Positions 1 through 64,000 of a stretch of 64,000 bases of DNA are shown here, piece after piece. This stretch comes from Actinomycetales bacterium (GTDB lineage: Bacteria > Actinomycetota > Actinomycetes > S36-B12 > UBA5976), in contig JAIXQF010000001.1 of NCBI GenBank assembly GCA_027484085.1, positions 130,742-194,741 of the forward strand, in the 5' to 3' direction. A model generated the notes under the pieces. That model was not told where the DNA came from. It saw nothing but the letters and a program-made list of their open reading frames with translations, and did no database searches. Position 1 is the stretch's first letter. Each line of letters starts with the position of its first letter. The translations under genes were made by a program, and so were the position numbers.

Positions 1-532
1 TTTCGTCCGTTCCGGCGTAACCGATTTCGGACAGCGAGTCACCTAGTTCAATTCCATCAACATCTTTTCGTGCCAGTAACTCATCAGCTGTAAATTTTCC
101 AGCGAAGTAAGCAGCACCCATCATGGCTGGAGCAAAGCGTGCGCCTTCCTCATTCGTCCAAACAGCAACTTCGATTGCATGTTTTGTTTCCGTCTTGGAT
201 TCCTTGAGCACCCGCAGTAATTCCAAACCAGCCATTACTCCGTATATTCCGTCGTACTTTCCACCAAGGGGCTGAGAATCTAAATGTGATCCAATCAAAA
301 TCGCTTTTGCATTTGCATCGGTCCCAGCGGTACGCATGAATGTATTGCCAAGTGCATCCACGCGAATAGTGCAACCAAGATCACGTGCGGCTGCGACTAC
401 ATAGTCTCGAGCTAGTCCATCTTCTTTAGATGCGGCTAAGCGATGTAAGCCGCCTGCAGGTGTAGCACCAAACACCGAAATCTCTTCAAGTGATTTCCAA
501 AGTCGAGCAGAATTGATTTGAGGAGTTGTCAT
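1..532 (-). CDS. M20-family amidohydrolase, N-carbamoyl-L-amino-acid hydrolase type (partial)
   Basis: The N-terminal 177 residues of a zinc-dependent amidohydrolase of the N-carbamoyl-L-amino-acid hydrolase / allantoate amidohydrolase family; the C-terminal part lies beyond the left edge. Such enzymes split a carbamoyl group from an amino acid, giving the free amino acid, CO2 and ammonia. The metal-site motif GSHLDSQPLGGKYDG is at residues 81-95 (His83 and Asp94 are likely ligands) and the NEEGARF motif at 127-133 supplies the catalytic Glu. The family's typical FGATPAGGLHRLA stretch is at 21-33. The ATG at 532 overlaps the upstream TGA stop as ATGA, so translation is probably coupled to the hydrolase before it. 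That partner suggests N-carbamoyl-L-cysteine or a related ureido acid as substrate, but the family cannot be resolved to one substrate from this fragment. Confidence 0.85.
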   Translation of the reverse strand, partial: MTTPQINSARLWKSLEEISVFGATPAGGLHRLAASKEDGLARDYVVAAARDLGCTIRVDALGNTFMRTAGTDANAKAILIGSHLDSQPLGGKYDGIYGVMAGLELLRVLKESKTETKHAIEVAVWTNEEGARFAPAMMGAAYFAGKFTADELLARKDVDGIELGDSLSEIGYAGTDE

Positions 533-1044
533 GCCTGAGCTTTACGAACGTAATGGAAATCGCAATGTGAATCGCCACCCATGATGGTTTTAGTTCTGGT
601 GATTTCAATTGTTGGGTCGTAACCAACTATGAATTCAAAATCACGAGTACATGAAAGTAGATTGCCAATTTCAGCCAATCCCATTTCCTTATACATCTCG
701 GCATAAGCACAGCGCTTAACTTCGTAGGTGTATACCTCTTCAGATTCTTCGATGACATCTGTTACTAAGGCGTCATCTTTCTTCCATAGGTCCTGAATCG
801 CGATGAAGGTTAGAAGATTTGCGCCGTTAGGTTCATTGGCAGCAAATCGGGCGCCTGCTTTGTGCGCATCTTCGGTGATTGCCTCCCGAATGATTTCAGA
901 AGCCCGCTCCTGACCCAATTCCCGCTTCATGATTTGGTAAATCGGGGAGATGATATTGGCTTCAATCCGGCGGCGCTGCAAAATGCCCAGCTGATCATCC
1001 TGGTCTTGGACCGATACGCTCAAATTTTCCTGGGATGAAGCCAT
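529..1044 (-). CDS. L-2-amino-thiazoline-4-carboxylate hydrolase family protein
   Basis: 171 residues resembling the ATC hydrolase family (PF14196), whose founding pseudomonad member opens the ring of 2-amino-thiazoline-4-carboxylate to N-carbamoyl-L-cysteine. The C-terminal half carries the family-like conserved part: Cys112, SCTRDFEF with Cys132, and GGDSHCDFHY with Cys161. An AGGAG box lies about seven bases before the ATG. It is the first gene of a two-gene operon with the carbamoyl amidohydrolase, and that order matches the two-step conversion of a cyclic substrate to a carbamoyl amino acid and then the amino acid. The family is wider than its named activity, so a different cyclic ureide or pyrimidine-derived substrate is possible. 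The family call is from recognition of motifs; the substrate is inference. Confidence 0.75.
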   Translation of the reverse strand: MASSQENLSVSVQDQDDQLGILQRRRIEANIISPIYQIMKRELGQERASEIIREAITEDAHKAGARFAANEPNGANLLTFIAIQDLWKKDDALVTDVIEESEEVYTYEVKRCAYAEMYKEMGLAEIGNLLSCTRDFEFIVGYDPTIEITRTKTIMGGDSHCDFHYVRKAQA

Positions 1045-1081
1045 TTGATTCTCCTGATTTTTCGAAGGTTTTATTAATCGT

Positions 1082-1110
1082 AGTATTCATGCGGAAAATA
1101 GCGGTGCCAA
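1082..1110 (-). promoter_or_regulatory. Putative sigma-70 promoter of the thiazoline hydrolase operon
   Basis: On the minus strand TTGGCA (1110-1105) is followed after 17 bases by AATACT (1087-1082), leaving a leader of about 30 bases with the AGGAG ribosome site. It is a fair but not perfect match to the vegetative consensus. Confidence 0.4.
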
Positions 1111-1154
1111 GATTTTGCAGGTACCGGCCCCTGGACTGCCACCACAGATGCATT

Positions 1155-1184
1155 TTGACTCAATTTCCCTGTAACGGCAGGTAT
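1155..1184 (+). promoter_or_regulatory. Putative promoter of the tRNA-Thr / tRNA-Met / rpmG unit
   Basis: TTGACT at 1155-1160 is a good -35 element. The -10 is less clear: AGGTAT at 1179-1184 has 18-base spacing. The first tRNA begins about 40 bases after the expected start. Confidence 0.35.
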
Positions 1185-1232
1185 TCGATACGCTAACGGG
1201 GCGCATAAATGCGTAGCTTGAAGAAAAGACTG

Positions 1233-1304
1233 GCCCCCTTGGCACAGTGGTAGCGCACTTCCTTGGTAAGGAAGAGGTCGTCAGTTCGATTCTGACAGGG
1301 GGCT
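1233..1304 (+). tRNA. tRNA-Thr (GGT)
   Basis: A 72-base cloverleaf. The acceptor arms GCCCCCT and AGGGGGC pair fully. The anticodon stem CTTCC/GGAAG encloses the loop TTGGTAA, with GGT at positions 34-36. The T arm has the TTCGATT loop and T is the discriminator. CCA is not encoded. A threonine tRNA followed by a methionine tRNA and rpmG is a conserved actinobacterial arrangement. Confidence 0.97.
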
Positions 1305-1309
1305 CGAAG

Positions 1310-1328
1310 ACCGTGCTTGCACGGTTTT
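1310..1328 (+). terminator. Short hairpin between the two tRNAs
   Basis: ACCGTGC and GCACGGT pair perfectly across a TT loop and run into TTTAA. It could act as a weak terminator or as a processing signal separating the two tRNA precursors; the U-tract is short. Confidence 0.4.
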
Positions 1329-1330
1329 AA

Positions 1331-1404
1331 GCCGGGGTAGCTCAGCTTGGTAGAGCAAGCGGCTCATAATCGCTGTGTCGCCGGTTCAAGTCCGGCCCTC
1401 GGTA
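1331..1404 (+). tRNA. tRNA-Met (CAT), elongator type
   Basis: A 74-base cloverleaf with the anticodon loop CTCATAA and T arm GCCGG/CCGGC around TTCAAGT. The anticodon stem AGCGG/TCGCT lacks the three consecutive G-C pairs of initiator tRNAs, which argues for the elongator form. A CAT-anticodon tRNA-Ile read after lysidine modification cannot be fully excluded. The acceptor begins GCCGGGG and ends CCTCGGT, so the first pair is G-U. Confidence 0.93.
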
Positions 1405-1461
1405 CGTAAAGGCAAGACCAGTTACACACCATGTGTGACTGCTCAAACGAAAGGCAAGACC

Positions 1462-1626
1462 ATGGCACGTAACGACGTTCGTCCAAAGATCACTTTGGCA
1501 TGCGAAGACTGCAAAGACCGTAACTACATCTCACGCAAGAATCGTCGTAACGATCCTGACCGCCTTGAGATCAAGAAGCATTGCCCAAAGTGCAACAAGC
1601 ACACCCTTCACAAGGAAACTCGTTAA
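1462..1626 (+). CDS. rpmG: 50S ribosomal protein L33
   Basis: 54 residues beginning [10 protein letters not shown]. Two Cys-x2-Cys pairs (CEDC near residue 14 and CPKC near 41) make this the zinc-binding form of L33, a small protein of the large ribosomal subunit. The ATG at 1462 follows GAAAGG at a suitable distance; an upstream in-frame extension would run back into the tRNA-Met gene and is not real. It follows the two tRNAs and precedes the hydratase pair, the arrangement seen in mycobacteria before hadABC. Confidence 0.97.
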
Positions 1627-1661
1627 TTAGTTAACGTTTGTTAATTGTTTAGGGGAATCCC

Positions 1662-2078
1662 ATGGGAATGAACCACGACATGATCGGTCATGTCTATCCA
1701 CCTTCAAAGCCTTACTTGGTTACTTCGGAAAATATATCCGCATTTGTAAAAGCCTTGGGTGATTCAAATCCTGCATATGCAGATGGCACTGTTGCGCCCC
1801 CAACATTCCCAATTGTTGTAACCATGAACGCTATGGATGCCGCATTCCATGACCCAGCACTACAGCTTGATTACTCACGCTTAGTGCATAGTGATCAAAA
1901 GTTTGAATACCTTCGCCCAATTCGGGTTGGCGATGAACTCACTGTCAGTGCTTCGGTTGAAGAAATCAAGCCTTTAGGTACGAACGAAATTGCGACCTTT
2001 AAGACAGATGTTTTTTCTGGCGACGAACTTGTTGTTACTGGCTGGTCGAAAATAGTTGTGCGAGGACCAGAGGCATGA
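1662..2078 (+). CDS. HadA-like (R)-specific dehydratase subunit, FAS1-like hot-dog fold
   Basis: 138 residues of the MaoC-like N-terminal dehydratase group, the partner subunit of heterodimeric (3R)-hydroxyacyl dehydratases. It lacks the Asp-x4-His catalytic motif seen in the next gene, as expected for the non-catalytic, substrate-binding half. The ATG at 1662 has AGGGGAA six bases upstream. The stop overlaps the next start as ATGA, so the two halves are co-translated. In mycobacteria the equivalent pair acts in fatty-acid elongation. Here there is no third (hadC) gene and no sign of mycolate synthesis, so a role in ordinary fatty-acid or acyl-CoA dehydration is more likely. Confidence 0.8.
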   Translation: MGMNHDMIGHVYPPSKPYLVTSENISAFVKALGDSNPAYADGTVAPPTFPIVVTMNAMDAAFHDPALQLDYSRLVHSDQKFEYLRPIRVGDELTVSASVEEIKPLGTNEIATFKTDVFSGDELVVTGWSKIVVRGPEA

Positions 2079-2500
2079 CAATCAAAATCTCAGACGTATC
2101 CGTTGGCCAGGAACTTCCAGCTCTAGATTTAGCATTCACTCGCGCTGACTTAGTTGCTTACGCAAACGCATCCGGTGACCAAAACCCAATTCATCAGGAT
2201 GAAGCATTCGCTAAGTCCGTTGGATTACCTGATGTAATTGCCCACGGAATGCTGACCATGGGTCGCGCGATTCAGGTTGTGACGAATTGGGTTGGGGATC
2301 CAACATCAGTCATTGACTACTCAGTTCGAATGACCCGGCCAGTTGTAGTGCCAGACACAGCAGAAGGTTCCATTGTTAGCTTTACTGGAAAAGTTGCTCA
2401 AGTTAACGAAGATGGCACCGTTCAAGTCGAACTTGGTGCCGTTTTTGGTGACGTGAAAGTCCTAGGTCTAGCGCGAGCGACTGTGCGACTAGCACAATAG
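2075..2500 (+). CDS. HadB-like MaoC dehydratase, catalytic subunit
   Basis: 141 residues with a MaoC hot-dog domain. The hydratase-2 motif GDQNPIHQDE gives Asp35 and His40, the catalytic pair spaced as Asp-x4-His, and AHGMLTMG follows as in the family. It should dehydrate (3R)-hydroxyacyl thioesters as a heterodimer with the preceding protein, to which it is coupled by a four-base overlap. murB follows after four bases, so these genes probably share one transcript with rpmG. Codon use looks the same as in the neighbours. Confidence 0.85.
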   Translation: MTIKISDVSVGQELPALDLAFTRADLVAYANASGDQNPIHQDEAFAKSVGLPDVIAHGMLTMGRAIQVVTNWVGDPTSVIDYSVRMTRPVVVPDTAEGSIVSFTGKVAQVNEDGTVQVELGAVFGDVKVLGLARATVRLAQ

Positions 2501-2504
2501 GAAC

Positions 2505-3494
2505 ATGATGCGCAGCCTTGCGGAACTAACCACGTTGCGCGTGGGTGGTACTCCCAACTCATTAGTCATCGCAACTTCCGAGCCAGAAATAATCGAAGCG
2601 ATTTCAGCAAATCCAAACGCTTTAGTCCTTGGTGGCGGCAGCAACATAATTGTTAGCGATAACTTCCACGGCGATGTAATCAAGATTGAATCGCAAGGAT
2701 TTGAAAATGATGAGTCTGCCTGCGCAGGGGCGTGGGTTACGGTTGCCGCCGGCCACAACTGGAACGACTTTGTCACGAGTGCGGTTGCAAACGGCTGGAC
2801 CGGAATCGAAGGTCTAGCAGGAATCCCAGGAACGGTTGGGGCTACTCCGATTCAAAATGTTGGAGCTTACGGCCAAAGCGTAAGTGAAACCATTGCCCAG
2901 GTTCGAGCCTGGAACAAAAAAACTAATTCGGTAGACACAATTTTTTCAGCTGATTGTGAGTTTGGATATCGAACTTCGATTTTCAAAGCCAACCCGAATA
3001 CTTGGGTGATCCTCAGCGTAACTTTCCAATTGCCACTTGGCACCATGTCAGCACCAATTGCATATAACGAACTAGCAGCAAAACTCGACGTTGAAATCGG
3101 CGATCGAGTTAGTACATCGGATCTGCGAAATGCGGTACTACAACTTCGTGCCAGTAAAGGCATGGTCCTTGATGAGTCTGACAACGACACTTGGAGTGTT
3201 GGATCATTCTTTATGAATCCAAGAGTTTCGGTGGCGCCAGAATCAGCACCAAGTTGGCCAGAAGCGGATGGCATGGTGAAGGTGAGTGCCGCTTGGTTAA
3301 TTGAACAGTCTGGCTTCAACAAAGGCTTCACTTTAAGCGGCCGCGCAGCACTTTCAACTAAGCACACTTTGGCGATCACCAATCGCGGAAACGCGACCAG
3401 TGCAGATGTTTCGGAACTTGCCGATCACATCGTCAAAGGCGTAAAGGCTAAATTCAAGATTGAACTAAAGCCTGAAGCCACCTTTATTAATTAA
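2505..3494 (+). CDS. murB: UDP-N-acetylenolpyruvoylglucosamine reductase
   Basis: 329 residues, a type I MurB. It is the cytoplasmic FAD enzyme that reduces UDP-GlcNAc-enolpyruvate to UDP-MurNAc with NADPH in peptidoglycan synthesis. The FAD-binding stretch LGGGSNIIVSD is at residues 42-52 and a second glycine-rich motif (GIPGTVGATPIQNVGAYG) follows in mid-protein. GSFFMNP holds the serine that protonates the substrate, and GRAALSTKHTL is the conserved C-terminal element. Two ATGs in tandem (2505 and 2508) could both serve as start. The last four bases overlap the convergent DCC gene, so no terminator separates them. Confidence 0.96.
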   Translation: MMRSLAELTTLRVGGTPNSLVIATSEPEIIEAISANPNALVLGGGSNIIVSDNFHGDVIKIESQGFENDESACAGAWVTVAAGHNWNDFVTSAVANGWTGIEGLAGIPGTVGATPIQNVGAYGQSVSETIAQVRAWNKKTNSVDTIFSADCEFGYRTSIFKANPNTWVILSVTFQLPLGTMSAPIAYNELAAKLDVEIGDRVSTSDLRNAVLQLRASKGMVLDESDNDTWSVGSFFMNPRVSVAPESAPSWPEADGMVKVSAAWLIEQSGFNKGFTLSGRAALSTKHTLAITNRGNATSADVSELADHIVKGVKAKFKIELKPEATFIN

Positions 3495-3841
3495 ACAAAC
3501 CGACTAAAGAATTTTCGATTATTTGCAACCAAGCGATACATTCCAGCTGCAATCCATGAGGTTGGTGGAACAAAAGTAAGCCAACCAATTGCACCCCAGA
3601 TCCCCCCACGGATTCGCAAGACTTTTCCGACTGCTTTCGCACCACTATTGCGAATTGAATCTGATTCCGATTGCTCAATTAGCCAAACTGAATGGGCGAG
3701 CTGTTCTTGAGTTAGGCCGTAAGTTTCGATCAACTCATTATGAGGAACGTTAATCCAACCCTCAGGAACAATGCGGGCAAGTTTGCTGGCACTGCGCTGA
3801 CAAAATGCGCAATTGCCATCCGTTATGAGAATGGCATTCAT
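3491..3841 (-). CDS. DCC-family thiol-disulfide oxidoreductase-like protein (DUF393)
   Basis: 116 residues with the DCC signature at the N terminus: DGNCAFCQ (Asp8, Cys11, Cys14), a thioredoxin-like Cys-x2-Cys. The middle has a mildly hydrophobic stretch (GIWGAIGWLTFVPP) typical of the family. Proteins of this group are predicted thiol-disulfide oxidoreductases without an established substrate. The ATG overlaps the TGA of a 34-codon ORF by one base (TGATG), and pruA is immediately upstream, so all three probably share a transcript. Confidence 0.8.
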   Translation of the reverse strand: MNAILITDGNCAFCQRSASKLARIVPEGWINVPHNELIETYGLTQEQLAHSVWLIEQSESDSIRNSGAKAVGKVLRIRGGIWGAIGWLTFVPPTSWIAAGMYRLVANNRKFFSRFV

Positions 3842-3945
3842 CAGAGCGGTGGCTCAGCGCCGCGAAGCATGTCAGCAAACGCGCGCGACCAGGACTTCAC
3901 GCTTTCCCAAAACGATTTGAGTTTTCCTGAAGTTGGCTCGGACAC
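3841..3945 (-). CDS. Small coupled ORF, 34 residues, unknown function
   Basis: A GTG at 3945 two bases after the pruA stop opens a 34-codon frame that ends in TGA overlapping the next ATG as TGATG. The peptide begins VSEPTSGKLK and reads like an amphipathic, Trp- and Lys-containing helix (FWESVKSWSRAFADML) with a short GAEPPL tail. There is no clear Shine-Dalgarno, but translation could be coupled to pruA. The exact fit between two genes and the protein-like composition support a real gene. I do not recognise a family. Alternatively it is only a translated spacer that keeps ribosomes coupled to the DCC gene. Confidence 0.5.
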   Translation of the reverse strand: MSEPTSGKLKSFWESVKSWSRAFADMLRGAEPPL

Positions 3946-3947
3946 AA

Positions 3948-5573
3948 CTAGCCCATAAATGGATAGGAGTAATGCTGCGCGGGAACCATAGTTTCCTTGA
4001 TGCTGCGATCACTAGTCCAGCGCTGCAAATTAATTGCCGCACCAGCTTTATCGTTCGTGCCAGATGCGCGACCGCCGCCAAATGGCTGTTGCCCAACCAC
4101 CGCGCCAGTTGGCTTGTCGTTGACGTAGAAGTTGCCAGCAGCAAAGCGAAGGGCATGCGACATTTCATTAATCGCATCGCGATCCTGCGCAATAATCGCA
4201 CCGGTAAGTGCGTATTTTGCAATGCCTTCCATTTGGCTCAAGGTCTCGCGCCAGTTGTTGTCTTCGTAAACGTAAACCGCAAGTACTGGCCCGAAGTATT
4301 CATCGGTGAAGAATTCAGACGTTGGGTCAGTTCCAACCAAAACTGTTGGGCGAATAAACCAACCTTCACTGTTGTCGTAAGTTCCTCCAGCTGCAACTTC
4401 GATTGACTTGTCGGCATGCGCACGGTCAATTGCACCGCTAACTCGCTTGAAAGCCTTTTCGTCAATGACTGCTGTCATAAAGTTGCTGAAGTCAGATGCG
4501 TGACCTTGCTTAATGCCTTCAACTTCAGCCAAGAAGTCATCCTTGATTGCATTCCAAATGCTGCGCGGCACATAAGCACGTGATGCAGCAGAACATTTCT
4601 GTCCTTGGAATTCGAAAGCGCCACGAATCATCGCAGTGATTAGCGTGCGATGCTCGGCGGACGGATGAGCGAATATGAAGTCTTTGCCACCTGTCTCACC
4701 AACTAAGCGAGGATAAGAACGGTAGTTAGCGATATTGTTGCCAACTGTTTTCCATAGGTGCTGGAATACCGGAGTTGAACCCGTGAAGTGAATACCTGCC
4801 AAATCAGGATCAGCTAGCGCAACATCAGAAACTGCAATTCCATCACCTGTCACCATGTTGATAACACCCGGTGGCAAACCTGCAGCCATCAATAGGTCCA
4901 TCGTGATTGAGGCAGCCACTTGCTGGGTAGGGGATGGCTTCCAAATTACTGTGTTACCCATCAACGCTGGAGCAGTTGGAAGGTTTCCTGCGATTGCGGT
5001 GAAGTTGAACGGAGTGATGGCGTAAACGAAACCTTCAAGTGGGCGATGGTCTGTGCGATTCCAAACTCCTGGAGATGACACTGGCTGTTCTTGCAAAATT
5101 TGTCTTGCGAAATGAACATTGAATCGCCAGAAATCAATTAGCTCACAAGTCGAATCAATTTCGGCTTGGTATGCAGTCTTGGATTGTCCCCAAACTGTTG
5201 CAGCTAAAACTTTGTTGCGCCATGGACCGGACAACAGATCTGCTGCACGCAAGATGACTGCTGCTCGCTCATCGAATGGCAGGTCGCGCCACATCGGAGC
5301 GGCGGCTTTTGCTGCTGCGATGGCATTAGTCGCATCTGCTTGAGTTGAGTTCGCAGTTACGCCAAGTACGCGCGAATGTTCATGCGGACTACGAACCTCG
5401 ATCTTTTCACCAGAGGCCATAACTTTCTTGCCACCAATTACATTTGGCAATTCGTGAGTAGTAGTCACAAGATCTTTAAGACCTTGCTCTAAACCAGCTC
5501 GTTCAGGTGTGCCTGGGGCAAAGGTGCCAATTGGCTCGTTGTAAGGGGCGGGGACATGTGTGATTGCATCCAT
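3948..5573 (-). CDS. pruA: L-glutamate gamma-semialdehyde dehydrogenase (1-pyrroline-5-carboxylate dehydrogenase)
   Basis: 541 residues, the usual length of actinobacterial single-function PruA, which oxidises glutamate semialdehyde to glutamate with NAD+ in proline breakdown. GETGGKDF is the nucleotide and catalytic-Glu region and GQKCSAASR holds the nucleophilic Cys; both fit the ALDH4 subfamily. The ATG at 5573 follows AGGA at good spacing and gives MDAITHVPAP; an upstream ATG at 5597 would add eight unlikely residues. Proline dehydrogenase, often beside it, is not in this window. A DCC protein and a small ORF follow in the same direction. The DUF6912 gene is divergent across only 44 bases. 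Confidence 0.95.
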   Translation of the reverse strand: MDAITHVPAPYNEPIGTFAPGTPERAGLEQGLKDLVTTTHELPNVIGGKKVMASGEKIEVRSPHEHSRVLGVTANSTQADATNAIAAAKAAAPMWRDLPFDERAAVILRAADLLSGPWRNKVLAATVWGQSKTAYQAEIDSTCELIDFWRFNVHFARQILQEQPVSSPGVWNRTDHRPLEGFVYAITPFNFTAIAGNLPTAPALMGNTVIWKPSPTQQVAASITMDLLMAAGLPPGVINMVTGDGIAVSDVALADPDLAGIHFTGSTPVFQHLWKTVGNNIANYRSYPRLVGETGGKDFIFAHPSAEHRTLITAMIRGAFEFQGQKCSAASRAYVPRSIWNAIKDDFLAEVEGIKQGHASDFSNFMTAVIDEKAFKRVSGAIDRAHADKSIEVAAGGTYDNSEGWFIRPTVLVGTDPTSEFFTDEYFGPVLAVYVYEDNNWRETLSQMEGIAKYALTGAIIAQDRDAINEMSHALRFAAGNFYVNDKPTGAVVGQQPFGGGRASGTNDKAGAAINLQRWTSDRSIKETMVPAQHYSYPFMG

Positions 5574-5617
5574 AGGTACATCCTGACACCTACCCATCTA
5601 TGCGCAAGAATGGACCT

Positions 5618-5977
5618 ATGCGCGTTTGGATTCCGGTTACTGTTTCTCAGGTAAAAGAACTTGCAGATTCAAATGTGCTGACAGCTCAAACGGGATTCTC
5701 CGTAACGGATAGCTGGGCCCAAACCTGGGATGAAACCGACCCAGAAGTTCTCGAAGCGGAGATTCTTCAGGTTGCTGGCGTCGATAGCCGCCTGGTTGTA
5801 GTTGCAGAATGCTTGGCAGAAGTCCAGAACCCCGAAACCGGGCAGATCTCAATTTCTAACCCAATAGCCAAAGCCCAGATTCAGGCGATTTTTGCGGCCT
5901 CTGCCGCTGAACCAGAGGATTTCCTATGGTTCGGGCCTACTGAGCCAGGCGAGGCCCTGGTCTGGCACTCGAGTTGA
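5618..5977 (+). CDS. DUF6912 family actinobacterial protein
   Basis: 119 residues starting MRVWIPVTV at the ATG 5618, the usual N terminus of this short actinobacterial family; an upstream ATG at 5600 would add MRKNGP and is less likely. The protein has no membrane segment or signal peptide and no recognisable catalytic motif. Its function is unknown. The stop codon overlaps the -35 element of the groES promoter (TTGACC at 5974), so the two units are packed end to end. Confidence 0.75.
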   Translation: MRVWIPVTVSQVKELADSNVLTAQTGFSVTDSWAQTWDETDPEVLEAEILQVAGVDSRLVVVAECLAEVQNPETGQISISNPIAKAQIQAIFAASAAEPEDFLWFGPTEPGEALVWHSS

Positions 5978-6002
5978 CCGAGTGCCAAATCCTGCTTACA
6001 TT
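5974..6002 (+). promoter_or_regulatory. groES promoter, sigma-70 type
   Basis: TTGACC (5974-5979) and TACATT (5997-6002) are separated by exactly 17 bases, one of the best vegetative promoter matches in the window. The CIRCE operator begins five bases after the -10, so a bound repressor would cover the transcription start. Confidence 0.8.
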
Positions 6003-6006
6003 TGGA

Positions 6007-6033
6007 TTAGCACTCTAAAGCCTCGGGTGCTAA
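6007..6033 (+). promoter_or_regulatory. CIRCE operator (HrcA site)
   Basis: TTAGCACTC, nine bases, then GGGTGCTAA. This is the CIRCE inverted repeat with a single change from the canonical GAGTGCTAA right arm. Its place across the start of the groES transcript implies heat-shock control by HrcA; hrcA itself is not in the window. Confidence 0.93.
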
Positions 6034-6063
6034 TTCAAATCGAGTAATAACAGGAGACACGAC

Positions 6064-6363
6064 GTGTCGGTCAACATTAAGCCACTTGAGGATCGCATCC
6101 TCGTACAGTCATTAGAAGCCGAGCAGACCACCGCTTCAGGTTTGGTAATCCCAGATACCGCGAAGGAAAAGCCACAAGAGGGCAAGGTCGTCGCAGTAGG
6201 ACCAGGTCGTTTCGATGAAGACGGCGAAAAGCGGATTCCGCTTGACGTTAAAGTCGGCGACGTTGTTATCTACTCCAAGTACGGTGGCACCGAAGTTAAG
6301 TACAACGGTGTTGAATACCTACTTCTTGGCGCACGCGACATTCTCGCAATCGTCGAAAAATAA
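6064..6363 (+). CDS. groES: Co-chaperonin GroES
   Basis: 99 residues, the full Cpn10 length, which caps the GroEL folding chamber as a heptamer. The sequence begins [13 protein letters not shown] and carries the typical mobile-loop region ([14 protein letters not shown]) near residues 18-31 and the [15 protein letters not shown] motif. GTG at 6064 is the start, with AGGAG about eight bases before it. It is the first gene of a HrcA-controlled unit with groEL 78 bases downstream, but an intrinsic terminator stands between the two. Confidence 0.97.
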
Positions 6364-6372
6364 AAACCTCAA

Positions 6373-6415
6373 GCTAACGCCCCGATTGTTTATGTCGGGG
6401 CGTTAGCAACTTTTT
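6373..6415 (+). terminator. Intrinsic terminator between groES and groEL
   Basis: GCTAACGCCCCGA (6373-6385) pairs perfectly over 13 bases with 6395-6407 across a nine-base loop, followed by a TTTTT run at 6411-6415. It should lower transcription into groEL, either as an attenuator or as a full stop. Confidence 0.88.
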
Positions 6416-6417
6416 GA

Positions 6418-8139
<1,722 letters not shown>

Positions 8140-8151
8140 GTAATAGTTGTT

Positions 8152-8196
8152 CTAAAAACAAAACCCCCGGACATTGTCCGGGGGTTTTGTTTTTAG
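8152..8196 (+). terminator. Bidirectional terminator between groEL and whiB
   Basis: A perfect 22-base inverted repeat (8152-8173 with 8175-8196) with a C5GG/CCG5 core and A/T-rich outer arms. It serves as a terminator for groEL on the plus strand and whiB on the minus strand. Confidence 0.95.
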
Positions 8197-8205
8197 TTCT
8201 TGAAA

Positions 8206-8505
8206 CTAGGAAGAGATTCGATTCGCGCGAGCTTGTCTTGCATAGTGTGCTTCGCGATCTTCTTCGCTCATGCCACCCCATACGCCGTATGGCTCACGTG
8301 TCTTGAGTGCGTGCTCGCGACACTGCGCTAACACTGGGCAAGCTGCGCAAATTGCTTTGGCAGTTGAAACCCGACGTTCCCGAGCCGAGCCGCGCTCGCC
8401 ATCTGGGTGATAAAAAATATCTGAATCTAGGCCACGGCAAGCTGAGTGCAATTGCCAATCCCAGAAGTCTGCATTTGGACCAGGCAATCTAGATAGATCA
8501 GCCAT
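8206..8505 (-). CDS. WhiB-family iron-sulfur transcriptional regulator
   Basis: 99 residues. The four cluster cysteines are Cys23, Cys53, Cys56 and Cys62, followed by the GVWGG turn at 74-78 and a short basic C terminus that binds DNA. The region between carries HPDGERGSARERR as in WhiB proteins. Members hold a [4Fe-4S] cluster that responds to oxygen or nitric oxide and act with the primary sigma factor. The start has a strong GGGAGGAA ribosome site. Position beside groEL and before guaB matches WhiB3 of mycobacteria and WhiD of Streptomyces, so orthology to these is likely by context. The exact subclass is not certain from sequence alone. Confidence 0.93.
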   Translation of the reverse strand: MADLSRLPGPNADFWDWQLHSACRGLDSDIFYHPDGERGSARERRVSTAKAICAACPVLAQCREHALKTREPYGVWGGMSEEDREAHYARQARANRISS

Positions 8506-8680
8506 TGGATTCCTCCCGATAGGTGTGTTCTTTCCTCTTACTCTAGAACCGCTTCATAAGTTGGTCAAGCAACTTTGCCGAATTACTTTTGACTCGTTTT
8601 ATGGTCATCTTGGGCAAAAACCCATAATTCAATGGATTTTCCCTAGTCTCGAGGTGCGAGATGCTGGGAATGGCATAACA

Positions 8681-9646
8681 ATGAGTGGTATGTCACAGAG
8701 CGCATCCAAGGTTGAAATCGGCCTAACCGTTGCAGCTGTGGCCCGCCGAATCGGGATAGCCCCAGCCACCCTGCGCACCTGGGACCGCAGATATGGCCTT
8801 GGCCCAAGCGTCCACGTGCCTGGCTCGCATCGTCGCTACTCTGCAATTGATGTGGCTCGGATCGACCTTATGCGAAAGCTCATGCTCAACGGCGTACTTC
8901 CAAGTGAGGCTGCCAAGACCGCCTTAACCCAGGATGTTATTCCAGCCAACTTGGCATTGGAATCGAAGACTTCACCGGCACTTCATGTTGTAACGGAAGA
9001 TGATGAGTCCGCCACCAACGTAATTTCGCTGGATAGTGCAAAAACAATAATCCGAGCCCTTAATCGAGCCGCCACAACATTGGATGCAAGTGGTTGCGAT
9101 CAAATCATTTCTAATTGTCTAGAAAACCATGGTGTGGTTTGGACTTGGGAAAACGTTTTGATACCTGTCCTTGTTGCACTGGGTGAAAAATGGGAGCAAA
9201 CCGGTGAAGGTGTTGATCAAGAACATCTGGTCGCTGAATCAATTACCGGACTATTTCGCAGTCGGGCAAATGCCGTTACAGAGCCAGAGAATGCCCGTCC
9301 AGTTTTATTAGCTTGTGCACCGCATGAACTTCACACAATTCCGATGTTTGCGATAGCCGCTGGGCTTGCCGAGCAAAATATCGCAACCAGAATCCTTGGT
9401 GCTCGTATGCCGGCTGACGCTTTAGCAAGCGCAGCCAAGAAGATCGGACCAAGTGCAATCGTTGTTTGGTCCCAGACTCAAGGCACTGCTGATATCGGAA
9501 TCTGGGAAGCTATCGCCCCGATTCGGCCAGCCCCGCTTCTTATGTCTGTAGGCCCAGGCTGGCAACCCGACTTACCTTCAGGTGTCGTTAAACCCCAGGA
9601 CTTTGCCAGCACACTTATTGCCTTGGCCGCGGCCTCAGGCAGATAG
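8681..9646 (+). CDS. MerR-type regulator with cobalamin-binding domain (CarH/LitR-like)
   Basis: 321 residues. An N-terminal MerR winged helix (residues 14-75, with TLRTWDRRYGLGPS and SHRRYS) is joined to a B12-binding module. The four-helix part holds W171-x9-E181-H182, the Wx9EH signature of adenosylcobalamin photoreceptors of the CarH/LitR type. The Rossmann part holds E216-L-H218, whose His would be the lower cobalt ligand; the usual following Gly is replaced by Pro221. Such proteins repress genes in the dark and release DNA when light breaks the Co-C bond. The ATG 8681 is chosen because MerR homology starts just after it; ATG 8690 or an in-frame GTG at 8654 after a TAGTCT -10 are alternatives. 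Light sensing is inferred from motifs. Confidence 0.85.
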   Translation: MSGMSQSASKVEIGLTVAAVARRIGIAPATLRTWDRRYGLGPSVHVPGSHRRYSAIDVARIDLMRKLMLNGVLPSEAAKTALTQDVIPANLALESKTSPALHVVTEDDESATNVISLDSAKTIIRALNRAATTLDASGCDQIISNCLENHGVVWTWENVLIPVLVALGEKWEQTGEGVDQEHLVAESITGLFRSRANAVTEPENARPVLLACAPHELHTIPMFAIAAGLAEQNIATRILGARMPADALASAAKKIGPSAIVVWSQTQGTADIGIWEAIAPIRPAPLLMSVGPGWQPDLPSGVVKPQDFASTLIALAAASGR

Positions 9647-9753
9647 TTACCAAAGTTCGCACGCTTTTTGGCTGCAGGGTATTAAGCGGTAACCTTAGGC
9701 AATTCACCTTTATTTAGGTGGTTATCGGCATCAGTTACCAGCGTTATCAGTAA

Positions 9754-11256
<1,503 letters not shown>

Positions 11257-11265
11257 GGGAGAAAA

Positions 11266-12378
11266 ATGTCAGACGTGGAAATCGGTAGAAGCAAGCGCGC
11301 TCGCGTTGCTTATGCCTTTGATGATGTTTCATTAGTACCAAGTCGCCGCACTCGTGATGACGCACTTGTTTCATTGGATTGGAAAATTGACGCGTACTCG
11401 TTCAACCACCCAATCATTGCTGCACCAATGGATTCCGTAGTTTCGCCTGCAACAGCTGCAACTTTTTCAGCAAATGGTGGCTTAGCAATCCTAAATCTTG
11501 AAGGCGTATGGACTCGTTATGAAGATCCAACTGGGGTCCTTAATGACATCGCTGCCCTAGACACCAAGGGTGCTACTGCAAAACTTCAAGAGATTTACTC
11601 GAAGCCAATTCAACCTGAATTGATTGCAGCTCGAATCAAAGAGATGCGGGAATTGGGAATAACCGTTGCAGGCGCGCTTAGCCCGCAACGCACTGCCCAG
11701 TTTGCCAAGCAAGTGGTTGAGGCCGGAGTAGACATCTTTGTTATTCGAGGCACCACGGTTAGCGCCGAACATGTAAGCAATGGTGGTGAGGCGTTAAACC
11801 TCAAAGAATTCATTTATCAACTAGACGTTCCGGTAATTGTGGGTGGCTGTGCCACTTACACCGCAGCGCTGCATTTAATGCGCACTGGTGCAGCCGGTGT
11901 CCTAGTTGGATTCGGTGGGGGCGCCGCTCACACAACTCTCGATGTACTTGGCGTGCGTGTTCCGATGGCTAGTGCTGTTGCAGACGTGGCAGCAGCTCGT
12001 CGCGATTACCTCGATGAGTCTGGTGGCCGATATGTTTCAGTTATTGCAGATGGCTCGATGGGTCGAAGCGGCGACGTTTCCAAAGCAATTGCTTTAGGTG
12101 CGGATGCAGTTGTCGTTGGCTCAACCTTTGCCAGAGCAACAGATGCACCAGGACGTGGAAAGCACTGGGGGATTGAAGCAACTCATCTAGAACTTCCGCG
12201 AGGTGAACTTGTTGATCTTGGGACAACAGGCACGTTGAACGAAATCATCTCTGGCCCATCCCATGCTGCAGATGGCACTATGAACATGATCGGTGCGCTT
12301 CGTCGCGCTATGGCTACTTGTGGGTATTCAGACTTGAAGGAATTCCAGCGCTGTGAAGTTGTTGTAACGCCTAATTAG
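11266..12378 (+). CDS. GuaB3-family IMP dehydrogenase/GMP reductase-like protein
   Basis: 370 residues of the actinobacterial GuaB3 group. It shares the IMPDH barrel (FDDVSLVPS at the start, GSMGRSGDVSKAIALGADAVVVG in two parts near the end) but lacks CBS domains and the canonical SICTTR loop. In place of the catalytic loop it has GGAAHTTLDVLGV. Family members are conserved beside guaB, yet their reaction is not settled, so I do not assign one. AGGGGAGAAA before the ATG and nine-base spacing show co-transcription with guaB. Confidence 0.9.
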   Translation: MSDVEIGRSKRARVAYAFDDVSLVPSRRTRDDALVSLDWKIDAYSFNHPIIAAPMDSVVSPATAATFSANGGLAILNLEGVWTRYEDPTGVLNDIAALDTKGATAKLQEIYSKPIQPELIAARIKEMRELGITVAGALSPQRTAQFAKQVVEAGVDIFVIRGTTVSAEHVSNGGEALNLKEFIYQLDVPVIVGGCATYTAALHLMRTGAAGVLVGFGGGAAHTTLDVLGVRVPMASAVADVAAARRDYLDESGGRYVSVIADGSMGRSGDVSKAIALGADAVVVGSTFARATDAPGRGKHWGIEATHLELPRGELVDLGTTGTLNEIISGPSHAADGTMNMIGALRRAMATCGYSDLKEFQRCEVVVTPN

Positions 12379-12426
12379 TCGTTAATCCATTTTTGCGATA
12401 GCAGGGTATTTGTTCGGCCCGACTCG

Positions 12427-12432
12427 TAGGCT
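12427..12432 (+). promoter_or_regulatory. -10 element TAGGCT for a leaderless transcript
   Basis: TAGGCT is followed by exactly six bases and then the GTG start at 12439, with no Shine-Dalgarno between, so the mRNA should begin at or next to the start codon. Confidence 0.65.
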
Positions 12433-12438
12433 TAGATA

Positions 12439-13974
12439 GTGCATAGTTCTTCAAAGAATCAGTTACTCCAAGACTTGGTAGCAACCAGTGGTTCAATGAT
12501 TAACCCAGTTAGCCCATTTCCTGGTGTGGAAATTGAAGCGGTTCCAGAATCTTCACTTGCTGATGTCCAGAGTGCGGTGAATTCAGCTCGCAATTCACAG
12601 ATTGCTTGGTCAAGCACCGCAATCTCACATCGAGTCAAAATCTTGGATCGTTTCCATGACCAACTGATAAAGAACCAAGAAGAGTTGCTTACTGCAATTC
12701 AAGTTGAAACTGGAAAATCCAGAATCCATGCCTCGGATGAGGTTTTTGGTTTAGCCATGATTTCAGCTCATTACGCGAAGATTGGTAAGCGAGCACTTTC
12801 CCCAAAGCGTCGTGCTGGAGTAATGCCAATACTTACAAAGACAAGAGTGCTATCTCAACCAAAAGGCGTGATTGGAATCATTTCGCCATGGAACTATCCA
12901 TTGATGCTTTCCATATGCGACGCTCTTCCAGCAATCTTGGCTGGAAATACAGTCGTGATTCGTCCCGATAGCCAAACTCTATGGAGCGCAATCCGTGGCT
13001 TAAATCTGCTACGACAAGCAGGTCTTCCAGATGGTGTTGTAACGATAGTTACAGGTAACGGCGAAACCGTTGGTGCTGCATTAATTGATGAAGTTGATTA
13101 CGTGTGCTTCACAGGCTCAACGACAACTGGAAAAGTAGTTGCCGCTCAAGCAGGTGCGAGGCTGATAGGGGCTTCCTTAGAGCTTGGCGGAAAGAATCCA
13201 ATGATTGTTTGTGCGGATGCAAAACTTGAGACTTTCTTAGATGTGGCCGTTCGCGCATGCTTCACTTCAGCTGGTCAGTTATGTGTGTCGATTGAAAGAA
13301 TATTTATTCATGAATCCATATACGAAGAATTCCTTACTGCATTCGTAGCAAAGGTCAAGGAGTTAAAGCTGGGTGCCCATGTTGGATGGGGTTATGACGT
13401 TGGATCTCTGGCAACCGAAGCATTAGCAGAACGTGTAACTGAAGTGATTTCAAGTGCAGTAAATGAAGGCGCAAAACTTGAAACAGGTGGCAGGCGTTGC
13501 ACTGACATAGGACCAAGAGTTTTTGAGCCTACGGTTCTAACTGGAGTTACCAAAGGCATGAAGATTTCAACTGAAGAAGTTTTTGGACCATGTGTTTATG
13601 TCCAATCTTTCACCACGACCGATGAAGCCATTGCGCTAGCAAATGATTCAATTTATGGACTGTCAGCATCCGTCATTACTTCGAGTTCTCGCAACGGGCG
13701 AAGAATTTCCGAACAACTTAGATCTGGTTCAGTAAACATTAATGAAGGCTTTGCTGCTGCATATGGTTCAGTCGCAGCTCCCATGGGTGGAATGGGGCAG
13801 TCAGGCCTAGGTCGAAGGCATGGAGTTGAAGGCCTCCTTCGATTTACTCAGCCACAGACAATGGCTGAACAACGTTGGATTTCAATTGGTCCTAAATTGG
13901 GGTTCTCAGATGAGAAGTGGACAAGACTGCTTGGAAAATCGCTAATTGTTTTAAAGCGATTAAGAATTCGCTGA
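12439..13974 (+). CDS. NAD(P)-dependent succinic semialdehyde-type dehydrogenase
   Basis: 511 residues of the aldehyde dehydrogenase superfamily, closest in character to the GabD2-type succinic semialdehyde dehydrogenases of mycobacteria. SPWNYPLML is the cofactor entry, FTGSTTTGK the nucleotide loop, LELGGKNPM the general-base Glu and SAGQLCVSIERI the catalytic Cys. The product would be succinate, feeding the TCA cycle. The start is GTG 12439, placed six bases after a TAGGCT -10. It sits between guaB3 and guaA but has its own promoter, so it is not part of the guanine pathway. Other aldehydes remain possible substrates. Confidence 0.82.
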   Translation: MHSSSKNQLLQDLVATSGSMINPVSPFPGVEIEAVPESSLADVQSAVNSARNSQIAWSSTAISHRVKILDRFHDQLIKNQEELLTAIQVETGKSRIHASDEVFGLAMISAHYAKIGKRALSPKRRAGVMPILTKTRVLSQPKGVIGIISPWNYPLMLSICDALPAILAGNTVVIRPDSQTLWSAIRGLNLLRQAGLPDGVVTIVTGNGETVGAALIDEVDYVCFTGSTTTGKVVAAQAGARLIGASLELGGKNPMIVCADAKLETFLDVAVRACFTSAGQLCVSIERIFIHESIYEEFLTAFVAKVKELKLGAHVGWGYDVGSLATEALAERVTEVISSAVNEGAKLETGGRRCTDIGPRVFEPTVLTGVTKGMKISTEEVFGPCVYVQSFTTTDEAIALANDSIYGLSASVITSSSRNGRRISEQLRSGSVNINEGFAAAYGSVAAPMGGMGQSGLGRRHGVEGLLRFTQPQTMAEQRWISIGPKLGFSDEKWTRLLGKSLIVLKRLRIR

Positions 13975-13990
13975 TAAATAGTTAGTACCT

Positions 13991-14018
13991 GTAGGTGGCA
14001 ATAAATCAAGCCACTTAC
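13991..14018 (+). terminator. Hairpin between the dehydrogenase and guaA
   Basis: GTAGGTGGC pairs with GCCACTTAC across a ten-base loop, with one G-U in RNA. There is no T-run, so it is at best a weak terminator or a 3' stabiliser; it lies just before the guaA -10. Confidence 0.35.
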
Positions 14019-14024
14019 TACCAA

Positions 14025-14030
14025 TAGGCT
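14025..14030 (+). promoter_or_regulatory. -10 element TAGGCT of guaA, leaderless
   Basis: TAGGCT, six bases (AGGCGT), then the GTG start of guaA. The arrangement is identical to that of the preceding dehydrogenase gene. Confidence 0.65.
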
Positions 14031-14036
14031 AGGCGT

Positions 14037-15602
14037 GTGACTGACGCTCGCCCTGTGCTCGTAGTGGATTTTGGCGCGCAGTATGCCCAATTGATCGCTC
14101 GCCGAATTCGTGAAGCTCGCATCTATTCCGAAGTGGTCCCCAGCACAATGTCTGCCAGTGAGATGTTGGCAAAGAATCCATTAGCCATTGTCTTGTCGGG
14201 CGGTCCATCGAGTGTTTATGCCGAGGGTGCACCACAAGTTGATGGCGCATTGTTTGAGGCAAACCTTCCAGTGTTCGGAATCTGTTATGGCTTCCAAGCC
14301 ATGGCAGCAACTCTTGGCGGCAAAGTAGCGCAAACCGGATTATCTGAGTTTGGTGCCACGGAATTGAAAACGAATGCAGGTAGCTGTCTATTTAACGGGT
14401 TACCTGAAGTGCAGAGCGTTTGGATGAGTCATGGCGATTCGGTTCAGGAGGCGCCTGCTGGATTTACGGTAACAGCATCCAGTGCTGGCGCTGCAGTAGC
14501 TGCATTTGAGGATTTGTCACGTGGTCTGGCTGGTGTGCAATTCCACCCTGAGGTTATGCATTCAGAACATGGCCAAAAAGTTCTGGAACATTTTCTCTAT
14601 GACATTGCAAAGATCGAACCAACCTGGACTCCAGCAAGCATCGTGGATGAACAGGTTGCGCGCATCAAAGCACAGCTCGGTGATTCAAAGGTTATTTGTG
14701 GATTATCCGGTGGCGTAGATTCCGCAGTTGCCGCGGCGCTGGTTCATAAAGCTGTCGGAGACAATCTCACTTGTGTATTTGTCGATCACGGTTTATTGCG
14801 TGCAGGCGAGCGGGCCCAGGTTGAACGTGACTATGTTGCTGCGACCGGTATCAAGTTGCTGGTTGTTGATGCCGCCGACCGCTTCCTTAGCGAATTGGCG
14901 GATGTAACCGACCCTGAAACTAAACGAAAAATTATTGGCCGAATTTTTATTCGAGTATTTGAAGATGCCCAAAAGCAGTTAATCGCGGAAGCCGGTGAAT
15001 CAGGAAGCACGATTGATTTCTTGGTTCAAGGCACGCTCTACCCAGATGTGGTTGAAAGCGGCGGAGGAACTGGTGCGGCAACCATCAAGAGCCATCACAA
15101 TGTTGGAGGACTTCCTGACGACATTGAGTTCCAGCTGTGTGAGCCATTGCGTGAACTATTTAAGGACGAAGTGCGTGCCGTAGGCCGTGAACTTGGACTG
15201 CCAGAGGCTATGGTTATGCGACATCCATTCCCTGGGCCAGGTCTTGGTATTCGAATTGTTGGCGCGGTAAGTAAAGAGCGCTTAGATATTCTGCGGGCAG
15301 CAGATGCCATCGTTCGCGAGGAAACTACTCTTGCGGGATTGGATTCATCAATCTGGCAATTCCCAGTTGTCTTGTTGGCTGATGTGCGAAGTGTCGGTGT
15401 CCAAGGTGATGGCAGAACCTATGGTCATCCAATTGTGTTACGTCCGGTTTCAAGTGAAGATGCCATGACTGCTGATTGGACCAGATTGCCGTATGACGTG
15501 CTGGCAAAAATTTCTAATCGCATCACTAACGAAGTTCGCGAAGTGAACCGCGTAGTGTTGGATGTAACAAGCAAGCCTCCGGGCACTATTGAATGGGAAT
15601 AA
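14037..15602 (+). CDS. guaA: GMP synthase (glutamine-hydrolysing)
   Basis: 521 residues, full length. An N-terminal class I glutamine amidotransferase domain has the nucleophile in FGICYGFQ and the His-Glu pair in GVQFHPEV. The ATP pyrophosphatase domain has [14 protein letters not shown] as its P-loop, and a C-terminal dimerisation domain follows. It aminates XMP to GMP, completing the pathway begun by guaB. The start is GTG 14037 ([10 protein letters not shown]), supported by the leaderless promoter geometry. Confidence 0.97.
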
Positions 15603-15657
15603 GGCAAAGCCGAAATTCCCATTCGCAATAAACACTGTTTGGGTAACTGCGAAAGCA

Positions 15658-15663
15658 TAGAAT
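15658..15663 (+). promoter_or_regulatory. -10 element TAGAAT, leaderless
   Basis: TAGAAT is followed by six bases and the ATG of the small membrane protein at 15670, with no ribosome site between. Confidence 0.6.
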
Positions 15664-15669
15664 CGCAGT

Positions 15670-16020
15670 ATGGAGATTCTGTATACCGCCCTCTTAGTAC
15701 TTCATTTTGTTGGAATTGTAGCTATCGGCTACGGCTTCTTTAAAGAACTCGCAAAGAAAACCTTCGGAGTCAACGTTGCAATGCTCCATGGTGCCAGCAC
15801 CCAACTTTTGACCGGTGTACTACTTGTTGGTCTGCATGAGTCTGGATCACTAGATAGCGACTACGTAGTTGATCACACCAAAATTGCCATCAAACTTATT
15901 GTTGCTATCGCAGTTATTGCCATGTACTCAATTGGAAAGCGCAAGTCAGAGCAAAAGCTTTACTGGGCGCTGATTGGTGCATTGACACTTACCAACATCG
16001 TTATCGCGTACGCGCTCTAA
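15670..16020 (+). CDS. Small four-helix membrane protein, unknown function
   Basis: 116 residues with four hydrophobic segments (about 4-24, 36-54, 72-88 and 97-115) and short charged turns, so an integral inner-membrane protein. His12 and His41 lie in or beside the helices and could bind a cofactor, but this is a guess. I do not recognise a family with confidence. It stands alone between guaA and a convergent deacetylase gene that begins four bases after its stop. Confidence 0.7.
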   Translation: MEILYTALLVLHFVGIVAIGYGFFKELAKKTFGVNVAMLHGASTQLLTGVLLVGLHESGSLDSDYVVDHTKIAIKLIVAIAVIAMYSIGKRKSEQKLYWALIGALTLTNIVIAYAL

Positions 16021-16023
16021 TTG

Positions 16024-16779
16024 TTAGTCAGGAAGTTTGATCTGGCGGAAAGCTTCGGCAACACGGCCAAGTTCTAGGCCACCTGCTTCTGCCAAGGATT
16101 CACCCCAACCGCGAAGCATGCCTTCCAAGTTATCCATGTGTGAAGTTTGGCTCGCGTGTGCAACTAGGGCTTGAACTTTTCGGCTAAAGAATTCCGTAGT
16201 GTCGATCCAGTGATTTGGTTCCACATGTCCCTGTAACCAAAGCCAAGAGACGGTCCAGGCTTCCAATCCTTCATCGGTGCGCAATTCTGGATAGGCGTAA
16301 GGATTTCGTACCGCTGGGTACAAAGCACGAGTTGTTGCTTCACCAGCAGCCATATGATCTGGATGGCTAGCTGGAAGGCGTTCCCAGTTTCGTTCAGGTG
16401 ATTGAGTGAGTACCAGTTGTGGTCGAACCTGGCGCATCACTCGAACAATGTCGCGCTGTAAATCATGACTTGGTTCTAGATACCCATCTTTGTAACCAAG
16501 AAAGCGCACATCTGTTACGCCATAAACTGCCGCTGCCGCTATCTGTTCGGCCCGACGAATTGCAGGAATTTCGGAGCGATCTGTTGCGTCATCAAAACCA
16601 CCAGCATCTCCGTCAGTGCATATGCAGAAAGTAACGGCCACACCTGCTTTAACCAGCGCCATAACAGTTCCACCAGCACCAAAGTCCACATCATCAGGAT
16701 GTGCAGTAACAACTAGTGCTCGGGTTACACCTTCAGGGATTTCGATACGTTCAGTTGATTCATTGCTCACGTCGTCCAC
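16024..16779 (-). CDS. PIG-L/LmbE-family zinc deacetylase (mycothiol-type)
   Basis: 251 residues of the LmbE superfamily. AHPDDVDFG near residue 27 and SHPDHMAAGEA near 138 supply the zinc-binding His and Asp residues. In actinobacteria such enzymes include MshB, which deacetylates GlcNAc-inositol in mycothiol synthesis, Mca, which cleaves mycothiol S-conjugates, and bacillithiol-like relatives. The sequence is shorter than MshB and Mca, so it may be a related deacetylase with another sugar substrate. The start is GTG 16779 after a GAGAAA box; a second GTG three codons in is possible. It is convergent with the small membrane protein and divergent from pcrA. Confidence 0.85.
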   Translation of the reverse strand: MDDVSNESTERIEIPEGVTRALVVTAHPDDVDFGAGGTVMALVKAGVAVTFCICTDGDAGGFDDATDRSEIPAIRRAEQIAAAAVYGVTDVRFLGYKDGYLEPSHDLQRDIVRVMRQVRPQLVLTQSPERNWERLPASHPDHMAAGEATTRALYPAVRNPYAYPELRTDEGLEAWTVSWLWLQGHVEPNHWIDTTEFFSRKVQALVAHASQTSHMDNLEGMLRGWGESLAEAGGLELGRVAEAFRQIKLPD

Positions 16780-16823
16780 TCTATTTCTCTAATGCCACAA
16801 CGCTCCATGTCAGGGTGCTTACG

Positions 16824-16829
16824 TAGACT
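16824..16829 (+). promoter_or_regulatory. -10 element TAGACT of pcrA
   Basis: TAGACT is followed by six bases and a GTG at 16836. The spacing favours this GTG over the in-frame GTG at 16830, which would lie directly against the -10. Confidence 0.6.
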
Positions 16830-16835
16830 GTGCGT

Positions 16836-19046
16836 GTGCCTTCACAACTTCTGGATGACTTAAACGAACCACAGCGCCAAGCGGTCGTTCATTCGGGAAC
16901 TCCACTATTGGTTGTAGCTGGTGCAGGCTCAGGCAAAACTCGGGTGCTAACGCGCAGGATTGCCTATTTAATGGCGGAGCGAAACGCAGCACCGACAGAA
17001 ATTCTGGCGATTACATTTACAAATAAAGCAGCCAACGAAATGAAAGAGCGCGTCGCACATATTGTTGGCCCAAGAGCGCGCAGCATGTGGGTTTCCACAT
17101 TTCACTCGGCCTGCGTTCGAATATTGCGCAATGAAGCAAAGCGACTAAATCTCAAACCATCTTTCACAATTTACGACACCCAAGATTCGGTTCGGATGCT
17201 TACTTTGGTTTCCAAGGACTTAGGAATTGACCCAAAGTCATACAGCCCAAAATACTTGCTTGGCCAAATCAGCAATCTAAAGAATGAACTGATTGATTAT
17301 GAAGATGCGATCAGTAAGGCAGTTACTGCACAAGAGCAAACGGTTGCACAGGCTTACGGTGAATACCAGCGACGTTTAATGCTCGCCAGTGCCGTTGACT
17401 TCGACGATCTGATTGGACATACCGTCGCGCTACTTCAGGCCTTCCCCGATGTTGCGGAACATTACCATCGCCGATTTCGCCATGTTTTGGTTGATGAATA
17501 TCAAGATACAAACCATGCCCAGTATGTTCTGATTCGCGAACTAGTTGGAACTGGAAAAGATGGATTGCCGCCGGCAGAGCTTTGTGTTGTCGGTGATGCA
17601 GACCAAAGTATCTACGCATTTCGCGGGGCAAACATCCGGAACATAGTTGAGTTCGAGCGAGATTACTCGGATGCTCAAACAGTGGTTTTGGAACAGAACT
17701 ATCGCTCAACCCAAAATATTCTGACCAGTGCGAATTCAGTGATTGAAAAGAACTCTGGTCGACCAGCTAAGCGCCTTTGGACTGCTGAAGGTAGTGGCGA
17801 AAAGATCGTTATCTATACCGCTAACGATGAACATCATGAAGCAGATTTCATTGTTACAAACGTTGCGGATTTGATTGATAATAATGGCTTCGAATACAAA
17901 GATGTTGCGGTTTTCTACCGCACAAATAATCAATCCCGAAGCGTCGAAGAAGTTTTCATTCGCCGTGGAGTTCCATACAAAGTTGTAGGCGGAACAAGGT
18001 TCTACGAGCGTAAAGAAATCAAGGATGCCCTTGCGTATCTACGAGCTGTCTCTAATCCAGAAGATGATGTATCGGTACGAAGAATTCTTAATACGCCTCG
18101 ACGTGGAATTGGCGACAAAGCAGAAGAAGCCGTAGAAGGTTTTGCTCGCCGGGAAAAAATCACATTTAGTGCCGCACTTAATCGCTTGTCAGAAATTCAT
18201 ACCCTGCCAACTAGGTCGGCAACTGCGCTGGCCGAGTTCAATCGCTTACTCAGCAACCTGCGAACTCTCGATGAATCTGGCGCGGGACCCAGTGCCATTT
18301 TGGAAGCAGCCATGGAAGCTTCGGGATATCTCAAAGAACTGACTTCGAGCAAAGATCCGCAAGATGAAGTTCGCGTGGAAAACATTGCTGAACTTGAGAA
18401 TGTAACGCGAGAGTATGAAGAGCAATTCGTGGAAGACAATGAGGCTGGGGAAGTTGCGACTCTTTCAAACTTCTTGGAGCGAGTTTCCTTAGTTGCCGAT
18501 TCGGATCAGATTCCAACGGATGTAGAACATGGTGGCGTGGTTACGCTCATGACGTTGCACACCGCAAAGGGACTTGAATTCCCGGTGGTGTTCTTGACTG
18601 GAATGGAAGACGGAGTATTCCCACATCAACGCGCACTTGGTTCCGCAACCGAACTCGAAGAAGAACGAAGGCTTGCTTATGTCGGCATGACTCGAGCAAT
18701 GAAGCGCCTGTATCTGTCCCGAGCTGTGGCACGATCCACATGGGGCCAACCAAACTACAATCCAGAATCACGATTTCTTTCTGAGATCCCGGCTGAACTT
18801 GTCGATAGGCAAGGCGAAGAACCAGGTCCACTTGGATTGTCTGGTTCGGGATCAAGCAGAACCCAAAAGCGCGAGGCACCTGTAATGGTGCTCGAAGTTG
18901 GCGATCGGGTTTTGCATGACAAGTTTGGAATGGGAACCGTCACGGCAGTTGTTGGACAAAATGAAAAAGCGGAAGCGACGATTGATTTCAAGAGTGCTGG
19001 AGAGAAGCGCTTGCTATTGAGATACGCGCCGGTGGAAAAACTTTAA
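16836..19046 (+). CDS. pcrA: ATP-dependent DNA helicase PcrA/UvrD1
   Basis: 736 residues, a superfamily 1A 3'-5' helicase for repair and replication-fork maintenance. Motifs in order: GAGSGKTRVLTRR (Walker A), VDEYQDTN (Walker B), VVGDADQSIYAFRGA (III), LEQNYRST (IV), LMTLHTAKGLEFPVVF (V) and RLAYVGMTRA (VI). The C terminus (GDRVLHDKFGMGTVTAV) is the Tudor-like RNA-polymerase-binding domain typical of PcrA. GTG 16836 is chosen over GTG 16830 because it stands six bases after the TAGACT -10. The gene ends one base before the convergent M23 peptidase gene. Confidence 0.96.
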   Translation: MPSQLLDDLNEPQRQAVVHSGTPLLVVAGAGSGKTRVLTRRIAYLMAERNAAPTEILAITFTNKAANEMKERVAHIVGPRARSMWVSTFHSACVRILRNEAKRLNLKPSFTIYDTQDSVRMLTLVSKDLGIDPKSYSPKYLLGQISNLKNELIDYEDAISKAVTAQEQTVAQAYGEYQRRLMLASAVDFDDLIGHTVALLQAFPDVAEHYHRRFRHVLVDEYQDTNHAQYVLIRELVGTGKDGLPPAELCVVGDADQSIYAFRGANIRNIVEFERDYSDAQTVVLEQNYRSTQNILTSANSVIEKNSGRPAKRLWTAEGSGEKIVIYTANDEHHEADFIVTNVADLIDNNGFEYKDVAVFYRTNNQSRSVEEVFIRRGVPYKVVGGTRFYERKEIKDALAYLRAVSNPEDDVSVRRILNTPRRGIGDKAEEAVEGFARREKITFSAALNRLSEIHTLPTRSATALAEFNRLLSNLRTLDESGAGPSAILEAAMEASGYLKELTSSKDPQDEVRVENIAELENVTREYEEQFVEDNEAGEVATLSNFLERVSLVADSDQIPTDVEHGGVVTLMTLHTAKGLEFPVVFLTGMEDGVFPHQRALGSATELEEERRLAYVGMTRAMKRLYLSRAVARSTWGQPNYNPESRFLSEIPAELVDRQGEEPGPLGLSGSGSSRTQKREAPVMVLEVGDRVLHDKFGMGTVTAVVGQNEKAEATIDFKSAGEKRLLLRYAPVEKL

Positions 19047-19047
19047 G

Positions 19048-20067
19048 TTAGTTGCCCCAAAGCCATTTTGCTGGATTGATGAATTCGCCGTCTTTGGTTA
19101 CTTCGAAATGTAAATGAGGTCCAGTTGTATTTCCAGATGTGCCAGATTTTCCAATTTCTTGCCCGGCAGCAACTTCACCAGATGTGTAAGTCATCTTGGA
19201 TAGATGATTGTAAGTAGTGATGTAGCCACTGCCATGGTCGACTTGGATGCGGTATCCGTAGGCACCTTCCCAGCTGGCTGAGATGATAGTTCCGTTGGCG
19301 GCTGCTACTACTGAAGTTCCTGTTTTAACTCTAAAGTCAAGGCCAGTGTGCCAACCGCCCGACCAAATTCTTCCGCGCTGACCGTAACGAGCACTTAGTT
19401 CGTAGTTGGATTTAATTGGTTCAGTAATTACACCAAGTTGTCTAGCTAATTCTTTTTTACTTGCGACCGATTCTCTTCGGGCCTGCTCTTGCCTGATCAA
19501 TTCTTTTGATTTCTTTTCAGCGGCAACTAAAGCGGCTGCAGCCTGTTCTTTTTCAAGAATGATGGCCTGCTGCTCAGCAAGTAAGACCTGGGCCTGCTGA
19601 TTCTTTTGTTCTTGGGCCTGGGAAATCAGAGTACTTAATTGGTCCGTAGATGCTGCAAGCGCTTGAAGCGACTTGCGCTCGACACCAGAAACGGTTGGTG
19701 TTACGTCGATTACGGCGTCAGGATCACTGGTTGGATCATCCGCAGTAGCTGCTGCCGCGATAACTTCGGCCTCAGCAAGTGTTTGGCGATCCTCGGATCG
19801 GCTAGCCGCCTGGGCGCGTGAAGTGCTGTTCTCGACAGTTACAGCTGGTTCCGCTGGACCCAAGGCCAGAACATTCGCCGCAGTCGTATCCAGAACTGAG
19901 ATGTCGCCGGATTGTGTAACGCCAGCGACGGTCGATCCTGAAGTGGCTACAACTGAGCTCATACCGGCAACGCTCATGAGCGCCCCAAGGTGTTTTCCAG
20001 AAACAAACTTCTTCTTAGGGGCAGCATGACGCGCAGCGCGATGACGACCGCGTGGTTCTGTGCTCAT
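19048..20067 (-). CDS. Secreted M23 peptidoglycan endopeptidase with coiled coil
   Basis: 339 residues. A basic N terminus (RGRHRAARHAAPKKK) precedes a hydrophobic stretch at about 28-48 that should serve as signal or anchor. A low-complexity linker follows, then a coiled coil rich in Gln, Ala and Glu (about 145-215), then a LytM/M23 domain. HTGLDF and HLHFEV near the end give the zinc ligands, and YGYRIQVDHGSGY is the conserved strand. Such proteins cut peptide cross-links or, when degenerate, activate amidases; here the metal motifs are intact. The start follows a TAGGGT -10 by seven bases. The gene is divergent from the tandem-repeat region before the mutase subunit. Confidence 0.9.
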   Translation of the reverse strand: MSTEPRGRHRAARHAAPKKKFVSGKHLGALMSVAGMSSVVATSGSTVAGVTQSGDISVLDTTAANVLALGPAEPAVTVENSTSRAQAASRSEDRQTLAEAEVIAAAATADDPTSDPDAVIDVTPTVSGVERKSLQALAASTDQLSTLISQAQEQKNQQAQVLLAEQQAIILEKEQAAAALVAAEKKSKELIRQEQARRESVASKKELARQLGVITEPIKSNYELSARYGQRGRIWSGGWHTGLDFRVKTGTSVVAAANGTIISASWEGAYGYRIQVDHGSGYITTYNHLSKMTYTSGEVAAGQEIGKSGTSGNTTGPHLHFEVTKDGEFINPAKWLWGN

Positions 20068-20074
20068 AGTTAAG

Positions 20075-20080
20075 ACCCTA
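20075..20080 (-). promoter_or_regulatory. -10 element TAGGGT of the M23 peptidase gene, leaderless
   Basis: On the minus strand TAGGGT is followed by seven bases (CTTAACT) and the ATG at 20067. Confidence 0.6.
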
Positions 20081-20240
20081 TCGCAAGCAAAAATGCTTAA
20101 GTTATAAGTCTTTTCTACCTGACTTTCGGCCCAATAGGAAATGAAAATGTGGTGTCAGTGACCAAAGTGACATAACCCACTCTGTTTTTCGCAGATATCC
20201 CAACATTTGCCAGAATTCGCCACTTTTCTCGAAATATCCG

Positions 20241-20404
20241 CAAATTGCGGGTAAACCGAATTTGCCTGTATTAATCCGAGGCAAATTGCAGGTTGAGCGA
20301 ATTTGCCTGTACTGATTCGAGACAAATTGCGGGTAAACCGAATTTGCCTGTACTGATTCGAGACAAATTGCGGGTAAACCGAATTTGCCTGTATTAATTA
20401 GGTG
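20241..20404 (+). repeat. Four tandem 41-bp repeats, each with an inverted repeat
   Basis: Units start at 20241, 20282, 20323 and 20364, a strict 41-base period. Each opens CAAATTGC and closes its first half with GAATTTGCCTGTA. CAAATT and AATTTG pair in every unit; in units 1, 3 and 4 an inner CGG/CCG extends the stem to nine pairs with one bulged G. Units 2 and 3 share the tail TACTGATTCGAGA, while 1 and 4 have TATTAAT. The last unit ends on the GTG start of the mutase subunit. The rest of the 336-base gap, 20068-20240, holds the peptidase promoter and nothing else I can name. A period not divisible by three argues against a coding repeat. Confidence 0.95.
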
Positions 20405-20808
20405 TGAGCCCAATCCGTATCGTTATCGCCAAGCCTGGTCTTGATGGTCATGATCGTGGTGCCAAAGTCATTGCCCGCGCGCTGCGTGATGCTGGATTTG
20501 AAGTTATTTATACCGGACTGCACCAAACTCCAGAACAAATTGTTCAGACAGCTATTCAGGAAGATGCCGATGCAATTGGCATGTCGATTCTCTCTGGCGC
20601 ACATTTAACGTTGTTTCCATCGGTTATCGCTCTCCTTGCAGAAAAAGGCGCCTCCGACATTGTTGTGTTTGGCGGTGGCGTGATTCCAACCGATGACGTA
20701 ACAGAGTTGCAAGATTTGGGTGTTGCACATGTATTCACACCAGGTACACCAATCGGTGACGTCGTGGAATGGGTTCGCGCCAACGTAGGTGTAACTAGCG
20801 TTCGATAG
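20404..20808 (+). CDS. Methylmalonyl-CoA mutase, cobalamin-binding subunit
   Basis: 134 residues forming only the B12 Rossmann domain. Asp14-Gly-His16-x-x-Gly19 (in [11 protein letters not shown]) is the DxHxxG motif whose His binds cobalt, and MSILSGAHL and VVFGGGVIP are the remaining cofactor loops. The catalytic barrel is a separate gene at 40713-42290, so the mutase is a two-subunit form with genes about 20 kb apart. The product succinyl-CoA is the substrate of SucCD, whose genes follow at once. The start is GTG 20404, directly on the end of the last tandem repeat, without a clear Shine-Dalgarno. Confidence 0.93.
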
Positions 20809-20848
20809 AGTGTGAGTCACAAGCTAGCGAGAGAGTGACCCGCAAACC

Positions 20849-22024
20849 GTGGATCTATACGAATACCAAGCTAAAGAATTATTCGCCAAACATGGTGTGG
20901 CTGTTGTGCCAGGCAAAGTTTGCTTTACGCCAGAAGAAGCCGAAGCCGTAGCAACTGACATTGGGACAACGGTAGTTGTCAAAGCACAGGTTAAGACTGG
21001 TGGACGTGGTAAGGCCGGCGGCGTAAAGCTCGCAGACAATCCAAGTGATGCTAAGGACCGTGCGAAAGATATTCTTGGGTTAGACATTAAAGGACACATC
21101 GTCCACAAAGTTTTAGTGGCAGAAGCTGCAGACATCGCATCTGAGTATTACGTTTCATTTTTGCTAGATAGAACCAATCGAACATTTCTTGCCATGGCCA
21201 GCGTTGAAGGCGGCGTAGAAATTGAAGAGGTTGCTGTAAACAATCCAGATGCTTTAGCAATGATCCGTGTGGATGCGCTTGAAGGCTGCACGCTCGAAAA
21301 AGCAACAGAGATCGCCGATGCTGCAAAGTTCCCAGCCGAAGTCCGCGAGCAAGTTATCGAAATGCTCCAGAGCCTTTGGAAAGTCTTGGTCGAAGAAGAT
21401 GCCACATTGGTTGAAGTTAATCCGTTGGCAAAGATTTCAGATGGCAGAGTTCTTGCACTCGATGGAAAAGTTTCGTTGGATGACAACGCGCAATACCGTC
21501 ATGAAGCGCACTTGGCATTGATCGATAACGCCCAAACCGATCCAATTGAATTGCGTGCAAAAGAATTTGATTTGAACTACGTAAAACTGCAAGGTGAAGT
21601 TGGAATCATTGGCAACGGTGCCGGTCTTGTTATGTCTACCCTTGATGTGGTCGCCTATGCAGGCGAAGAGTTTGGTGGCGTTAAGCCGGCAAACTTCTTA
21701 GACATTGGCGGCGGCGCGAGTGCGCAGGTTATGGCTAATGGTCTAGACATTGTTCTAGGGGATCCAGAAGTTAAAGCGGTTTTCGTGAACGTGTTTGGTG
21801 GAATCACCGCGTGTGATGCAGTGGCTAATGGAATTGTTCAAGCTGTTGGAATGCTCGCCGAACGCGGGGAGCCAATCACTAAACCAATCGTGTGCCGAAT
21901 TGATGGCAACAATGCAATCGAAGGTCGCCGAATTCTTGATGAATCTGGAATCGCATTAATTGAACGTGTTGAAACTATGGATGACGCGGCCAGACGCGTT
22001 GCCCAACTAGCTGCAGGTAAGTAG
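20849..22024 (+). CDS. sucC: Succinyl-CoA ligase, beta subunit
   Basis: 391 residues with the ATP-grasp fold; the N-terminal [17 protein letters not shown] and [12 protein letters not shown] are the nucleotide region, and [12 protein letters not shown] with [11 protein letters not shown] lie in the CoA-ligase domain. With SucD it makes succinate and ATP or GTP from succinyl-CoA in the TCA cycle. GTG 20849 is the start after an AGCGAGAGAG stretch. It forms a unit with sucD (eight-base gap) and probably with the upstream mutase subunit. Confidence 0.96.
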
Positions 22025-22032
22025 GACTTCTG

Positions 22033-22905
22033 ATGGCAATTTTTCTTAATGCAGATAGCAAAGTATTAGTTCAAGGAATGACTGGCTCGGAAGGCACCAA
22101 GCACACCCGCCGCATGGTGGCTAGTGGGACGAATGTGGTCGCTGGTGTTACACCAGGAAAAGGCGGTCAAGAAGTAGACGGCATTCCAGTATTCAACAAT
22201 GTCGGCGAAGCGATGGCTGCAACTGGCGCCAACGTATCGGTCGTTTTCGTTCCGCCTAAATTTGCTAAAGCCGCGGTTATCGAAGCGGTCGATGCAGAAA
22301 TTCCGCTATGTGTTGTAATCACTGAAGGAATCCCAGTGCATGACACTGCAGCATTTTTTCAATACTCCGAAAATTCCGGCAAGACCCGCTTAGTTGGACC
22401 AAACTGCCCTGGCTTGATCAGCCCAGGACTTTCAAACGCTGGAATCATTCCAGGTGACATCACGCAAAAGGGACGTATTGGCCTAGTCAGCAAGTCAGGC
22501 ACCCTTACCTACCAGATGATGTTTGAGTTAAGAGATCTTGGTTTTTCAAGCTGTGTTGGTATCGGTGGCGATCCGATTATTGGAACCTCGCACATTGACT
22601 GCCTTGCCGCATTTGAAGCTGATCCTGAAACCGACGTAATCGTGATGATTGGTGAAATTGGTGGCGATGCTGAAGAGCGGGCTGCTGCGTTCATCAAAGA
22701 CAACGTGACGAAGCCAGTAATTGGATATGTTGCAGGCTTCACGGCACCCGAAGGCAAGACCATGGGTCATGCTGGTGCGATCGTTTCGGGTTCCTCAGGT
22801 ACTGCTGCGGCAAAGAAAGATGCACTCGAAGCAGTTGGCGTTCGCGTAGGTAAAACTCCAAGTGAAGCAGCCAGACTTGTTCGGGAAGTTCTTACCAGTC
22901 TTTAA
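22033..22905 (+). CDS. sucD: Succinyl-CoA ligase, alpha subunit
   Basis: 290 residues, full length. It holds the CoA-binding Rossmann domain ([15 protein letters not shown]) and the phosphohistidine in [23 protein letters not shown] is the conserved central motif. It is co-transcribed with sucC. A weak hairpin (ATTCG/CGAAT) before a TTTTT run just after the stop may end the transcript. Confidence 0.96.
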
Positions 22906-22953
22906 TTCGTGTCGAATCAGTTATTTTTAGGCTGAACTGGGACGATTTTAAAT

Positions 22954-24231
22954 GTGAGTAACGATCTTCCTCGAAACCGACCAACAGGCGCCCCAAAGCG
23001 TCAGTGGCGTCGTCCAATTCCAGAAGATCACATTAATCATTACCCACCACTTCTTGCCGGAGCAATTGCTGCGGGAGTGGCTGTCGTAATTGGTTACATT
23101 TTCACTTTGGGTTTCATCATGGTCGCATGGCTTTTCGCTGCGCATGGAAACGAATCAACCCTGCAGGTACTTAGAGCTGCCGGGATGGCATGGCAGGTTT
23201 TGCATTTAGTTCCAATTGTTATTGGTACAACTACCATCGGAGTGCTGCCCTGGGGATTCTTAGTGGTTCCGGCAATCATTTTGTGGAAGGCAATGCACTG
23301 GGCATTGAAGAGCTCCCAACCAAGAACAGCTATTGAATTCTTTCGGGTTGCAATCTCGGTCTCACTTGTTTACGCAATTTGCACAGGGTTGGTTGGATTG
23401 ATTTCCTCGACTAGTGATCTGCGAACTAGCTTTTTATCTTCGGTTTTACACTCACTCGTAATCGCTCTAACCGTAACTTCTGTTTGCGTCATTTCATTTG
23501 CACCTTCTCGAACCATCTTGATCGATGCATTACCAAAACTAGTTGTCGATGGAATCAAGCCTGCATTAATTGCATTCGGACTTTTGTTTGTTGCAGGTTC
23601 ACTGTTGACCGCAATTGCTTTAATTTTGAATTGGCAGCAATTGCGAGCGGTCACAACTTTGATGGCGCCAGGGTTTATTGATGGCTTCTTCTTGACTTTG
23701 TTAGGTATTGGATATTTGCCAACTGTAAATGTTTGGGCGATGTCTTATTTATTGGGTCCAGGCATCACTCTTGGTGGTGGTGTTGTGAGCTTAGACAATG
23801 CCAGTCCCGGAGCGCTGCCAGCATTTCCGTTGCTTTCCATTTTGCCTAGTGAGTCCGCATCATTCGCGCCGTACTTCATTGTGATCCCGATCCTGATTGG
23901 CATAAGTATCTATTTGCTGATTCCTCGAGAAAGGTGGTCAGCGCAAGGCGATTCAATTGCTACCTCACTTACCTTTGTCGTGCGCTGGCGTGAATTGTTT
24001 ACGTTGTTCATTTCAATTGCCTTGTTCTCGATTCTGATATGGATTGCTGCTAGTGCCTCAAGTGGCCCACTTGGGAATGGATTCTTAAAGTTCATTGGCC
24101 CCGTCCCATCACAGATGGTGTTTGCGACGATCTCTGTTTGTGGCCTTTCCGCACTCCTAAGTTTCGTTTTGCCACGCACCGTAATGTCCTTACTTCACTA
24201 CCGGTCTAATCGAGAAGCCGATCCAAAATAG
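22954..24231 (+). CDS. DUF6350 multi-pass membrane protein
   Basis: 425 residues with about ten hydrophobic segments spread over residues 30-410 and a basic, Pro-rich N terminus of about 25 residues. The family is restricted to actinobacteria and sits between sucD and purN in many of them, which supports the call. Its function is unknown. GTG 22954 gives MSNDLPRNRP. The stop codon TAG forms part of the purN -10 element. Confidence 0.8.
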   Translation: MSNDLPRNRPTGAPKRQWRRPIPEDHINHYPPLLAGAIAAGVAVVIGYIFTLGFIMVAWLFAAHGNESTLQVLRAAGMAWQVLHLVPIVIGTTTIGVLPWGFLVVPAIILWKAMHWALKSSQPRTAIEFFRVAISVSLVYAICTGLVGLISSTSDLRTSFLSSVLHSLVIALTVTSVCVISFAPSRTILIDALPKLVVDGIKPALIAFGLLFVAGSLLTAIALILNWQQLRAVTTLMAPGFIDGFFLTLLGIGYLPTVNVWAMSYLLGPGITLGGGVVSLDNASPGALPAFPLLSILPSESASFAPYFIVIPILIGISIYLLIPRERWSAQGDSIATSLTFVVRWRELFTLFISIALFSILIWIAASASSGPLGNGFLKFIGPVPSQMVFATISVCGLSALLSFVLPRTVMSLLHYRSNREADPK

Positions 24232-24234
24232 ACT
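24229..24234 (+). promoter_or_regulatory. -10 element TAGACT of purN, overlapping the upstream stop codon
   Basis: The TAG stop of the membrane protein gene is the first half of TAGACT. Six bases later the GTG of purN begins, so purN should have its own leaderless transcript. Confidence 0.6.
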
Positions 24235-24240
24235 TGGCTA

Positions 24241-24813
24241 GTGTCGGATTTTCGCGTAGTTGTATTGGCCTCTGGAACGGGCACGCTGTTTTCGGCATTA
24301 GCAAATCAAGCGGACAAAATCGGAATTCAGATCGTTGGTCTGGTGACCGATGCTGAGGTTCCGGCATGTGATCGCGCCCGAGAATTAGACATTCCGGTAA
24401 CTGTAGTTCCGATGCTCGCCGATCGAGTTAAGTGGGATCAAAATCTTGCCACCGAGCTAAGTCGACTAAAGCCATCGCTAATCGTTTCGGCGGGATTTAT
24501 GAAGATTCTGGGTCCAGTTGTTTTGAGATTCCATCAAGGCAAAATAATCAACACCCACCCTGCGTTGCTGCCGAATTTCCCAGGTGCACATGCGGTGCGT
24601 GATGCATTGGCAGCTGGAGTTTCCGAGACGGGAACTACCATTCACTTTGTCGATGGTGGAGTTGATACTGGGGAAGTGATTGTCCAGGCCAGAGTTAAGG
24701 TTGAGTCAGGTGACACCGAAGATTCACTCCATGAGCGAATTAAACAAACAGAACGCGAACTCTTAATAGCTACGGTTAGTGACATTGCCCAAGGAAAGGT
24801 TGCTTTGAAATGA
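24241..24813 (+). CDS. purN: Phosphoribosylglycinamide formyltransferase
   Basis: 190 residues, the 10-formyl-THF-dependent GAR transformylase of purine synthesis. [14 protein letters not shown] is the N-terminal phosphate loop. [21 protein letters not shown] holds the catalytic Asn and His, and GVDTGEVI the catalytic Asp. The stop overlaps the purH start as ATGA, so both steps are coupled. The GTG start fits the TAGACT promoter. Confidence 0.96.
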
Positions 24814-26381
24814 CGCAAACCCGCAAAGTCAGCCGAGCACTAATCAGCGTGTATGACAAAACTGGATTGACTGAATTGGCCGAAGGGCTTCATGCTGCCG
24901 GAGTGTCAATTGTTTCTACTGGCAGCACCGCAGCGAGTATCGCAGCACTTGGAATCCCAGTAACTGAAGTAAAAGACGTAACCGGATTTCCTGAGTCATT
25001 AGATGGTCGGGTAAAGACTCTGCACCCAAAGATTCATGGCGGCCTGCTTGCGGATCTCCGAAATCCTGATCACGTTTCACAACTATCGGAACTTGGGATC
25101 GAAGCATTTGAATTAGTTGTAGTAAACCTTTATCCGTTTGCCCAGACTGTGGCTTCCGGAGCAAGTATCGACGAATGTATTGAACAGATTGACATCGGTG
25201 GCCCAGCAATGGTGCGAGCCAGTGCAAAAAATCATGCAAATGTGGCCGTCGTAGTTGATCCTTCGTCCTATAAAGATGTTCTTGCAGCGGTAAACAATGA
25301 TGGGTTTACCAAACAGCAGCGTGTAGCACTCGCCACCTTGGCTTTTCAGCATGTCGCTCAATATGATGTGGCAGTTTCGAGTTGGTTAGCTTCAGTAGTT
25401 TTACCAGATGCGGATCCAAGTCAAGTTGGTTTCCCAGCTTGGTTTGGCGGTGTTTGGGAGCGCGCACAAACTTTGCGTTATGGCGAAAACCCGCATCAGG
25501 ATGCGACGCTTTATGTTGCAAAATTTGGTGAGTCAGGAATCGCACAAGCGGAACAACTCCATGGCAAAGAAATGTCATACAACAACTATGTTGATGCTGA
25601 TGCGGCTTATCGTGCTGCTTATGACCACAGTTCACCAACCGTTGCAATTATTAAGCACGCAAATCCATGCGGCATTGCAAGTGATGAAAATATTTCGCAG
25701 GCTTATGTGAAGGCAAATGCAACTGATCCGGTGTCGGCTTTCGGTGGCGTAATTGCCTCGAATCGTCCAGTCACTAAGGAAATGGCAAATGCCGTTTCTG
25801 AGGTGTTTACAGAAGTAATCGTTGCACCTGATTTTGCTGAAGATGCCTTGGTAATTCTTCGTGAAAAAGCAAACATTAGAATTCTGAAAATTGTTGCTCC
25901 AAGTGAAAATGTTCATACCGAGATGCGTCCAATTTCGGGTGGCATGCTTTTGCAATCGCAAGACAGATTTCAAAGTCCTGGCGATGACGTCGCTAATTGG
26001 AAACTAGTTTCGGGACCAGCAGCTGATCCTGAAACTTTGGCGGACTTAGAGTTTGCTTGGCATGCCTCAAGATGCGTTAAATCAAATGGAATTCTGCTTG
26101 CCAAGGATCTCGCTGCAGTCGGAATCGGAATGGGACAAGTTAACCGGGTAGATTCCGCTCGTTTGGCAGTCTTGCGTGCCGGTGAAGATCGAGCCAAAAA
26201 TAGCGTTGCTGCCAGTGACGCATTCTTCCCATTTGCCGATGGTCTTGAAATATTGCTCCAGGCAGGCGTCAAAGCTGTTGTGCAACCCGGTGGATCAGTC
26301 CGAGATGCAGAAGTAATTGCCACAGCAAATGAAGCTGGTATCACGATGTATTTCACTGGAACTAGACATTTCTTCCATTAA
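24810..26381 (+). CDS. purH: Bifunctional AICAR transformylase / IMP cyclohydrolase
   Basis: 523 residues, full length. The N-terminal MGS-like IMP cyclohydrolase domain has [14 protein letters not shown] and [11 protein letters not shown]. The C-terminal AICAR transformylase has KHANPCGIA and the end HPGG-like motif in [10 protein letters not shown]. It performs the last two steps to IMP, the substrate of guaB in this window. It overlaps purN by four bases. Confidence 0.97.
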
Positions 26382-26441
26382 GCAAAAGCAATTTTCTGCA
26401 TCCCACCGCAGACCAAGATTCAGTGGCAAGATGGGCAAGTT

Positions 26442-26714
26442 ATGAAAACTTTTGTGAAGCAGCAGTGGCCAATCTTGAGTGTTTACTTTGGAATCCTGGC
26501 ATCGCTAACTGTCGTCATCTTTGTTGATTTTCGGTTTGGCGCAATCCTGCTTTCGCTGAGCTTTTTACTAGCTTTTTTGTTGCGATTGCGGTTGCCCGAT
26601 TCAACTGCCGGTCTACTCGTAATCCGAAGGCGTCGAGTAGATCTAACGGTTTTAGCAACGCTAGGAACTTCTCTATTGATTTTGGCACTTGTTGTCCCAC
26701 AAGGAAGTAAGTAA
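26442..26714 (+). CDS. DUF3017 small membrane protein
   Basis: 90 residues with three hydrophobic segments (about 10-28, 32-47 and 68-84) separated by a basic loop (VIRRRRVD). It fits the actinobacterial DUF3017 family, often found just after purH, of unknown function. The next gene starts immediately after its stop. Confidence 0.75.
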   Translation: MKTFVKQQWPILSVYFGILASLTVVIFVDFRFGAILLSLSFLLAFLLRLRLPDSTAGLLVIRRRRVDLTVLATLGTSLLILALVVPQGSK

Positions 26715-27686
26715 ATGACTCTCAACTCAGCAATCCAAGAAAAAGTGAAGCTATCTCATATCGCAATCACTTTCATAGCCTCTGTAATCATTACGGCTCA
26801 GTCATCAATTAATAGTGAACTAAACACCTACACCGAGAACGCATTGATCACTGCGCTGATCAACTTCACCACTGGTTTGATACTTCTGGCTTTAATGATG
26901 ATTTTTAGTCGGCCAATTAGACAAGGTTTCATTAGCATCCCAAGATTGGTGCGCGAAGGAAAACTTAAGCGCTGGCAATTGTTCGGCGGACTTTCTGGTG
27001 CCTTCTTTGTTGCCAGCCAAAGCAGCTTGGTACAAGTTGTCGGAGTAGCAATCTTTACTGTGGCTGCAGTAGCTGGCCAAACGTCGGCAGCACTACTTGT
27101 CGATAAATCGGGAATCGGACCTGCAGGCAAACAACCTGTAACGCTGATGCGAGTTGGCGCAGCAATTCTAGGCATCGTTGGAGTTTTGGTTTCGGTTCTT
27201 GGTCAGGACTCAGCCGGCGAGTTTGCATTTGGCGCGGTATTGATTTCGTTCGCAGCTGGCGCACTCGTTGCAACTCAGCCGGCACTAAATGGACAGATTG
27301 CAAATCAGACTGGACAGCCAGCCGCAGCAACTCTGGTGAATTTCATTGTTGGATTCGTAACCCTAGTAATTGTTTACGGCGTTAAGCAGCAAGTAAGCCC
27401 ACAAGGATTTATCGTGCCGCCTATGCCTTGGGAGAATCCAATCATTTGGCTGGGTGGACCATTTGGTGTGCTCTTTGTTTTAACCGCTGCATTTATGGCA
27501 AAGACTCTTGGCGTATTTCTGTTTACCCTTACCTCAGTAGTTGGCCAACTCTCGGGTGCAATCTTGATGGATGTGCTCTTCCCAACAGCTACGACAAACA
27601 TTACGTGGCAGCTAATTCTTGGTATTTCAATTACCGGCGCAGCAGTAGTGCTAGCCAGCAACAAAAAGAAAACTAAGAACCTGTAA
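26715..27686 (+). CDS. DMT-superfamily transporter, duplicated DUF606/YdcZ domains
   Basis: 323 residues with ten predicted helices in two homologous halves; both begin with a similar Gln-Ser/Pro-x-x-N-x-x motif (AQSSINSEL and TQPALNGQI), the mark of the DUF606 type. Small-molecule transport is expected but the substrate is unknown. It directly follows the DUF3017 gene with no gap. Its last 14 bases overlap the end of the convergent HAD gene. Confidence 0.82.
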   Translation: MTLNSAIQEKVKLSHIAITFIASVIITAQSSINSELNTYTENALITALINFTTGLILLALMMIFSRPIRQGFISIPRLVREGKLKRWQLFGGLSGAFFVASQSSLVQVVGVAIFTVAAVAGQTSAALLVDKSGIGPAGKQPVTLMRVGAAILGIVGVLVSVLGQDSAGEFAFGAVLISFAAGALVATQPALNGQIANQTGQPAAATLVNFIVGFVTLVIVYGVKQQVSPQGFIVPPMPWENPIIWLGGPFGVLFVLTAAFMAKTLGVFLFTLTSVVGQLSGAILMDVLFPTATTNITWQLILGISITGAAVVLASNKKKTKNL

Positions 27687-28368
27687 CTGCTGAGGTAAAT
27701 GACTTCATGTCAGGGAATACCTGGTCTGGCGATGCGCTAGCCGCTGGAGCAGCTCCATTTCCACGTCGACTTATGTGAATCGTTGTCATCCCAATACTTT
27801 TTGCGGGTGCATGATCATGGAAAAGACTTTGCGCAACGTGCAGAATTTTATCCTTCGGAATGTTGAGATTTCGCTCAACTTTTTCATGCGCAAAGTGAAA
27901 GTTTTGAATGTTGGGTTTGTATGAACCGACTTGTTGGGCAGTAACAACTTCATCGAACTTAATGCCAAGCCGTTCAGCTGAAGCTGCGAATAGATCATCG
28001 TCACAATTAGTAATCACTACTAACTTGAAGCGCTTTTGAAGTTCAACTAGCGCATCATTTGAATCAGGAAATGCTGGCCAATCAACAACGCTGCCACCGA
28101 ACTGCTCTTCTTGTTCTGGGGTAGTAGTAATCCCGCGCGCTTCCGCAAGCATCCGCAAAGTCAATCCGAGAACTTGGCGATATCCTTTGTACGGGACCTC
28201 AGCATTGTGTTCATGAGTTGAAAACTCACTTAACAGTTCACTGTCTGTTGCAGCTTCAACGTCTGAGCCAAGAGCTGCTCGAATCCCGGCGAGAATTCCA
28301 GATTCCCAGTCGATAAGAGTCCCGTAGCAATCGAAAGTTAACGCCTCATAAGCCTGGTAGTCGACCAT
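27673..28368 (-). CDS. HAD-superfamily hydrolase, type II haloacid dehalogenase-like
   Basis: 231 residues. FDCYGTLIDWE near the N terminus holds the nucleophilic Asp and second Asp position replaced by Tyr, as in haloacid dehalogenases; VVITNCDDD is motif II, and the Lys of SYKPNIQNF motif III. The ATG 28368 has a perfect GGAGG six bases upstream, so a longer reading from 28431 is rejected. It could dehalogenate 2-haloacids, but many relatives act on phosphates. It is divergent from mdh across 152 bases that hold repeats and a palindrome. Confidence 0.85.
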   Translation of the reverse strand: MVDYQAYEALTFDCYGTLIDWESGILAGIRAALGSDVEAATDSELLSEFSTHEHNAEVPYKGYRQVLGLTLRMLAEARGITTTPEQEEQFGGSVVDWPAFPDSNDALVELQKRFKLVVITNCDDDLFAASAERLGIKFDEVVTAQQVGSYKPNIQNFHFAHEKVERNLNIPKDKILHVAQSLFHDHAPAKSIGMTTIHISRRGNGAAPAASASPDQVFPDMKSFTSAVTGS

Positions 28369-28416
28369 TGAATCCTCCAAAAACGAATTGATAAACGCTG
28401 TGAAGAGTACTTTACC

Positions 28417-28496
28417 TTGCCCAAGATCCAAGATCCTTGATCCAGATTCGGGCTAAAGTGCAAAAGGACTAAGATTTAACTGTCTTGACGTCAAGA
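28417..28496 (+). promoter_or_regulatory. Candidate operator region between the HAD gene and mdh
   Basis: A perfect 14-base palindrome TCTTGACGTCAAGA (28483-28496) lies 24 bases before the mdh ATG. About 50 bases upstream, near 28421-28442, AAGATCC occurs twice, followed by TTGATCC, i.e. related half-sites. The palindrome is in the right place to block or modulate mdh transcription. The regulator is unknown. Confidence 0.45.
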
Positions 28497-28520
28497 TACT
28501 TTTACCCAAAGGAATTTCTC

Positions 28521-29471
28521 ATGGCTGGCAAAGTTACCGTCGTAGGTGCTGGTTTCTACGGATCAACAACCGCACAACGTATTGCTGAATACAACATTGT
28601 CGACACCGTTGTTTTAACTGACATTCTCGAAGGCAAGCCTGAAGGCTTGGCCCTAGATATGAACCAGTCAAGATCAATTGAAGGATTTGAAACCAAAATC
28701 GTTGGCCAGACCACGACAGTTGATGGCGGTGGCTACGAAGCTATCGCGGGTTCTGACGTTGTAATCATTACTGCTGGTCTTCCTCGCAAGCCAGGAATGA
28801 GCCGTATGGACCTCATTGAAACGAATGCAAAGATCGTTCGTGGCGTTGCTGAAAACATTGCAAAGCATGCTCCTAACTCCGTAATCATCGTGGTTTCAAA
28901 TCCACTAGATGAAATGACTGCACTAACGCAGCTTGCTAGCGGCTTCCCTAAAGAGCGAGTACTTGGTCAAGCCGGAATGCTTGACACCGCACGTTTCACA
29001 CATTTTGTTGCTGAAGAATTAAAGGTGCCTGTTGCATCAGTGCAGACCCTGACTCTTGGCTCACATGGCGACACCATGGTTCCAGTTCCATCGCGATGCA
29101 CAGTAGACGGCAAGCCACTTTCCGAACTATTGCCTGCAGACAAAATCGAAGAACTTGTTGTGCGTACTCGCAATGGTGGCGCTGAAGTTGTCGCACTTCT
29201 TAAGACCGGCTCTGCGTACTACGCACCATCAGCAGCTGCGGCCCGTATGGCAAAAGCAGTCATCGAAGACTCTGGCGCAGTTATGCCAGTTTGCGCTTGG
29301 GTAGATGGCGAATACGGAATTGAAGGCGTTTACCTTGGCGTTGAAGCTCAAATTGGCAAGGGTGGCGTGAAGAAAGTTGTTGAAACCCAACTAACTGAAT
29401 CAGAACTCGCTGAATTGAAGGCTGCATCTGAGGCGGTTCGCGAAAAGCAAGCTGACGTAGCTGGCCTCTAG
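28521..29471 (+). CDS. mdh: Malate dehydrogenase, lactate-dehydrogenase-like type
   Basis: 316 residues. VVGAGFYGSTTAQRI is the NAD loop, ITAGLPRKPGMSR carries the substrate-binding arginines that mark malate rather than lactate specificity, and LGSHGDTMVP the catalytic His. It interconverts malate and oxaloacetate. ATG 28521 has AAGGAA seven bases upstream; an ATG or ACG further up is inside the palindrome and is rejected. icd follows after 31 bases with its own ribosome site, then xthA, in one direction. Confidence 0.94.
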   Translation: MAGKVTVVGAGFYGSTTAQRIAEYNIVDTVVLTDILEGKPEGLALDMNQSRSIEGFETKIVGQTTTVDGGGYEAIAGSDVVIITAGLPRKPGMSRMDLIETNAKIVRGVAENIAKHAPNSVIIVVSNPLDEMTALTQLASGFPKERVLGQAGMLDTARFTHFVAEELKVPVASVQTLTLGSHGDTMVPVPSRCTVDGKPLSELLPADKIEELVVRTRNGGAEVVALLKTGSAYYAPSAAAARMAKAVIEDSGAVMPVCAWVDGEYGIEGVYLGVEAQIGKGGVKKVVETQLTESELAELKAASEAVREKQADVAGL

Positions 29472-29502
29472 GTTCTAACAGATATCCATTAAGGAAAATC
29501 AA

Positions 29503-30720
29503 ATGTCAAAAATTAAAGTACAAGGAACTGTTGTTGACCTAGATGGCGACGAGATGACTCGAATCATCTGGTCATTCATCAAGGAGCAACTGATTTTGCC
29601 TTACTTGGATGTCAACATCGAGTACTACGACTTGGGCATGGAAAACCGCGATGCAACTGATGATCAGGTAACCATCGATGCCGCCAATGCAATCAAAAAG
29701 CATGGCGTTGGCATTAAGTGTGCAACCATTACTCCAGATGAAGCACGAGTTGAAGAATTCGGACTTAAGAAGATGTGGAAGTCTCCAAATGGAACTATCC
29801 GCAACATTCTTGGTGGCGTGATCTTCCGGGAACCAATCATCATCAGTAACATTCCACGTTTAGTACCGGGTTGGACTAAGCCAATCATTGTTGGTCGTCA
29901 TGCATTTGGCGATCAGTACAAAGCAACGGATGTAAAGATTCCCGGTGCTGGGTCATTAACTATGACTTTCACGCCAGCCGATGGTGGAGAGCCAATGGAA
30001 TTGAACATTTTCGATTTCCCAGCCTCTGGTGTTGCAATGGGTATGTATAACTTGGATGAATCAATTCGCGAGTTTGCCCGCGCTTCACTTCGTTACGGAT
30101 TGTCGCGCAATTACCCGGTTTACCTTTCAACTAAGAACACCATCTTGAAGGCGTATGACGGTCAGTTCAAAGACATCTTCCAGGAAGTATTCGAAACAGA
30201 ATTCAAAGCAGACTTTGATGCTGCTGGCCTAACTTATGAACATCGTTTGATCGATGACATGGTTGCTTCCGCTCTCAAGTGGGAAGGTGGCTACGTCTGG
30301 GCCTGCAAGAACTACGACGGCGACGTCCAATCCGACACAGTTGCTCAAGGTTTTGGATCACTTGGACTTATGACATCCGTCCTAATGACACCAGATGGCA
30401 AGACTGTTGAAGCTGAAGCAGCTCATGGCACTGTTACTCGTCACTACCGTCAGCATCAGCAAGGTAAGCCGACCTCAACCAACCCAATCGCATCAATTTT
30501 TGCTTGGACCCAAGGGCTGGCTCACCGCGGCAAGCTCGATGGCACCCCAGAGGTTACAAAGTTTGCTGAGACGCTTGAACGGGTCTGCATTGAAACTGTG
30601 GAAAGCGGCAAGATGACAAAAGATCTTGCGCTGTTGATTAGCAAAGATCAGCCTTACTTAACCACTGAAGATTTCTTATCGGCAATCAACGAGAACCTTC
30701 AGAAAGCGATGTCGGCGTAG
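29503..30720 (+). CDS. icd: NADP-dependent isocitrate dehydrogenase, eukaryote-like dimer type
   Basis: 405 residues, of the type II homodimeric family also found in eukaryotes, unlike the monomeric actinobacterial form. GDEMTRIIW at the start, [12 protein letters not shown] for isocitrate binding, and [16 protein letters not shown] for the NADP site are clear. AAGGAAAA precedes the ATG. With mdh upstream it makes a two-gene TCA unit. Confidence 0.96.
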
Positions 30721-30723
30721 TTC

Positions 30724-31539
30724 ATGCTCGGCGTTATTTCAGCGAATGCGAACGGCGTACGGGCTGCCCTAAAGCGGGGCGGATTTGATTGGATCAAGAG
30801 CCAACTCGATTCAGGTGTGGCTGAAGTTGTTTGCTTACAGGAAGTTCGTTCCACGACCGACCAATTGCATGAAGTTCTTGCCGCTGCAGGATTGTCCGAT
30901 CTGCATGTTGCGCATGATTCCAGCGCAAGACTTGGCCATGCCGGTGTGGCGATCTTGAGCACCAAGAAGCTAAGCAAAATCAAAACTGGTGTTGGACCAA
31001 AGGAGTTTGCTGAGACTGGCCGTTGGGTTCAGGCTGAAATTGAAACCAAAAAAGGCCCAATGATAATTGCTTCGGTCTACGTGCATTCAGGTGATGCGGA
31101 AAAACCAGTTCAACAAGAAAAGTATCGATTCTTGGATGCCATGACTAAGAAGTTTCAAGCGGCCCAAAAAGCTGATGAACTTTTTCTTGCCTGTGGTGAC
31201 TTTAACGTTGGCCACACTGAACTCGACATTAAGAACTGGAAAGGCAACTTAACAAAAGCAGGATTTCTTCCTGAAGAACGCGCTTACTTTGATAAGTGGT
31301 TCGACAAAGTTGGGGTAGTTGACTTAGGGCGAAAGCATGCTGGCCAAGTCGAAGGACCGTACACATGGTGGTCTTGGCGCGGACAGGCATTTGATAACAA
31401 CGCCGGCTGGCGCATTGATTATCACGTTGCAAATTCCGCACTTGCACCACACTGTAAAGAAATTGTGGTTGGAAGAGCAGATTCGTATGCCCAACGGTGG
31501 AGCGATCATGCCCCGGTTACGGCGAAATTTAACTTGTAG
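30724..31539 (+). CDS. xthA: Exodeoxyribonuclease III
   Basis: 271 residues of the EEP nuclease family, which removes abasic sites in base-excision repair. ISANANGVRAA at the start gives the Asn ligand, CLQEVRS the metal Glu, CGDFNVGHTELD the Asp/Asn pair, and WSDHAPV the catalytic Asp-His. It begins three bases after the icd stop. The next gene downstream would normally be expected to be trpS-like housekeeping, but here a restriction-modification pair intervenes. Confidence 0.95.
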   Translation: MLGVISANANGVRAALKRGGFDWIKSQLDSGVAEVVCLQEVRSTTDQLHEVLAAAGLSDLHVAHDSSARLGHAGVAILSTKKLSKIKTGVGPKEFAETGRWVQAEIETKKGPMIIASVYVHSGDAEKPVQQEKYRFLDAMTKKFQAAQKADELFLACGDFNVGHTELDIKNWKGNLTKAGFLPEERAYFDKWFDKVGVVDLGRKHAGQVEGPYTWWSWRGQAFDNNAGWRIDYHVANSALAPHCKEIVVGRADSYAQRWSDHAPVTAKFNL

Positions 31540-31642
31540 CCTGCATTGGAATAAATGTCAGACCCTCGTAGGATGATGAAAGGGTAAATCCCAACCGACA
31601 GCGTGACTGTCATTGACTCGGCTTTGGTCGAGAGGAGAAATT

Positions 31643-33010
31643 ATGTCTACAAAGGCGCCTGCATTTAGATTCATTGACCTTTTTGCTGGGGTGGGTGGAT
31701 TTCATCACGCATTATCAAGCCCGGAATTCGGGGGAGAGTGTGTTTTAGCATCAGACATTGAAGAGACTTGTAAGCAAGTTTACTTAAGCACTTGGCCACA
31801 GATGAAAAATGGAAAGTGGGTCGGGGACATCCGATCTCTGACTTTGAACGATGATGGCACAGATAAAACATCAAAGATGATCGATAAGTTGATCCCAGAT
31901 CATGATGTATTGTGCGCCGGTTTTCCATGCCAACCGTTTAGTAAGTCAGGTGCGCAAATGGGAACATTGGACTCAACCAGAGGAACTTTGTTCTTTGACA
32001 TAATGACAATCGTTCAAGCTAAGCGTCCAAAGTTTTTGATTCTGGAGAATGTTAGAAACTTGGCAGGACCGCGGCATACGGAAACATGGAAAACGATTGT
32101 TAAATCGATCCGAGAATTGAACTACAAAGTTTCTGACCAACCAGTTGTTTTTAGTCCGCATTTATTGCCACCTGATTTAGGGGGAAGTCCTCAGTCTCGC
32201 GATCGAGTTTTCATTCTCGCAACACGAATTGACAGCAAGAATGATTCGTTAGAGCAAAATCCTTTGCTGGATCGAGCAACTGTTGACGGGTGGTCGCCAA
32301 GTGAATGGGACATTGAGAAATACTTGCAGTCTGAAAAAGAAATCGAATTGGTTGAAAAGTATCAACTTCGCACAGAAGAGATCGCTTGGATCAATGCCTG
32401 GAACGCATTTTCTCAGGGTATCCCTGACGATGATCTTCCTGGATTTCCAATTTGGGTTGATGCATTTACCGTAAAGCCAGAGATTGAACCAAATACTCCT
32501 GGGTGGAAAGCAGACATTCTTATAAAGAATAGTGAATTTTATAATCGCCACAGAACTTTCATTAGAAGTTGGTTGCGTCATTCGTGGATAGACGGAGAAG
32601 GATATCGAGTTGGAGATTTCCCTGCGAGTCGACGAAAATTCGAATGGCAGGCTCGTTCAGCTCAACCCCTAAGAGCAGATAGAGATCTTTGGAAGTTGAC
32701 GCTTCATTTGCGACCTTCAGGATTAAGAGTCAAACCGGCTACCTATTTGCCAGCACTTGTGGCGATCACCCAAACATCAATCATTGGTTCGCGCAGGCGA
32801 AGAATTACGCCTGTTGAGGCTGCTCGCCTCCAAGGTTTACCGGATTGGATTTTTGAAAAAGCTGGCGTTGATGATGCGACGGCCTACAAGCAGGCTGGCA
32901 ATGGAGTCAATGTGGGTGTTGTTAAGTACGTTGCCAAAGCGCTGTTTAACGATGCAGGCTACGAATGGGGCACCGGTAAGTTGGCAAAAAAGCGAGGCAA
33001 TGCGGCCTAG
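31643..33010 (+). CDS. DNA cytosine-5 methyltransferase of a type II restriction-modification system
   Basis: 455 residues. Motif I RFIDLFAGVGGFHHAL (9-24), motif IV GFPCQPFS with catalytic Cys96, motif VI LENV with Glu135, motif VIII QSRDRVF near 185, a target-recognition region of about 200 residues, and motif X QAGNGVNVGVV near the end are all intact. ATG 31643 has GAGAGGAGAAA upstream. A leader of about 75 bases follows a TAGGAT -10 near 31570 and contains two short hairpins. The gene pairs with the endonuclease gene 56 bases downstream and appears somewhat richer in A/T than its neighbours. Confidence 0.95.
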   Translation: MSTKAPAFRFIDLFAGVGGFHHALSSPEFGGECVLASDIEETCKQVYLSTWPQMKNGKWVGDIRSLTLNDDGTDKTSKMIDKLIPDHDVLCAGFPCQPFSKSGAQMGTLDSTRGTLFFDIMTIVQAKRPKFLILENVRNLAGPRHTETWKTIVKSIRELNYKVSDQPVVFSPHLLPPDLGGSPQSRDRVFILATRIDSKNDSLEQNPLLDRATVDGWSPSEWDIEKYLQSEKEIELVEKYQLRTEEIAWINAWNAFSQGIPDDDLPGFPIWVDAFTVKPEIEPNTPGWKADILIKNSEFYNRHRTFIRSWLRHSWIDGEGYRVGDFPASRRKFEWQARSAQPLRADRDLWKLTLHLRPSGLRVKPATYLPALVAITQTSIIGSRRRRITPVEAARLQGLPDWIFEKAGVDDATAYKQAGNGVNVGVVKYVAKALFNDAGYEWGTGKLAKKRGNAA

Positions 33011-33066
33011 TGTTGTGATTGTGGACGGATAGATTTTTTGTCACACAAAGAGAGTATTTTGTAAAT

Positions 33067-34173
33067 ATGGCTTTGACCGAAAAACGCACGATCAGCGCAG
33101 TTGAGATAAATCTCGTACTGAGTTCTGCTCATGAGTTGTCTCAAAACAATGATCTTGATTTATCCGAAAGGTATCCCGAATGGGATCAGCACATTGATTT
33201 TCTCAACACGGACATTTGTCCCGTTACGTACTTACCCGTAACTGCTGTCCTGCTTATAGCTCGGGCACTTAGAAGTCCTGAGCACTTGAATGTCCTTCAC
33301 ATTCAGGCCAAGACAAGTGAGCATGGTTATTCCGCTCCCAGTCTCGGCAAGCTTCTGATTTCATTTGCCGTGCAACAAAAAATTGACCTGCGTTCGACTA
33401 GTTCACAAATTATGAACAATCAGCCATTTACATTTAAAGCCAAGATCGAACCTGATATGGCTTCCAGTCATAAGGCTATGCAGTATTCGCAGTTCTTTAA
33501 ATTTGCAAATCGTGTAAATGAGATCTCAAGTGCCGTTGCTCTTGAGATATTGGCTCTGATTTTTTCAAAATGTCGGGTTGACGCCTTGCCTGATGTGCAG
33601 ATAAACAACACCGGAGACGGACTTGCTTCACTGATGCGCATGAGAGATTTAGCCTCGAAATTTGTTGATTCTAATTCTGAAAGCGGCAAGGTCGGCCAAG
33701 CCTTTGTAGCGGCGTTATTCGATTTGGCTTTTCCAGGTTTTGAAAATCGAATGGGAAACAATAATGACCCATCAGTTCACATTCCGGGAGATGTTCAGTC
33801 AGCAAGCAATGGCGAGATTTGGCTCTGGGCAGAAGTTAAGCAGAAATCTGTTGTAACGCCAGACATTCAAACCTTTATTGAGCGAATTTCAGCAATTAAA
33901 GGGGACCGGGCCATGTATTTTGCACTCGCAAATGAGCCGTACCCACAGAATCTGAGTATGGATAAATTGCAAAAGGAAGCCATCAAGAAGGGTGTTCTCC
34001 TGCACGTTTTTGTATCCCCTTTTCAGGCCTTCAGTGAGGTAACTTCGTTTGCCCCAGGATCAGGACTAGATCTTGCAACTCGATTTGCCAATACATTCAA
34101 TTCAAGGTTGCGCGAAGCTGCCGTAACAAATGAACTTAGGAATAAGTGGATTGAAATAGCCTCAAATGGATAA
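33067..34173 (+). CDS. Putative type II restriction endonuclease (SacI-like)
   Basis: 368 residues directly after a cytosine methyltransferase. A PD-(D/E)xK-like site can be placed at Asp242, Glu256 and Lys258 (GDVQ then AEVKQK). The stretch HGYSAPSLGKLL (86-97) and NNQPF (117-121) resemble what I recall of the SacI restriction family, which cuts GAGCTC, but this recall is not strong. Start at ATG 33067 is the clearest, though its ribosome site is weak; a TTG at 33019 would add 16 residues. The role as the cutting partner is inferred from the pairing; the specificity is uncertain. Confidence 0.65.
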   Translation: MALTEKRTISAVEINLVLSSAHELSQNNDLDLSERYPEWDQHIDFLNTDICPVTYLPVTAVLLIARALRSPEHLNVLHIQAKTSEHGYSAPSLGKLLISFAVQQKIDLRSTSSQIMNNQPFTFKAKIEPDMASSHKAMQYSQFFKFANRVNEISSAVALEILALIFSKCRVDALPDVQINNTGDGLASLMRMRDLASKFVDSNSESGKVGQAFVAALFDLAFPGFENRMGNNNDPSVHIPGDVQSASNGEIWLWAEVKQKSVVTPDIQTFIERISAIKGDRAMYFALANEPYPQNLSMDKLQKEAIKKGVLLHVFVSPFQAFSEVTSFAPGSGLDLATRFANTFNSRLREAAVTNELRNKWIEIASNG

Positions 34174-34177
34174 CTTG

Positions 34178-34183
34178 TAGACT
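34178..34183 (+). promoter_or_regulatory. -10 element TAGACT, leaderless
   Basis: TAGACT is followed by CATGTC and the ATG at 34190. It lies five bases after the endonuclease stop, so the housekeeping gene beyond the restriction pair keeps its own promoter. Confidence 0.6.
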
Positions 34184-34189
34184 CATGTC

Positions 34190-35479
34190 ATGGGGACTTT
34201 TTGGCAAACGATGTTTATCGTTTTGCTTTTCACCGTAGTTGGTGGAATTTTCGCGGCCGCCGAAACTGCATTGATTACTCTTCGAGATAGTCAAGTAAAG
34301 AAACTGGCAGCAACTGGCCGCCGCGGCCGCCGACTTGAAAAGTTGATGCGCAACCCAAACCGTTTCCTAGGGGCGGTCCAGGTAGGTGTAACTTTGGCAG
34401 GATTCTTATCCGCTGGTTACGGTGCCTCCCGAATCGTTCCAGTTTTCGCACCAACTCTTGAAGGTTGGGGATTGAGTGCAAGCGCAGCCGAGACAATTGC
34501 TTTTGTTTCAGCAACAGTTCTGATCGCATATCTTTCACTAGTGGTAGGCGAGCTAACCCCAAAGCGACTGGCCATCCAGCACTCCGAACGTTACGCACTT
34601 TTACTCGTCACACCTGTTGACTTCATTGCGAAAGTCACCTCTCCATTTATTTGGTTGCTATCGCGGTCCTCTGACACCTTGCTTAGGATCCTTGGCGGCG
34701 ACCCACAAGCCGGTAAAGAACAAATCTCAGGTGAAGAACTACGCGGCATGGTTGCAATGCACGAGGATCTCACGCACGCAGAACGCGAACTTATTGACGA
34801 TGTCTTTGAAGCTGGCGAGCGCGAAATTCGCGAAATCATGATTCCTCGAACTGAAGTTGCATTTCTCGATGCAGACTTACCGGTATTCAAGGCAGTCAAG
34901 ATTGTTGCCGATAAGCCACACTCTCGCTACCCAGTATCTGATGATTCCGAAGATGACGTTTTAGGGTTTGTGCACGTCCGAGATCTACTAGATCCAGAGA
35001 TTCGGGAACGCTCGATTCGCGTTGGTGACCTAGTACGAGATGTCGCTCGGCTACCAGGAACTAAACGTGTCATTCCTGCGCTGACGGATATGCGTGCTAC
35101 TAATGCTCACATGGCAATCGTGGTCGATGAGTACGGTGGCACTGCCGGAATCATCACAATGGAAGATCTTGTTGAAGAGCTAATCGGTGATATACGAGAC
35201 GAGTACGACACTGATGCCTCTGAAGGTGTAATTCCACCTGGCAAAGATGTTGTGGTTGATGGCTTGTTAAACCTTGATGATTTCTTGGAAGAGACCTTGA
35301 TGGAATTGCCGGAAGGCCCATACGACACAGCTGCTGGATTTATGGCTGCGAAACTGGGTCGAATTCCAATGGTTGGCGATGAGATTGTGATTGATGCTGG
35401 ATCTTTATCGGTCCTGGAAATGGATGGCCGAAGGGTGTCCCGAATTCGCGTCGTTCGTTCTGCCACAATAGAGGAATGA
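34190..35479 (+). CDS. CNNM/CorC-type membrane protein with CBS pair (hemolysin family)
   Basis: 429 residues. An N-terminal DUF21 (CNNM) transmembrane domain with about four helices (residues 1-180) is followed by two CBS domains (about 200-330, with MIPRTEV and [20 protein letters not shown]) and a C-terminal CorC/HlyC domain. Related proteins take part in magnesium or divalent-cation transport. The ATG follows the leaderless promoter, and the stop overlaps trpS as ATGA. The hemolysin name of the family is historical and not a function claim. Confidence 0.92.
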
Positions 35480-36468
35480 CCCCGCGCGTTTTATCAGGTA
35501 TTCAGCCAACCTCCGATAGTTTCCATGTCGGAAACCACTTAGGCGCGTTACAAAACTGGGTTGCAATGCAAGAAACGCATGATTGCGTTTACTTCATTGC
35601 GGACATGCATGCAATAACAGTCGAGCAAGATCCAAAAACCCTGCGCAATAGAACCTTGCTGTCTTACGCACAATTGTTGGCACTGGGAATCGATCCAAAC
35701 AAGTCAACTTTGATTGTGCAAAGTCATGTGCCCGAACATGCGCAGTTGATGTGGGTAATGTCTTCGATAACTGGTTTAGGTGAAGCAAATCGCATGACAC
35801 AGTTCAAAGACAAGTCTGCAAAGGGTGGTGCGGCAACGGCAAGCGTTGGCCTCTTGACCTATCCAATTTTGCAGGCTGCAGATATTTTGCTCTACCAAGC
35901 TAATGCGGTTCCTGTGGGTGAAGACCAACGTCAGCATTTAGAACTCACTCGAGATCTTGCAATCCGATTCAACGGTCGTTTTGGTGACACATTTACCGTC
36001 CCAGAAGCGCACATCGTTAAGGGCACGGCAAAGATTCAAGACCTGCAAGATCCAACGGCAAAAATGAGTAAGTCTTCGCCATCAGGCTGCATTAACTTGT
36101 TAGATCCGCTGAAAACTACGGAAAAGAAAATCAAGTCAGCGGTAACTGACTCAGATTCAGTGGTTGCATTTGATCCAGCAAACAAAGCAGGCGTTTCAAA
36201 CTTGCTGACAATCATGTCGGCGTACACCGGAACAGCGGTTCCTGAACTAGTAAAAAGCTTTGAAGGTCGGATGTATGGCGATCTTAAGAAAGAAACAGCA
36301 GCGGCCGTATTGAGTTTTGTTGAACCGTTGCAGGCCAAAGTGGATTCATATATGACAGACCCTGCAGAACTAGAAAACTTAATGCGAAAGAGTTCTACTC
36401 GTGCTCGAGAGATCGCATCAAAGACTTTGGCAGACGTTCACGACAAACTCGGATTCGTGCATCCATGA
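35476..36468 (+). CDS. trpS: Tryptophan--tRNA ligase
   Basis: 330 residues, class I aminoacyl-tRNA synthetase. [17 protein letters not shown] contains the HIGH-type signature and [10 protein letters not shown] the KMSKS loop. [15 protein letters not shown] is typical of TrpS. It overlaps the upstream CNNM gene by four bases, and a HAD phosphatase follows after 13 bases. Confidence 0.97.
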
Positions 36469-36481
36469 TTGAGTTCTTCTG

Positions 36482-37135
36482 ATGGCTTGGGATGTAGTTC
36501 TTTTCGATCTTGATGGCACATTAACTGACAGTGGTTTAGGTGTTGGTAACGGAGTTCTTTACACCTTGGAAAAAATGGGTTACCCAAAGCCAAGCGAAGC
36601 TGAGTTAAAGAAGTACCTAGGCCCGCCGCTATGGACTTCATTTCAGGACTATGCCGGAATGCCCGAGTCGGATACGCCGGAAGCAGTGCGCTTGTATCGC
36701 GAGTACTACAACGAAACTGGTGCCTACGAGAATTCGGTATACCCAGGGATTCCGGAATTACTTTCCAAGTTGAATTCCGACGGAAAGCGATTGGCAGTTG
36801 CTACATCCAAGGTTGATTATGCAGCTTTGGCAATCTTGCGACATTTCAATTTGGACCATCACTTTGAGGTGATCGCCGGATCAGATGAAACGGGTGAACT
36901 TCGCGGCACTAAGGCACTAGTTATCGAGCACGCCCTTTCCGAACTTCGAATGGGTGATAACCCTTCCATCGTCATGATCGGGGATCGGGAGCACGATATC
37001 TTGGGCGCCAAAGTCCATGGAATCCCAGGGATCGGCGTGCTCTATGGCTACGGGGATCGGGCAGAACTTGAGGCAGCCGGAGCCCACGAGATTGCTGGCG
37101 ATGTGTCGGAGTTAGAACAAGCGCTGTACCGATAG
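36482..37135 (+). CDS. HAD-superfamily phosphatase, phosphoglycolate-phosphatase-like
   Basis: 217 residues. FDLDGTLTDS is motif I with both aspartates, VATSK motif II, a Lys near residue 142 motif III and GDREHDILGAK motif IV. The cap is helical as in Gph and related nucleotidases. It could clear phosphoglycolate or a nucleotide; the sequence does not decide. It follows trpS closely and is likely in the same unit. Confidence 0.88.
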   Translation: MAWDVVLFDLDGTLTDSGLGVGNGVLYTLEKMGYPKPSEAELKKYLGPPLWTSFQDYAGMPESDTPEAVRLYREYYNETGAYENSVYPGIPELLSKLNSDGKRLAVATSKVDYAALAILRHFNLDHHFEVIAGSDETGELRGTKALVIEHALSELRMGDNPSIVMIGDREHDILGAKVHGIPGIGVLYGYGDRAELEAAGAHEIAGDVSELEQALYR

Positions 37136-37163
37136 GTTCGTCTGATCAATCGGGTGTGAGCTG

Positions 37164-37179
37164 TGTGCGGTACATCACA
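37164..37179 (+). promoter_or_regulatory. CRP/GlxR-type operator upstream of sdhC
   Basis: TGTGCGGTACATCACA matches the actinobacterial CRP/GlxR consensus TGTGANNTANNTCACA at every defined position except the fifth. Its centre lies about 64 bases upstream of the inferred transcription start at 37236, a position suited to activation. A wider GTGAGC/GCTCAC inverted repeat (37156-37161 with about 37194-37199) flanks it. Confidence 0.65.
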
Positions 37180-37222
37180 ATAGATTTACCGATGCTCACC
37201 TGCAGGCTCGAGCCACAGACCC

Positions 37223-37228
37223 TAAACT
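37223..37228 (+). promoter_or_regulatory. -10 element TAAACT of sdhC, leaderless
   Basis: TAAACT, seven bases and the ATG at 37236, with no ribosome site between. Confidence 0.6.
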
Positions 37229-37235
37229 TCTGGCT

Positions 37236-38039
37236 ATGGTTGTTAAATCAATGGAAAATGGTGTCTCGGCGCCAGGTCGAGCAAAAATCGCATTTAGGCA
37301 TTTACGGACTGACAAGTGGTGGGTAGAACCACTGATTTCAGTTGTCGTACTTTTGTCATTCATCGCGTATTCCACTTGGCGTGCGTTTGAAAATGATTTT
37401 TACTACGTTGACCATTTAGTTTCACCGTTTTACTCACCTTGCCTTGCCACATCGTGCCCGCCGGAAGCTGCGCTATTCGGTACACCATTTGGTGATTGGT
37501 GGACATTGTCGCCAGCGCTTTTGATTTTGGTTTTCCCACTCGGCTTCCGCCTAACTTGCTACTACTACCGCAAGACTTACTACCGCGCGTTCTGGATGTC
37601 ACCACCAGCTTGTTCCGTAGCTGAGCCACACAAGACTTACACCGGTGAAACTCGCCAGCCATTACTTCTTCAGAATTCACATCGATACTTCTTCTTTGCT
37701 GGACTTATCTTCAACGTAATTTTGACTTACGATGCGATCCTGGCCTTCCACGGCAAAGACGGTGGCTTTGGTATGAGCGTTGGAACTTTGGTTCTAGTCG
37801 CTAACGCAACTTTCTTGTGGCTGTACTCACTGTCATGTCACTCTTGCCGCCACGCAGTTGGTGGTCGTTTGAAGCACTTCAGTAAGCATCCATTCCGATA
37901 CAAGGCTTGGACTTTTGTATCCACACTAAATCCACATCATCCAAAGTTTGCCTGGGTCTCGCTGATTGGCGTTGCTCTGTGTGACCTGTACGTACGCAGT
38001 GTCGCATCAGGCCAAATCACAAACATCTACTTCTTCTAA
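37236..38039 (+). CDS. sdhC: Succinate dehydrogenase membrane subunit
   Basis: 267 residues with five to six hydrophobic segments. It fits the large membrane subunit of the Sdh1-type enzymes of actinobacteria, which anchors the flavoprotein and iron-sulfur subunits and passes electrons to quinone. Several His residues (for example in QNSHRYFF and SCHSCRHAVGG) are candidates for heme or quinone binding. It stands first in the sdhCAB operon, 16 bases before sdhA. An in-frame Met at 37251 is a second possible start, but the promoter geometry favours 37236. Confidence 0.88.
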   Translation: MVVKSMENGVSAPGRAKIAFRHLRTDKWWVEPLISVVVLLSFIAYSTWRAFENDFYYVDHLVSPFYSPCLATSCPPEAALFGTPFGDWWTLSPALLILVFPLGFRLTCYYYRKTYYRAFWMSPPACSVAEPHKTYTGETRQPLLLQNSHRYFFFAGLIFNVILTYDAILAFHGKDGGFGMSVGTLVLVANATFLWLYSLSCHSCRHAVGGRLKHFSKHPFRYKAWTFVSTLNPHHPKFAWVSLIGVALCDLYVRSVASGQITNIYFF

Positions 38040-38055
38040 GGGGACTTGAACACTC

Positions 38056-39948
38056 ATGGCTGAATTTGAGCGTCACGAATACGACGTTGTAATCATCGGT
38101 GCAGGTGGCGCAGGTCTACGCGCTGCAATCGAAGCACGGGCAAGTGGTTTGCGTACTGCAATCATCTGTAAGTCTTTGTTTGGTAAGGCACATACTGTTA
38201 TGGCTGAAGGTGGCATTGCTGCCAGCATGGGTAACGTAAACAGCAAAGACAACTGGATGGTTCACTTCCGCGACACAATGCGTGGCGGTAAGTTCCAGAA
38301 CAACTGGCGCATGGCAGAACTTCATGCCAAGGAATCTCCAGATCGCGTTTGGGAACTTGAAACTTATGGTGCGCTTTTCGACCGCACTCCAGAAGGCAAA
38401 ATCAGCCAACGTAACTTCGGCGGACACGAATACCCACGCCTAGCGCATGTTGGTGACCGCACTGGTCTGGAATTGATTCGCACTATGCAGCAGAAAATCG
38501 TTTCGTTGCAGCAGGAAGACTTTGCTGAAACTGGCGATTACGAATCAAGGATCAAGGTTTTCGCAGAACTAACCATTACTGAAATTCTTAAGACGGATGG
38601 CAAAGTTTCTGGCGTACTTGGCTACTGGCGTGAATCCGGTGAGTTTGTCGTATTCGAAGCTCCAGCAGTTGTGCTTGCCACCGGCGGCATCGGCAAATCC
38701 TTCAAGGTAACTTCCAACTCTTGGGAAGGCACTGGCGATGGCCATGCGCTAGCTCTAAAGGCTGGCGGCAACCTGATGCACATGGAATTCATTCAGTTCC
38801 ACCCAACCGGCATGGTTTGGCCACTTAGTGTTAAGGGAATTCTGGTTACCGAATCTGTTCGTGGAGACGGTGGCGTACTTCGCAACTCTGACGGTCGACG
38901 CTTTATGTTCGATTACATCCCACCAGTGTTTGCAAAGCAGTACGCCGATACTGAAGAGGAAGCCGATCGCTGGTACACCGATCCAGATAACAACCGTCGT
39001 CCGCCAGAACTTCTGCCACGCGACGAAGTTGCGCGCGCAATTAACTCCGAAGTTAAAGCCGGTCGTGGTTCCCCTCATGGTGGTGTATTCCTAGACGTTT
39101 CAACTCGTCTAGCGCCTGAGGTAATCAAGGCCCGCCTACCGTCCATGTGGCATCAGTTCAAGGAACTTGCTGACGTGGACATCACCAAGCAGGCCATGGA
39201 AGTTGGTCCAACTTGCCACTACGTAATGGGTGGCGTTCAGGTTGATCCAGATTCTGGTGCTGCAACTGGCGTTCCTGGCCTATTCGCAGCTGGCGAAGTG
39301 GCCGGCGGTATGCATGGTTCTAACCGTCTAGGTGGAAACTCACTATCTGACCTTTTGGTATTCGGTCGCCGCGCTGGTGTGGGAGCAAGTGAATATGTAA
39401 ACGCTCTTGCTGCCAAGCCAAAGTTGGAACAAGCCGAAATCGATCGCGCTTTAGCTTCTGCGCTAGCTCCATTTAACGGAGATAGCAAGGAAAATGCTTA
39501 CGCAGTTCACTACGAACTTCAGCAGATGATGAATGACTTGGTCGGCATCATTCGCGTAGGTGCGGAAATGCGAGAAGCAATCGAGAAGCTTGAAGTCATG
39601 AAGGAGCGCGCGAAGCATGTAAGCGTTTCTGGTGACACCAAGTTCAACCCAGGTTGGCACATCGCACTTGACTTGATGAACATGCTTCTTGTCAGTGAAG
39701 CTGTTGCAAAGTCCGCTATGGAACGAGAAGAATCTCGCGGTGGTCACACTCGCGATGACTTCCCAACTATGGATCCAAACTGGCGCGCAATCCATGTAAT
39801 CACTTCATGGGATGGCTCCAAGGTGAACACCGAGCGTCAATCACTCCCACCAATGCCAAAAGAGTTGGCGGAGTTGTTCGATGTCGAAGAATTAAAGAAG
39901 TACCTGCTGCCTGATGAACTTGCGCAGCTTGGAATGGGAGGCAACTAA
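38056..39948 (+). CDS. sdhA: Succinate dehydrogenase flavoprotein subunit
   Basis: 630 residues. GAGGAG at 15-20 is the FAD loop and His46 in GKAHTVMAEGG is placed for covalent FAD attachment. HPTGM and GGNSLSDLLVFGRRAG are substrate and cofactor motifs near 255 and 425. It oxidises succinate to fumarate. GGGGACTT precedes the ATG. Its TAA overlaps the sdhB ATG by one base. Confidence 0.97.
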   Translation: MAEFERHEYDVVIIGAGGAGLRAAIEARASGLRTAIICKSLFGKAHTVMAEGGIAASMGNVNSKDNWMVHFRDTMRGGKFQNNWRMAELHAKESPDRVWELETYGALFDRTPEGKISQRNFGGHEYPRLAHVGDRTGLELIRTMQQKIVSLQQEDFAETGDYESRIKVFAELTITEILKTDGKVSGVLGYWRESGEFVVFEAPAVVLATGGIGKSFKVTSNSWEGTGDGHALALKAGGNLMHMEFIQFHPTGMVWPLSVKGILVTESVRGDGGVLRNSDGRRFMFDYIPPVFAKQYADTEEEADRWYTDPDNNRRPPELLPRDEVARAINSEVKAGRGSPHGGVFLDVSTRLAPEVIKARLPSMWHQFKELADVDITKQAMEVGPTCHYVMGGVQVDPDSGAATGVPGLFAAGEVAGGMHGSNRLGGNSLSDLLVFGRRAGVGASEYVNALAAKPKLEQAEIDRALASALAPFNGDSKENAYAVHYELQQMMNDLVGIIRVGAEMREAIEKLEVMKERAKHVSVSGDTKFNPGWHIALDLMNMLLVSEAVAKSAMEREESRGGHTRDDFPTMDPNWRAIHVITSWDGSKVNTERQSLPPMPKELAELFDVEELKKYLLPDELAQLGMGGN

Positions 39949-40703
39949 TGGGTTACTTAGCATCGATGCGAATTTGGCGCGGTAACAGCGAAGCCGGTCA
40001 GCTTGAACAACACAAAGTTGAAGTTGGCGAAGGTGAAGTAGTTCTTGACGTCATTCACAGACTTCAAGCCACAGACGCTCCTGATCTAGCTGTTCGTTGG
40101 AACTGCAAGGCCGGTAAGTGTGGTTCCTGCAGTGCTGAAATCAACGGCAAGCCAAGCCTTATGTGCATGACTCGCATGAATACCTTTGCGGAAGATGAAG
40201 AAATCACCGTTACCCCACTTCGTGCATTCCCAGTAATCAAGGACTTGGTAGCTGACGTTTCCTTTAACTACAAGAAGGCTCGTGAGATCCCAGCATTCAA
40301 GGGACCTGACAACTTAAAGCCAGGCGAGTACCGCATGGAACAAGTTGATGTGCAGCGCAGTCAAGAATTCCGCAAGTGCATCGAGTGTTTCTTGTGTCAG
40401 GACACCTGCCACGTAATCCGTGACCATGAAGAAAACAAGGAAGCCTTTGCCGGACCTCGTTTCTTTATTCGCCTTGCCGAATTAGACATGCACCCATTGG
40501 ATCAGCTTGATCGCAAGCGTGATGCACAAGAAGAGCACGGCCTTGGAATGTGTAACATCACCAAGTGCTGTACTGCAGTTTGCCCAGAACACATCAAAAT
40601 CACAGACAACGCGATTATTCCTATGAAGGAACGCGTTGTTGACGAGAAGTATGATCCGCTGGTTTGGCTAGGACGCACAATCGGACGCCGTAAAGCGGAC
40701 TAA
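39948..40703 (+). CDS. sdhB: Succinate dehydrogenase iron-sulfur subunit
   Basis: 251 residues. The [2Fe-2S] ligands are Cys53, Cys58, Cys61 and Cys73. The two further clusters use Cys144, Cys147, Cys150 and Cys154 (CIECFLCQDTC) and Cys202, Cys207, Cys208 and Cys212 (CNITKCCTAVCP). The extra Cys in the last group is shared with Sdh1-type subunits. The stop TAA is also the first half of the -10 of the mutase gene that follows. Confidence 0.97.
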   Translation: MGYLASMRIWRGNSEAGQLEQHKVEVGEGEVVLDVIHRLQATDAPDLAVRWNCKAGKCGSCSAEINGKPSLMCMTRMNTFAEDEEITVTPLRAFPVIKDLVADVSFNYKKAREIPAFKGPDNLKPGEYRMEQVDVQRSQEFRKCIECFLCQDTCHVIRDHEENKEAFAGPRFFIRLAELDMHPLDQLDRKRDAQEEHGLGMCNITKCCTAVCPEHIKITDNAIIPMKERVVDEKYDPLVWLGRTIGRRKAD

Positions 40704-40706
40704 CCT
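40701..40706 (+). promoter_or_regulatory. -10 element TAACCT of the mutase gene, overlapping the sdhB stop
   Basis: TAACCT, six bases (CTACCT) and the ATG at 40713. The mutase should therefore be made from a leaderless transcript of its own in addition to any read-through from sdhCAB. Confidence 0.6.
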
Positions 40707-40712
40707 CTACCT

Positions 40713-42290
40713 ATGGGGATTACACAGTCAGGACTGCCGATTGATCCGGTTTATGGACCGGAATCACGTGATGGCTGGGATCCAAGTGTCGAATTAGGGA
40801 ACCCTGGAGAGTTCCCGTTCACCCGTGGTGTCTATCCGTCGATGTACACCGGACGTCCATGGACCATGCGTCAGTATGCCGGATTTGGTACTGCGGCTGA
40901 ATCAAACGAGCGTTACCACCAGCTACTTGCCGCCGGAACAACTGGGCTAAGTGTTGCCTTCGATTTACCTACGCAAATGGGTTATGACTCTGATCATCAA
41001 TTAGCCCAAGGTGAAGTTGGCAAGGTTGGTGTTGCAATCGACACCGTCGAAGACATGAAGATATTGTTCGATCGAATTCCGCTTGATCAAGTATCAACAT
41101 CGATGACGATCAACTCACCAGCCTCAACTCTGCTCCTGATGTATCAGTTAGTGGCGGAAGGTGAAGGCATCCCAGGATCAGCACTAAATGGCACAATTCA
41201 AAATGATGTGCTCAAGGAATACATTTCCCGTGGCACCTACATTTATCCTCCGGCTGCATCCTTACGTTTAACAACTGACATTTTTGATTACTGCGCCAAG
41301 GAAATTCCGCGCTGGAATACCATTTCGATTTCTGGATATCACATGGGTGAAGCGGGTGCTACACCTGCTCAGGAAATCGCATTCACGCTTTCTAATGGCA
41401 TCGAGTATGTCCGAGCAGCGATACGTGCTGGCATGAATGTCGATGACTTTGCGCCGCGCCTGGCATTTTTCTTTGTATCACGCACCACAATCCTGGAAGA
41501 GATTGCGAAGTTCCGGGCAGCCCGTCGAATTTGGGCCCGCATCATGAAAGATGAATTCAAGGCTACAAACCCAAAGAGCCAAATGTTGCGGTTCCACACT
41601 CAGACAGCCGGCGTGCAGTTAACGGCACAACAGCCTGAAGTGAATCTTGTGCGAGTGGCAATTCAAGGCTTGGCTGCAGTGTTAGGTGGCACTCAGTCAC
41701 TGCATACCAATTCATTTGATGAAGCAATTGCCTTGCCAACCGAAAAAGCGGCCAGACTTGCCTTACGCACTCAGCAGGTATTGGCATATGAAACTGATGT
41801 AACTGCAACCGTAGATCCATTCGCTGGCTCATACGTTATTGAGGCAATGACCGACGAGCTTGAGGCCGAAATTTTGCGACTAATGGGTAAAGTGGAAGAT
41901 TTTGGTGGCGCGGCCAAGGCAATCGAAGTTGGATTCCAAAAGAACGAAATCGAAACCAGCGCGTACGACTACGCCCTGCAAATCGACAAGGGCGAACGAA
42001 CTGTAGTGGGCGTCAATAAATTTACGATTGACGTCGAAGAAAAGTATGAACCGCTACGAGTAGATCCAGCCATTGGAGAACAACAAGTAGCTCGCCTACA
42101 GGCAATTCGTGACTCAAGAAACAATGCAGATGTGACTCGGGCGCTAGATTCATTAAAGCGAGCGGCAGAGTCCACGGAAAATGTTATGTACCCAATGAAA
42201 GAAGCCTTGGCAGCCAAAGCCAGTGGTGGCGAAGTAGCAGACGCGCTGCGTGAAGTTTGGGGTCGCTACAACCCACCAGAAATTTTCTAG
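40713..42290 (+). CDS. Methylmalonyl-CoA mutase, catalytic (alpha-type) subunit
   Basis: 525 residues comprising only the TIM-barrel half; the cobalamin domain is the separate 20404-20808 gene. [18 protein letters not shown] with Tyr55 and [13 protein letters not shown] with its Arg carry the Tyr and Arg pair that selects methylmalonyl-CoA over isobutyryl-CoA. [10 protein letters not shown] holds the catalytic His. It converts methylmalonyl-CoA to succinyl-CoA, downstream of the carboxylase encoded at 45-49 kb. No epimerase or MeaB-type chaperone gene lies in the window. Confidence 0.93.
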
Positions 42291-42317
42291 GCTTTTGCCG
42301 ATACCATTGGGGTGGTC

Positions 42318-42401
42318 GTGAAAACCCTGCTGGCTAATGTGAGATCGGCGGTTCATGGACCTAGTCATTGGTGGTTTCAATGTCTGGAGCACGTAATCTA
42401 A
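42318..42401 (+). CDS. Possible leader peptide before the PLP decarboxylase
   Basis: A GTG at 42318, seven bases after GGGGTGG, opens a 27-codon frame ending in TAA that overlaps the decarboxylase start in another frame. The peptide contains HGPSHWWFQC, with two consecutive Trp codons and a Phe codon. Aromatic runs of this kind occur in attenuation leaders, and the next gene may act on aromatic amino acids. There is no clear terminator, so the idea is tentative and the ORF may be chance. Confidence 0.3.
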   Translation: MKTLLANVRSAVHGPSHWWFQCLEHVI

Positions 42402-43759
42402 ATCCGAACTCAATGCATCAGTTTGATTCTGATTTAACAGATCAAGTTTTCGAATACCTTCGGGAACGGCTATCAATGCCAGAGGTCCCACTCGATTTCC
42501 CAGGTGATGCAACATCGCTAGCGGGCGCGCTTTCCGGTTTGGTAAAGCCAGAAGGCAATGATCCCGCGGATGTACTCAAACTTTACGACGAAGTGATTTC
42601 TAGAGCAGTTGTCTCGGGCGACAGCCCACGCTTCATGGCCTTTATCCCTACCGCACCGACAAAAGCTGCACTGCTTTTCGACATGATTGTTTCCTGCGCT
42701 TCACTGCAAGGCATTTCTTGGCTTGAAGCTGCTGGTTCAATTTCGGCTGAGAATCAAGTTTTGCGCTGGATGGCAGACCTCTCTGGTCTTCCTGAATCTG
42801 CAGGTGGCACTTTTGTATCTGGTGGGTCCGCTGCAAATCTGGCGGCGTTAACAGTGGCCCGCGATTCGGGTCGTCAGCGTGTGCATGGTGGCAAACGTAT
42901 GCCGGTTCGGATTGCCTTAAGTCAACAAGCACATTCCTCAATTGGTAATTCTCTGGGCATTTTGGATGTTGAACCATTGATTGTCGAGACTGCTGGATAT
43001 GCAATGACCAAATCAGATCTAGAACGCGCACTAGCTAATGACGATAATTCCAGTGCACCTGTTGTTGGCGTTGTTGCAACGGCAGGTACCACCAACGCAG
43101 GAATCATTGACGACCTTGCCGGCATCAGCGAAGTTGCTCGCCAGCATGAGATGTGGTTTCACGTTGATGCAGCGTATGGCGGTGCCGCGTTGTTGGCTCT
43201 ATCAGTTCGAGATCAATTCAAAGGCATTGAGAATGCAGACTCGATTACGATGGATCCGCATAAATGGTGGTTCTCGCCATTTGATGTAGCAGCAATTATT
43301 TACCGTGATCCAAAGTTGGCAGCATCAGTGCACACCCAAGATGCGTCGTATCTAGATGTCCTGCATGAAGACGATTCGCTCATTAATCCAACAGATCTTG
43401 CTTACCACCTAACAAGACGAGCGCGTGGGCTTCCACTTTGGTTCTCGGTAGCAGTGAATGGCACTGACGCCTATCGCGATGCAGTAGAGGCTTCGATCGC
43501 ATTAACAAATGAAGTAGCCGATTACATCAGGGGACATGAAAGTCTGGAGCTTGTAATCGAACCATCACTATCTGTGGTTTTGTGGCGTCGCAAGGGTTGG
43601 AGCGCCCAAGATTATCGACAACTTCAGGACCGATTGATTGAATCCCAGACAGCATTTGTAACGCCTACTTCTTGGCAAGGCGAAACTGTGGGCCGATTTG
43701 CCTTTGTTCACCCAGGGACCACGCTTGAAATGGTTAAGGAAGTTTTCGCAAACATTTAA
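42380..43759 (+). CDS. Group II PLP-dependent amino acid decarboxylase
   Basis: 459 residues of the aromatic-amino-acid / diaminobutyrate / glutamate decarboxylase group. HVDAAYGG gives the PLP-pyridine Asp and MDPHKWWFSP the Schiff-base Lys. GGTFVSGGSAANL is the phosphate-binding turn. The substrate cannot be fixed from sequence. ATG 42380 is chosen; a TTG at 42368 is less likely, and GGTGG lies six bases upstream. The flavoprotein gene follows in the same direction after 18 bases. Confidence 0.85.
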   Translation: MSGARNLNPNSMHQFDSDLTDQVFEYLRERLSMPEVPLDFPGDATSLAGALSGLVKPEGNDPADVLKLYDEVISRAVVSGDSPRFMAFIPTAPTKAALLFDMIVSCASLQGISWLEAAGSISAENQVLRWMADLSGLPESAGGTFVSGGSAANLAALTVARDSGRQRVHGGKRMPVRIALSQQAHSSIGNSLGILDVEPLIVETAGYAMTKSDLERALANDDNSSAPVVGVVATAGTTNAGIIDDLAGISEVARQHEMWFHVDAAYGGAALLALSVRDQFKGIENADSITMDPHKWWFSPFDVAAIIYRDPKLAASVHTQDASYLDVLHEDDSLINPTDLAYHLTRRARGLPLWFSVAVNGTDAYRDAVEASIALTNEVADYIRGHESLELVIEPSLSVVLWRRKGWSAQDYRQLQDRLIESQTAFVTPTSWQGETVGRFAFVHPGTTLEMVKEVFANI

Positions 43760-43777
43760 TTGCGAGAGAATGATCTA

Positions 43778-45157
43778 GTGACGAATGTTGTAATTATTGG
43801 CGGTGGGCCTGGTGGTTACGAGGCCGCACTTGTAGCAACTCAATTAGGCGCTGACGTAACGCTGATTGAACGCGACGGAATTGGTGGCGCTGCTGTGCTT
43901 ACCGATGTGGTTCCAAGTAAAGCGCTGATTGCGGTAGCCGAAGCAGCAACTGACACTAAGGGGAGTTCCATCCTTGGAGTACATGCCACGGATGTAACGA
44001 TTGACTTAGCCGAAGTAAATTCCCGATTAAAGAAATGGGCAGCTTCCCAAAGTTCAGACATTCGTCAGCGATTACTGACCCAAGGCGTCAAAGTTCTGGT
44101 TGGTAATGCCGAGCTAATTGATCCGCAGCATGTCCACGTTAAGTTGCAGGACGGTACAGAAGTTAACCTCGATGCCGAAGTTGTTTTGTTGGCAACGGGC
44201 GCAAGGCCTAGGGAGTTACCAAGTGCCGTGATTGATGGTCATCGAATTTTGAACTGGAAACAACTCTATGAATTCACCGAGCTACCTTCCGATTTGATTG
44301 TTGTTGGATCAGGGGTAACCGGTGCTGAATTTGCCGGGGCATATCAAGCACTTGGTTCGCAAGTCACATTGGTTTCGTCACGAGATCAGGTTCTGCCAGG
44401 GGAAGATGCTGAGGCTGGCAAAGTAATTCAGGATGTCTTTGCCGACCGTGGCATGAAAGTCATCTCCCAAAGCCGTGCGGTTAAGGTGACTTCCACTGAA
44501 GTCGGTGTTGCTGTTGAACTTTCTACCGGTGATGTGATCAAAGGTTCACATTGTTTAATGGCCGTTGGATCTTTGCCAAATACCGAGGAACTTGGCTTAG
44601 AAAAAGTTGGCGTGAAAACTAATGAAGCCGGATTCATCGACGTGGACAAAGTTTCGCGGACCAGTATTAGAGGAATTTATGCTGCCGGTGACTGCACTGG
44701 TGTCATGATGCTAGCTTCCGTAGCTGCAATGCAAGGGCGAATTGCCATGTGGCACGCGCTTGGTGATGCCGTACATCCACTGAATCTTGATACCGTTTCC
44801 AGCAACGTATTCACTGACCCAGAGATTGCAACTGTTGGTGTTAGTCAATCGGATGTGGAGTCTGGCAGAGAAACCGCCAACGTAGTTAACCTTCCGCTTG
44901 CGACAAATGCCAGAGCAAAGATGCAAGGAATATCAGAAGGTTTTGTAAAGATTTTTTGTCGCCCAGACACCGGCGTAATTGTGGGTGGCGTAGTAGTGGC
45001 ACCAAAGGCTAGTGAGCTCATTTTCTCAATTGCGCTTGCGGTTGATCACAGACTCACAATTGACCAAATGTCTCAAACCATAACGGTTTACCCGTCATTG
45101 TCCGGCTCGATCGCAGAGGCTGCTCGACAATTACACCAAACTCAAAATTTGAGCTAA
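43778..45157 (+). CDS. NAD(P)H-quinone dehydrogenase, LpdA-like flavoprotein without redox disulfide
   Basis: 459 residues of the class I pyridine-nucleotide disulfide oxidoreductase fold. GGGPGGYEAAL binds FAD and GSGVTGAEFAG NAD(P). The usual disulfide motif is replaced: DGIGGAAVLTDVVPSK has no cysteine. Loss of that pair is typical of mycobacterial LpdA, which reduces quinones instead of lipoamide. GTG 43778 is preferred over TTG 43760. It ends three bases before the convergent carboxylase gene. Confidence 0.85.
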   Translation: MTNVVIIGGGPGGYEAALVATQLGADVTLIERDGIGGAAVLTDVVPSKALIAVAEAATDTKGSSILGVHATDVTIDLAEVNSRLKKWAASQSSDIRQRLLTQGVKVLVGNAELIDPQHVHVKLQDGTEVNLDAEVVLLATGARPRELPSAVIDGHRILNWKQLYEFTELPSDLIVVGSGVTGAEFAGAYQALGSQVTLVSSRDQVLPGEDAEAGKVIQDVFADRGMKVISQSRAVKVTSTEVGVAVELSTGDVIKGSHCLMAVGSLPNTEELGLEKVGVKTNEAGFIDVDKVSRTSIRGIYAAGDCTGVMMLASVAAMQGRIAMWHALGDAVHPLNLDTVSSNVFTDPEIATVGVSQSDVESGRETANVVNLPLATNARAKMQGISEGFVKIFCRPDTGVIVGGVVVAPKASELIFSIALAVDHRLTIDQMSQTITVYPSLSGSIAEAARQLHQTQNLS

Positions 45158-45160
45158 CGG

Positions 45161-46927
45161 CTATTTGATTTCCATTAGTTCGGTTCCGGTTGGAACTGTT
45201 GTACCAACTTCAGCATTAAGTCCAGTGACAACGCCTGACTTGTGAGCAGTCAATGGCTGCTCCATCTTCATGGCCTCAAGGACTACAACTAGATCACCTT
45301 GAGCTACTTCTTGTCCTTCAGTAACAGCGATCTTTACGATGGTTCCCTGCATTGGAGCGACAACTGCATCCCCGCTACCAGCTGTTCCAGACTTCTTGCC
45401 GATCTTGCGTGCAGCCTTCTTAGTTCCACCACTTGAGCCAATAGACATGTCACCAGGTAGGACAACTTCGATCCGACGACCATTAACTTCGACAGTGATT
45501 GGATTTCTAGACTCTGGTTCAGCAAGTTCGCCAGCAGTTCCAGAGAACGCTGGGATTGTGTTGTTGAACTCGGTTTCAATCCAACGAGTGTGAACCGTGA
45601 ATGGGGTATTGGCATCCGCTGGCGCAAATGCTGGATCGCTAACAACTGCGCGATGGAAAGTTAACGCTGTTGCAATGCCATCGATCTCGAATTCAGCTAA
45701 AGCGCGGCGGGAGCGCTCTAAGGCTTCCTGTCGATCGCGTCCAGTAACAATTAGTTTTGCAAGCAGCGAATCAAAGTTGCCGCCGATTACATCACCTTTT
45801 GTGAAACCCGAATCTAGGCGGATGCCAGGTCCACTTGGTGGATTCCACACAGTTAATGAACCCGGTGCTGGCAAGAAGCCCCGACCCGGATCTTCACCAT
45901 TGATTCGGAATTCAATCGAGTGTCCGCGAAGTTCTGGATCGTCGTATCCAAGTGCCTCGCCCTGGGCAATCCGGAACTGTTCACGAACTAGGTCAATTCC
46001 AGCGACTTCTTCCGAAACAGGATGTTCAACTTGAAGCCGAGTATTAACTTCCAAGAACGAGATTGTGCCATCAAGCCCAATTAAGAACTCGCAAGTACCA
46101 GCACCAACGTACTTAGCCTCTTTCATGATTGCTTTACTTGATTTGTATAACTCTTCAATTTGGTCTTGTGACAAGAATGGTGCAGGAGCTTCTTCAACAA
46201 GTTTTTGGTGGCGACGTTGTAAAGAACAGTCGCGAGTCGAAACAATTACTACGTTTCCGTGTTCGTCAGCCAAGCATTGGGTTTCTACGTGACGCGGGTT
46301 GTCTAGGTAGCGTTCTACGAAGCATTCACCGCGACCAAATGCAGCTACGGCTTCGCGAACTGCAGAATCAAAAAGTTCTGGAATCTCTTCTAGGTTTCGC
46401 GCGACCTTGAGGCCTCGACCGCCACCACCGAAGGCAGCTTTGATGGCGATTGGCAAACCGTGTTGCTTTGCAAACTCAACAACTTCTTTGCTGTCCTTAA
46501 CCGGATCAGGAGTTCCTTGAACTTGCGGTGCACCTGCGCGCGCAGCAATGTGTCGTGCCGAGACTTTGTCACCAAGGTCACGAATTGCCTGTGGTGGTGG
46601 GCCGATCCAAATTAACCCCGCATCGATTACGGCCTGAGCAAATTCAGCATTTTCGGATAGGAACCCATATCCAGGGTGAACTGCGTTTGCTCCAGATTTC
46701 TTTGCGGCTTCGATAATTTTTTCAATTACTAAGTAACTCTCAGCGGCACTGCTGCCACCCAGTGCAAATGCCTCGTCGGCGGCCTTTACGTGCTGGGCAT
46801 CGCGGTCTGGGTCGGCATAAACAGCAACGCTAGCGATGCCTGAGTCAGCGCAAGCTCGAGCGACACGAATCGCAATTTCGCCACGATTGGCGATCAGAAC
46901 TTTTTCAATTTTGCGACTGTTGCCCAC
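45161..46927 (-). CDS. Acyl-CoA (acetyl/propionyl) carboxylase biotin carboxylase and carrier subunit
   Basis: 588 residues. A biotin carboxylase domain ([18 protein letters not shown] at the start, [10 protein letters not shown] as the ATP loop, [14 protein letters not shown] near 290) joins a C-terminal biotinyl domain with [10 protein letters not shown]. It carboxylates its own biotin; the carboxyl is passed to acetyl- or propionyl-CoA by the beta subunit. GTG 46927 has AGGAG five bases upstream, so the longer frame is rejected. With the beta and epsilon subunits nearby it fits an AccA3-type alpha subunit shared by acetyl- and propionyl-CoA carboxylases. Confidence 0.95.
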
Positions 46928-46964
46928 GCGAACTCCTACGACTGAATTTGGTATCTCAAGTCTA

Positions 46965-47582
46965 TTAGTCCCACAGTTCAGTCCACTCAATACTCATTTC
47001 CTTGGTGAATTCCCTTAGAAGAGCCAAGGATATCCCACCAACCGCAGGACTATCGCCTGTCATTTTGGTTATGAAAGCGGCTGACTTACCTTCATGCGTA
47101 AAGCCGCCGGCTACTGAAAGCGGTTCACCACTTTTCACATAAGCCAAGATCTCCGCATCGCTGATATCTGCGAACTCTACTTTGGCACCCGCTACGCCAC
47201 TTCTGGTTTGACCAGTCACTAAGTCCATAACCCAGTGCCCCGTGTGAAGGTACCCGTGCTTGCCTCTCATTGCTTGCCACCGAGCGATTGCAACTTCCGG
47301 AGCACCAGGTTTGCCATATGACATACCTTCAAATTCCAGCATTGAGTCTGCCGCAATAACTAACAGGTTTCGATTGTCGGTGACAGTTATTTGCTGAACC
47401 ACAGCCTCACCTTTTGCAGTGGCTAGTGCGACACAAAGATCTGACGTCGATATTGGATTTAACTTGGCAGCGATTGCATCTTCATCAACATGGCTGACTT
47501 GTACAAGTGGTGTGATGCCAGCATTCGTTAGCAGGGAATAGCGCGAAGTGGATGCGGATGCCAGTAATACGGTGCGAGACAT
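46965..47582 (-). CDS. maf: Maf-family nucleoside triphosphate pyrophosphatase
   Basis: 205 residues. [12 protein letters not shown] at the N terminus is the Maf signature and [15 protein letters not shown] the acidic metal region. Such enzymes hydrolyse modified or canonical NTPs and are linked to septum control. It lies between the carboxylase alpha and epsilon genes, a placement usual in actinobacteria. Confidence 0.93.
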
Positions 47583-47602
47583 TGATCAGTAACTACAAAT
47601 GC

Positions 47603-47818
47603 TTAGTAAGGATGCGGAAGCGCTGAGCGGCGCCAGGTACCTGCGCCGTGTTCGAATGACTTTCGCACGCCACGATGTGCTGCGTTCCATTCTGGGCGTA
47701 GCTGCGATCGCTTATTTGCCAAACTAGCCGCTGCGGCTTGGGCCGTGATAACCAAAAGCACAGCCGCCAACTCTTCATCTGTTGGCTTGCCGCGGACGAC
47801 GCTAATTTCTTGACTCAC
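47603..47818 (-). CDS. accE: Acyl-CoA carboxylase epsilon subunit
   Basis: 71 residues with the conserved [18 protein letters not shown] start and a basic middle ending in the Trp-rich GAGTWRRS. This small actinobacterial subunit binds the beta subunit and raises activity. It overlaps the beta gene by four bases (ATGA) and is clearly its partner. Confidence 0.9.
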
Positions 47819-49404
47819 AGCGGAATGTTTCCATGCTTCTTTGGAGGCAAAATTTGCCGCTTGCCGCGCAAGGAACGCAGAGCACGAACCACCATGACGC
47901 GGGTTTCACTCGGCACGATTACCCGATCTATGTATCCACGCTCAGCTGCGATGTATGGATTTGCAAACTTGTCATCGTATTCCTGGAGCAACTTGGCGCG
48001 CTCAGTTTCTGGATCTTTAGCCTCAGCCAATTCCTTGCGGTAAAGCACATTGACTGCGCCTTGTGCACCCATCACGGCAATTTGAGCACTTGGCCATGCC
48101 AAGTTGATGTCAGCTCCTAAGTGCTTTGATCCCATAACGTCGTAAGCGCCACCGTAAGCCTTGCGAGTAATGATCGTTACTAAAGGAACAGTCGCTTCGG
48201 CATATGCATAAAGCAGTTTTGCGCCGCGACGAATGATTCCTTGCCATTCTTGATCTGTTCCTGGCAAGAATCCAGGAACGTCAACCAATGTGATGACTGG
48301 AACATTGAACGAATCACAAGTTCTTACAAAACGTGCTGCCTTCTCACTGGCATCGATATCGAGAGTTCCAGCAAACTGCATAGGCTGGCTGGCTACAACG
48401 CCAACCGGACGACCTTCAACGCGACCGTACCCACAAATAATGTTGGGTGCGAAAAGTGCTTGGGTTTCCAAGAACTCGCCATCGTCCACAATCGTCTCAA
48501 TGACTTTGTGCATGTCATACGGCTGATTCGGTGAATCAGGAATGATTGTGTCAAGCAACAAGTCTGCTTCAGAGATTTCTAAATCTGCCTCAACATCTAA
48601 GTAGGGAACTTCATCCATGTTGTTACTTGGCAGGAACGACAATAGGTTCTTTACATATTCCAGAGCATCATCTTCATCAGATGCCATGTAATGAGCAACG
48701 CCAGATTTCGTATTGTGAGTTCGAGCGCCACCTAAATCTTCGAAGGCAACCTCTTCACCCGTTACTGTCTTGATAACTTCTGGACCCGTGATGAACATGT
48801 GTGAAGTTTGATCAACCATCACGATGAAGTCAGTTAGGGCAGGGGAGTAAACCGCACCGCCGGCGCATGGACCTAGAACTAATGAGATTTGTGGAATAAC
48901 GCCAGATGCATGCGCATTGCGCTTGAAGATCTCGCCGTAAAGGCCAAGTGAAACTACGCCTTCTTGAATGCGGGCACCGCCCGAGTCATTGATGCCAATC
49001 ATTGGGACGCCAGTTTTGAGCGCCAAGTCCATGACTTTGCAAATTTTTTCGCCAAAGACTTCGCCAAGTGACCCACCGAAAACTGTGAAGTCTTGCGCGA
49101 AGACACAGACCTGGCGGCCGTCAATAGTTCCGTAGCCGGTGATTACACCATCACCATAAGGACGAGACTTTTCCATGCCAAAGTTATGAGAACGGTGTCT
49201 TGCTAAACCATCTATTTGCTGGAACGAGCCTTCGTCGAGCAAGCGCTCGATCCGCTCCATCGCTGTTAGCTTGCCGCGAGCATGCTGCTTATCTACCGCC
49301 TCGGAGCGTCGATGCGCAGCGTCATTGCGCCGTGCCTCTAGATCTGCGATCTTTCCAGCAGTGGTATGGATGTCGATCCCATTATTGGCGGTTTCGGCGC
49401 TCAC
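47815..49404 (-). CDS. Acyl-CoA (propionyl-CoA) carboxylase beta subunit
   Basis: 529 residues forming the two crotonase-type halves of a carboxyltransferase. [13 protein letters not shown] and [16 protein letters not shown] mark the acyl-CoA half; [12 protein letters not shown] and [16 protein letters not shown] mark the biotin half. Length and motifs fit a propionyl-CoA carboxylase of the AccD5/PccB class, which makes methylmalonyl-CoA for the mutase in this window. GTG 49404 follows GGAGGAA. It is divergent from birA. Confidence 0.94.
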
Positions 49405-49430
49405 GTGTTCCTCCGTACTAGTCCTTCGCC

Positions 49431-49436
49431 TACCCT
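49431..49436 (+). promoter_or_regulatory. -10 element TACCCT of birA, leaderless
   Basis: TACCCT, six bases (AGCGAT) and GTG 49443. It lies 26 bases from the carboxylase beta start on the opposite strand, so both promoters share a very short region. Confidence 0.55.
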
Positions 49437-49442
49437 AGCGAT

Positions 49443-50252
49443 GTGGATATAAAAGATATGAAACGCGGGCGTCCAGCGCTTGATCCTGCTCTCATATTAA
49501 GTGAGTTAGCCAAAACATCCTCGAAATGGCTCGATATAGAGGTCTTTGAGCAAGTTGATTCAACGAATGACCTTGCCATTGCAAGGTTAAGTAACACAAT
49601 TTCAAATTCAGTTTTTGCAATTACGGCGGATGAACAACTCAAGGGACGCGGTCGCCTACAACGGGAATGGCAGAGTCCATTTGGGGCGGGAATTGCTATC
49701 AGCATTGCGGTACCAACAAGCCTGTTTAAATGTGAAGTTTCTGCCATCCCGTTACTTGCGGGAATCGCTGCAAATGATTGCCTGAATAATCTTGGTGCAG
49801 ATGCCAAGTTAAAGTGGCCAAACGATTTAATGATTGAACTTGAATCTACGGAACTAAAAAAGATCGGTGGAATTTTGGTGCAACGACATGGGGATCATGT
49901 CGTGATCGGAATTGGAATCAATGTAGATCTTGCTGTTGATGAGTTACCAACGGAGAATGCAACTTCGCTTTCGCTGATAAATCTTAGAGTCGCTCGAGAA
50001 AGTTTGATTGCCAAGCTACTTATGAATTTGGAACTTGCAACAGAACTAACATCGGAAGAATGGTTACCGCGCTATACAAGCGATTGCGCAACTATTGGAT
50101 CGAATGTGACGGTTGCTCGAAAAGTGGAATCAATTGTGACTGGAATTGCAGTTGGAGTTAGAGAATCTGGCGAACTGATCATTGATTCAAGTGAAGGACT
50201 AGTGGAAATAACCTCTGGGGATGTAATTCAAGTAAGACCAAGTACTAAATAA
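49443..50252 (+). CDS. birA: Biotin--[acetyl-CoA-carboxylase] ligase
   Basis: 269 residues, the short form without an N-terminal repressor helix-turn-helix. GRGRLQREWQSPFGAG is the biotinoyl-AMP loop, KWPNDLM the catalytic stretch, and KKIGGILVQ the central motif; a C-terminal SH3-like domain ends it. It would attach biotin to the carboxylase carrier encoded at 45-47 kb. It begins about 40 bases from the carboxylase beta start and faces away from it. Confidence 0.95.
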   Translation: MDIKDMKRGRPALDPALILSELAKTSSKWLDIEVFEQVDSTNDLAIARLSNTISNSVFAITADEQLKGRGRLQREWQSPFGAGIAISIAVPTSLFKCEVSAIPLLAGIAANDCLNNLGADAKLKWPNDLMIELESTELKKIGGILVQRHGDHVVIGIGINVDLAVDELPTENATSLSLINLRVARESLIAKLLMNLELATELTSEEWLPRYTSDCATIGSNVTVARKVESIVTGIAVGVRESGELIIDSSEGLVEITSGDVIQVRPSTK

Positions 50253-50257
50253 ATCGA

Positions 50258-50719
50258 TTAACTATTTTGTTCCACAATAGATACATCATTTGGGAAAACC
50301 CAGTTGTGATATCCCCAAAACCTAAAAACCGTTCCAAGAACTAATCCAATAACGTTCGCACTGATGTTGTCGGCTAGCGCACTATCAAACCCAAGTAAGT
50401 AGTGGCTGATCCAAAGACAAGACAGCGAAATAATCATTCCTGCGCCGTTAAACACGAAAAACAATGCGTACTCGCGTCGAAACGAAGAGCGGGTTCGATC
50501 CTTGAACGTCCAGTGGCGGTTTCCAAAGTAGGCAAATGTTGTTGCAACCAAAACGCTCAGTGCTTTTGCAGTAAGTGGCTTATCAAAGAGTGGCCCTTCG
50601 CCACTGGCAAAACGCAAGGCATTAAATACGGATAGGTCAATCACGTAGGCAGCCAATCCAACGGCGCCGAACTTTCCGAGCTCTCGTCGCATGTCAGTAA
50701 CGAACTTTTTGATTGGCAT
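50258..50719 (-). CDS. GtrA-family membrane protein
   Basis: 153 residues with four hydrophobic segments (about 18-36, 50-68, 84-102 and 117-135) and the family's FGNRHWTFK and FWGYHNWVF motifs. GtrA-like proteins move lipid-linked sugars in cell-surface polysaccharide synthesis. It is convergent with birA after five bases. TAATCT six bases before the ATG suggests a leaderless transcript, though AGAGGG in the same interval could also serve as ribosome site. Confidence 0.9.
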   Translation of the reverse strand: MPIKKFVTDMRRELGKFGAVGLAAYVIDLSVFNALRFASGEGPLFDKPLTAKALSVLVATTFAYFGNRHWTFKDRTRSSFRREYALFFVFNGAGMIISLSCLWISHYLLGFDSALADNISANVIGLVLGTVFRFWGYHNWVFPNDVSIVEQNS

Positions 50720-50725
50720 CCCTCT

Positions 50726-50731
50726 AGATTA
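50726..50731 (-). promoter_or_regulatory. -10 element TAATCT of the gtrA-like gene
   Basis: On the minus strand TAATCT is followed by AGAGGG and the ATG at 50719. The six-base gap may reflect leaderless initiation. Confidence 0.5.
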
Positions 50732-50823
50732 GCCAACATTTTCACGCATTAATGCAATAGGTACAGAGGCTTCTCATTAGTGAGGTAAATTTGCAATCAA
50801 ATGCCGTACTAGGGAGAACCGAA

Positions 50824-51501
50824 ATGAGTCAGCGCATCTTGGTCATCGAAGATGATCAATCAATTGCTGAGATGGTTGGCATTCTCCTGCGCACCGAGGG
50901 GTTCGACGTTTCATATTGTGCAGATGGGAATCAAGCACTAAACGCATTCCAAGTAGTTTCACCAGATTTAGTCCTACTTGATTTAATGCTTCCAGGTAGA
51001 GACGGTATTGAGGTTTGTCGGGCCATTAGGAATACCAGCGGTGTTCCAATCGTGATGCTGACGGCGCGAAGCGATACCAGTGATGTTGTAACTGGCCTAG
51101 AAGCTGGCGCTGATGACTACATCGTTAAGCCGATAAAGAATGAAGAACTAATTGCCAGAATTCGTGCGCGCTTAAGAAGCTTAGAAGTTCCTCCCGACAA
51201 TGAAATAAGTGTCGGTGATCTGATTATCGACGTCGCTGGTCACGAAGTTAGGCGTGGCGAAGTGAACATCCCGCTTACTGTTCTTGAATTCAAGTTACTC
51301 GTCACACTTGCAAAGCGACCATGGCAAGTCTTTACGCGTGAAGCACTTCTAGAAGACGTTTGGGAGTACCAGCACGCAGCCGACACCAGACTTGTCAATG
51401 TGCATGTACAAAGACTCCGCGCGAAAATCGAGATTGATCCAGAACATCCAGAGATCGTTGTTACGGTTCGGGGTATTGGATATAAAGCTGGGCGAACTTA
51501 A
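50824..51501 (+). CDS. mtrA: Two-component response regulator MtrA
   Basis: 225 residues. A receiver domain has the acidic pair Asp10/Asp11, the phospho-acceptor Asp53 in LLDLMLPG, and the Lys of DDYIVKP. The C-terminal OmpR-type winged helix (TRLVNVHVQRLRAKIE) binds DNA. MtrA coordinates cell division and wall hydrolysis in actinobacteria. ATG 50824 after AGGGAGAA is preferred over an upstream TTG at 50791. The operon mtrA-mtrB-lpqB-comF is intact. Confidence 0.96.
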   Translation: MSQRILVIEDDQSIAEMVGILLRTEGFDVSYCADGNQALNAFQVVSPDLVLLDLMLPGRDGIEVCRAIRNTSGVPIVMLTARSDTSDVVTGLEAGADDYIVKPIKNEELIARIRARLRSLEVPPDNEISVGDLIIDVAGHEVRRGEVNIPLTVLEFKLLVTLAKRPWQVFTREALLEDVWEYQHAADTRLVNVHVQRLRAKIEIDPEHPEIVVTVRGIGYKAGRT

Positions 51502-51504
51502 CCG

Positions 51505-53058
51505 GTGAGCGAATTGGCTCGAGAAATGATCTCTATCAGAGGTCGTTGGCGGCGAAATCTTCAACTTCGTTTACTTATTTTGACTTTCGTCATCTCAACA
51601 TCAGTGCTTAGCATTATCGGTGTCCTTTTAGTTAATCAAGTAACGTCCGGTCTACTTGAAGCAAAACAACAAAGTGCATTGACAGAGGCAACCGCTGCGC
51701 GACTCGAGGTGCAGCGATTACTAGATGCATCTGACGTTGGATTGGTTGCCCCAAACAACACCCGACTTGTTGATTCAGTTATCACCGCTCTGGCAGTTCG
51801 TTCTGGATCACCAGGACTTTACGATGCTCTGTTCTTAAGCGATCCAGACTTAGTCGGAGTTCCTGAGCGTGGAACCAAATTGGTATCCGAAGCCTCTATT
51901 CCGGCCGAGCTAAGGGCAGCCATTCGAGAGCGAGATCGTCAAGCATGGGCCTACTCCACTCTGATTTATGAAGGGGGCACGACTACGCAAGGCTTGGTTG
52001 TCGGCTCGCCAGTTACAATTCCTCGCGTCGGAGCCTACGAACTCTATTTATTGTTTCCACTAGATAGTGAGCAGCGAACGATTGATCTCGTAAAGCAAGG
52101 TGTATCTGCTACCGGCATCGTTCTGCTCGTGAGTCTCATGATTCTGGCTTGGTTCGTTACCGCTCGAGTCACAGACCCAGTAAGAGAGGCTGCCAAGATC
52201 GCCGTCCAGATTGCAGGAGGTGACCTAGACCGACGTATGGAAGTCCATGGCGAAGATGACATCGCTAGGTTGGCTGGTTCCTTTAATGAAATGGCTACAA
52301 GTTTGCAAAGCCAAATCATTCGACTCGAATCCTTGTCACAAGTCCAACAACAGTTTGTATCGGATGTTTCGCATGAGTTGCGCACTCCATTAACAACAGT
52401 TCGCATGGCAAGCGAAATGATCTATAACGCGCGAGCCGATTTTGACCCCGACATGGCCAGATCTGCGGAGCTGCTAAGGAATCAGGTAGATAGATTCGAC
52501 GCCTTGTTAAATGACTTACTAGAGATGAGCAAAATTGACGCTCGGGCGCTACCTCTGGAAAGTAGTCCAGTTGATCTGGCGGAAGTTACTCAAATGGTTC
52601 TTCGGGACAATAGTGAAATTGCCGCAGAGCATGCAACTAGTTTCAGGTTCGTCAGTGTGGGTGACGCCACGGTCACTGCTGACGAGCGCAGAGTTTCTCG
52701 CATCATCCGAAACCTTATTGTGAATGCCATCGAACACTGCAATGGCACTGAAGTTGAAGTTGAAATCGCAGGAAACGAAAGCTGTGTTTCGGTATCGGTG
52801 CGAGATCGAGGTCAAGGAATAGCGGTCGAGGATCTTTCCCGAGTTTTTGGTCGCTTCTGGAGAGCAGATCCAGCGCGTCAGCGCACGCTTGGTGGCACCG
52901 GACTTGGGCTTTCGATTTCTGCCGAGGATGCTGCTCTTCATGGTGGCATCATCGATGTTTGGGGTGCACCAAATGAAGGTGCACAATTCGTTTTAACTCT
53001 GCCGCGTCTTGAACTCGGCGAGATAACTAATGTGGCAATTTCGGCAGGTGCACCGTGA
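51505..53058 (+). CDS. mtrB: Sensor histidine kinase MtrB
   Basis: 517 residues. A first membrane segment (about 18-45), an external domain of about 150 residues, a second segment (about 195-220) and a HAMP linker lead to HisKA with DVSHELRTPLTT and a HATPase domain with NLIVNAIEH, RDRGQGIA and GGTGLGLSI. It phosphorylates MtrA. GTG 51505 starts three bases after the mtrA stop, and the stop overlaps lpqB as GTGA. Confidence 0.96.
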   Translation: MSELAREMISIRGRWRRNLQLRLLILTFVISTSVLSIIGVLLVNQVTSGLLEAKQQSALTEATAARLEVQRLLDASDVGLVAPNNTRLVDSVITALAVRSGSPGLYDALFLSDPDLVGVPERGTKLVSEASIPAELRAAIRERDRQAWAYSTLIYEGGTTTQGLVVGSPVTIPRVGAYELYLLFPLDSEQRTIDLVKQGVSATGIVLLVSLMILAWFVTARVTDPVREAAKIAVQIAGGDLDRRMEVHGEDDIARLAGSFNEMATSLQSQIIRLESLSQVQQQFVSDVSHELRTPLTTVRMASEMIYNARADFDPDMARSAELLRNQVDRFDALLNDLLEMSKIDARALPLESSPVDLAEVTQMVLRDNSEIAAEHATSFRFVSVGDATVTADERRVSRIIRNLIVNAIEHCNGTEVEVEIAGNESCVSVSVRDRGQGIAVEDLSRVFGRFWRADPARQRTLGGTGLGLSISAEDAALHGGIIDVWGAPNEGAQFVLTLPRLELGEITNVAISAGAP

Positions 53059-54752
53059 AATCAAAATTAGTCAATGGTGTTGCTTTGTTAGCCCTGTTGC
53101 TTTCTGGTTGCTCTGGAATTCCAACTTCTAGCCAGGTTTTTTATGGGGAAGAAATTTCTGAGGATACTTCAACCCAGTTTGTTCGGGTTATTGCCCGACC
53201 ACCTAGCAACGACATGAGTCCTGAAGAAATTGTGCGGGGATTTTTAGACGCCTGCGCAGATCCTTCGGGAAATTATGAAATAGCCCGTCAGTACTTGGAG
53301 ATAACTGCTGGTGAAGCGTGGAATCCTTTGGCGGGTATCGATGTTTATGATTCATCAACTATTGAAATCTCAGGCGAATCAAAGTCCTTAACGGTTAGCG
53401 CAGATAAAATTGGCACAATTTCGGATTTAGGAAGATTCCAAAGCGGAGATCCTGGAGCAAAGATTTCCGCTTCATTTGACCTCGTACAAAATTCAGGAAG
53501 CCAGTGGCGGATTTCAAATTTGAGCGATGGGATTCTGCTGTCCAGCAGCGACGTTGATCGCTCGTTTAGAAGTTTTCCAATCTACTTTTTCAATACCGAA
53601 TTGACGTCATTAGTAGCAGACAATTTATTGGTACCTGTGAGTAACTCAGGTGCTGCCACCTCATTAGTTCGATCACTTCTGGATGGCCCATCACCTTATC
53701 TATCACCAGTTGCAAAGAGCGCATTTCCAGTTGGAACCACTCTCACGTATGGATCGGTTCCTGTTCTTAATGGAATTGCCCAAGTTGATCTTTCAAATGA
53801 AGTTTTAGGTGCCGATGAATTGACCAGGCGAGCTATGTCAGCTCAATTAGTTTGGACTTTAAGTGGCCTTGCGAATGTATCGTCAGTACAGATCTTGGTG
53901 TCGGGCCAACCCTTGATCTTGACCAATATTGATTCGCTTCAGACCATACAAGTCTGGCAAAGCCTTTCACTTTTGCCGAACCCAAATCGAATCAATTTAA
54001 ATGTAATCAGAAGCGAATCAATTTATTCAATTACAGACGTCGTCGAAACTTTAGAGTTCACTTCCAAGACCCCATTAATCTTTGCGACGCCAAATGAATT
54101 GGATTCCAAAATTGCAGTTGTCACTTCAGACTTAAAGTCACTCCAGATCATTAACAAGGCAGCTTCTAAATTTGAATTAGTTTCTCAAGGGGAGCAGATT
54201 TCTAAACCCACATGGGATCGTAATGGGAGTGTTTACTTCTCCGAATTTGGATTTGGAGTTCGCGAGGTAACAAGTGACGGCACCGTGCGCGAAGTTGCAG
54301 TAGATGCCTCAACATTGGGTACAAGCGATCAGGTCAAGCAGGTTGCTGTCTCAAGTGATGGCATTCGCGTCGCGGTTGTGATGTCGGATGGCATTCAGGA
54401 TGTAGTTGCCGTGGGCGCAATCTTTAAAACGGACAGTGAGACCCGAATCATTGGACTACATCGAATAGAACGATCAATCACGTCTATTCGCGATATCGCT
54501 TGGAGCTCACCAACATCCATTGCGGTTCTGGGTTCCGATGAATCTCAGAGCAATTTACTATTTGATGTGTCGCTAATGGATGGCAAGGCTAAAGCGTTCA
54601 GTGCTCCAATTGGTGCGCAACAGGTTTCTGTTGATGGAAACGGAAAACTGTTTATTTCTGCTGTGGATGGCGCAAATCAATTGCTCTACCAACAAACTTT
54701 CGGATCATGGTCACTAGTTACCACTGGAATTGGCGGATTCTTTTCCCGCTGA
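53055..54752 (+). CDS. lpqB: Lipoprotein LpqB, MtrAB accessory
   Basis: 565 residues. A signal peptide ends in the lipobox LLSGC with Cys19. A GerMN domain (about 170-300) and a C-terminal beta-propeller-like half follow. LpqB interacts with MtrB outside the membrane and tunes MtrA phosphorylation. GTG 53055 overlaps the mtrB stop. Confidence 0.92.
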   Translation: MKSKLVNGVALLALLLSGCSGIPTSSQVFYGEEISEDTSTQFVRVIARPPSNDMSPEEIVRGFLDACADPSGNYEIARQYLEITAGEAWNPLAGIDVYDSSTIEISGESKSLTVSADKIGTISDLGRFQSGDPGAKISASFDLVQNSGSQWRISNLSDGILLSSSDVDRSFRSFPIYFFNTELTSLVADNLLVPVSNSGAATSLVRSLLDGPSPYLSPVAKSAFPVGTTLTYGSVPVLNGIAQVDLSNEVLGADELTRRAMSAQLVWTLSGLANVSSVQILVSGQPLILTNIDSLQTIQVWQSLSLLPNPNRINLNVIRSESIYSITDVVETLEFTSKTPLIFATPNELDSKIAVVTSDLKSLQIINKAASKFELVSQGEQISKPTWDRNGSVYFSEFGFGVREVTSDGTVREVAVDASTLGTSDQVKQVAVSSDGIRVAVVMSDGIQDVVAVGAIFKTDSETRIIGLHRIERSITSIRDIAWSSPTSIAVLGSDESQSNLLFDVSLMDGKAKAFSAPIGAQQVSVDGNGKLFISAVDGANQLLYQQTFGSWSLVTTGIGGFFSR

Positions 54753-54825
54753 TTTAACAGCTTCAGGTTATCTACAATCTCGCTGAACTTCAGAAAGTTT
54801 GCTATGGAATTCAGCAATATGCACC

Positions 54826-55446
54826 ATGTCAATATTGAAGCAACTAGTTTTCACGCCCAAGTGCCTGATTTGTCAACGACTCGGTGTTGAGTTTTGTTTG
54901 TCGTGTATTGAGAAGGTAAGACCATTCAGAGCGAGTGACCTTTCTGAAATTGAGGCCGGCTTTTGTGCTGGTGAGTATTCGGGCTGGCTACGAGATTGCA
55001 TCATTAGCTACAAGAATGGTGAAGCTAAATACGCTGCCTTACTTTCTCAACTTTTGAGCATGACTCTTGAAAAGCTTGCGTCGTCTCCGAATCTAACTTT
55101 GATCCCAATCCCAAGTTCTCAGCAAAAGATTAAAGAGCGAGGTTTTGATTCGGTGGCCAATCTTTGTGCGAAGTTACCGATTGTCAGCAAAGGTGTTCGG
55201 CTAGACACCTCAAATCTTTATCTGCGGCGCGCAGTTGCGGATCAAGTTGGCTTAAGCGCAGCGCAGCGTCAAGTAAATCTTGCTGGTGCCTTTGGGGTTC
55301 GCAGAGTTGTAAGTGGAACAGTGGTGGTGATTGACGACGTGATAACAACAGGGGCGACAATCAATAGCGCGGCAAAGGCACTCAAATTCGCAGGCGCACA
55401 ACGAGTACTGGCACTGGCTTTGTGTGGCACTCCCAGAATCCGATAA
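54826..55446 (+). CDS. ComF-family phosphoribosyltransferase-like protein
   Basis: 206 residues. CLIC and CLSC near the N terminus form a four-cysteine zinc finger, and VVVIDDVITTGATI is the phosphoribosyltransferase loop near 165-178. Homologues take part in DNA uptake or processing of incoming strands, though the exact reaction is unknown. It is the last gene of the mtrAB-lpqB unit. The start is not certain: ATG 54826 is chosen, with a TTG at 54799 as option; both lack good ribosome sites. TACAAT at 54773-54778 may be its own -10. In relatives hpf (raiA) follows comF, but here it is missing. Confidence 0.85.
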   Translation: MSILKQLVFTPKCLICQRLGVEFCLSCIEKVRPFRASDLSEIEAGFCAGEYSGWLRDCIISYKNGEAKYAALLSQLLSMTLEKLASSPNLTLIPIPSSQQKIKERGFDSVANLCAKLPIVSKGVRLDTSNLYLRRAVADQVGLSAAQRQVNLAGAFGVRRVVSGTVVVIDDVITTGATINSAAKALKFAGAQRVLALALCGTPRIR

Positions 55447-55449
55447 CCT
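55444..55449 (+). promoter_or_regulatory. -10 element TAACCT upstream of the structured RNA
   Basis: TAACCT uses the comF stop codon as its first half. With six bases after it the predicted start is G55456, the first G of the long closing stem. TTGTGT at about 55420 would be an acceptable -35 at 18 bases. Confidence 0.5.
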
Positions 55450-55455
55450 CTTGAT

Positions 55456-55718
55456 GGCACCCACCCGGGTCCGTGATTGCGTTGCAAAGCAGTTCTTCGA
55501 AGTTGTTTTGCAACAAGCCGATGCCAGCCGCAGGCAAAGCGGTCCACGTAAGACGACTCTTGGTCGTTGAGCACGGTGCGGTTTAGAAGTAAGTCCTGCC
55601 TGTTCTTTGATCCAGATGGTCAAAATCAACAGCGAGGGTTAGTAGTAGCGATTGACGCTGCGGAAGCTCCAGCAGGCGAATGTGGGGTCGAAAATCAGGT
55701 CGGACGGGTGGGTGTCAT
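55456..55718 (+). ncRNA. Structured RNA candidate, possibly raiA-motif RNA
   Basis: The 337-base gap after comF carries no convincing gene but a nested fold. Closing stem: 55454-55467 pairs with 55705-55718, and 55470-55473 with 55701-55704. Its one non-Watson-Crick pair is G-U on the plus strand but A-C on the minus, so the RNA is read from the plus strand. Inside: 55481-55488/55507-55514, 55528-55531/55539-55542, 55553-55557/55563-55567, and a junction 55595-55599/55672-55676 enclosing two hairpins (55600-55610/55620-55632 and 55647-55650/55656-55659). raiA-motif RNAs of actinobacteria and Firmicutes lie by raiA (hpf), which usually follows comF; the place fits, though hpf is absent. Family assignment is from position and complexity, not from a consensus match. 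Confidence 0.5.
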
Positions 55719-55783
55719 TTTCTTACTCCCTTGTTCATCTGCATTCCCGCGCCCACTAAGTTGGTGCATGTTGGGAGTCCTAC

Positions 55784-56986
55784 ATGACACAGAGTCAAAG
55801 TATTGAAAAGCAAGATTTTGTAATCAAAGCACTCCCGTTATTTTTTGTTGCAATGACACTTCGGCCACTAACTACTTCAGTTGGTCCGGTGCTTCCCGAA
55901 ATTCGAGAAGATTTTGGCTTATCGGCTACCGCCGGCTCGCTATTGAGCACACTACCTATTTTGATGTTTGGTCTCGGCGCATTATTTGTTCCGCGCCTAC
56001 TGCATCGCATTAGCCCTAACAAAGCAATTTCATTAAGTCTGCTGGCACTTGCAGTTGGTGGCCACCTTCGCTTACTTCCATTTGTAGTAGTCCTTTATCT
56101 AGGAACCATAATCATCGGGCTGGGTGTTGCAGTTGGCAACGTCGTCCCGTCATTGATAACGCGAAGGGATTTCCCAACTCGAATTGGTGGCGTAATGGGC
56201 ATGATTGCAGGAGCAATTTCGCTCTCTGCCGCTGTTGCGGCGCTGGTAACTTATCCGATTGCGAATCGACTTGGTTCGTGGCGGGAAGCGCTTGAATTGT
56301 GGGCGTTATTACCACTAATCGTTTTTATCATCTGGCAGTTTTATAGACATTCAAAGAGTAATGACGTTCGACTAGATACTCCTCACAACATGAAGGCATT
56401 GCTTCGAAATCCTTTGGCCTGGAGTTTGACTCTGTACTTCGGTTTCCAATCAATAAATTTTCATTCAATGAACACCTGGCTACCTACTATCTTGCGCGAG
56501 GCTGGTACTGATCCAGTTACTGCCGGAAATCAGTTAGCGCTATTAGTTCTCATTGGGTTACCAACCGGATTGTTTGTGCCACCTCTAGCTGCCCGACTCG
56601 CTTCGCAGGTGGTTCTCTGCGTTGGCTTCGTGGTGGTGTTTGCGATCGGCCTGATTGGAATTTATAGCTTTGCAATTTACGGATTATGGCCTGCTGCCAC
56701 TTGGCTCTGGGTTTTTCTGCTTGGGGTAGGGCTTGGCTCGTCATTTCCGCTCGCCTTAACTTTGGTGCTACTGCGTTCTGATACTCCAGAGACTTCGAGA
56801 GATCTAGGTTCATTTATGCAGGGTGGGGGATACGTAATTTCAGCGTTAGGACCATTGACCATGGGATTCTTGCGCGATGTTACAAATTCTTGGTCAGCAG
56901 CGTTCTTTGCTTTAGGTTTCGCGCTGTTAGTGCAACTCATTTCTGGGGTAATAATCTCGCGGCCAGTTTTAATTACTGAGCGCTAA
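55784..56986 (+). CDS. MFS transporter, CynX/NimT type
   Basis: 400 residues with twelve predicted helices. LFFVAMTLRPLTTSVGPVLPEI is the family's typical first helix with its Arg-Pro turn, and the inter-half loop is near 190-205. Members export cyanate-like ions, nitroimidazoles or other small anions; the substrate is unknown. ATG 55784 has GGGAGT upstream. The structured RNA ends about 65 bases before it, so cis control of this gene is an alternative reading of that RNA. Confidence 0.85.
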   Translation: MTQSQSIEKQDFVIKALPLFFVAMTLRPLTTSVGPVLPEIREDFGLSATAGSLLSTLPILMFGLGALFVPRLLHRISPNKAISLSLLALAVGGHLRLLPFVVVLYLGTIIIGLGVAVGNVVPSLITRRDFPTRIGGVMGMIAGAISLSAAVAALVTYPIANRLGSWREALELWALLPLIVFIIWQFYRHSKSNDVRLDTPHNMKALLRNPLAWSLTLYFGFQSINFHSMNTWLPTILREAGTDPVTAGNQLALLVLIGLPTGLFVPPLAARLASQVVLCVGFVVVFAIGLIGIYSFAIYGLWPAATWLWVFLLGVGLGSSFPLALTLVLLRSDTPETSRDLGSFMQGGGYVISALGPLTMGFLRDVTNSWSAAFFALGFALLVQLISGVIISRPVLITER

Positions 56987-57000
56987 TGAAACAATGAGGT

Positions 57001-59064
57001 GTGCCAAATCGCCTTGTAGCTTCCACATCTCCATATCTTTTGCAGCATGCCGACAATCCTGTTGATTGGTATCCGTGGTCTGAAGAGGCTTTTGAACTAG
57101 CTAGAACTAGAGATGTCCCTATCTTTTTGAGCGTTGGTTATAGCGCCTGTCATTGGTGTCACGTAATGGCGCATGAGAGTTTTGAAAATCCTTCAGTCGC
57201 AGCATTAATGAACGAATACTTTGTAAACATAAAAGTGGATCGCGAAGAGTTGCCAGCTGTTGATTCCCTTTACATGGAAGCTACGCAGGCAATGACCGGG
57301 CAAGGTGGTTGGCCTAATTCAGTTTGGCTCGATCACGATCGACGCCCTTGGTATGCAGGAACATATTTTCCACCTCGGCCATCTCATGGAATGCCGTCAT
57401 TCACGCAGGTGCTTTTGGCCCTTAATGACACTTGGACCAGCGAGAGAGAACGAGTTAGCGAATCCTCTGCCCGAATCATGGAGCACATTGGATCTCGAAA
57501 TGAACTTATCGTTAAGTCCAAATCAGATTTTTCAAGAGATGAGATTGCCTTCGCAGCGAAATCTGGAGTTGATTCACTGGCATCGGCTTTTGATCCAATA
57601 AATGGCGGATTTGGTTCGGCACCTAAATTCCCACCATCCCTTGCGTTGGAATTCTTGCTGCGCAGCGAAGCTTTGCAAAGGATTGAGGAAAGTGAACCTG
57701 ATTTCCGAATAATGCAAATGATTGAACAGACGTGTAACGCCATGGCTCGTGGTGGAATGTATGACCAACTGGGTGGTGGATTCGCACGCTACAGCGTTGA
57801 TGCAACTTGGACGGTTCCGCACTTTGAAAAAATGCTTTACGACAACGCTCAACTTCTTTCGGTTTATGCACACCTGTATCGACTCACTGGGGATGAGCAA
57901 GCACTTCGGATCACAACTGAAACTGCTGAGTTTTTGATTCGCGAAATGCAAACACCCGAAGGTGGTTTTGCGGCAGCTCTTGATGCTGACAGCGTTGACA
58001 TGGAATCAGGACATTCAGAAGAAGGGGCTTTTTACGCCTGGGCGCCAGAGCAGATCATTGAGGTACTTGGCGAAGCCGACGCAGATTGGGTAATTCAGTT
58101 ATGCCAGGTAACCGAGGCAGGAACCTTCGAACATGGAAAATCAGTACTGACGCTCCATAAAGATCCTGACGATTGGACCAGATGGAACAATTTGCGAGAA
58201 AAGTTGCTGCTCTCTAGGGCAACTAGGCCACATCCTGGGCGCGACGACAAGATTGTGGCGAGTTGGAATGGCCTTGCAATCCGCGCTCTGGTTGATGCCG
58301 GAAGTATTTGCGCTCGACCGGACTGGATTGATTGCGCTGCCCGTGCTGGCGACTTATTAATTAGTACGCACTTAGGTGCAGACCCAATGCATCCTGGCAG
58401 ATTGGTAAGAGTTTCGCGCGATGGCAAAGCTGGGCTACATGCGCTCGGTGTTCTTGAAGATCAGGCACTTGTGGCAAGTGCATTCCTAGCGTTAGCCCAA
58501 GCAACTGGAGAAGATTCCTGGCGCGAATTGGCGGGAACTTTGCTGCGTGATATCAAAGATCATTTTCAGCAAGACTCTGGACTCACCGACACTGCAAATG
58601 ACGTTGAGCCAGTTGCAAAAGATGTTGCCACGAGGCAAGTCGATCCAACCGACAACGTGACTCCATCTGGTTGGGCAGCAACAATTGATGCCGCACTAAC
58701 TTTTGCTGCACTATCTGGCGATACTGAAATGCGCACTTGGGCAGAAAAATTCATTCCAGCTCTAATTCCACTAGTTGCATCTCATACTCGATTTGCTGGC
58801 TGGGGAAGTGCAATGTTTGTAACTTGGCTGGATGGCCCGCGCGAAGTCGCAGTCGTTGACCCAAGCGACTCTGGATTCCGAGAAATGTTGGCACAAGGAA
58901 CTGCACCTGGAATGGTCTATGCCTGGGGAGTCGATCAACCACTATTGCAAAATAGGCACGCTATTGATGAAAAAGCGACCGCTTATGTTTGCCGTGGCTT
59001 TGTATGTTCGGCACCCACAACCGATTTGAATGTTATGAAGAAAGAGATCGGCGTATTTAACTAG
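57001..59064 (+). CDS. DUF255 thioredoxin-domain protein (YyaL/SPATA20 family)
   Basis: 687 residues, full length. An N-terminal thioredoxin-like domain carries [15 protein letters not shown] with the Cys-x2-Cys pair, followed by an (alpha/alpha)6 barrel resembling sugar epimerases ([27 protein letters not shown]). The family is widespread but its reaction is not established. GTG 57001 gives [20 protein letters not shown], the standard start. It converges with the prenyltransferase gene by a four-base overlap. Confidence 0.9.
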
Positions 59065-59837
59065 ATACCAAAACGTCGATTTCGGGCGGCGTAGGATCGC
59101 ACCGCGCGCAAGAAATCTATTTTGCGGAAGTTAGGCCAGTACGCCTCGCAAAAATAGAATTCAGAGTGCGCACTTTGCCACAATAAAAATCCACTCAACC
59201 TTTGCTCTCCTGATGTTCTGATTACTAAATCAGGATCGGGTTGTCCTTTGGTATAGAGATGGGCCGCAACGTGCTCGATTTCGATTTCAGTGGCAACCTC
59301 AGTTAACGACTTACCGGCTTCCGATTGCTCGATCAGTAGTGACTTGACGGCATCAACCACTTCTTGTCGACCGCCGTATCCGATAGCCACATTTACTAGT
59401 AGTCCAGGTACGTTTTCGGTGGCAACTTTTGTCTTATTTAACAATTCTTTAGTTCGCTCAGGAAGTAACTCGAGGGCACCGACTGGATGAATCTGCCACC
59501 TACCAGTAGTTCCTAAAGCGGTGACCGTATTCTCGATGATTTCTAACAAGGTATCTAGTTCACTTGGCTCGCGCCTTAAATTGTCGGTTGATAACAACCA
59601 AAGGGTTACCACTTCGACTCCGAGCTCTTCACACCAGCCAAGAAACTCGGTTATCTTTTCACCACCTGCGCGATGGCCGTGGGCGCTCGATGAACCCATC
59701 TCTGCAGCCCAGCGACGATTGCCGTCCAAGATGACACCCACATGAGCAGGTAGCTGATCTTGGGGAAGAGCGGAAGTTAATCGATGTCCATACAGGTCAT
59801 ATGCAACGTCACCAATCAACGTTCGAATTCTTCCCAT
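59061..59837 (-). CDS. uppS: Isoprenyl transferase (cis-prenyltransferase, UppS family)
   Basis: 258 residues. [12 protein letters not shown] holds the catalytic Asp and first diphosphate motif, GHRAGGEKI the next, and [23 protein letters not shown] the C-terminal substrate motif. It condenses isopentenyl diphosphate in the cis configuration for lipid carriers of wall synthesis; the short form could be the Z-farnesyl step. The ATG 59837 is chosen because the protein then matches family length and a TAACCT -10 stands seven bases before it. Upstream Mets at 59891 and 59903 are possible but would add unusual sequence. Confidence 0.93.
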
Positions 59838-59844
59838 GCGACCT

Positions 59845-59850
59845 AGGTTA
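59845..59850 (-). promoter_or_regulatory. -10 element TAACCT of uppS, leaderless
   Basis: On the minus strand TAACCT is followed by AGGTCGC and the ATG at 59837. This settles the start against the upstream Met codons. Confidence 0.55.
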
Positions 59851-60021
59851 GTAGATGGCAATCGAGCCGGCGTATCCCCGTAATTGTTCATAAATTCACC
59901 CATTAGCAACTCTTCAGATCGGCGTGTCTGACCCAACCAAATCACCTGTCGGAATACCGTCATTCTTATCGGGCAAGTCCGAGCCTTCCCAAGGATAAAT
60001 CTGAAAATCTGGGGTGAGCTC

Positions 60022-61329
60022 GTGACTAAATCAAACACAAATAAGCGCACGTATGTTTTGGATACCAGCGTCTTGTTATCGGACCCCAGTGCCCTGTTTC
60101 GATTTGATGAGCATGAAGTAGTTATCCCAGTCGTAGTTATAACTGAATTGGAAGCCAAGCGCACCCATCCTGAGTTGGGTTACTTTGCTAGATCCGCACT
60201 GCGAAGCTTGGATGATCTTCGCATTAAACATGGTCGACTTGATGCCCCATTGCCGCTTGGTGAAGATGGTGGCGTTCTTAGGGTTGAACTCAATCACACA
60301 AACCCAGAAGTTTTGCCAGCTGGTTTCCGACTAGGTGATAACGACACCAGAATTCTTTCGGTCGCAATGAACCTTTCGGCCGAAGGTTGCAACGTTGTAT
60401 TAGTTAGTAAAGATCTGCCACTTCGAGTTAAGGCTTCTGCGGTCGGACTTGAAGCCCAGGAGTATCGCGCCGAAACCGTTCCATCAAGCGGTTGGACTGG
60501 CATGACCGAACTCACGGTTGATTCCTCCGAGATCGATTCGTTGTACAGCGACGAATTCATAGATCATGAAAGTGCACGCGAGAACCCTTGTCACACCGGA
60601 ATCGTGCTTTCTAGTGATCGAGGAAGCGCATTAGCTCGGGTTACTCCTGATAAGCGCTTGCGACTTATTCGTGGTGATCGTGAGGCATTTGGTTTGCATG
60701 GGCGAAGTGCTGAACAACGAATCGCACTTGATTTGTTGCTTGATCCTGAAATTGGAATCGTTTCACTTGGCGGTCGGGCGGGAACTGGAAAAAGTGCCCT
60801 GGCACTTTGCGCCGGTCTTGAAGCCGTCATGGAACGTCAACAACATCGCAAAGTTGTAATTTTCCGTCCCCTTTATGCCGTGGGTGGACAAGAGCTGGGC
60901 TACTTACCAGGTAGCGAAAATGAAAAAATGTCACCTTGGGCGCAGGCTGTTTTTGACACATTGTCCGCAGTCACATCTGCAGATGTAATCGATGAAATTT
61001 TAGATCGAGGAATGTTAGAGGTGCTGCCGCTTACTCATATTCGCGGCCGATCCTTGCATGACACTTTTGTAATTGTTGATGAGGCGCAATCACTTGAAAG
61101 AAATGTTCTACTCACGGTGCTTTCGCGAATTGGCAAAGATAGTCGTGTTGTCCTAACGCATGACGTCGCACAGCGTGACAATTTGCGCGTAGGCAGACAT
61201 GACGGTGTTGTTGCAGTTGTTGAAAAACTAAAGGGACATCCGTTGTTTGCGCATGTAACTCTGAACCGATCAGAACGTTCACCAATTGCAGCACTAGTAA
61301 CAGACATGCTTGAAGACTTACCTGCCTAG
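60022..61329 (+). CDS. PhoH-family ATPase with PIN domain
   Basis: 435 residues. A PIN ribonuclease domain ([12 protein letters not shown], residues 11-22; ITELEAKR near 41; [11 protein letters not shown] near 108) precedes a PhoH ATPase domain with [12 protein letters not shown] and [10 protein letters not shown]. Fusions of this type (PhoH2) act as RNA helicase-nucleases and resemble toxin-antitoxin parts in some bacteria; here no antitoxin gene is visible. GTG 60022 follows GGGGTGAG. The gene is divergent from uppS. Confidence 0.93.
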
Positions 61330-61347
61330 GAAAAAACAACTTTTTGA

Positions 61348-61353
61348 TAGAAT
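61348..61353 (+). promoter_or_regulatory. -10 element TAGAAT of the Rpf-like gene
   Basis: TAGAAT lies nine bases before the ATG 61363 and only three before an in-frame GTG at 61357, so the ATG is the better start. Confidence 0.5.
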
Positions 61354-61362
61354 TAAGTGGTT

Positions 61363-61773
61363 ATGGTGAAAAGCATTTTGGCTTCAACCGCACTTGTATT
61401 AAGTGCGGCAGTAACTTTTCAATCAAGTATCAGCCCAGCTTCGGCGGCCATCGTCCGTACGGTCTCTGACCAAACGCGAGATTTATCTAAAGCGGAACGT
61501 AAGAAGATTTCATTTGAGGCCTGGGTTAACTCACCGATGGCAAAGTATTTGAAGAAAGTTGAATCTAGAAACAACTGCAAGGCAATCGGCGGCAAAGGAA
61601 AGTATCAAGGCACCTGGCAAGTTAACGCTGGATTTTGGAAAACTTATGGTGGATTGAAGTACGCACCTAAAGCAAGTCAAGCAACCTGTCTCGAACAAGA
61701 CCTGGTCGCTTACGAGGGTTGGCTAGCCCGCGGCTGGAGCCCTTGGCCACCAGCCAAAAGATTCAAACTTTAG
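61363..61773 (+). CDS. Small secreted resuscitation-promoting-factor-like protein
   Basis: 136 residues. A signal peptide ends near ASAA (residues 26-29). The mature part is one Rpf/transglycosylase-like domain: Glu67 in KKVESRNN is the likely catalytic Glu, GKYQGTWQVNAGFWKTYGG (79-97) is the core, and GWSPWP near 124 the end motif. Cys72 and Cys109 can form the family's disulfide. Rpf proteins cleave peptidoglycan and promote growth from dormancy. It lacks LysM or other wall-binding domains. It is convergent with fumarase. Confidence 0.8.
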   Translation: MVKSILASTALVLSAAVTFQSSISPASAAIVRTVSDQTRDLSKAERKKISFEAWVNSPMAKYLKKVESRNNCKAIGGKGKYQGTWQVNAGFWKTYGGLKYAPKASQATCLEQDLVAYEGWLARGWSPWPPAKRFKL

Positions 61774-61780
61774 GCTTTAG

Positions 61781-63445
61781 CTACTTCGGCTGGCCGATTG
61801 GGATATTCAAGGCAATCGGGCGCAATGTCTCGGCAAAGAAATCATTTCCTTTGTCATCAACCACAACGAATGCTGGGAAGTTCTCAACTTCAATCTTCCA
61901 AACTGCTTCCATTCCCATCTCAGGGAAATCTAGGACTTCAACTTTCTTAATGTTGTCCTTTGCAAGTCGAGCTGCCGGACCACCAATTGAGCCTAAGTAG
62001 AAGCCACCGTTTTCGTTGCACGCTTTAGTAACGGATTCACTTCGGTTACCTTTTGCCAGCATGACAAATGATCCACCGGCTTTTTGAAACCGGTCAACAT
62101 ACGCGTCCATGCGACCTGCCGTAGTTGGACCAAAGGATCCTGATGCGTAGCCTTCTGGAGTTTTTGCTGGCCCCGCGTAATACACCGCGTGATCTTTGAA
62201 GTACTGCGGCATTTCTTCGCCGCTTTCGATCATTTCTAAAATCTTTGCATGCGCTAAGTCGCGCGCAACAATCAATGGACCAGTTAGCGAAACTCGAGAC
62301 TTAACAGGAAGCTTTGACAGCGTTTCGCGAATCTCTGACATTGGACGAGTTAAGTCAATGTTAATGACGTTGTCATCTAGATGTTCGTCGGTGATTTCAG
62401 GCAAGAAACGAGCTGGATCAGTTTCGAGCTTTTCAATGTAGGCGCCCGTGGCGTCAATCTTTACTAGCGCTTGTCGATCTGCGGAACAAGATACAGCGAT
62501 CGCGATCGGGCAGGAAGCGCCGTGACGAGGTAAGCGAATTACTCGAACATCATGGCAGAAATACTTTCCACCAAACTGCGCACCGATGCCAAAGTTCTGG
62601 GTGAGTTTGAGGATCTCTGCTTCCATTTCAAGATCTCGGTATCCGTTGCCGTCAGGTCCGCCGCTAATCGGCAGCGAGTCCAAATACTTCGTGCTGGCAA
62701 GTTTAGAAACTTTCAGAGCGTATTCAGCACTTGTCCCACCCACGACAATTGCTAGGTGGTACGGCGGACAAGCCGAAGTTCCGATGAGTCGCAATTTCTC
62801 ATCCATAAACCGCAAGAAACTTTCGTGATTTAAGACTGCCTTAGTTTCTTGATAGAGATAGCTTTTGTTCGCACTGCCACCGCCCTTTGCGATGAAAAGC
62901 ATTTCGTAAGCATTTTCATGTCCTGGCTTAGTGTCTGAATAGATTTCAATCTGAGCTGGCAAATTATCGCCGGTGTTTTTCTCGTCCCACATGTTCATAG
63001 GCGAAAGTTGGGAATAACGAAGATTGAGTTTTTGGTAAGCGTCATAGATGCCACGACTGATCGCAACTTCATCTGGACCCTCAGTCAGAATCTGGGAACC
63101 TCTTTTTGCGCTAACAATTGCGGTTCCAGTGTCTTGGCACATCGGCAAAACACCGCCGGCGGCGATATTGGCATTCTTCATTAAATCGATCGCAACGAAT
63201 CTGTCATTTGGAGATGCGGTTGGGTCGTCAATGATTTTCTTAAGTTGCTCGAGATGGCCGGTTCTCAGGTAGTGCGAAATATCATGGATGGCTTCGTAGG
63301 CAACTTTTTCTAACACGCTGTTTTCAATGTTAAGAAATGTCCGATCACCGACCGTGGTAGTGGTTATTCCTTCAGTAGTAATCAACCGGTACTCAGGGTC
63401 ATTTTGCGCCAACGGCAGAATTTCGGTGTAGTTAAACGAGCTCAT
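61781..63445 (-). CDS. fumA: Fumarate hydratase class I, iron-sulfur type
   Basis: 554 residues, full length. The [4Fe-4S] ligands are expected in [20 protein letters not shown] and the HGASCPIAI or VSCSADR region; [12 protein letters not shown] in the C-terminal part is typical of the beta-like domain. It hydrates fumarate to malate and is oxygen-sensitive, unlike the class II form. The start ATG 63445 follows TAGGCT by six bases. Its neighbours (uppS, phoH, DUF4245) match mycobacterial order. Confidence 0.95.
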
Positions 63446-63451
63446 ATGGTT

Positions 63452-63457
63452 AGCCTA
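63452..63457 (-). promoter_or_regulatory. -10 element TAGGCT of the fumarase gene, leaderless
   Basis: On the minus strand TAGGCT is followed by AACCAT and the ATG at 63445. Confidence 0.6.
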
Positions 63458-63529
63458 ATCCGTTTTTGGAATTGCATTCGTTGGGACCGTGCCAGAGCGG
63501 ACTTGGGATAAAGCGGGCAAACTAGAGGT

Positions 63530-64000
63530 ATGGCTAACAAAAAACCAAGAGGGCGTGAGACCGCTTGGGACATGGTGTTGTCTATGAGTGCGGTTATCGC
63601 AACAGTTGGCGTAATTATGTTGCTGGCGTGGCGACCCCAAGAAGAAGTCAAGCAACGTGTTGATTATGAAGCTGCAGTCGCGAGTGCCGTTATTGCACAG
63701 ACCTGGCCAATTTCGATTCCGAAAACAGTGCCGACTGGTTATGAGGCTTCAAGTGCTCGACTCGAGCCTGAGTCTTATGGCGATTCAGGTGACATCCGTT
63801 GGATTTTAGGATTCCAAACGAGCGCTGACGAATATGTCTCACTGTGGCAAAGCGATGGCCCAGTTGGCCCAGTAGTTTCAGCAGCGACGAATAGTGCTGT
63901 GTGCGAAGCCTCAGAAATGATAAATGGTTCTACTTGGCAAAAGTGTGAAATTGAAAAACCACTTACCCGGGCATTTGTAAAAACCGAAGGCGATGTGACA
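63530..64000 (+). CDS. DUF4245 membrane-anchored protein (partial)
   Basis: 157 codons without a stop to the right edge. ATG 63530 gives MANKKPRGRETAWDMVLSMS, then one membrane helix (about 14-35, AVIATVGVIMLLAW) and an external domain. This matches the actinobacterial DUF4245 family, which lies beside fumarase in mycobacteria as well. The function is unknown. A CAAACT six bases before the ATG could be a weak leaderless -10. Confidence 0.85.
   Translation, partial: MANKKPRGRETAWDMVLSMSAVIATVGVIMLLAWRPQEEVKQRVDYEAAVASAVIAQTWPISIPKTVPTGYEASSARLEPESYGDSGDIRWILGFQTSADEYVSLWQSDGPVGPVVSAATNSAVCEASEMINGSTWQKCEIEKPLTRAFVKTEGDVT

Follow-up and report, generated by a model that had tools for sequence, protein, structure and literature searches.

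What is encoded in the gap behind comF, at the place where relatives of this bacterium carry hpf, and what could it be doing once hpf is gone? In the window (the whole stretch of 64,000 nucleotides analysed here, from an Actinomycetales genome) comF occupies positions 54799-55446 of the plus strand, and an open reading frame for an MFS transporter (55784-56986, plus strand) stands in the slot of the relatives' hpf, a gene of ribosome hibernation. The initial annotation pointed out a highly structured stretch between the two genes and suggested that it is a raiA motif or, failing that, an undescribed structured RNA. The raiA motif, also called ModT, is known from over 2,500 species; in C. difficile its abundance rivals that of ribosomal RNA, and its structure has been solved. 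The check that was proposed, a search with the Rfam models (cmscan), identifies positions 55460-55712 of the plus strand as a match to the full RF03072 (raiA/ModT) model (1-209) with a score of 148.9 bits (E 5e-37), where the gathering score (GA) of the family is 101.3 bits. It is the single copy in the genome, and the stretch behind comF gives no match above cut-off to any other Rfam family. This stretch is a genuine member of the widespread structured RNA family, as had been guessed.

The plus strand folds with a minimum free energy of -108.9 kcal/mol compared to -90.1 +/- 5.3 kcal/mol for shuffled sequences (z -3.56, with 0 of 200 shuffles as low), whereas the fold of the minus strand of the same stretch is weaker (z -2.13), in agreement with the plus-strand RNA that was first proposed. 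The closing helix of 18 pairs was also seen correctly (55454-55473 with 55701-55718, including a 2-nt bulge), and its only wobble, G55457-U55715, is indeed a G-U pair on the plus strand. This helix continues the P1 of Rfam outward; 18 of the 19 loci examined have such additional outer pairs, 4-7 in number, and with the extension the RNA covers 55454-55718. The nested fold originally drawn holds for the closing helix and for its hairpins, the minimum free energy structure having six hairpin loops, while its inner branching is right only in part: in the family fold a pseudoknot, pk-1, takes the place of part of the nested core. We follow the family fold here, not the nested core; in it the P3 loop forms the 7-bp pk-1.

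Following the RNA on the plus strand from its 5' side, P2 (55481-55514) is a hairpin which is inserted relative to the Rfam consensus and supported by covariation. The P3b stem (55523-55535) carries the 7-nt loop AGCCGCA, and positions 55526-55532 make up the 5' half of pk-1. The P5/P6 junction (55574-55583) holds the 5' half of a second pseudoknot, pk-2 (C55574 and G55575), together with the 3' half of pk-1 (55577-55583); P6 (55595-55599 with 55672-55676, spanning 55595-55676) encloses P7 (55600-55632) and P8 (55636-55669). Both pseudoknots have been described in the cryo-EM structure of raiA (PMC11751092). Among 41 aligned sequences the seven pairs of pk-1, one of them G-U, are formed in 99.7% of the cells, and outside one congener, G019, the P3 loop is nearly invariant (AGCCGCA or AGTCGCA, with one AGCCGCG). 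The two pairs of pk-2 between the junction and J4-1c, C55574-G55690 and G55575-C55689 in a register which is our own match to the numbering of the cryo-EM paper (PMC11751092), are C-G and G-C in all 41 sequences; the first of them is U and A in the Rfam consensus and thus a double change in this clade. The P2 insert and a P1 longer than the consensus might be taken as signs of a different, undescribed structured RNA behind comF. With a full-length match to RF03072 47 bits above the curated cut-off and both cryo-EM pseudoknots in place, this fallback of the initial annotation is refuted and can be given next to no weight. The reading as raiA/ModT is kept in the following.

Covariation among homologous regions had been named as a further check. 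The 41 RNAs from the genus and the order were aligned on sequence only (MAFFT), and the structure tested was the Rfam structure projected on the window, supplemented with P3a/P3b, P2 and both pseudoknots of the cryo-EM paper (PMC11751092). Standard pairs make up 95.7% of the pair cells. Changes on both sides are found at 33 of 61 pairs, P1 included, a number reached by 0 of 500 shuffles and to be compared with 12-17 in slid controls, and the covariation score is 0.336 versus 0.146 in shuffles and 0.04-0.083 with the 3' partners slid; because the structure was partly derived from the window sequence itself, these controls lend support and should not be read as formal probabilities. The two-sided changes are located in P1, P2, P5, P6, P7 and P8. 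All seven outer pairs of P2 change on both sides (95.7% of the cells paired), and P6, P7 and P8, which also change on both sides, are paired in 100%, 82.8%, and 95.7% and 91.5% of the cells, respectively. Since P3a and P3b hardly vary, a single such pair is seen in the former and none in the latter.

Within the genus the identity to the window RNA is 77-98%, compared to 45-76% just before the RNA and 26-43% over the 70 bases after it; in the nearest eight genomes the RNA is 94-98% identical between flanks that are randomised. It could be argued that one or more short protein-coding genes are responsible, since open reading frames exist on both strands, for instance a frame of 79 codons at 55567-55806. 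The length of the RNA varies between 248 and 258 nt in the genus by differences that are not multiples of three, and across the RNA stretch no frame was found that stays free of stops throughout the genus, that is, the conserved short frames that would have spoken against the RNA are not seen. We give a coding explanation hardly any credence. With the RNA conserved over its flanks and no frame kept open, the stretch is maintained as RNA.

The initial annotation also noted the sequence TAACCT (55444-55449, plus strand), which overlaps the comF stop and resembles a -10 element; a TANNNT is found at the same distance, 16-18 nt upstream of P1, in 19 of 19 loci checked. A weak -35-like TTGTGT (55420-55425) lies 18 nt upstream of TAACCT within comF codons, to which it could owe its conservation, and a scan with the sigma-70 consensus found no full promoter. 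We suggest that the RNA has a promoter of its own, located at the comF end; both its expression and a start near 55456 are predictions from the sequence. At the other end three congeners (G002, G008 and G022) have a long hairpin behind the RNA, accompanied by a short T-run in all but G002. The comF gene itself is found in 19 other genomes of the genus with 37-72% identity (tblastn), and it evolves faster than the MFS gene in the near clade; in 10 other congeners this MFS gene is the next one behind the RNA, with 71-93% identity. Stop codons inside or beside the comF match were seen in G005, G007, G009, G015 and G019.

The observation that hpf is gone from its slot turned out to be true for the whole genome (1.80 Mb in 12 contigs, 98.4% complete): neither Ribosomal_S30AE (PF02482) nor PF16321 was matched there, while both models match in control genomes. 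Among the 23 genomes of the genus surveyed, the RNA is present in 19, hpf in 6 and both in 5, and in all these five hpf lies directly behind the RNA. The other 14 RNA-positive genomes give no match to hpf; several of them are incomplete assemblies, yet in each of the 14 the contig continues beyond the RNA on its downstream side without a match to hpf, so the usual slot is without hpf. Three genomes (G001, G012 and G017) have no RNA, hpf, comF or close mtrA ortholog; because mtrA is missing too, their assemblies probably lack the region, and they were left out of the count of losses. Parsimony on a tree of MtrA, MtrB, LpqB and YyaL requires at least three losses of hpf. The loss in G002 is well supported, with hpf still present in its sisters G008 and G022 (support 100/99), and G020 and G011 are weakly placed in the tree. 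G002 and G003 share a convergent gene, which in G003 comes after hpf and in G002 directly after the RNA, with no hpf in between. This gene of about 420 codons (L074 3112-4398, L061 2657-3919) presumably encodes a DNA-binding protein of YcaQ type with a winged helix. In most other members of the bacterium's family which have hpf without the RNA, the gap between comF and hpf is too short to hold it, and no remnant of the RNA is to be expected in them.

For the phylum an even sample of 246 genomes was used, and the lists of RNA and hpf matches were compared by hand. The RNA was found in 88 genomes, 82 of which carry hpf; the six without are G000, G276, G315, G330, G338 and G359. RNA without hpf is a minority pattern which recurs in the phylum. 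The RNA is commoner among hpf carriers (82/215 versus 6/31; Fisher p 0.046, uncorrected for relatedness), which leaves room for some functional link with hpf. It can be added that in family f59 all four sampled genomes with the RNA (G276, G315, G330 and G338) give no hpf match, a second group of this kind.

As the RNA occupies the same slot as hpf, it might have worked together with HPF and now be a decaying relic in the lineages which lost the gene, and one congener, G019, shows that the RNA can decay. A relic should accumulate substitutions at the same rate as its flanks, and the identities given above, not least those of the nearest eight genomes, run against this. The genomes without hpf keep full-length RNAs with pk-1 and pk-2 intact, and the only genome with a broken RNA is G019, which carries hpf, the opposite of what would be predicted. 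We consider a relic very improbable and continue with an RNA which is still in use.

The genome of G019 is 97% complete and gives no match to RF03072. Between its comF and hpf there is an element of 101 nt (L077 5031-4931, minus strand) which folds at z -3.05. Its P1 is long and uninterrupted, one hairpin resembles P2, and a GCC/GGC stem with a 7-nt loop resembles P3. The part that would match P4-P8 is gone, together with both pseudoknot partners, and the loop has diverged to GGTCAGT, as expected when the partner of pk-1 is lost. The element may be a relic or a small version that still functions; in either case it is a natural deletion of the half that holds the pseudoknot partners and can be contrasted with the other RNAs. 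In the same genome mtrA stands directly before comF (G019:C3 54054-55406), and mtrB and lpqB, which lie between mtrA and comF in the window and in other congeners, were not found in this stretch.

How might the RNA work? In C. difficile ModT is abundant, stable and trans-acting, a deletion is complemented in trans, and the deletion leads to later entry into stationary phase and to altered sporulation through c-di-GMP (PMC11706538). The RNAs of C. acetobutylicum and C. difficile share with the one described here the full model, P1, P3 with a 7-nt loop, pk-1 of seven pairs, pk-2 and P5-P8. The actinobacterial form differs in its large P2 insert, its outward-extended P1 and the first pair of pk-2 (C-G, not the U-A of the Rfam consensus), and its host has neither hpf nor a detectable GGDEF protein. 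By the synteny figures cited in PMC11706538, the gene most often found upstream in the family is comF (comFC; 74%), as in the window, and raiA/hpf lies downstream in 66%; such neighbours are common without being a requirement for membership. The paper concludes that synteny is a poor guide (PMC11706538), and the missing hpf does not count against membership because C. difficile, too, lacks adjacency to raiA (PMC11706538). The raiA RNAs of closer relatives in the order (for example G048, G055 and G051) agree with it in sequence, structure and upstream neighbour, and there hpf, lost here, follows the RNA. OLE, ROOL and GOLLD are likewise conserved ornate non-coding RNAs of unclear activity; they are different families forming multimers, whereas raiA is a monomer (PMC12286853), and they have no match in the stretch (Rfam cmscan).

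We propose that the RNA would fold into the known compact monomer, with P1 as closing helix, pk-1 from the P3 loop to the P5/P6 junction, and pk-2, and that it would act in trans in a housekeeping-like manner in the control of growth phase or growth transitions. By analogy with the clostridial work it would be abundant and stable. Its persistence with conservation and covariation in a genome devoid of hpf supports the independent, trans-acting role suggested by the initial annotation, and it fits with the complementation in C. difficile (PMC11706538). The RNA could instead be a riboswitch or leader acting in cis on the downstream gene, as the Rfam type label of RF03072 ('Cis-reg; riboswitch') suggests: it lies 71 nt before the start codon of the co-directional MFS gene, which follows directly in the clade of the window, and it precedes hpf in five congeners. 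A cis-acting riboswitch should have a constant co-directional gene downstream. What is found is a varying gene, hpf or MFS, and in G002 and G011 a convergent one, which is not led by the RNA; in G002, G008 and G022 a hairpin lies between the RNA and the gene after it, and complementation in trans has been published (PMC11706538). The cis reading is disfavoured and in our view very improbable. That the stretch is a raiA/ModT RNA which acts in trans, whatever its biochemical activity, we hold with good confidence. As to this activity, the RNA may be a protein-binding scaffold, a ligand-sensing trans regulator or a ribozyme. A trans regulator binding a protein or a ligand and tied to the translation machinery appears the most likely, with about an even chance of being right; an RNA-processing ribozyme is rather unlikely.

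The c-di-GMP route can be examined in the same genomes. No GGDEF protein (PF00990) was matched in the window's genome or in 19 other genomes of the genus, including the whole close clade; G002, G008 and G022 have one each, the only ones in the genus. The route known from C. difficile is therefore unlikely here and unlikely to be the conserved one. Since the RNA is strongly constrained in small-genome actinobacteria without hpf and detectable GGDEF proteins, we lean slightly towards a core function of raiA/ModT that is independent of both HPF and c-di-GMP, with at least one lineage (G019) having a miniaturised P1-P2-P3 RNA. If this is true, the phenotypes seen in clostridia would be secondary to a more fundamental role of the RNA, which may lie in translation or in RNA metabolism during growth transitions. 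The family, its structure and its action in trans are already published. The repeated loss of hpf with the RNA kept, the RNA kept without GGDEF proteins and the shortened copy in G019 were not found in the small part of the literature searched. With hpf lost several times next to an intact RNA and GGDEF proteins missing from most of its genomes, the genus eliminates two candidate partners and allows natural comparisons by which the actual one may be found; the context helps to narrow down what the RNA can be doing.

A raiA-like match was also seen in Nonomuraea gerenzanensis (L183 3001-3199, corresponding to NZ_LT559118.1 2030894-2031092), 78.5% identical over 72% of the query. The record NZ_LT559118.1 is titled 'plasmid I', and its size of 11.85 Mb suggests a chromosome.
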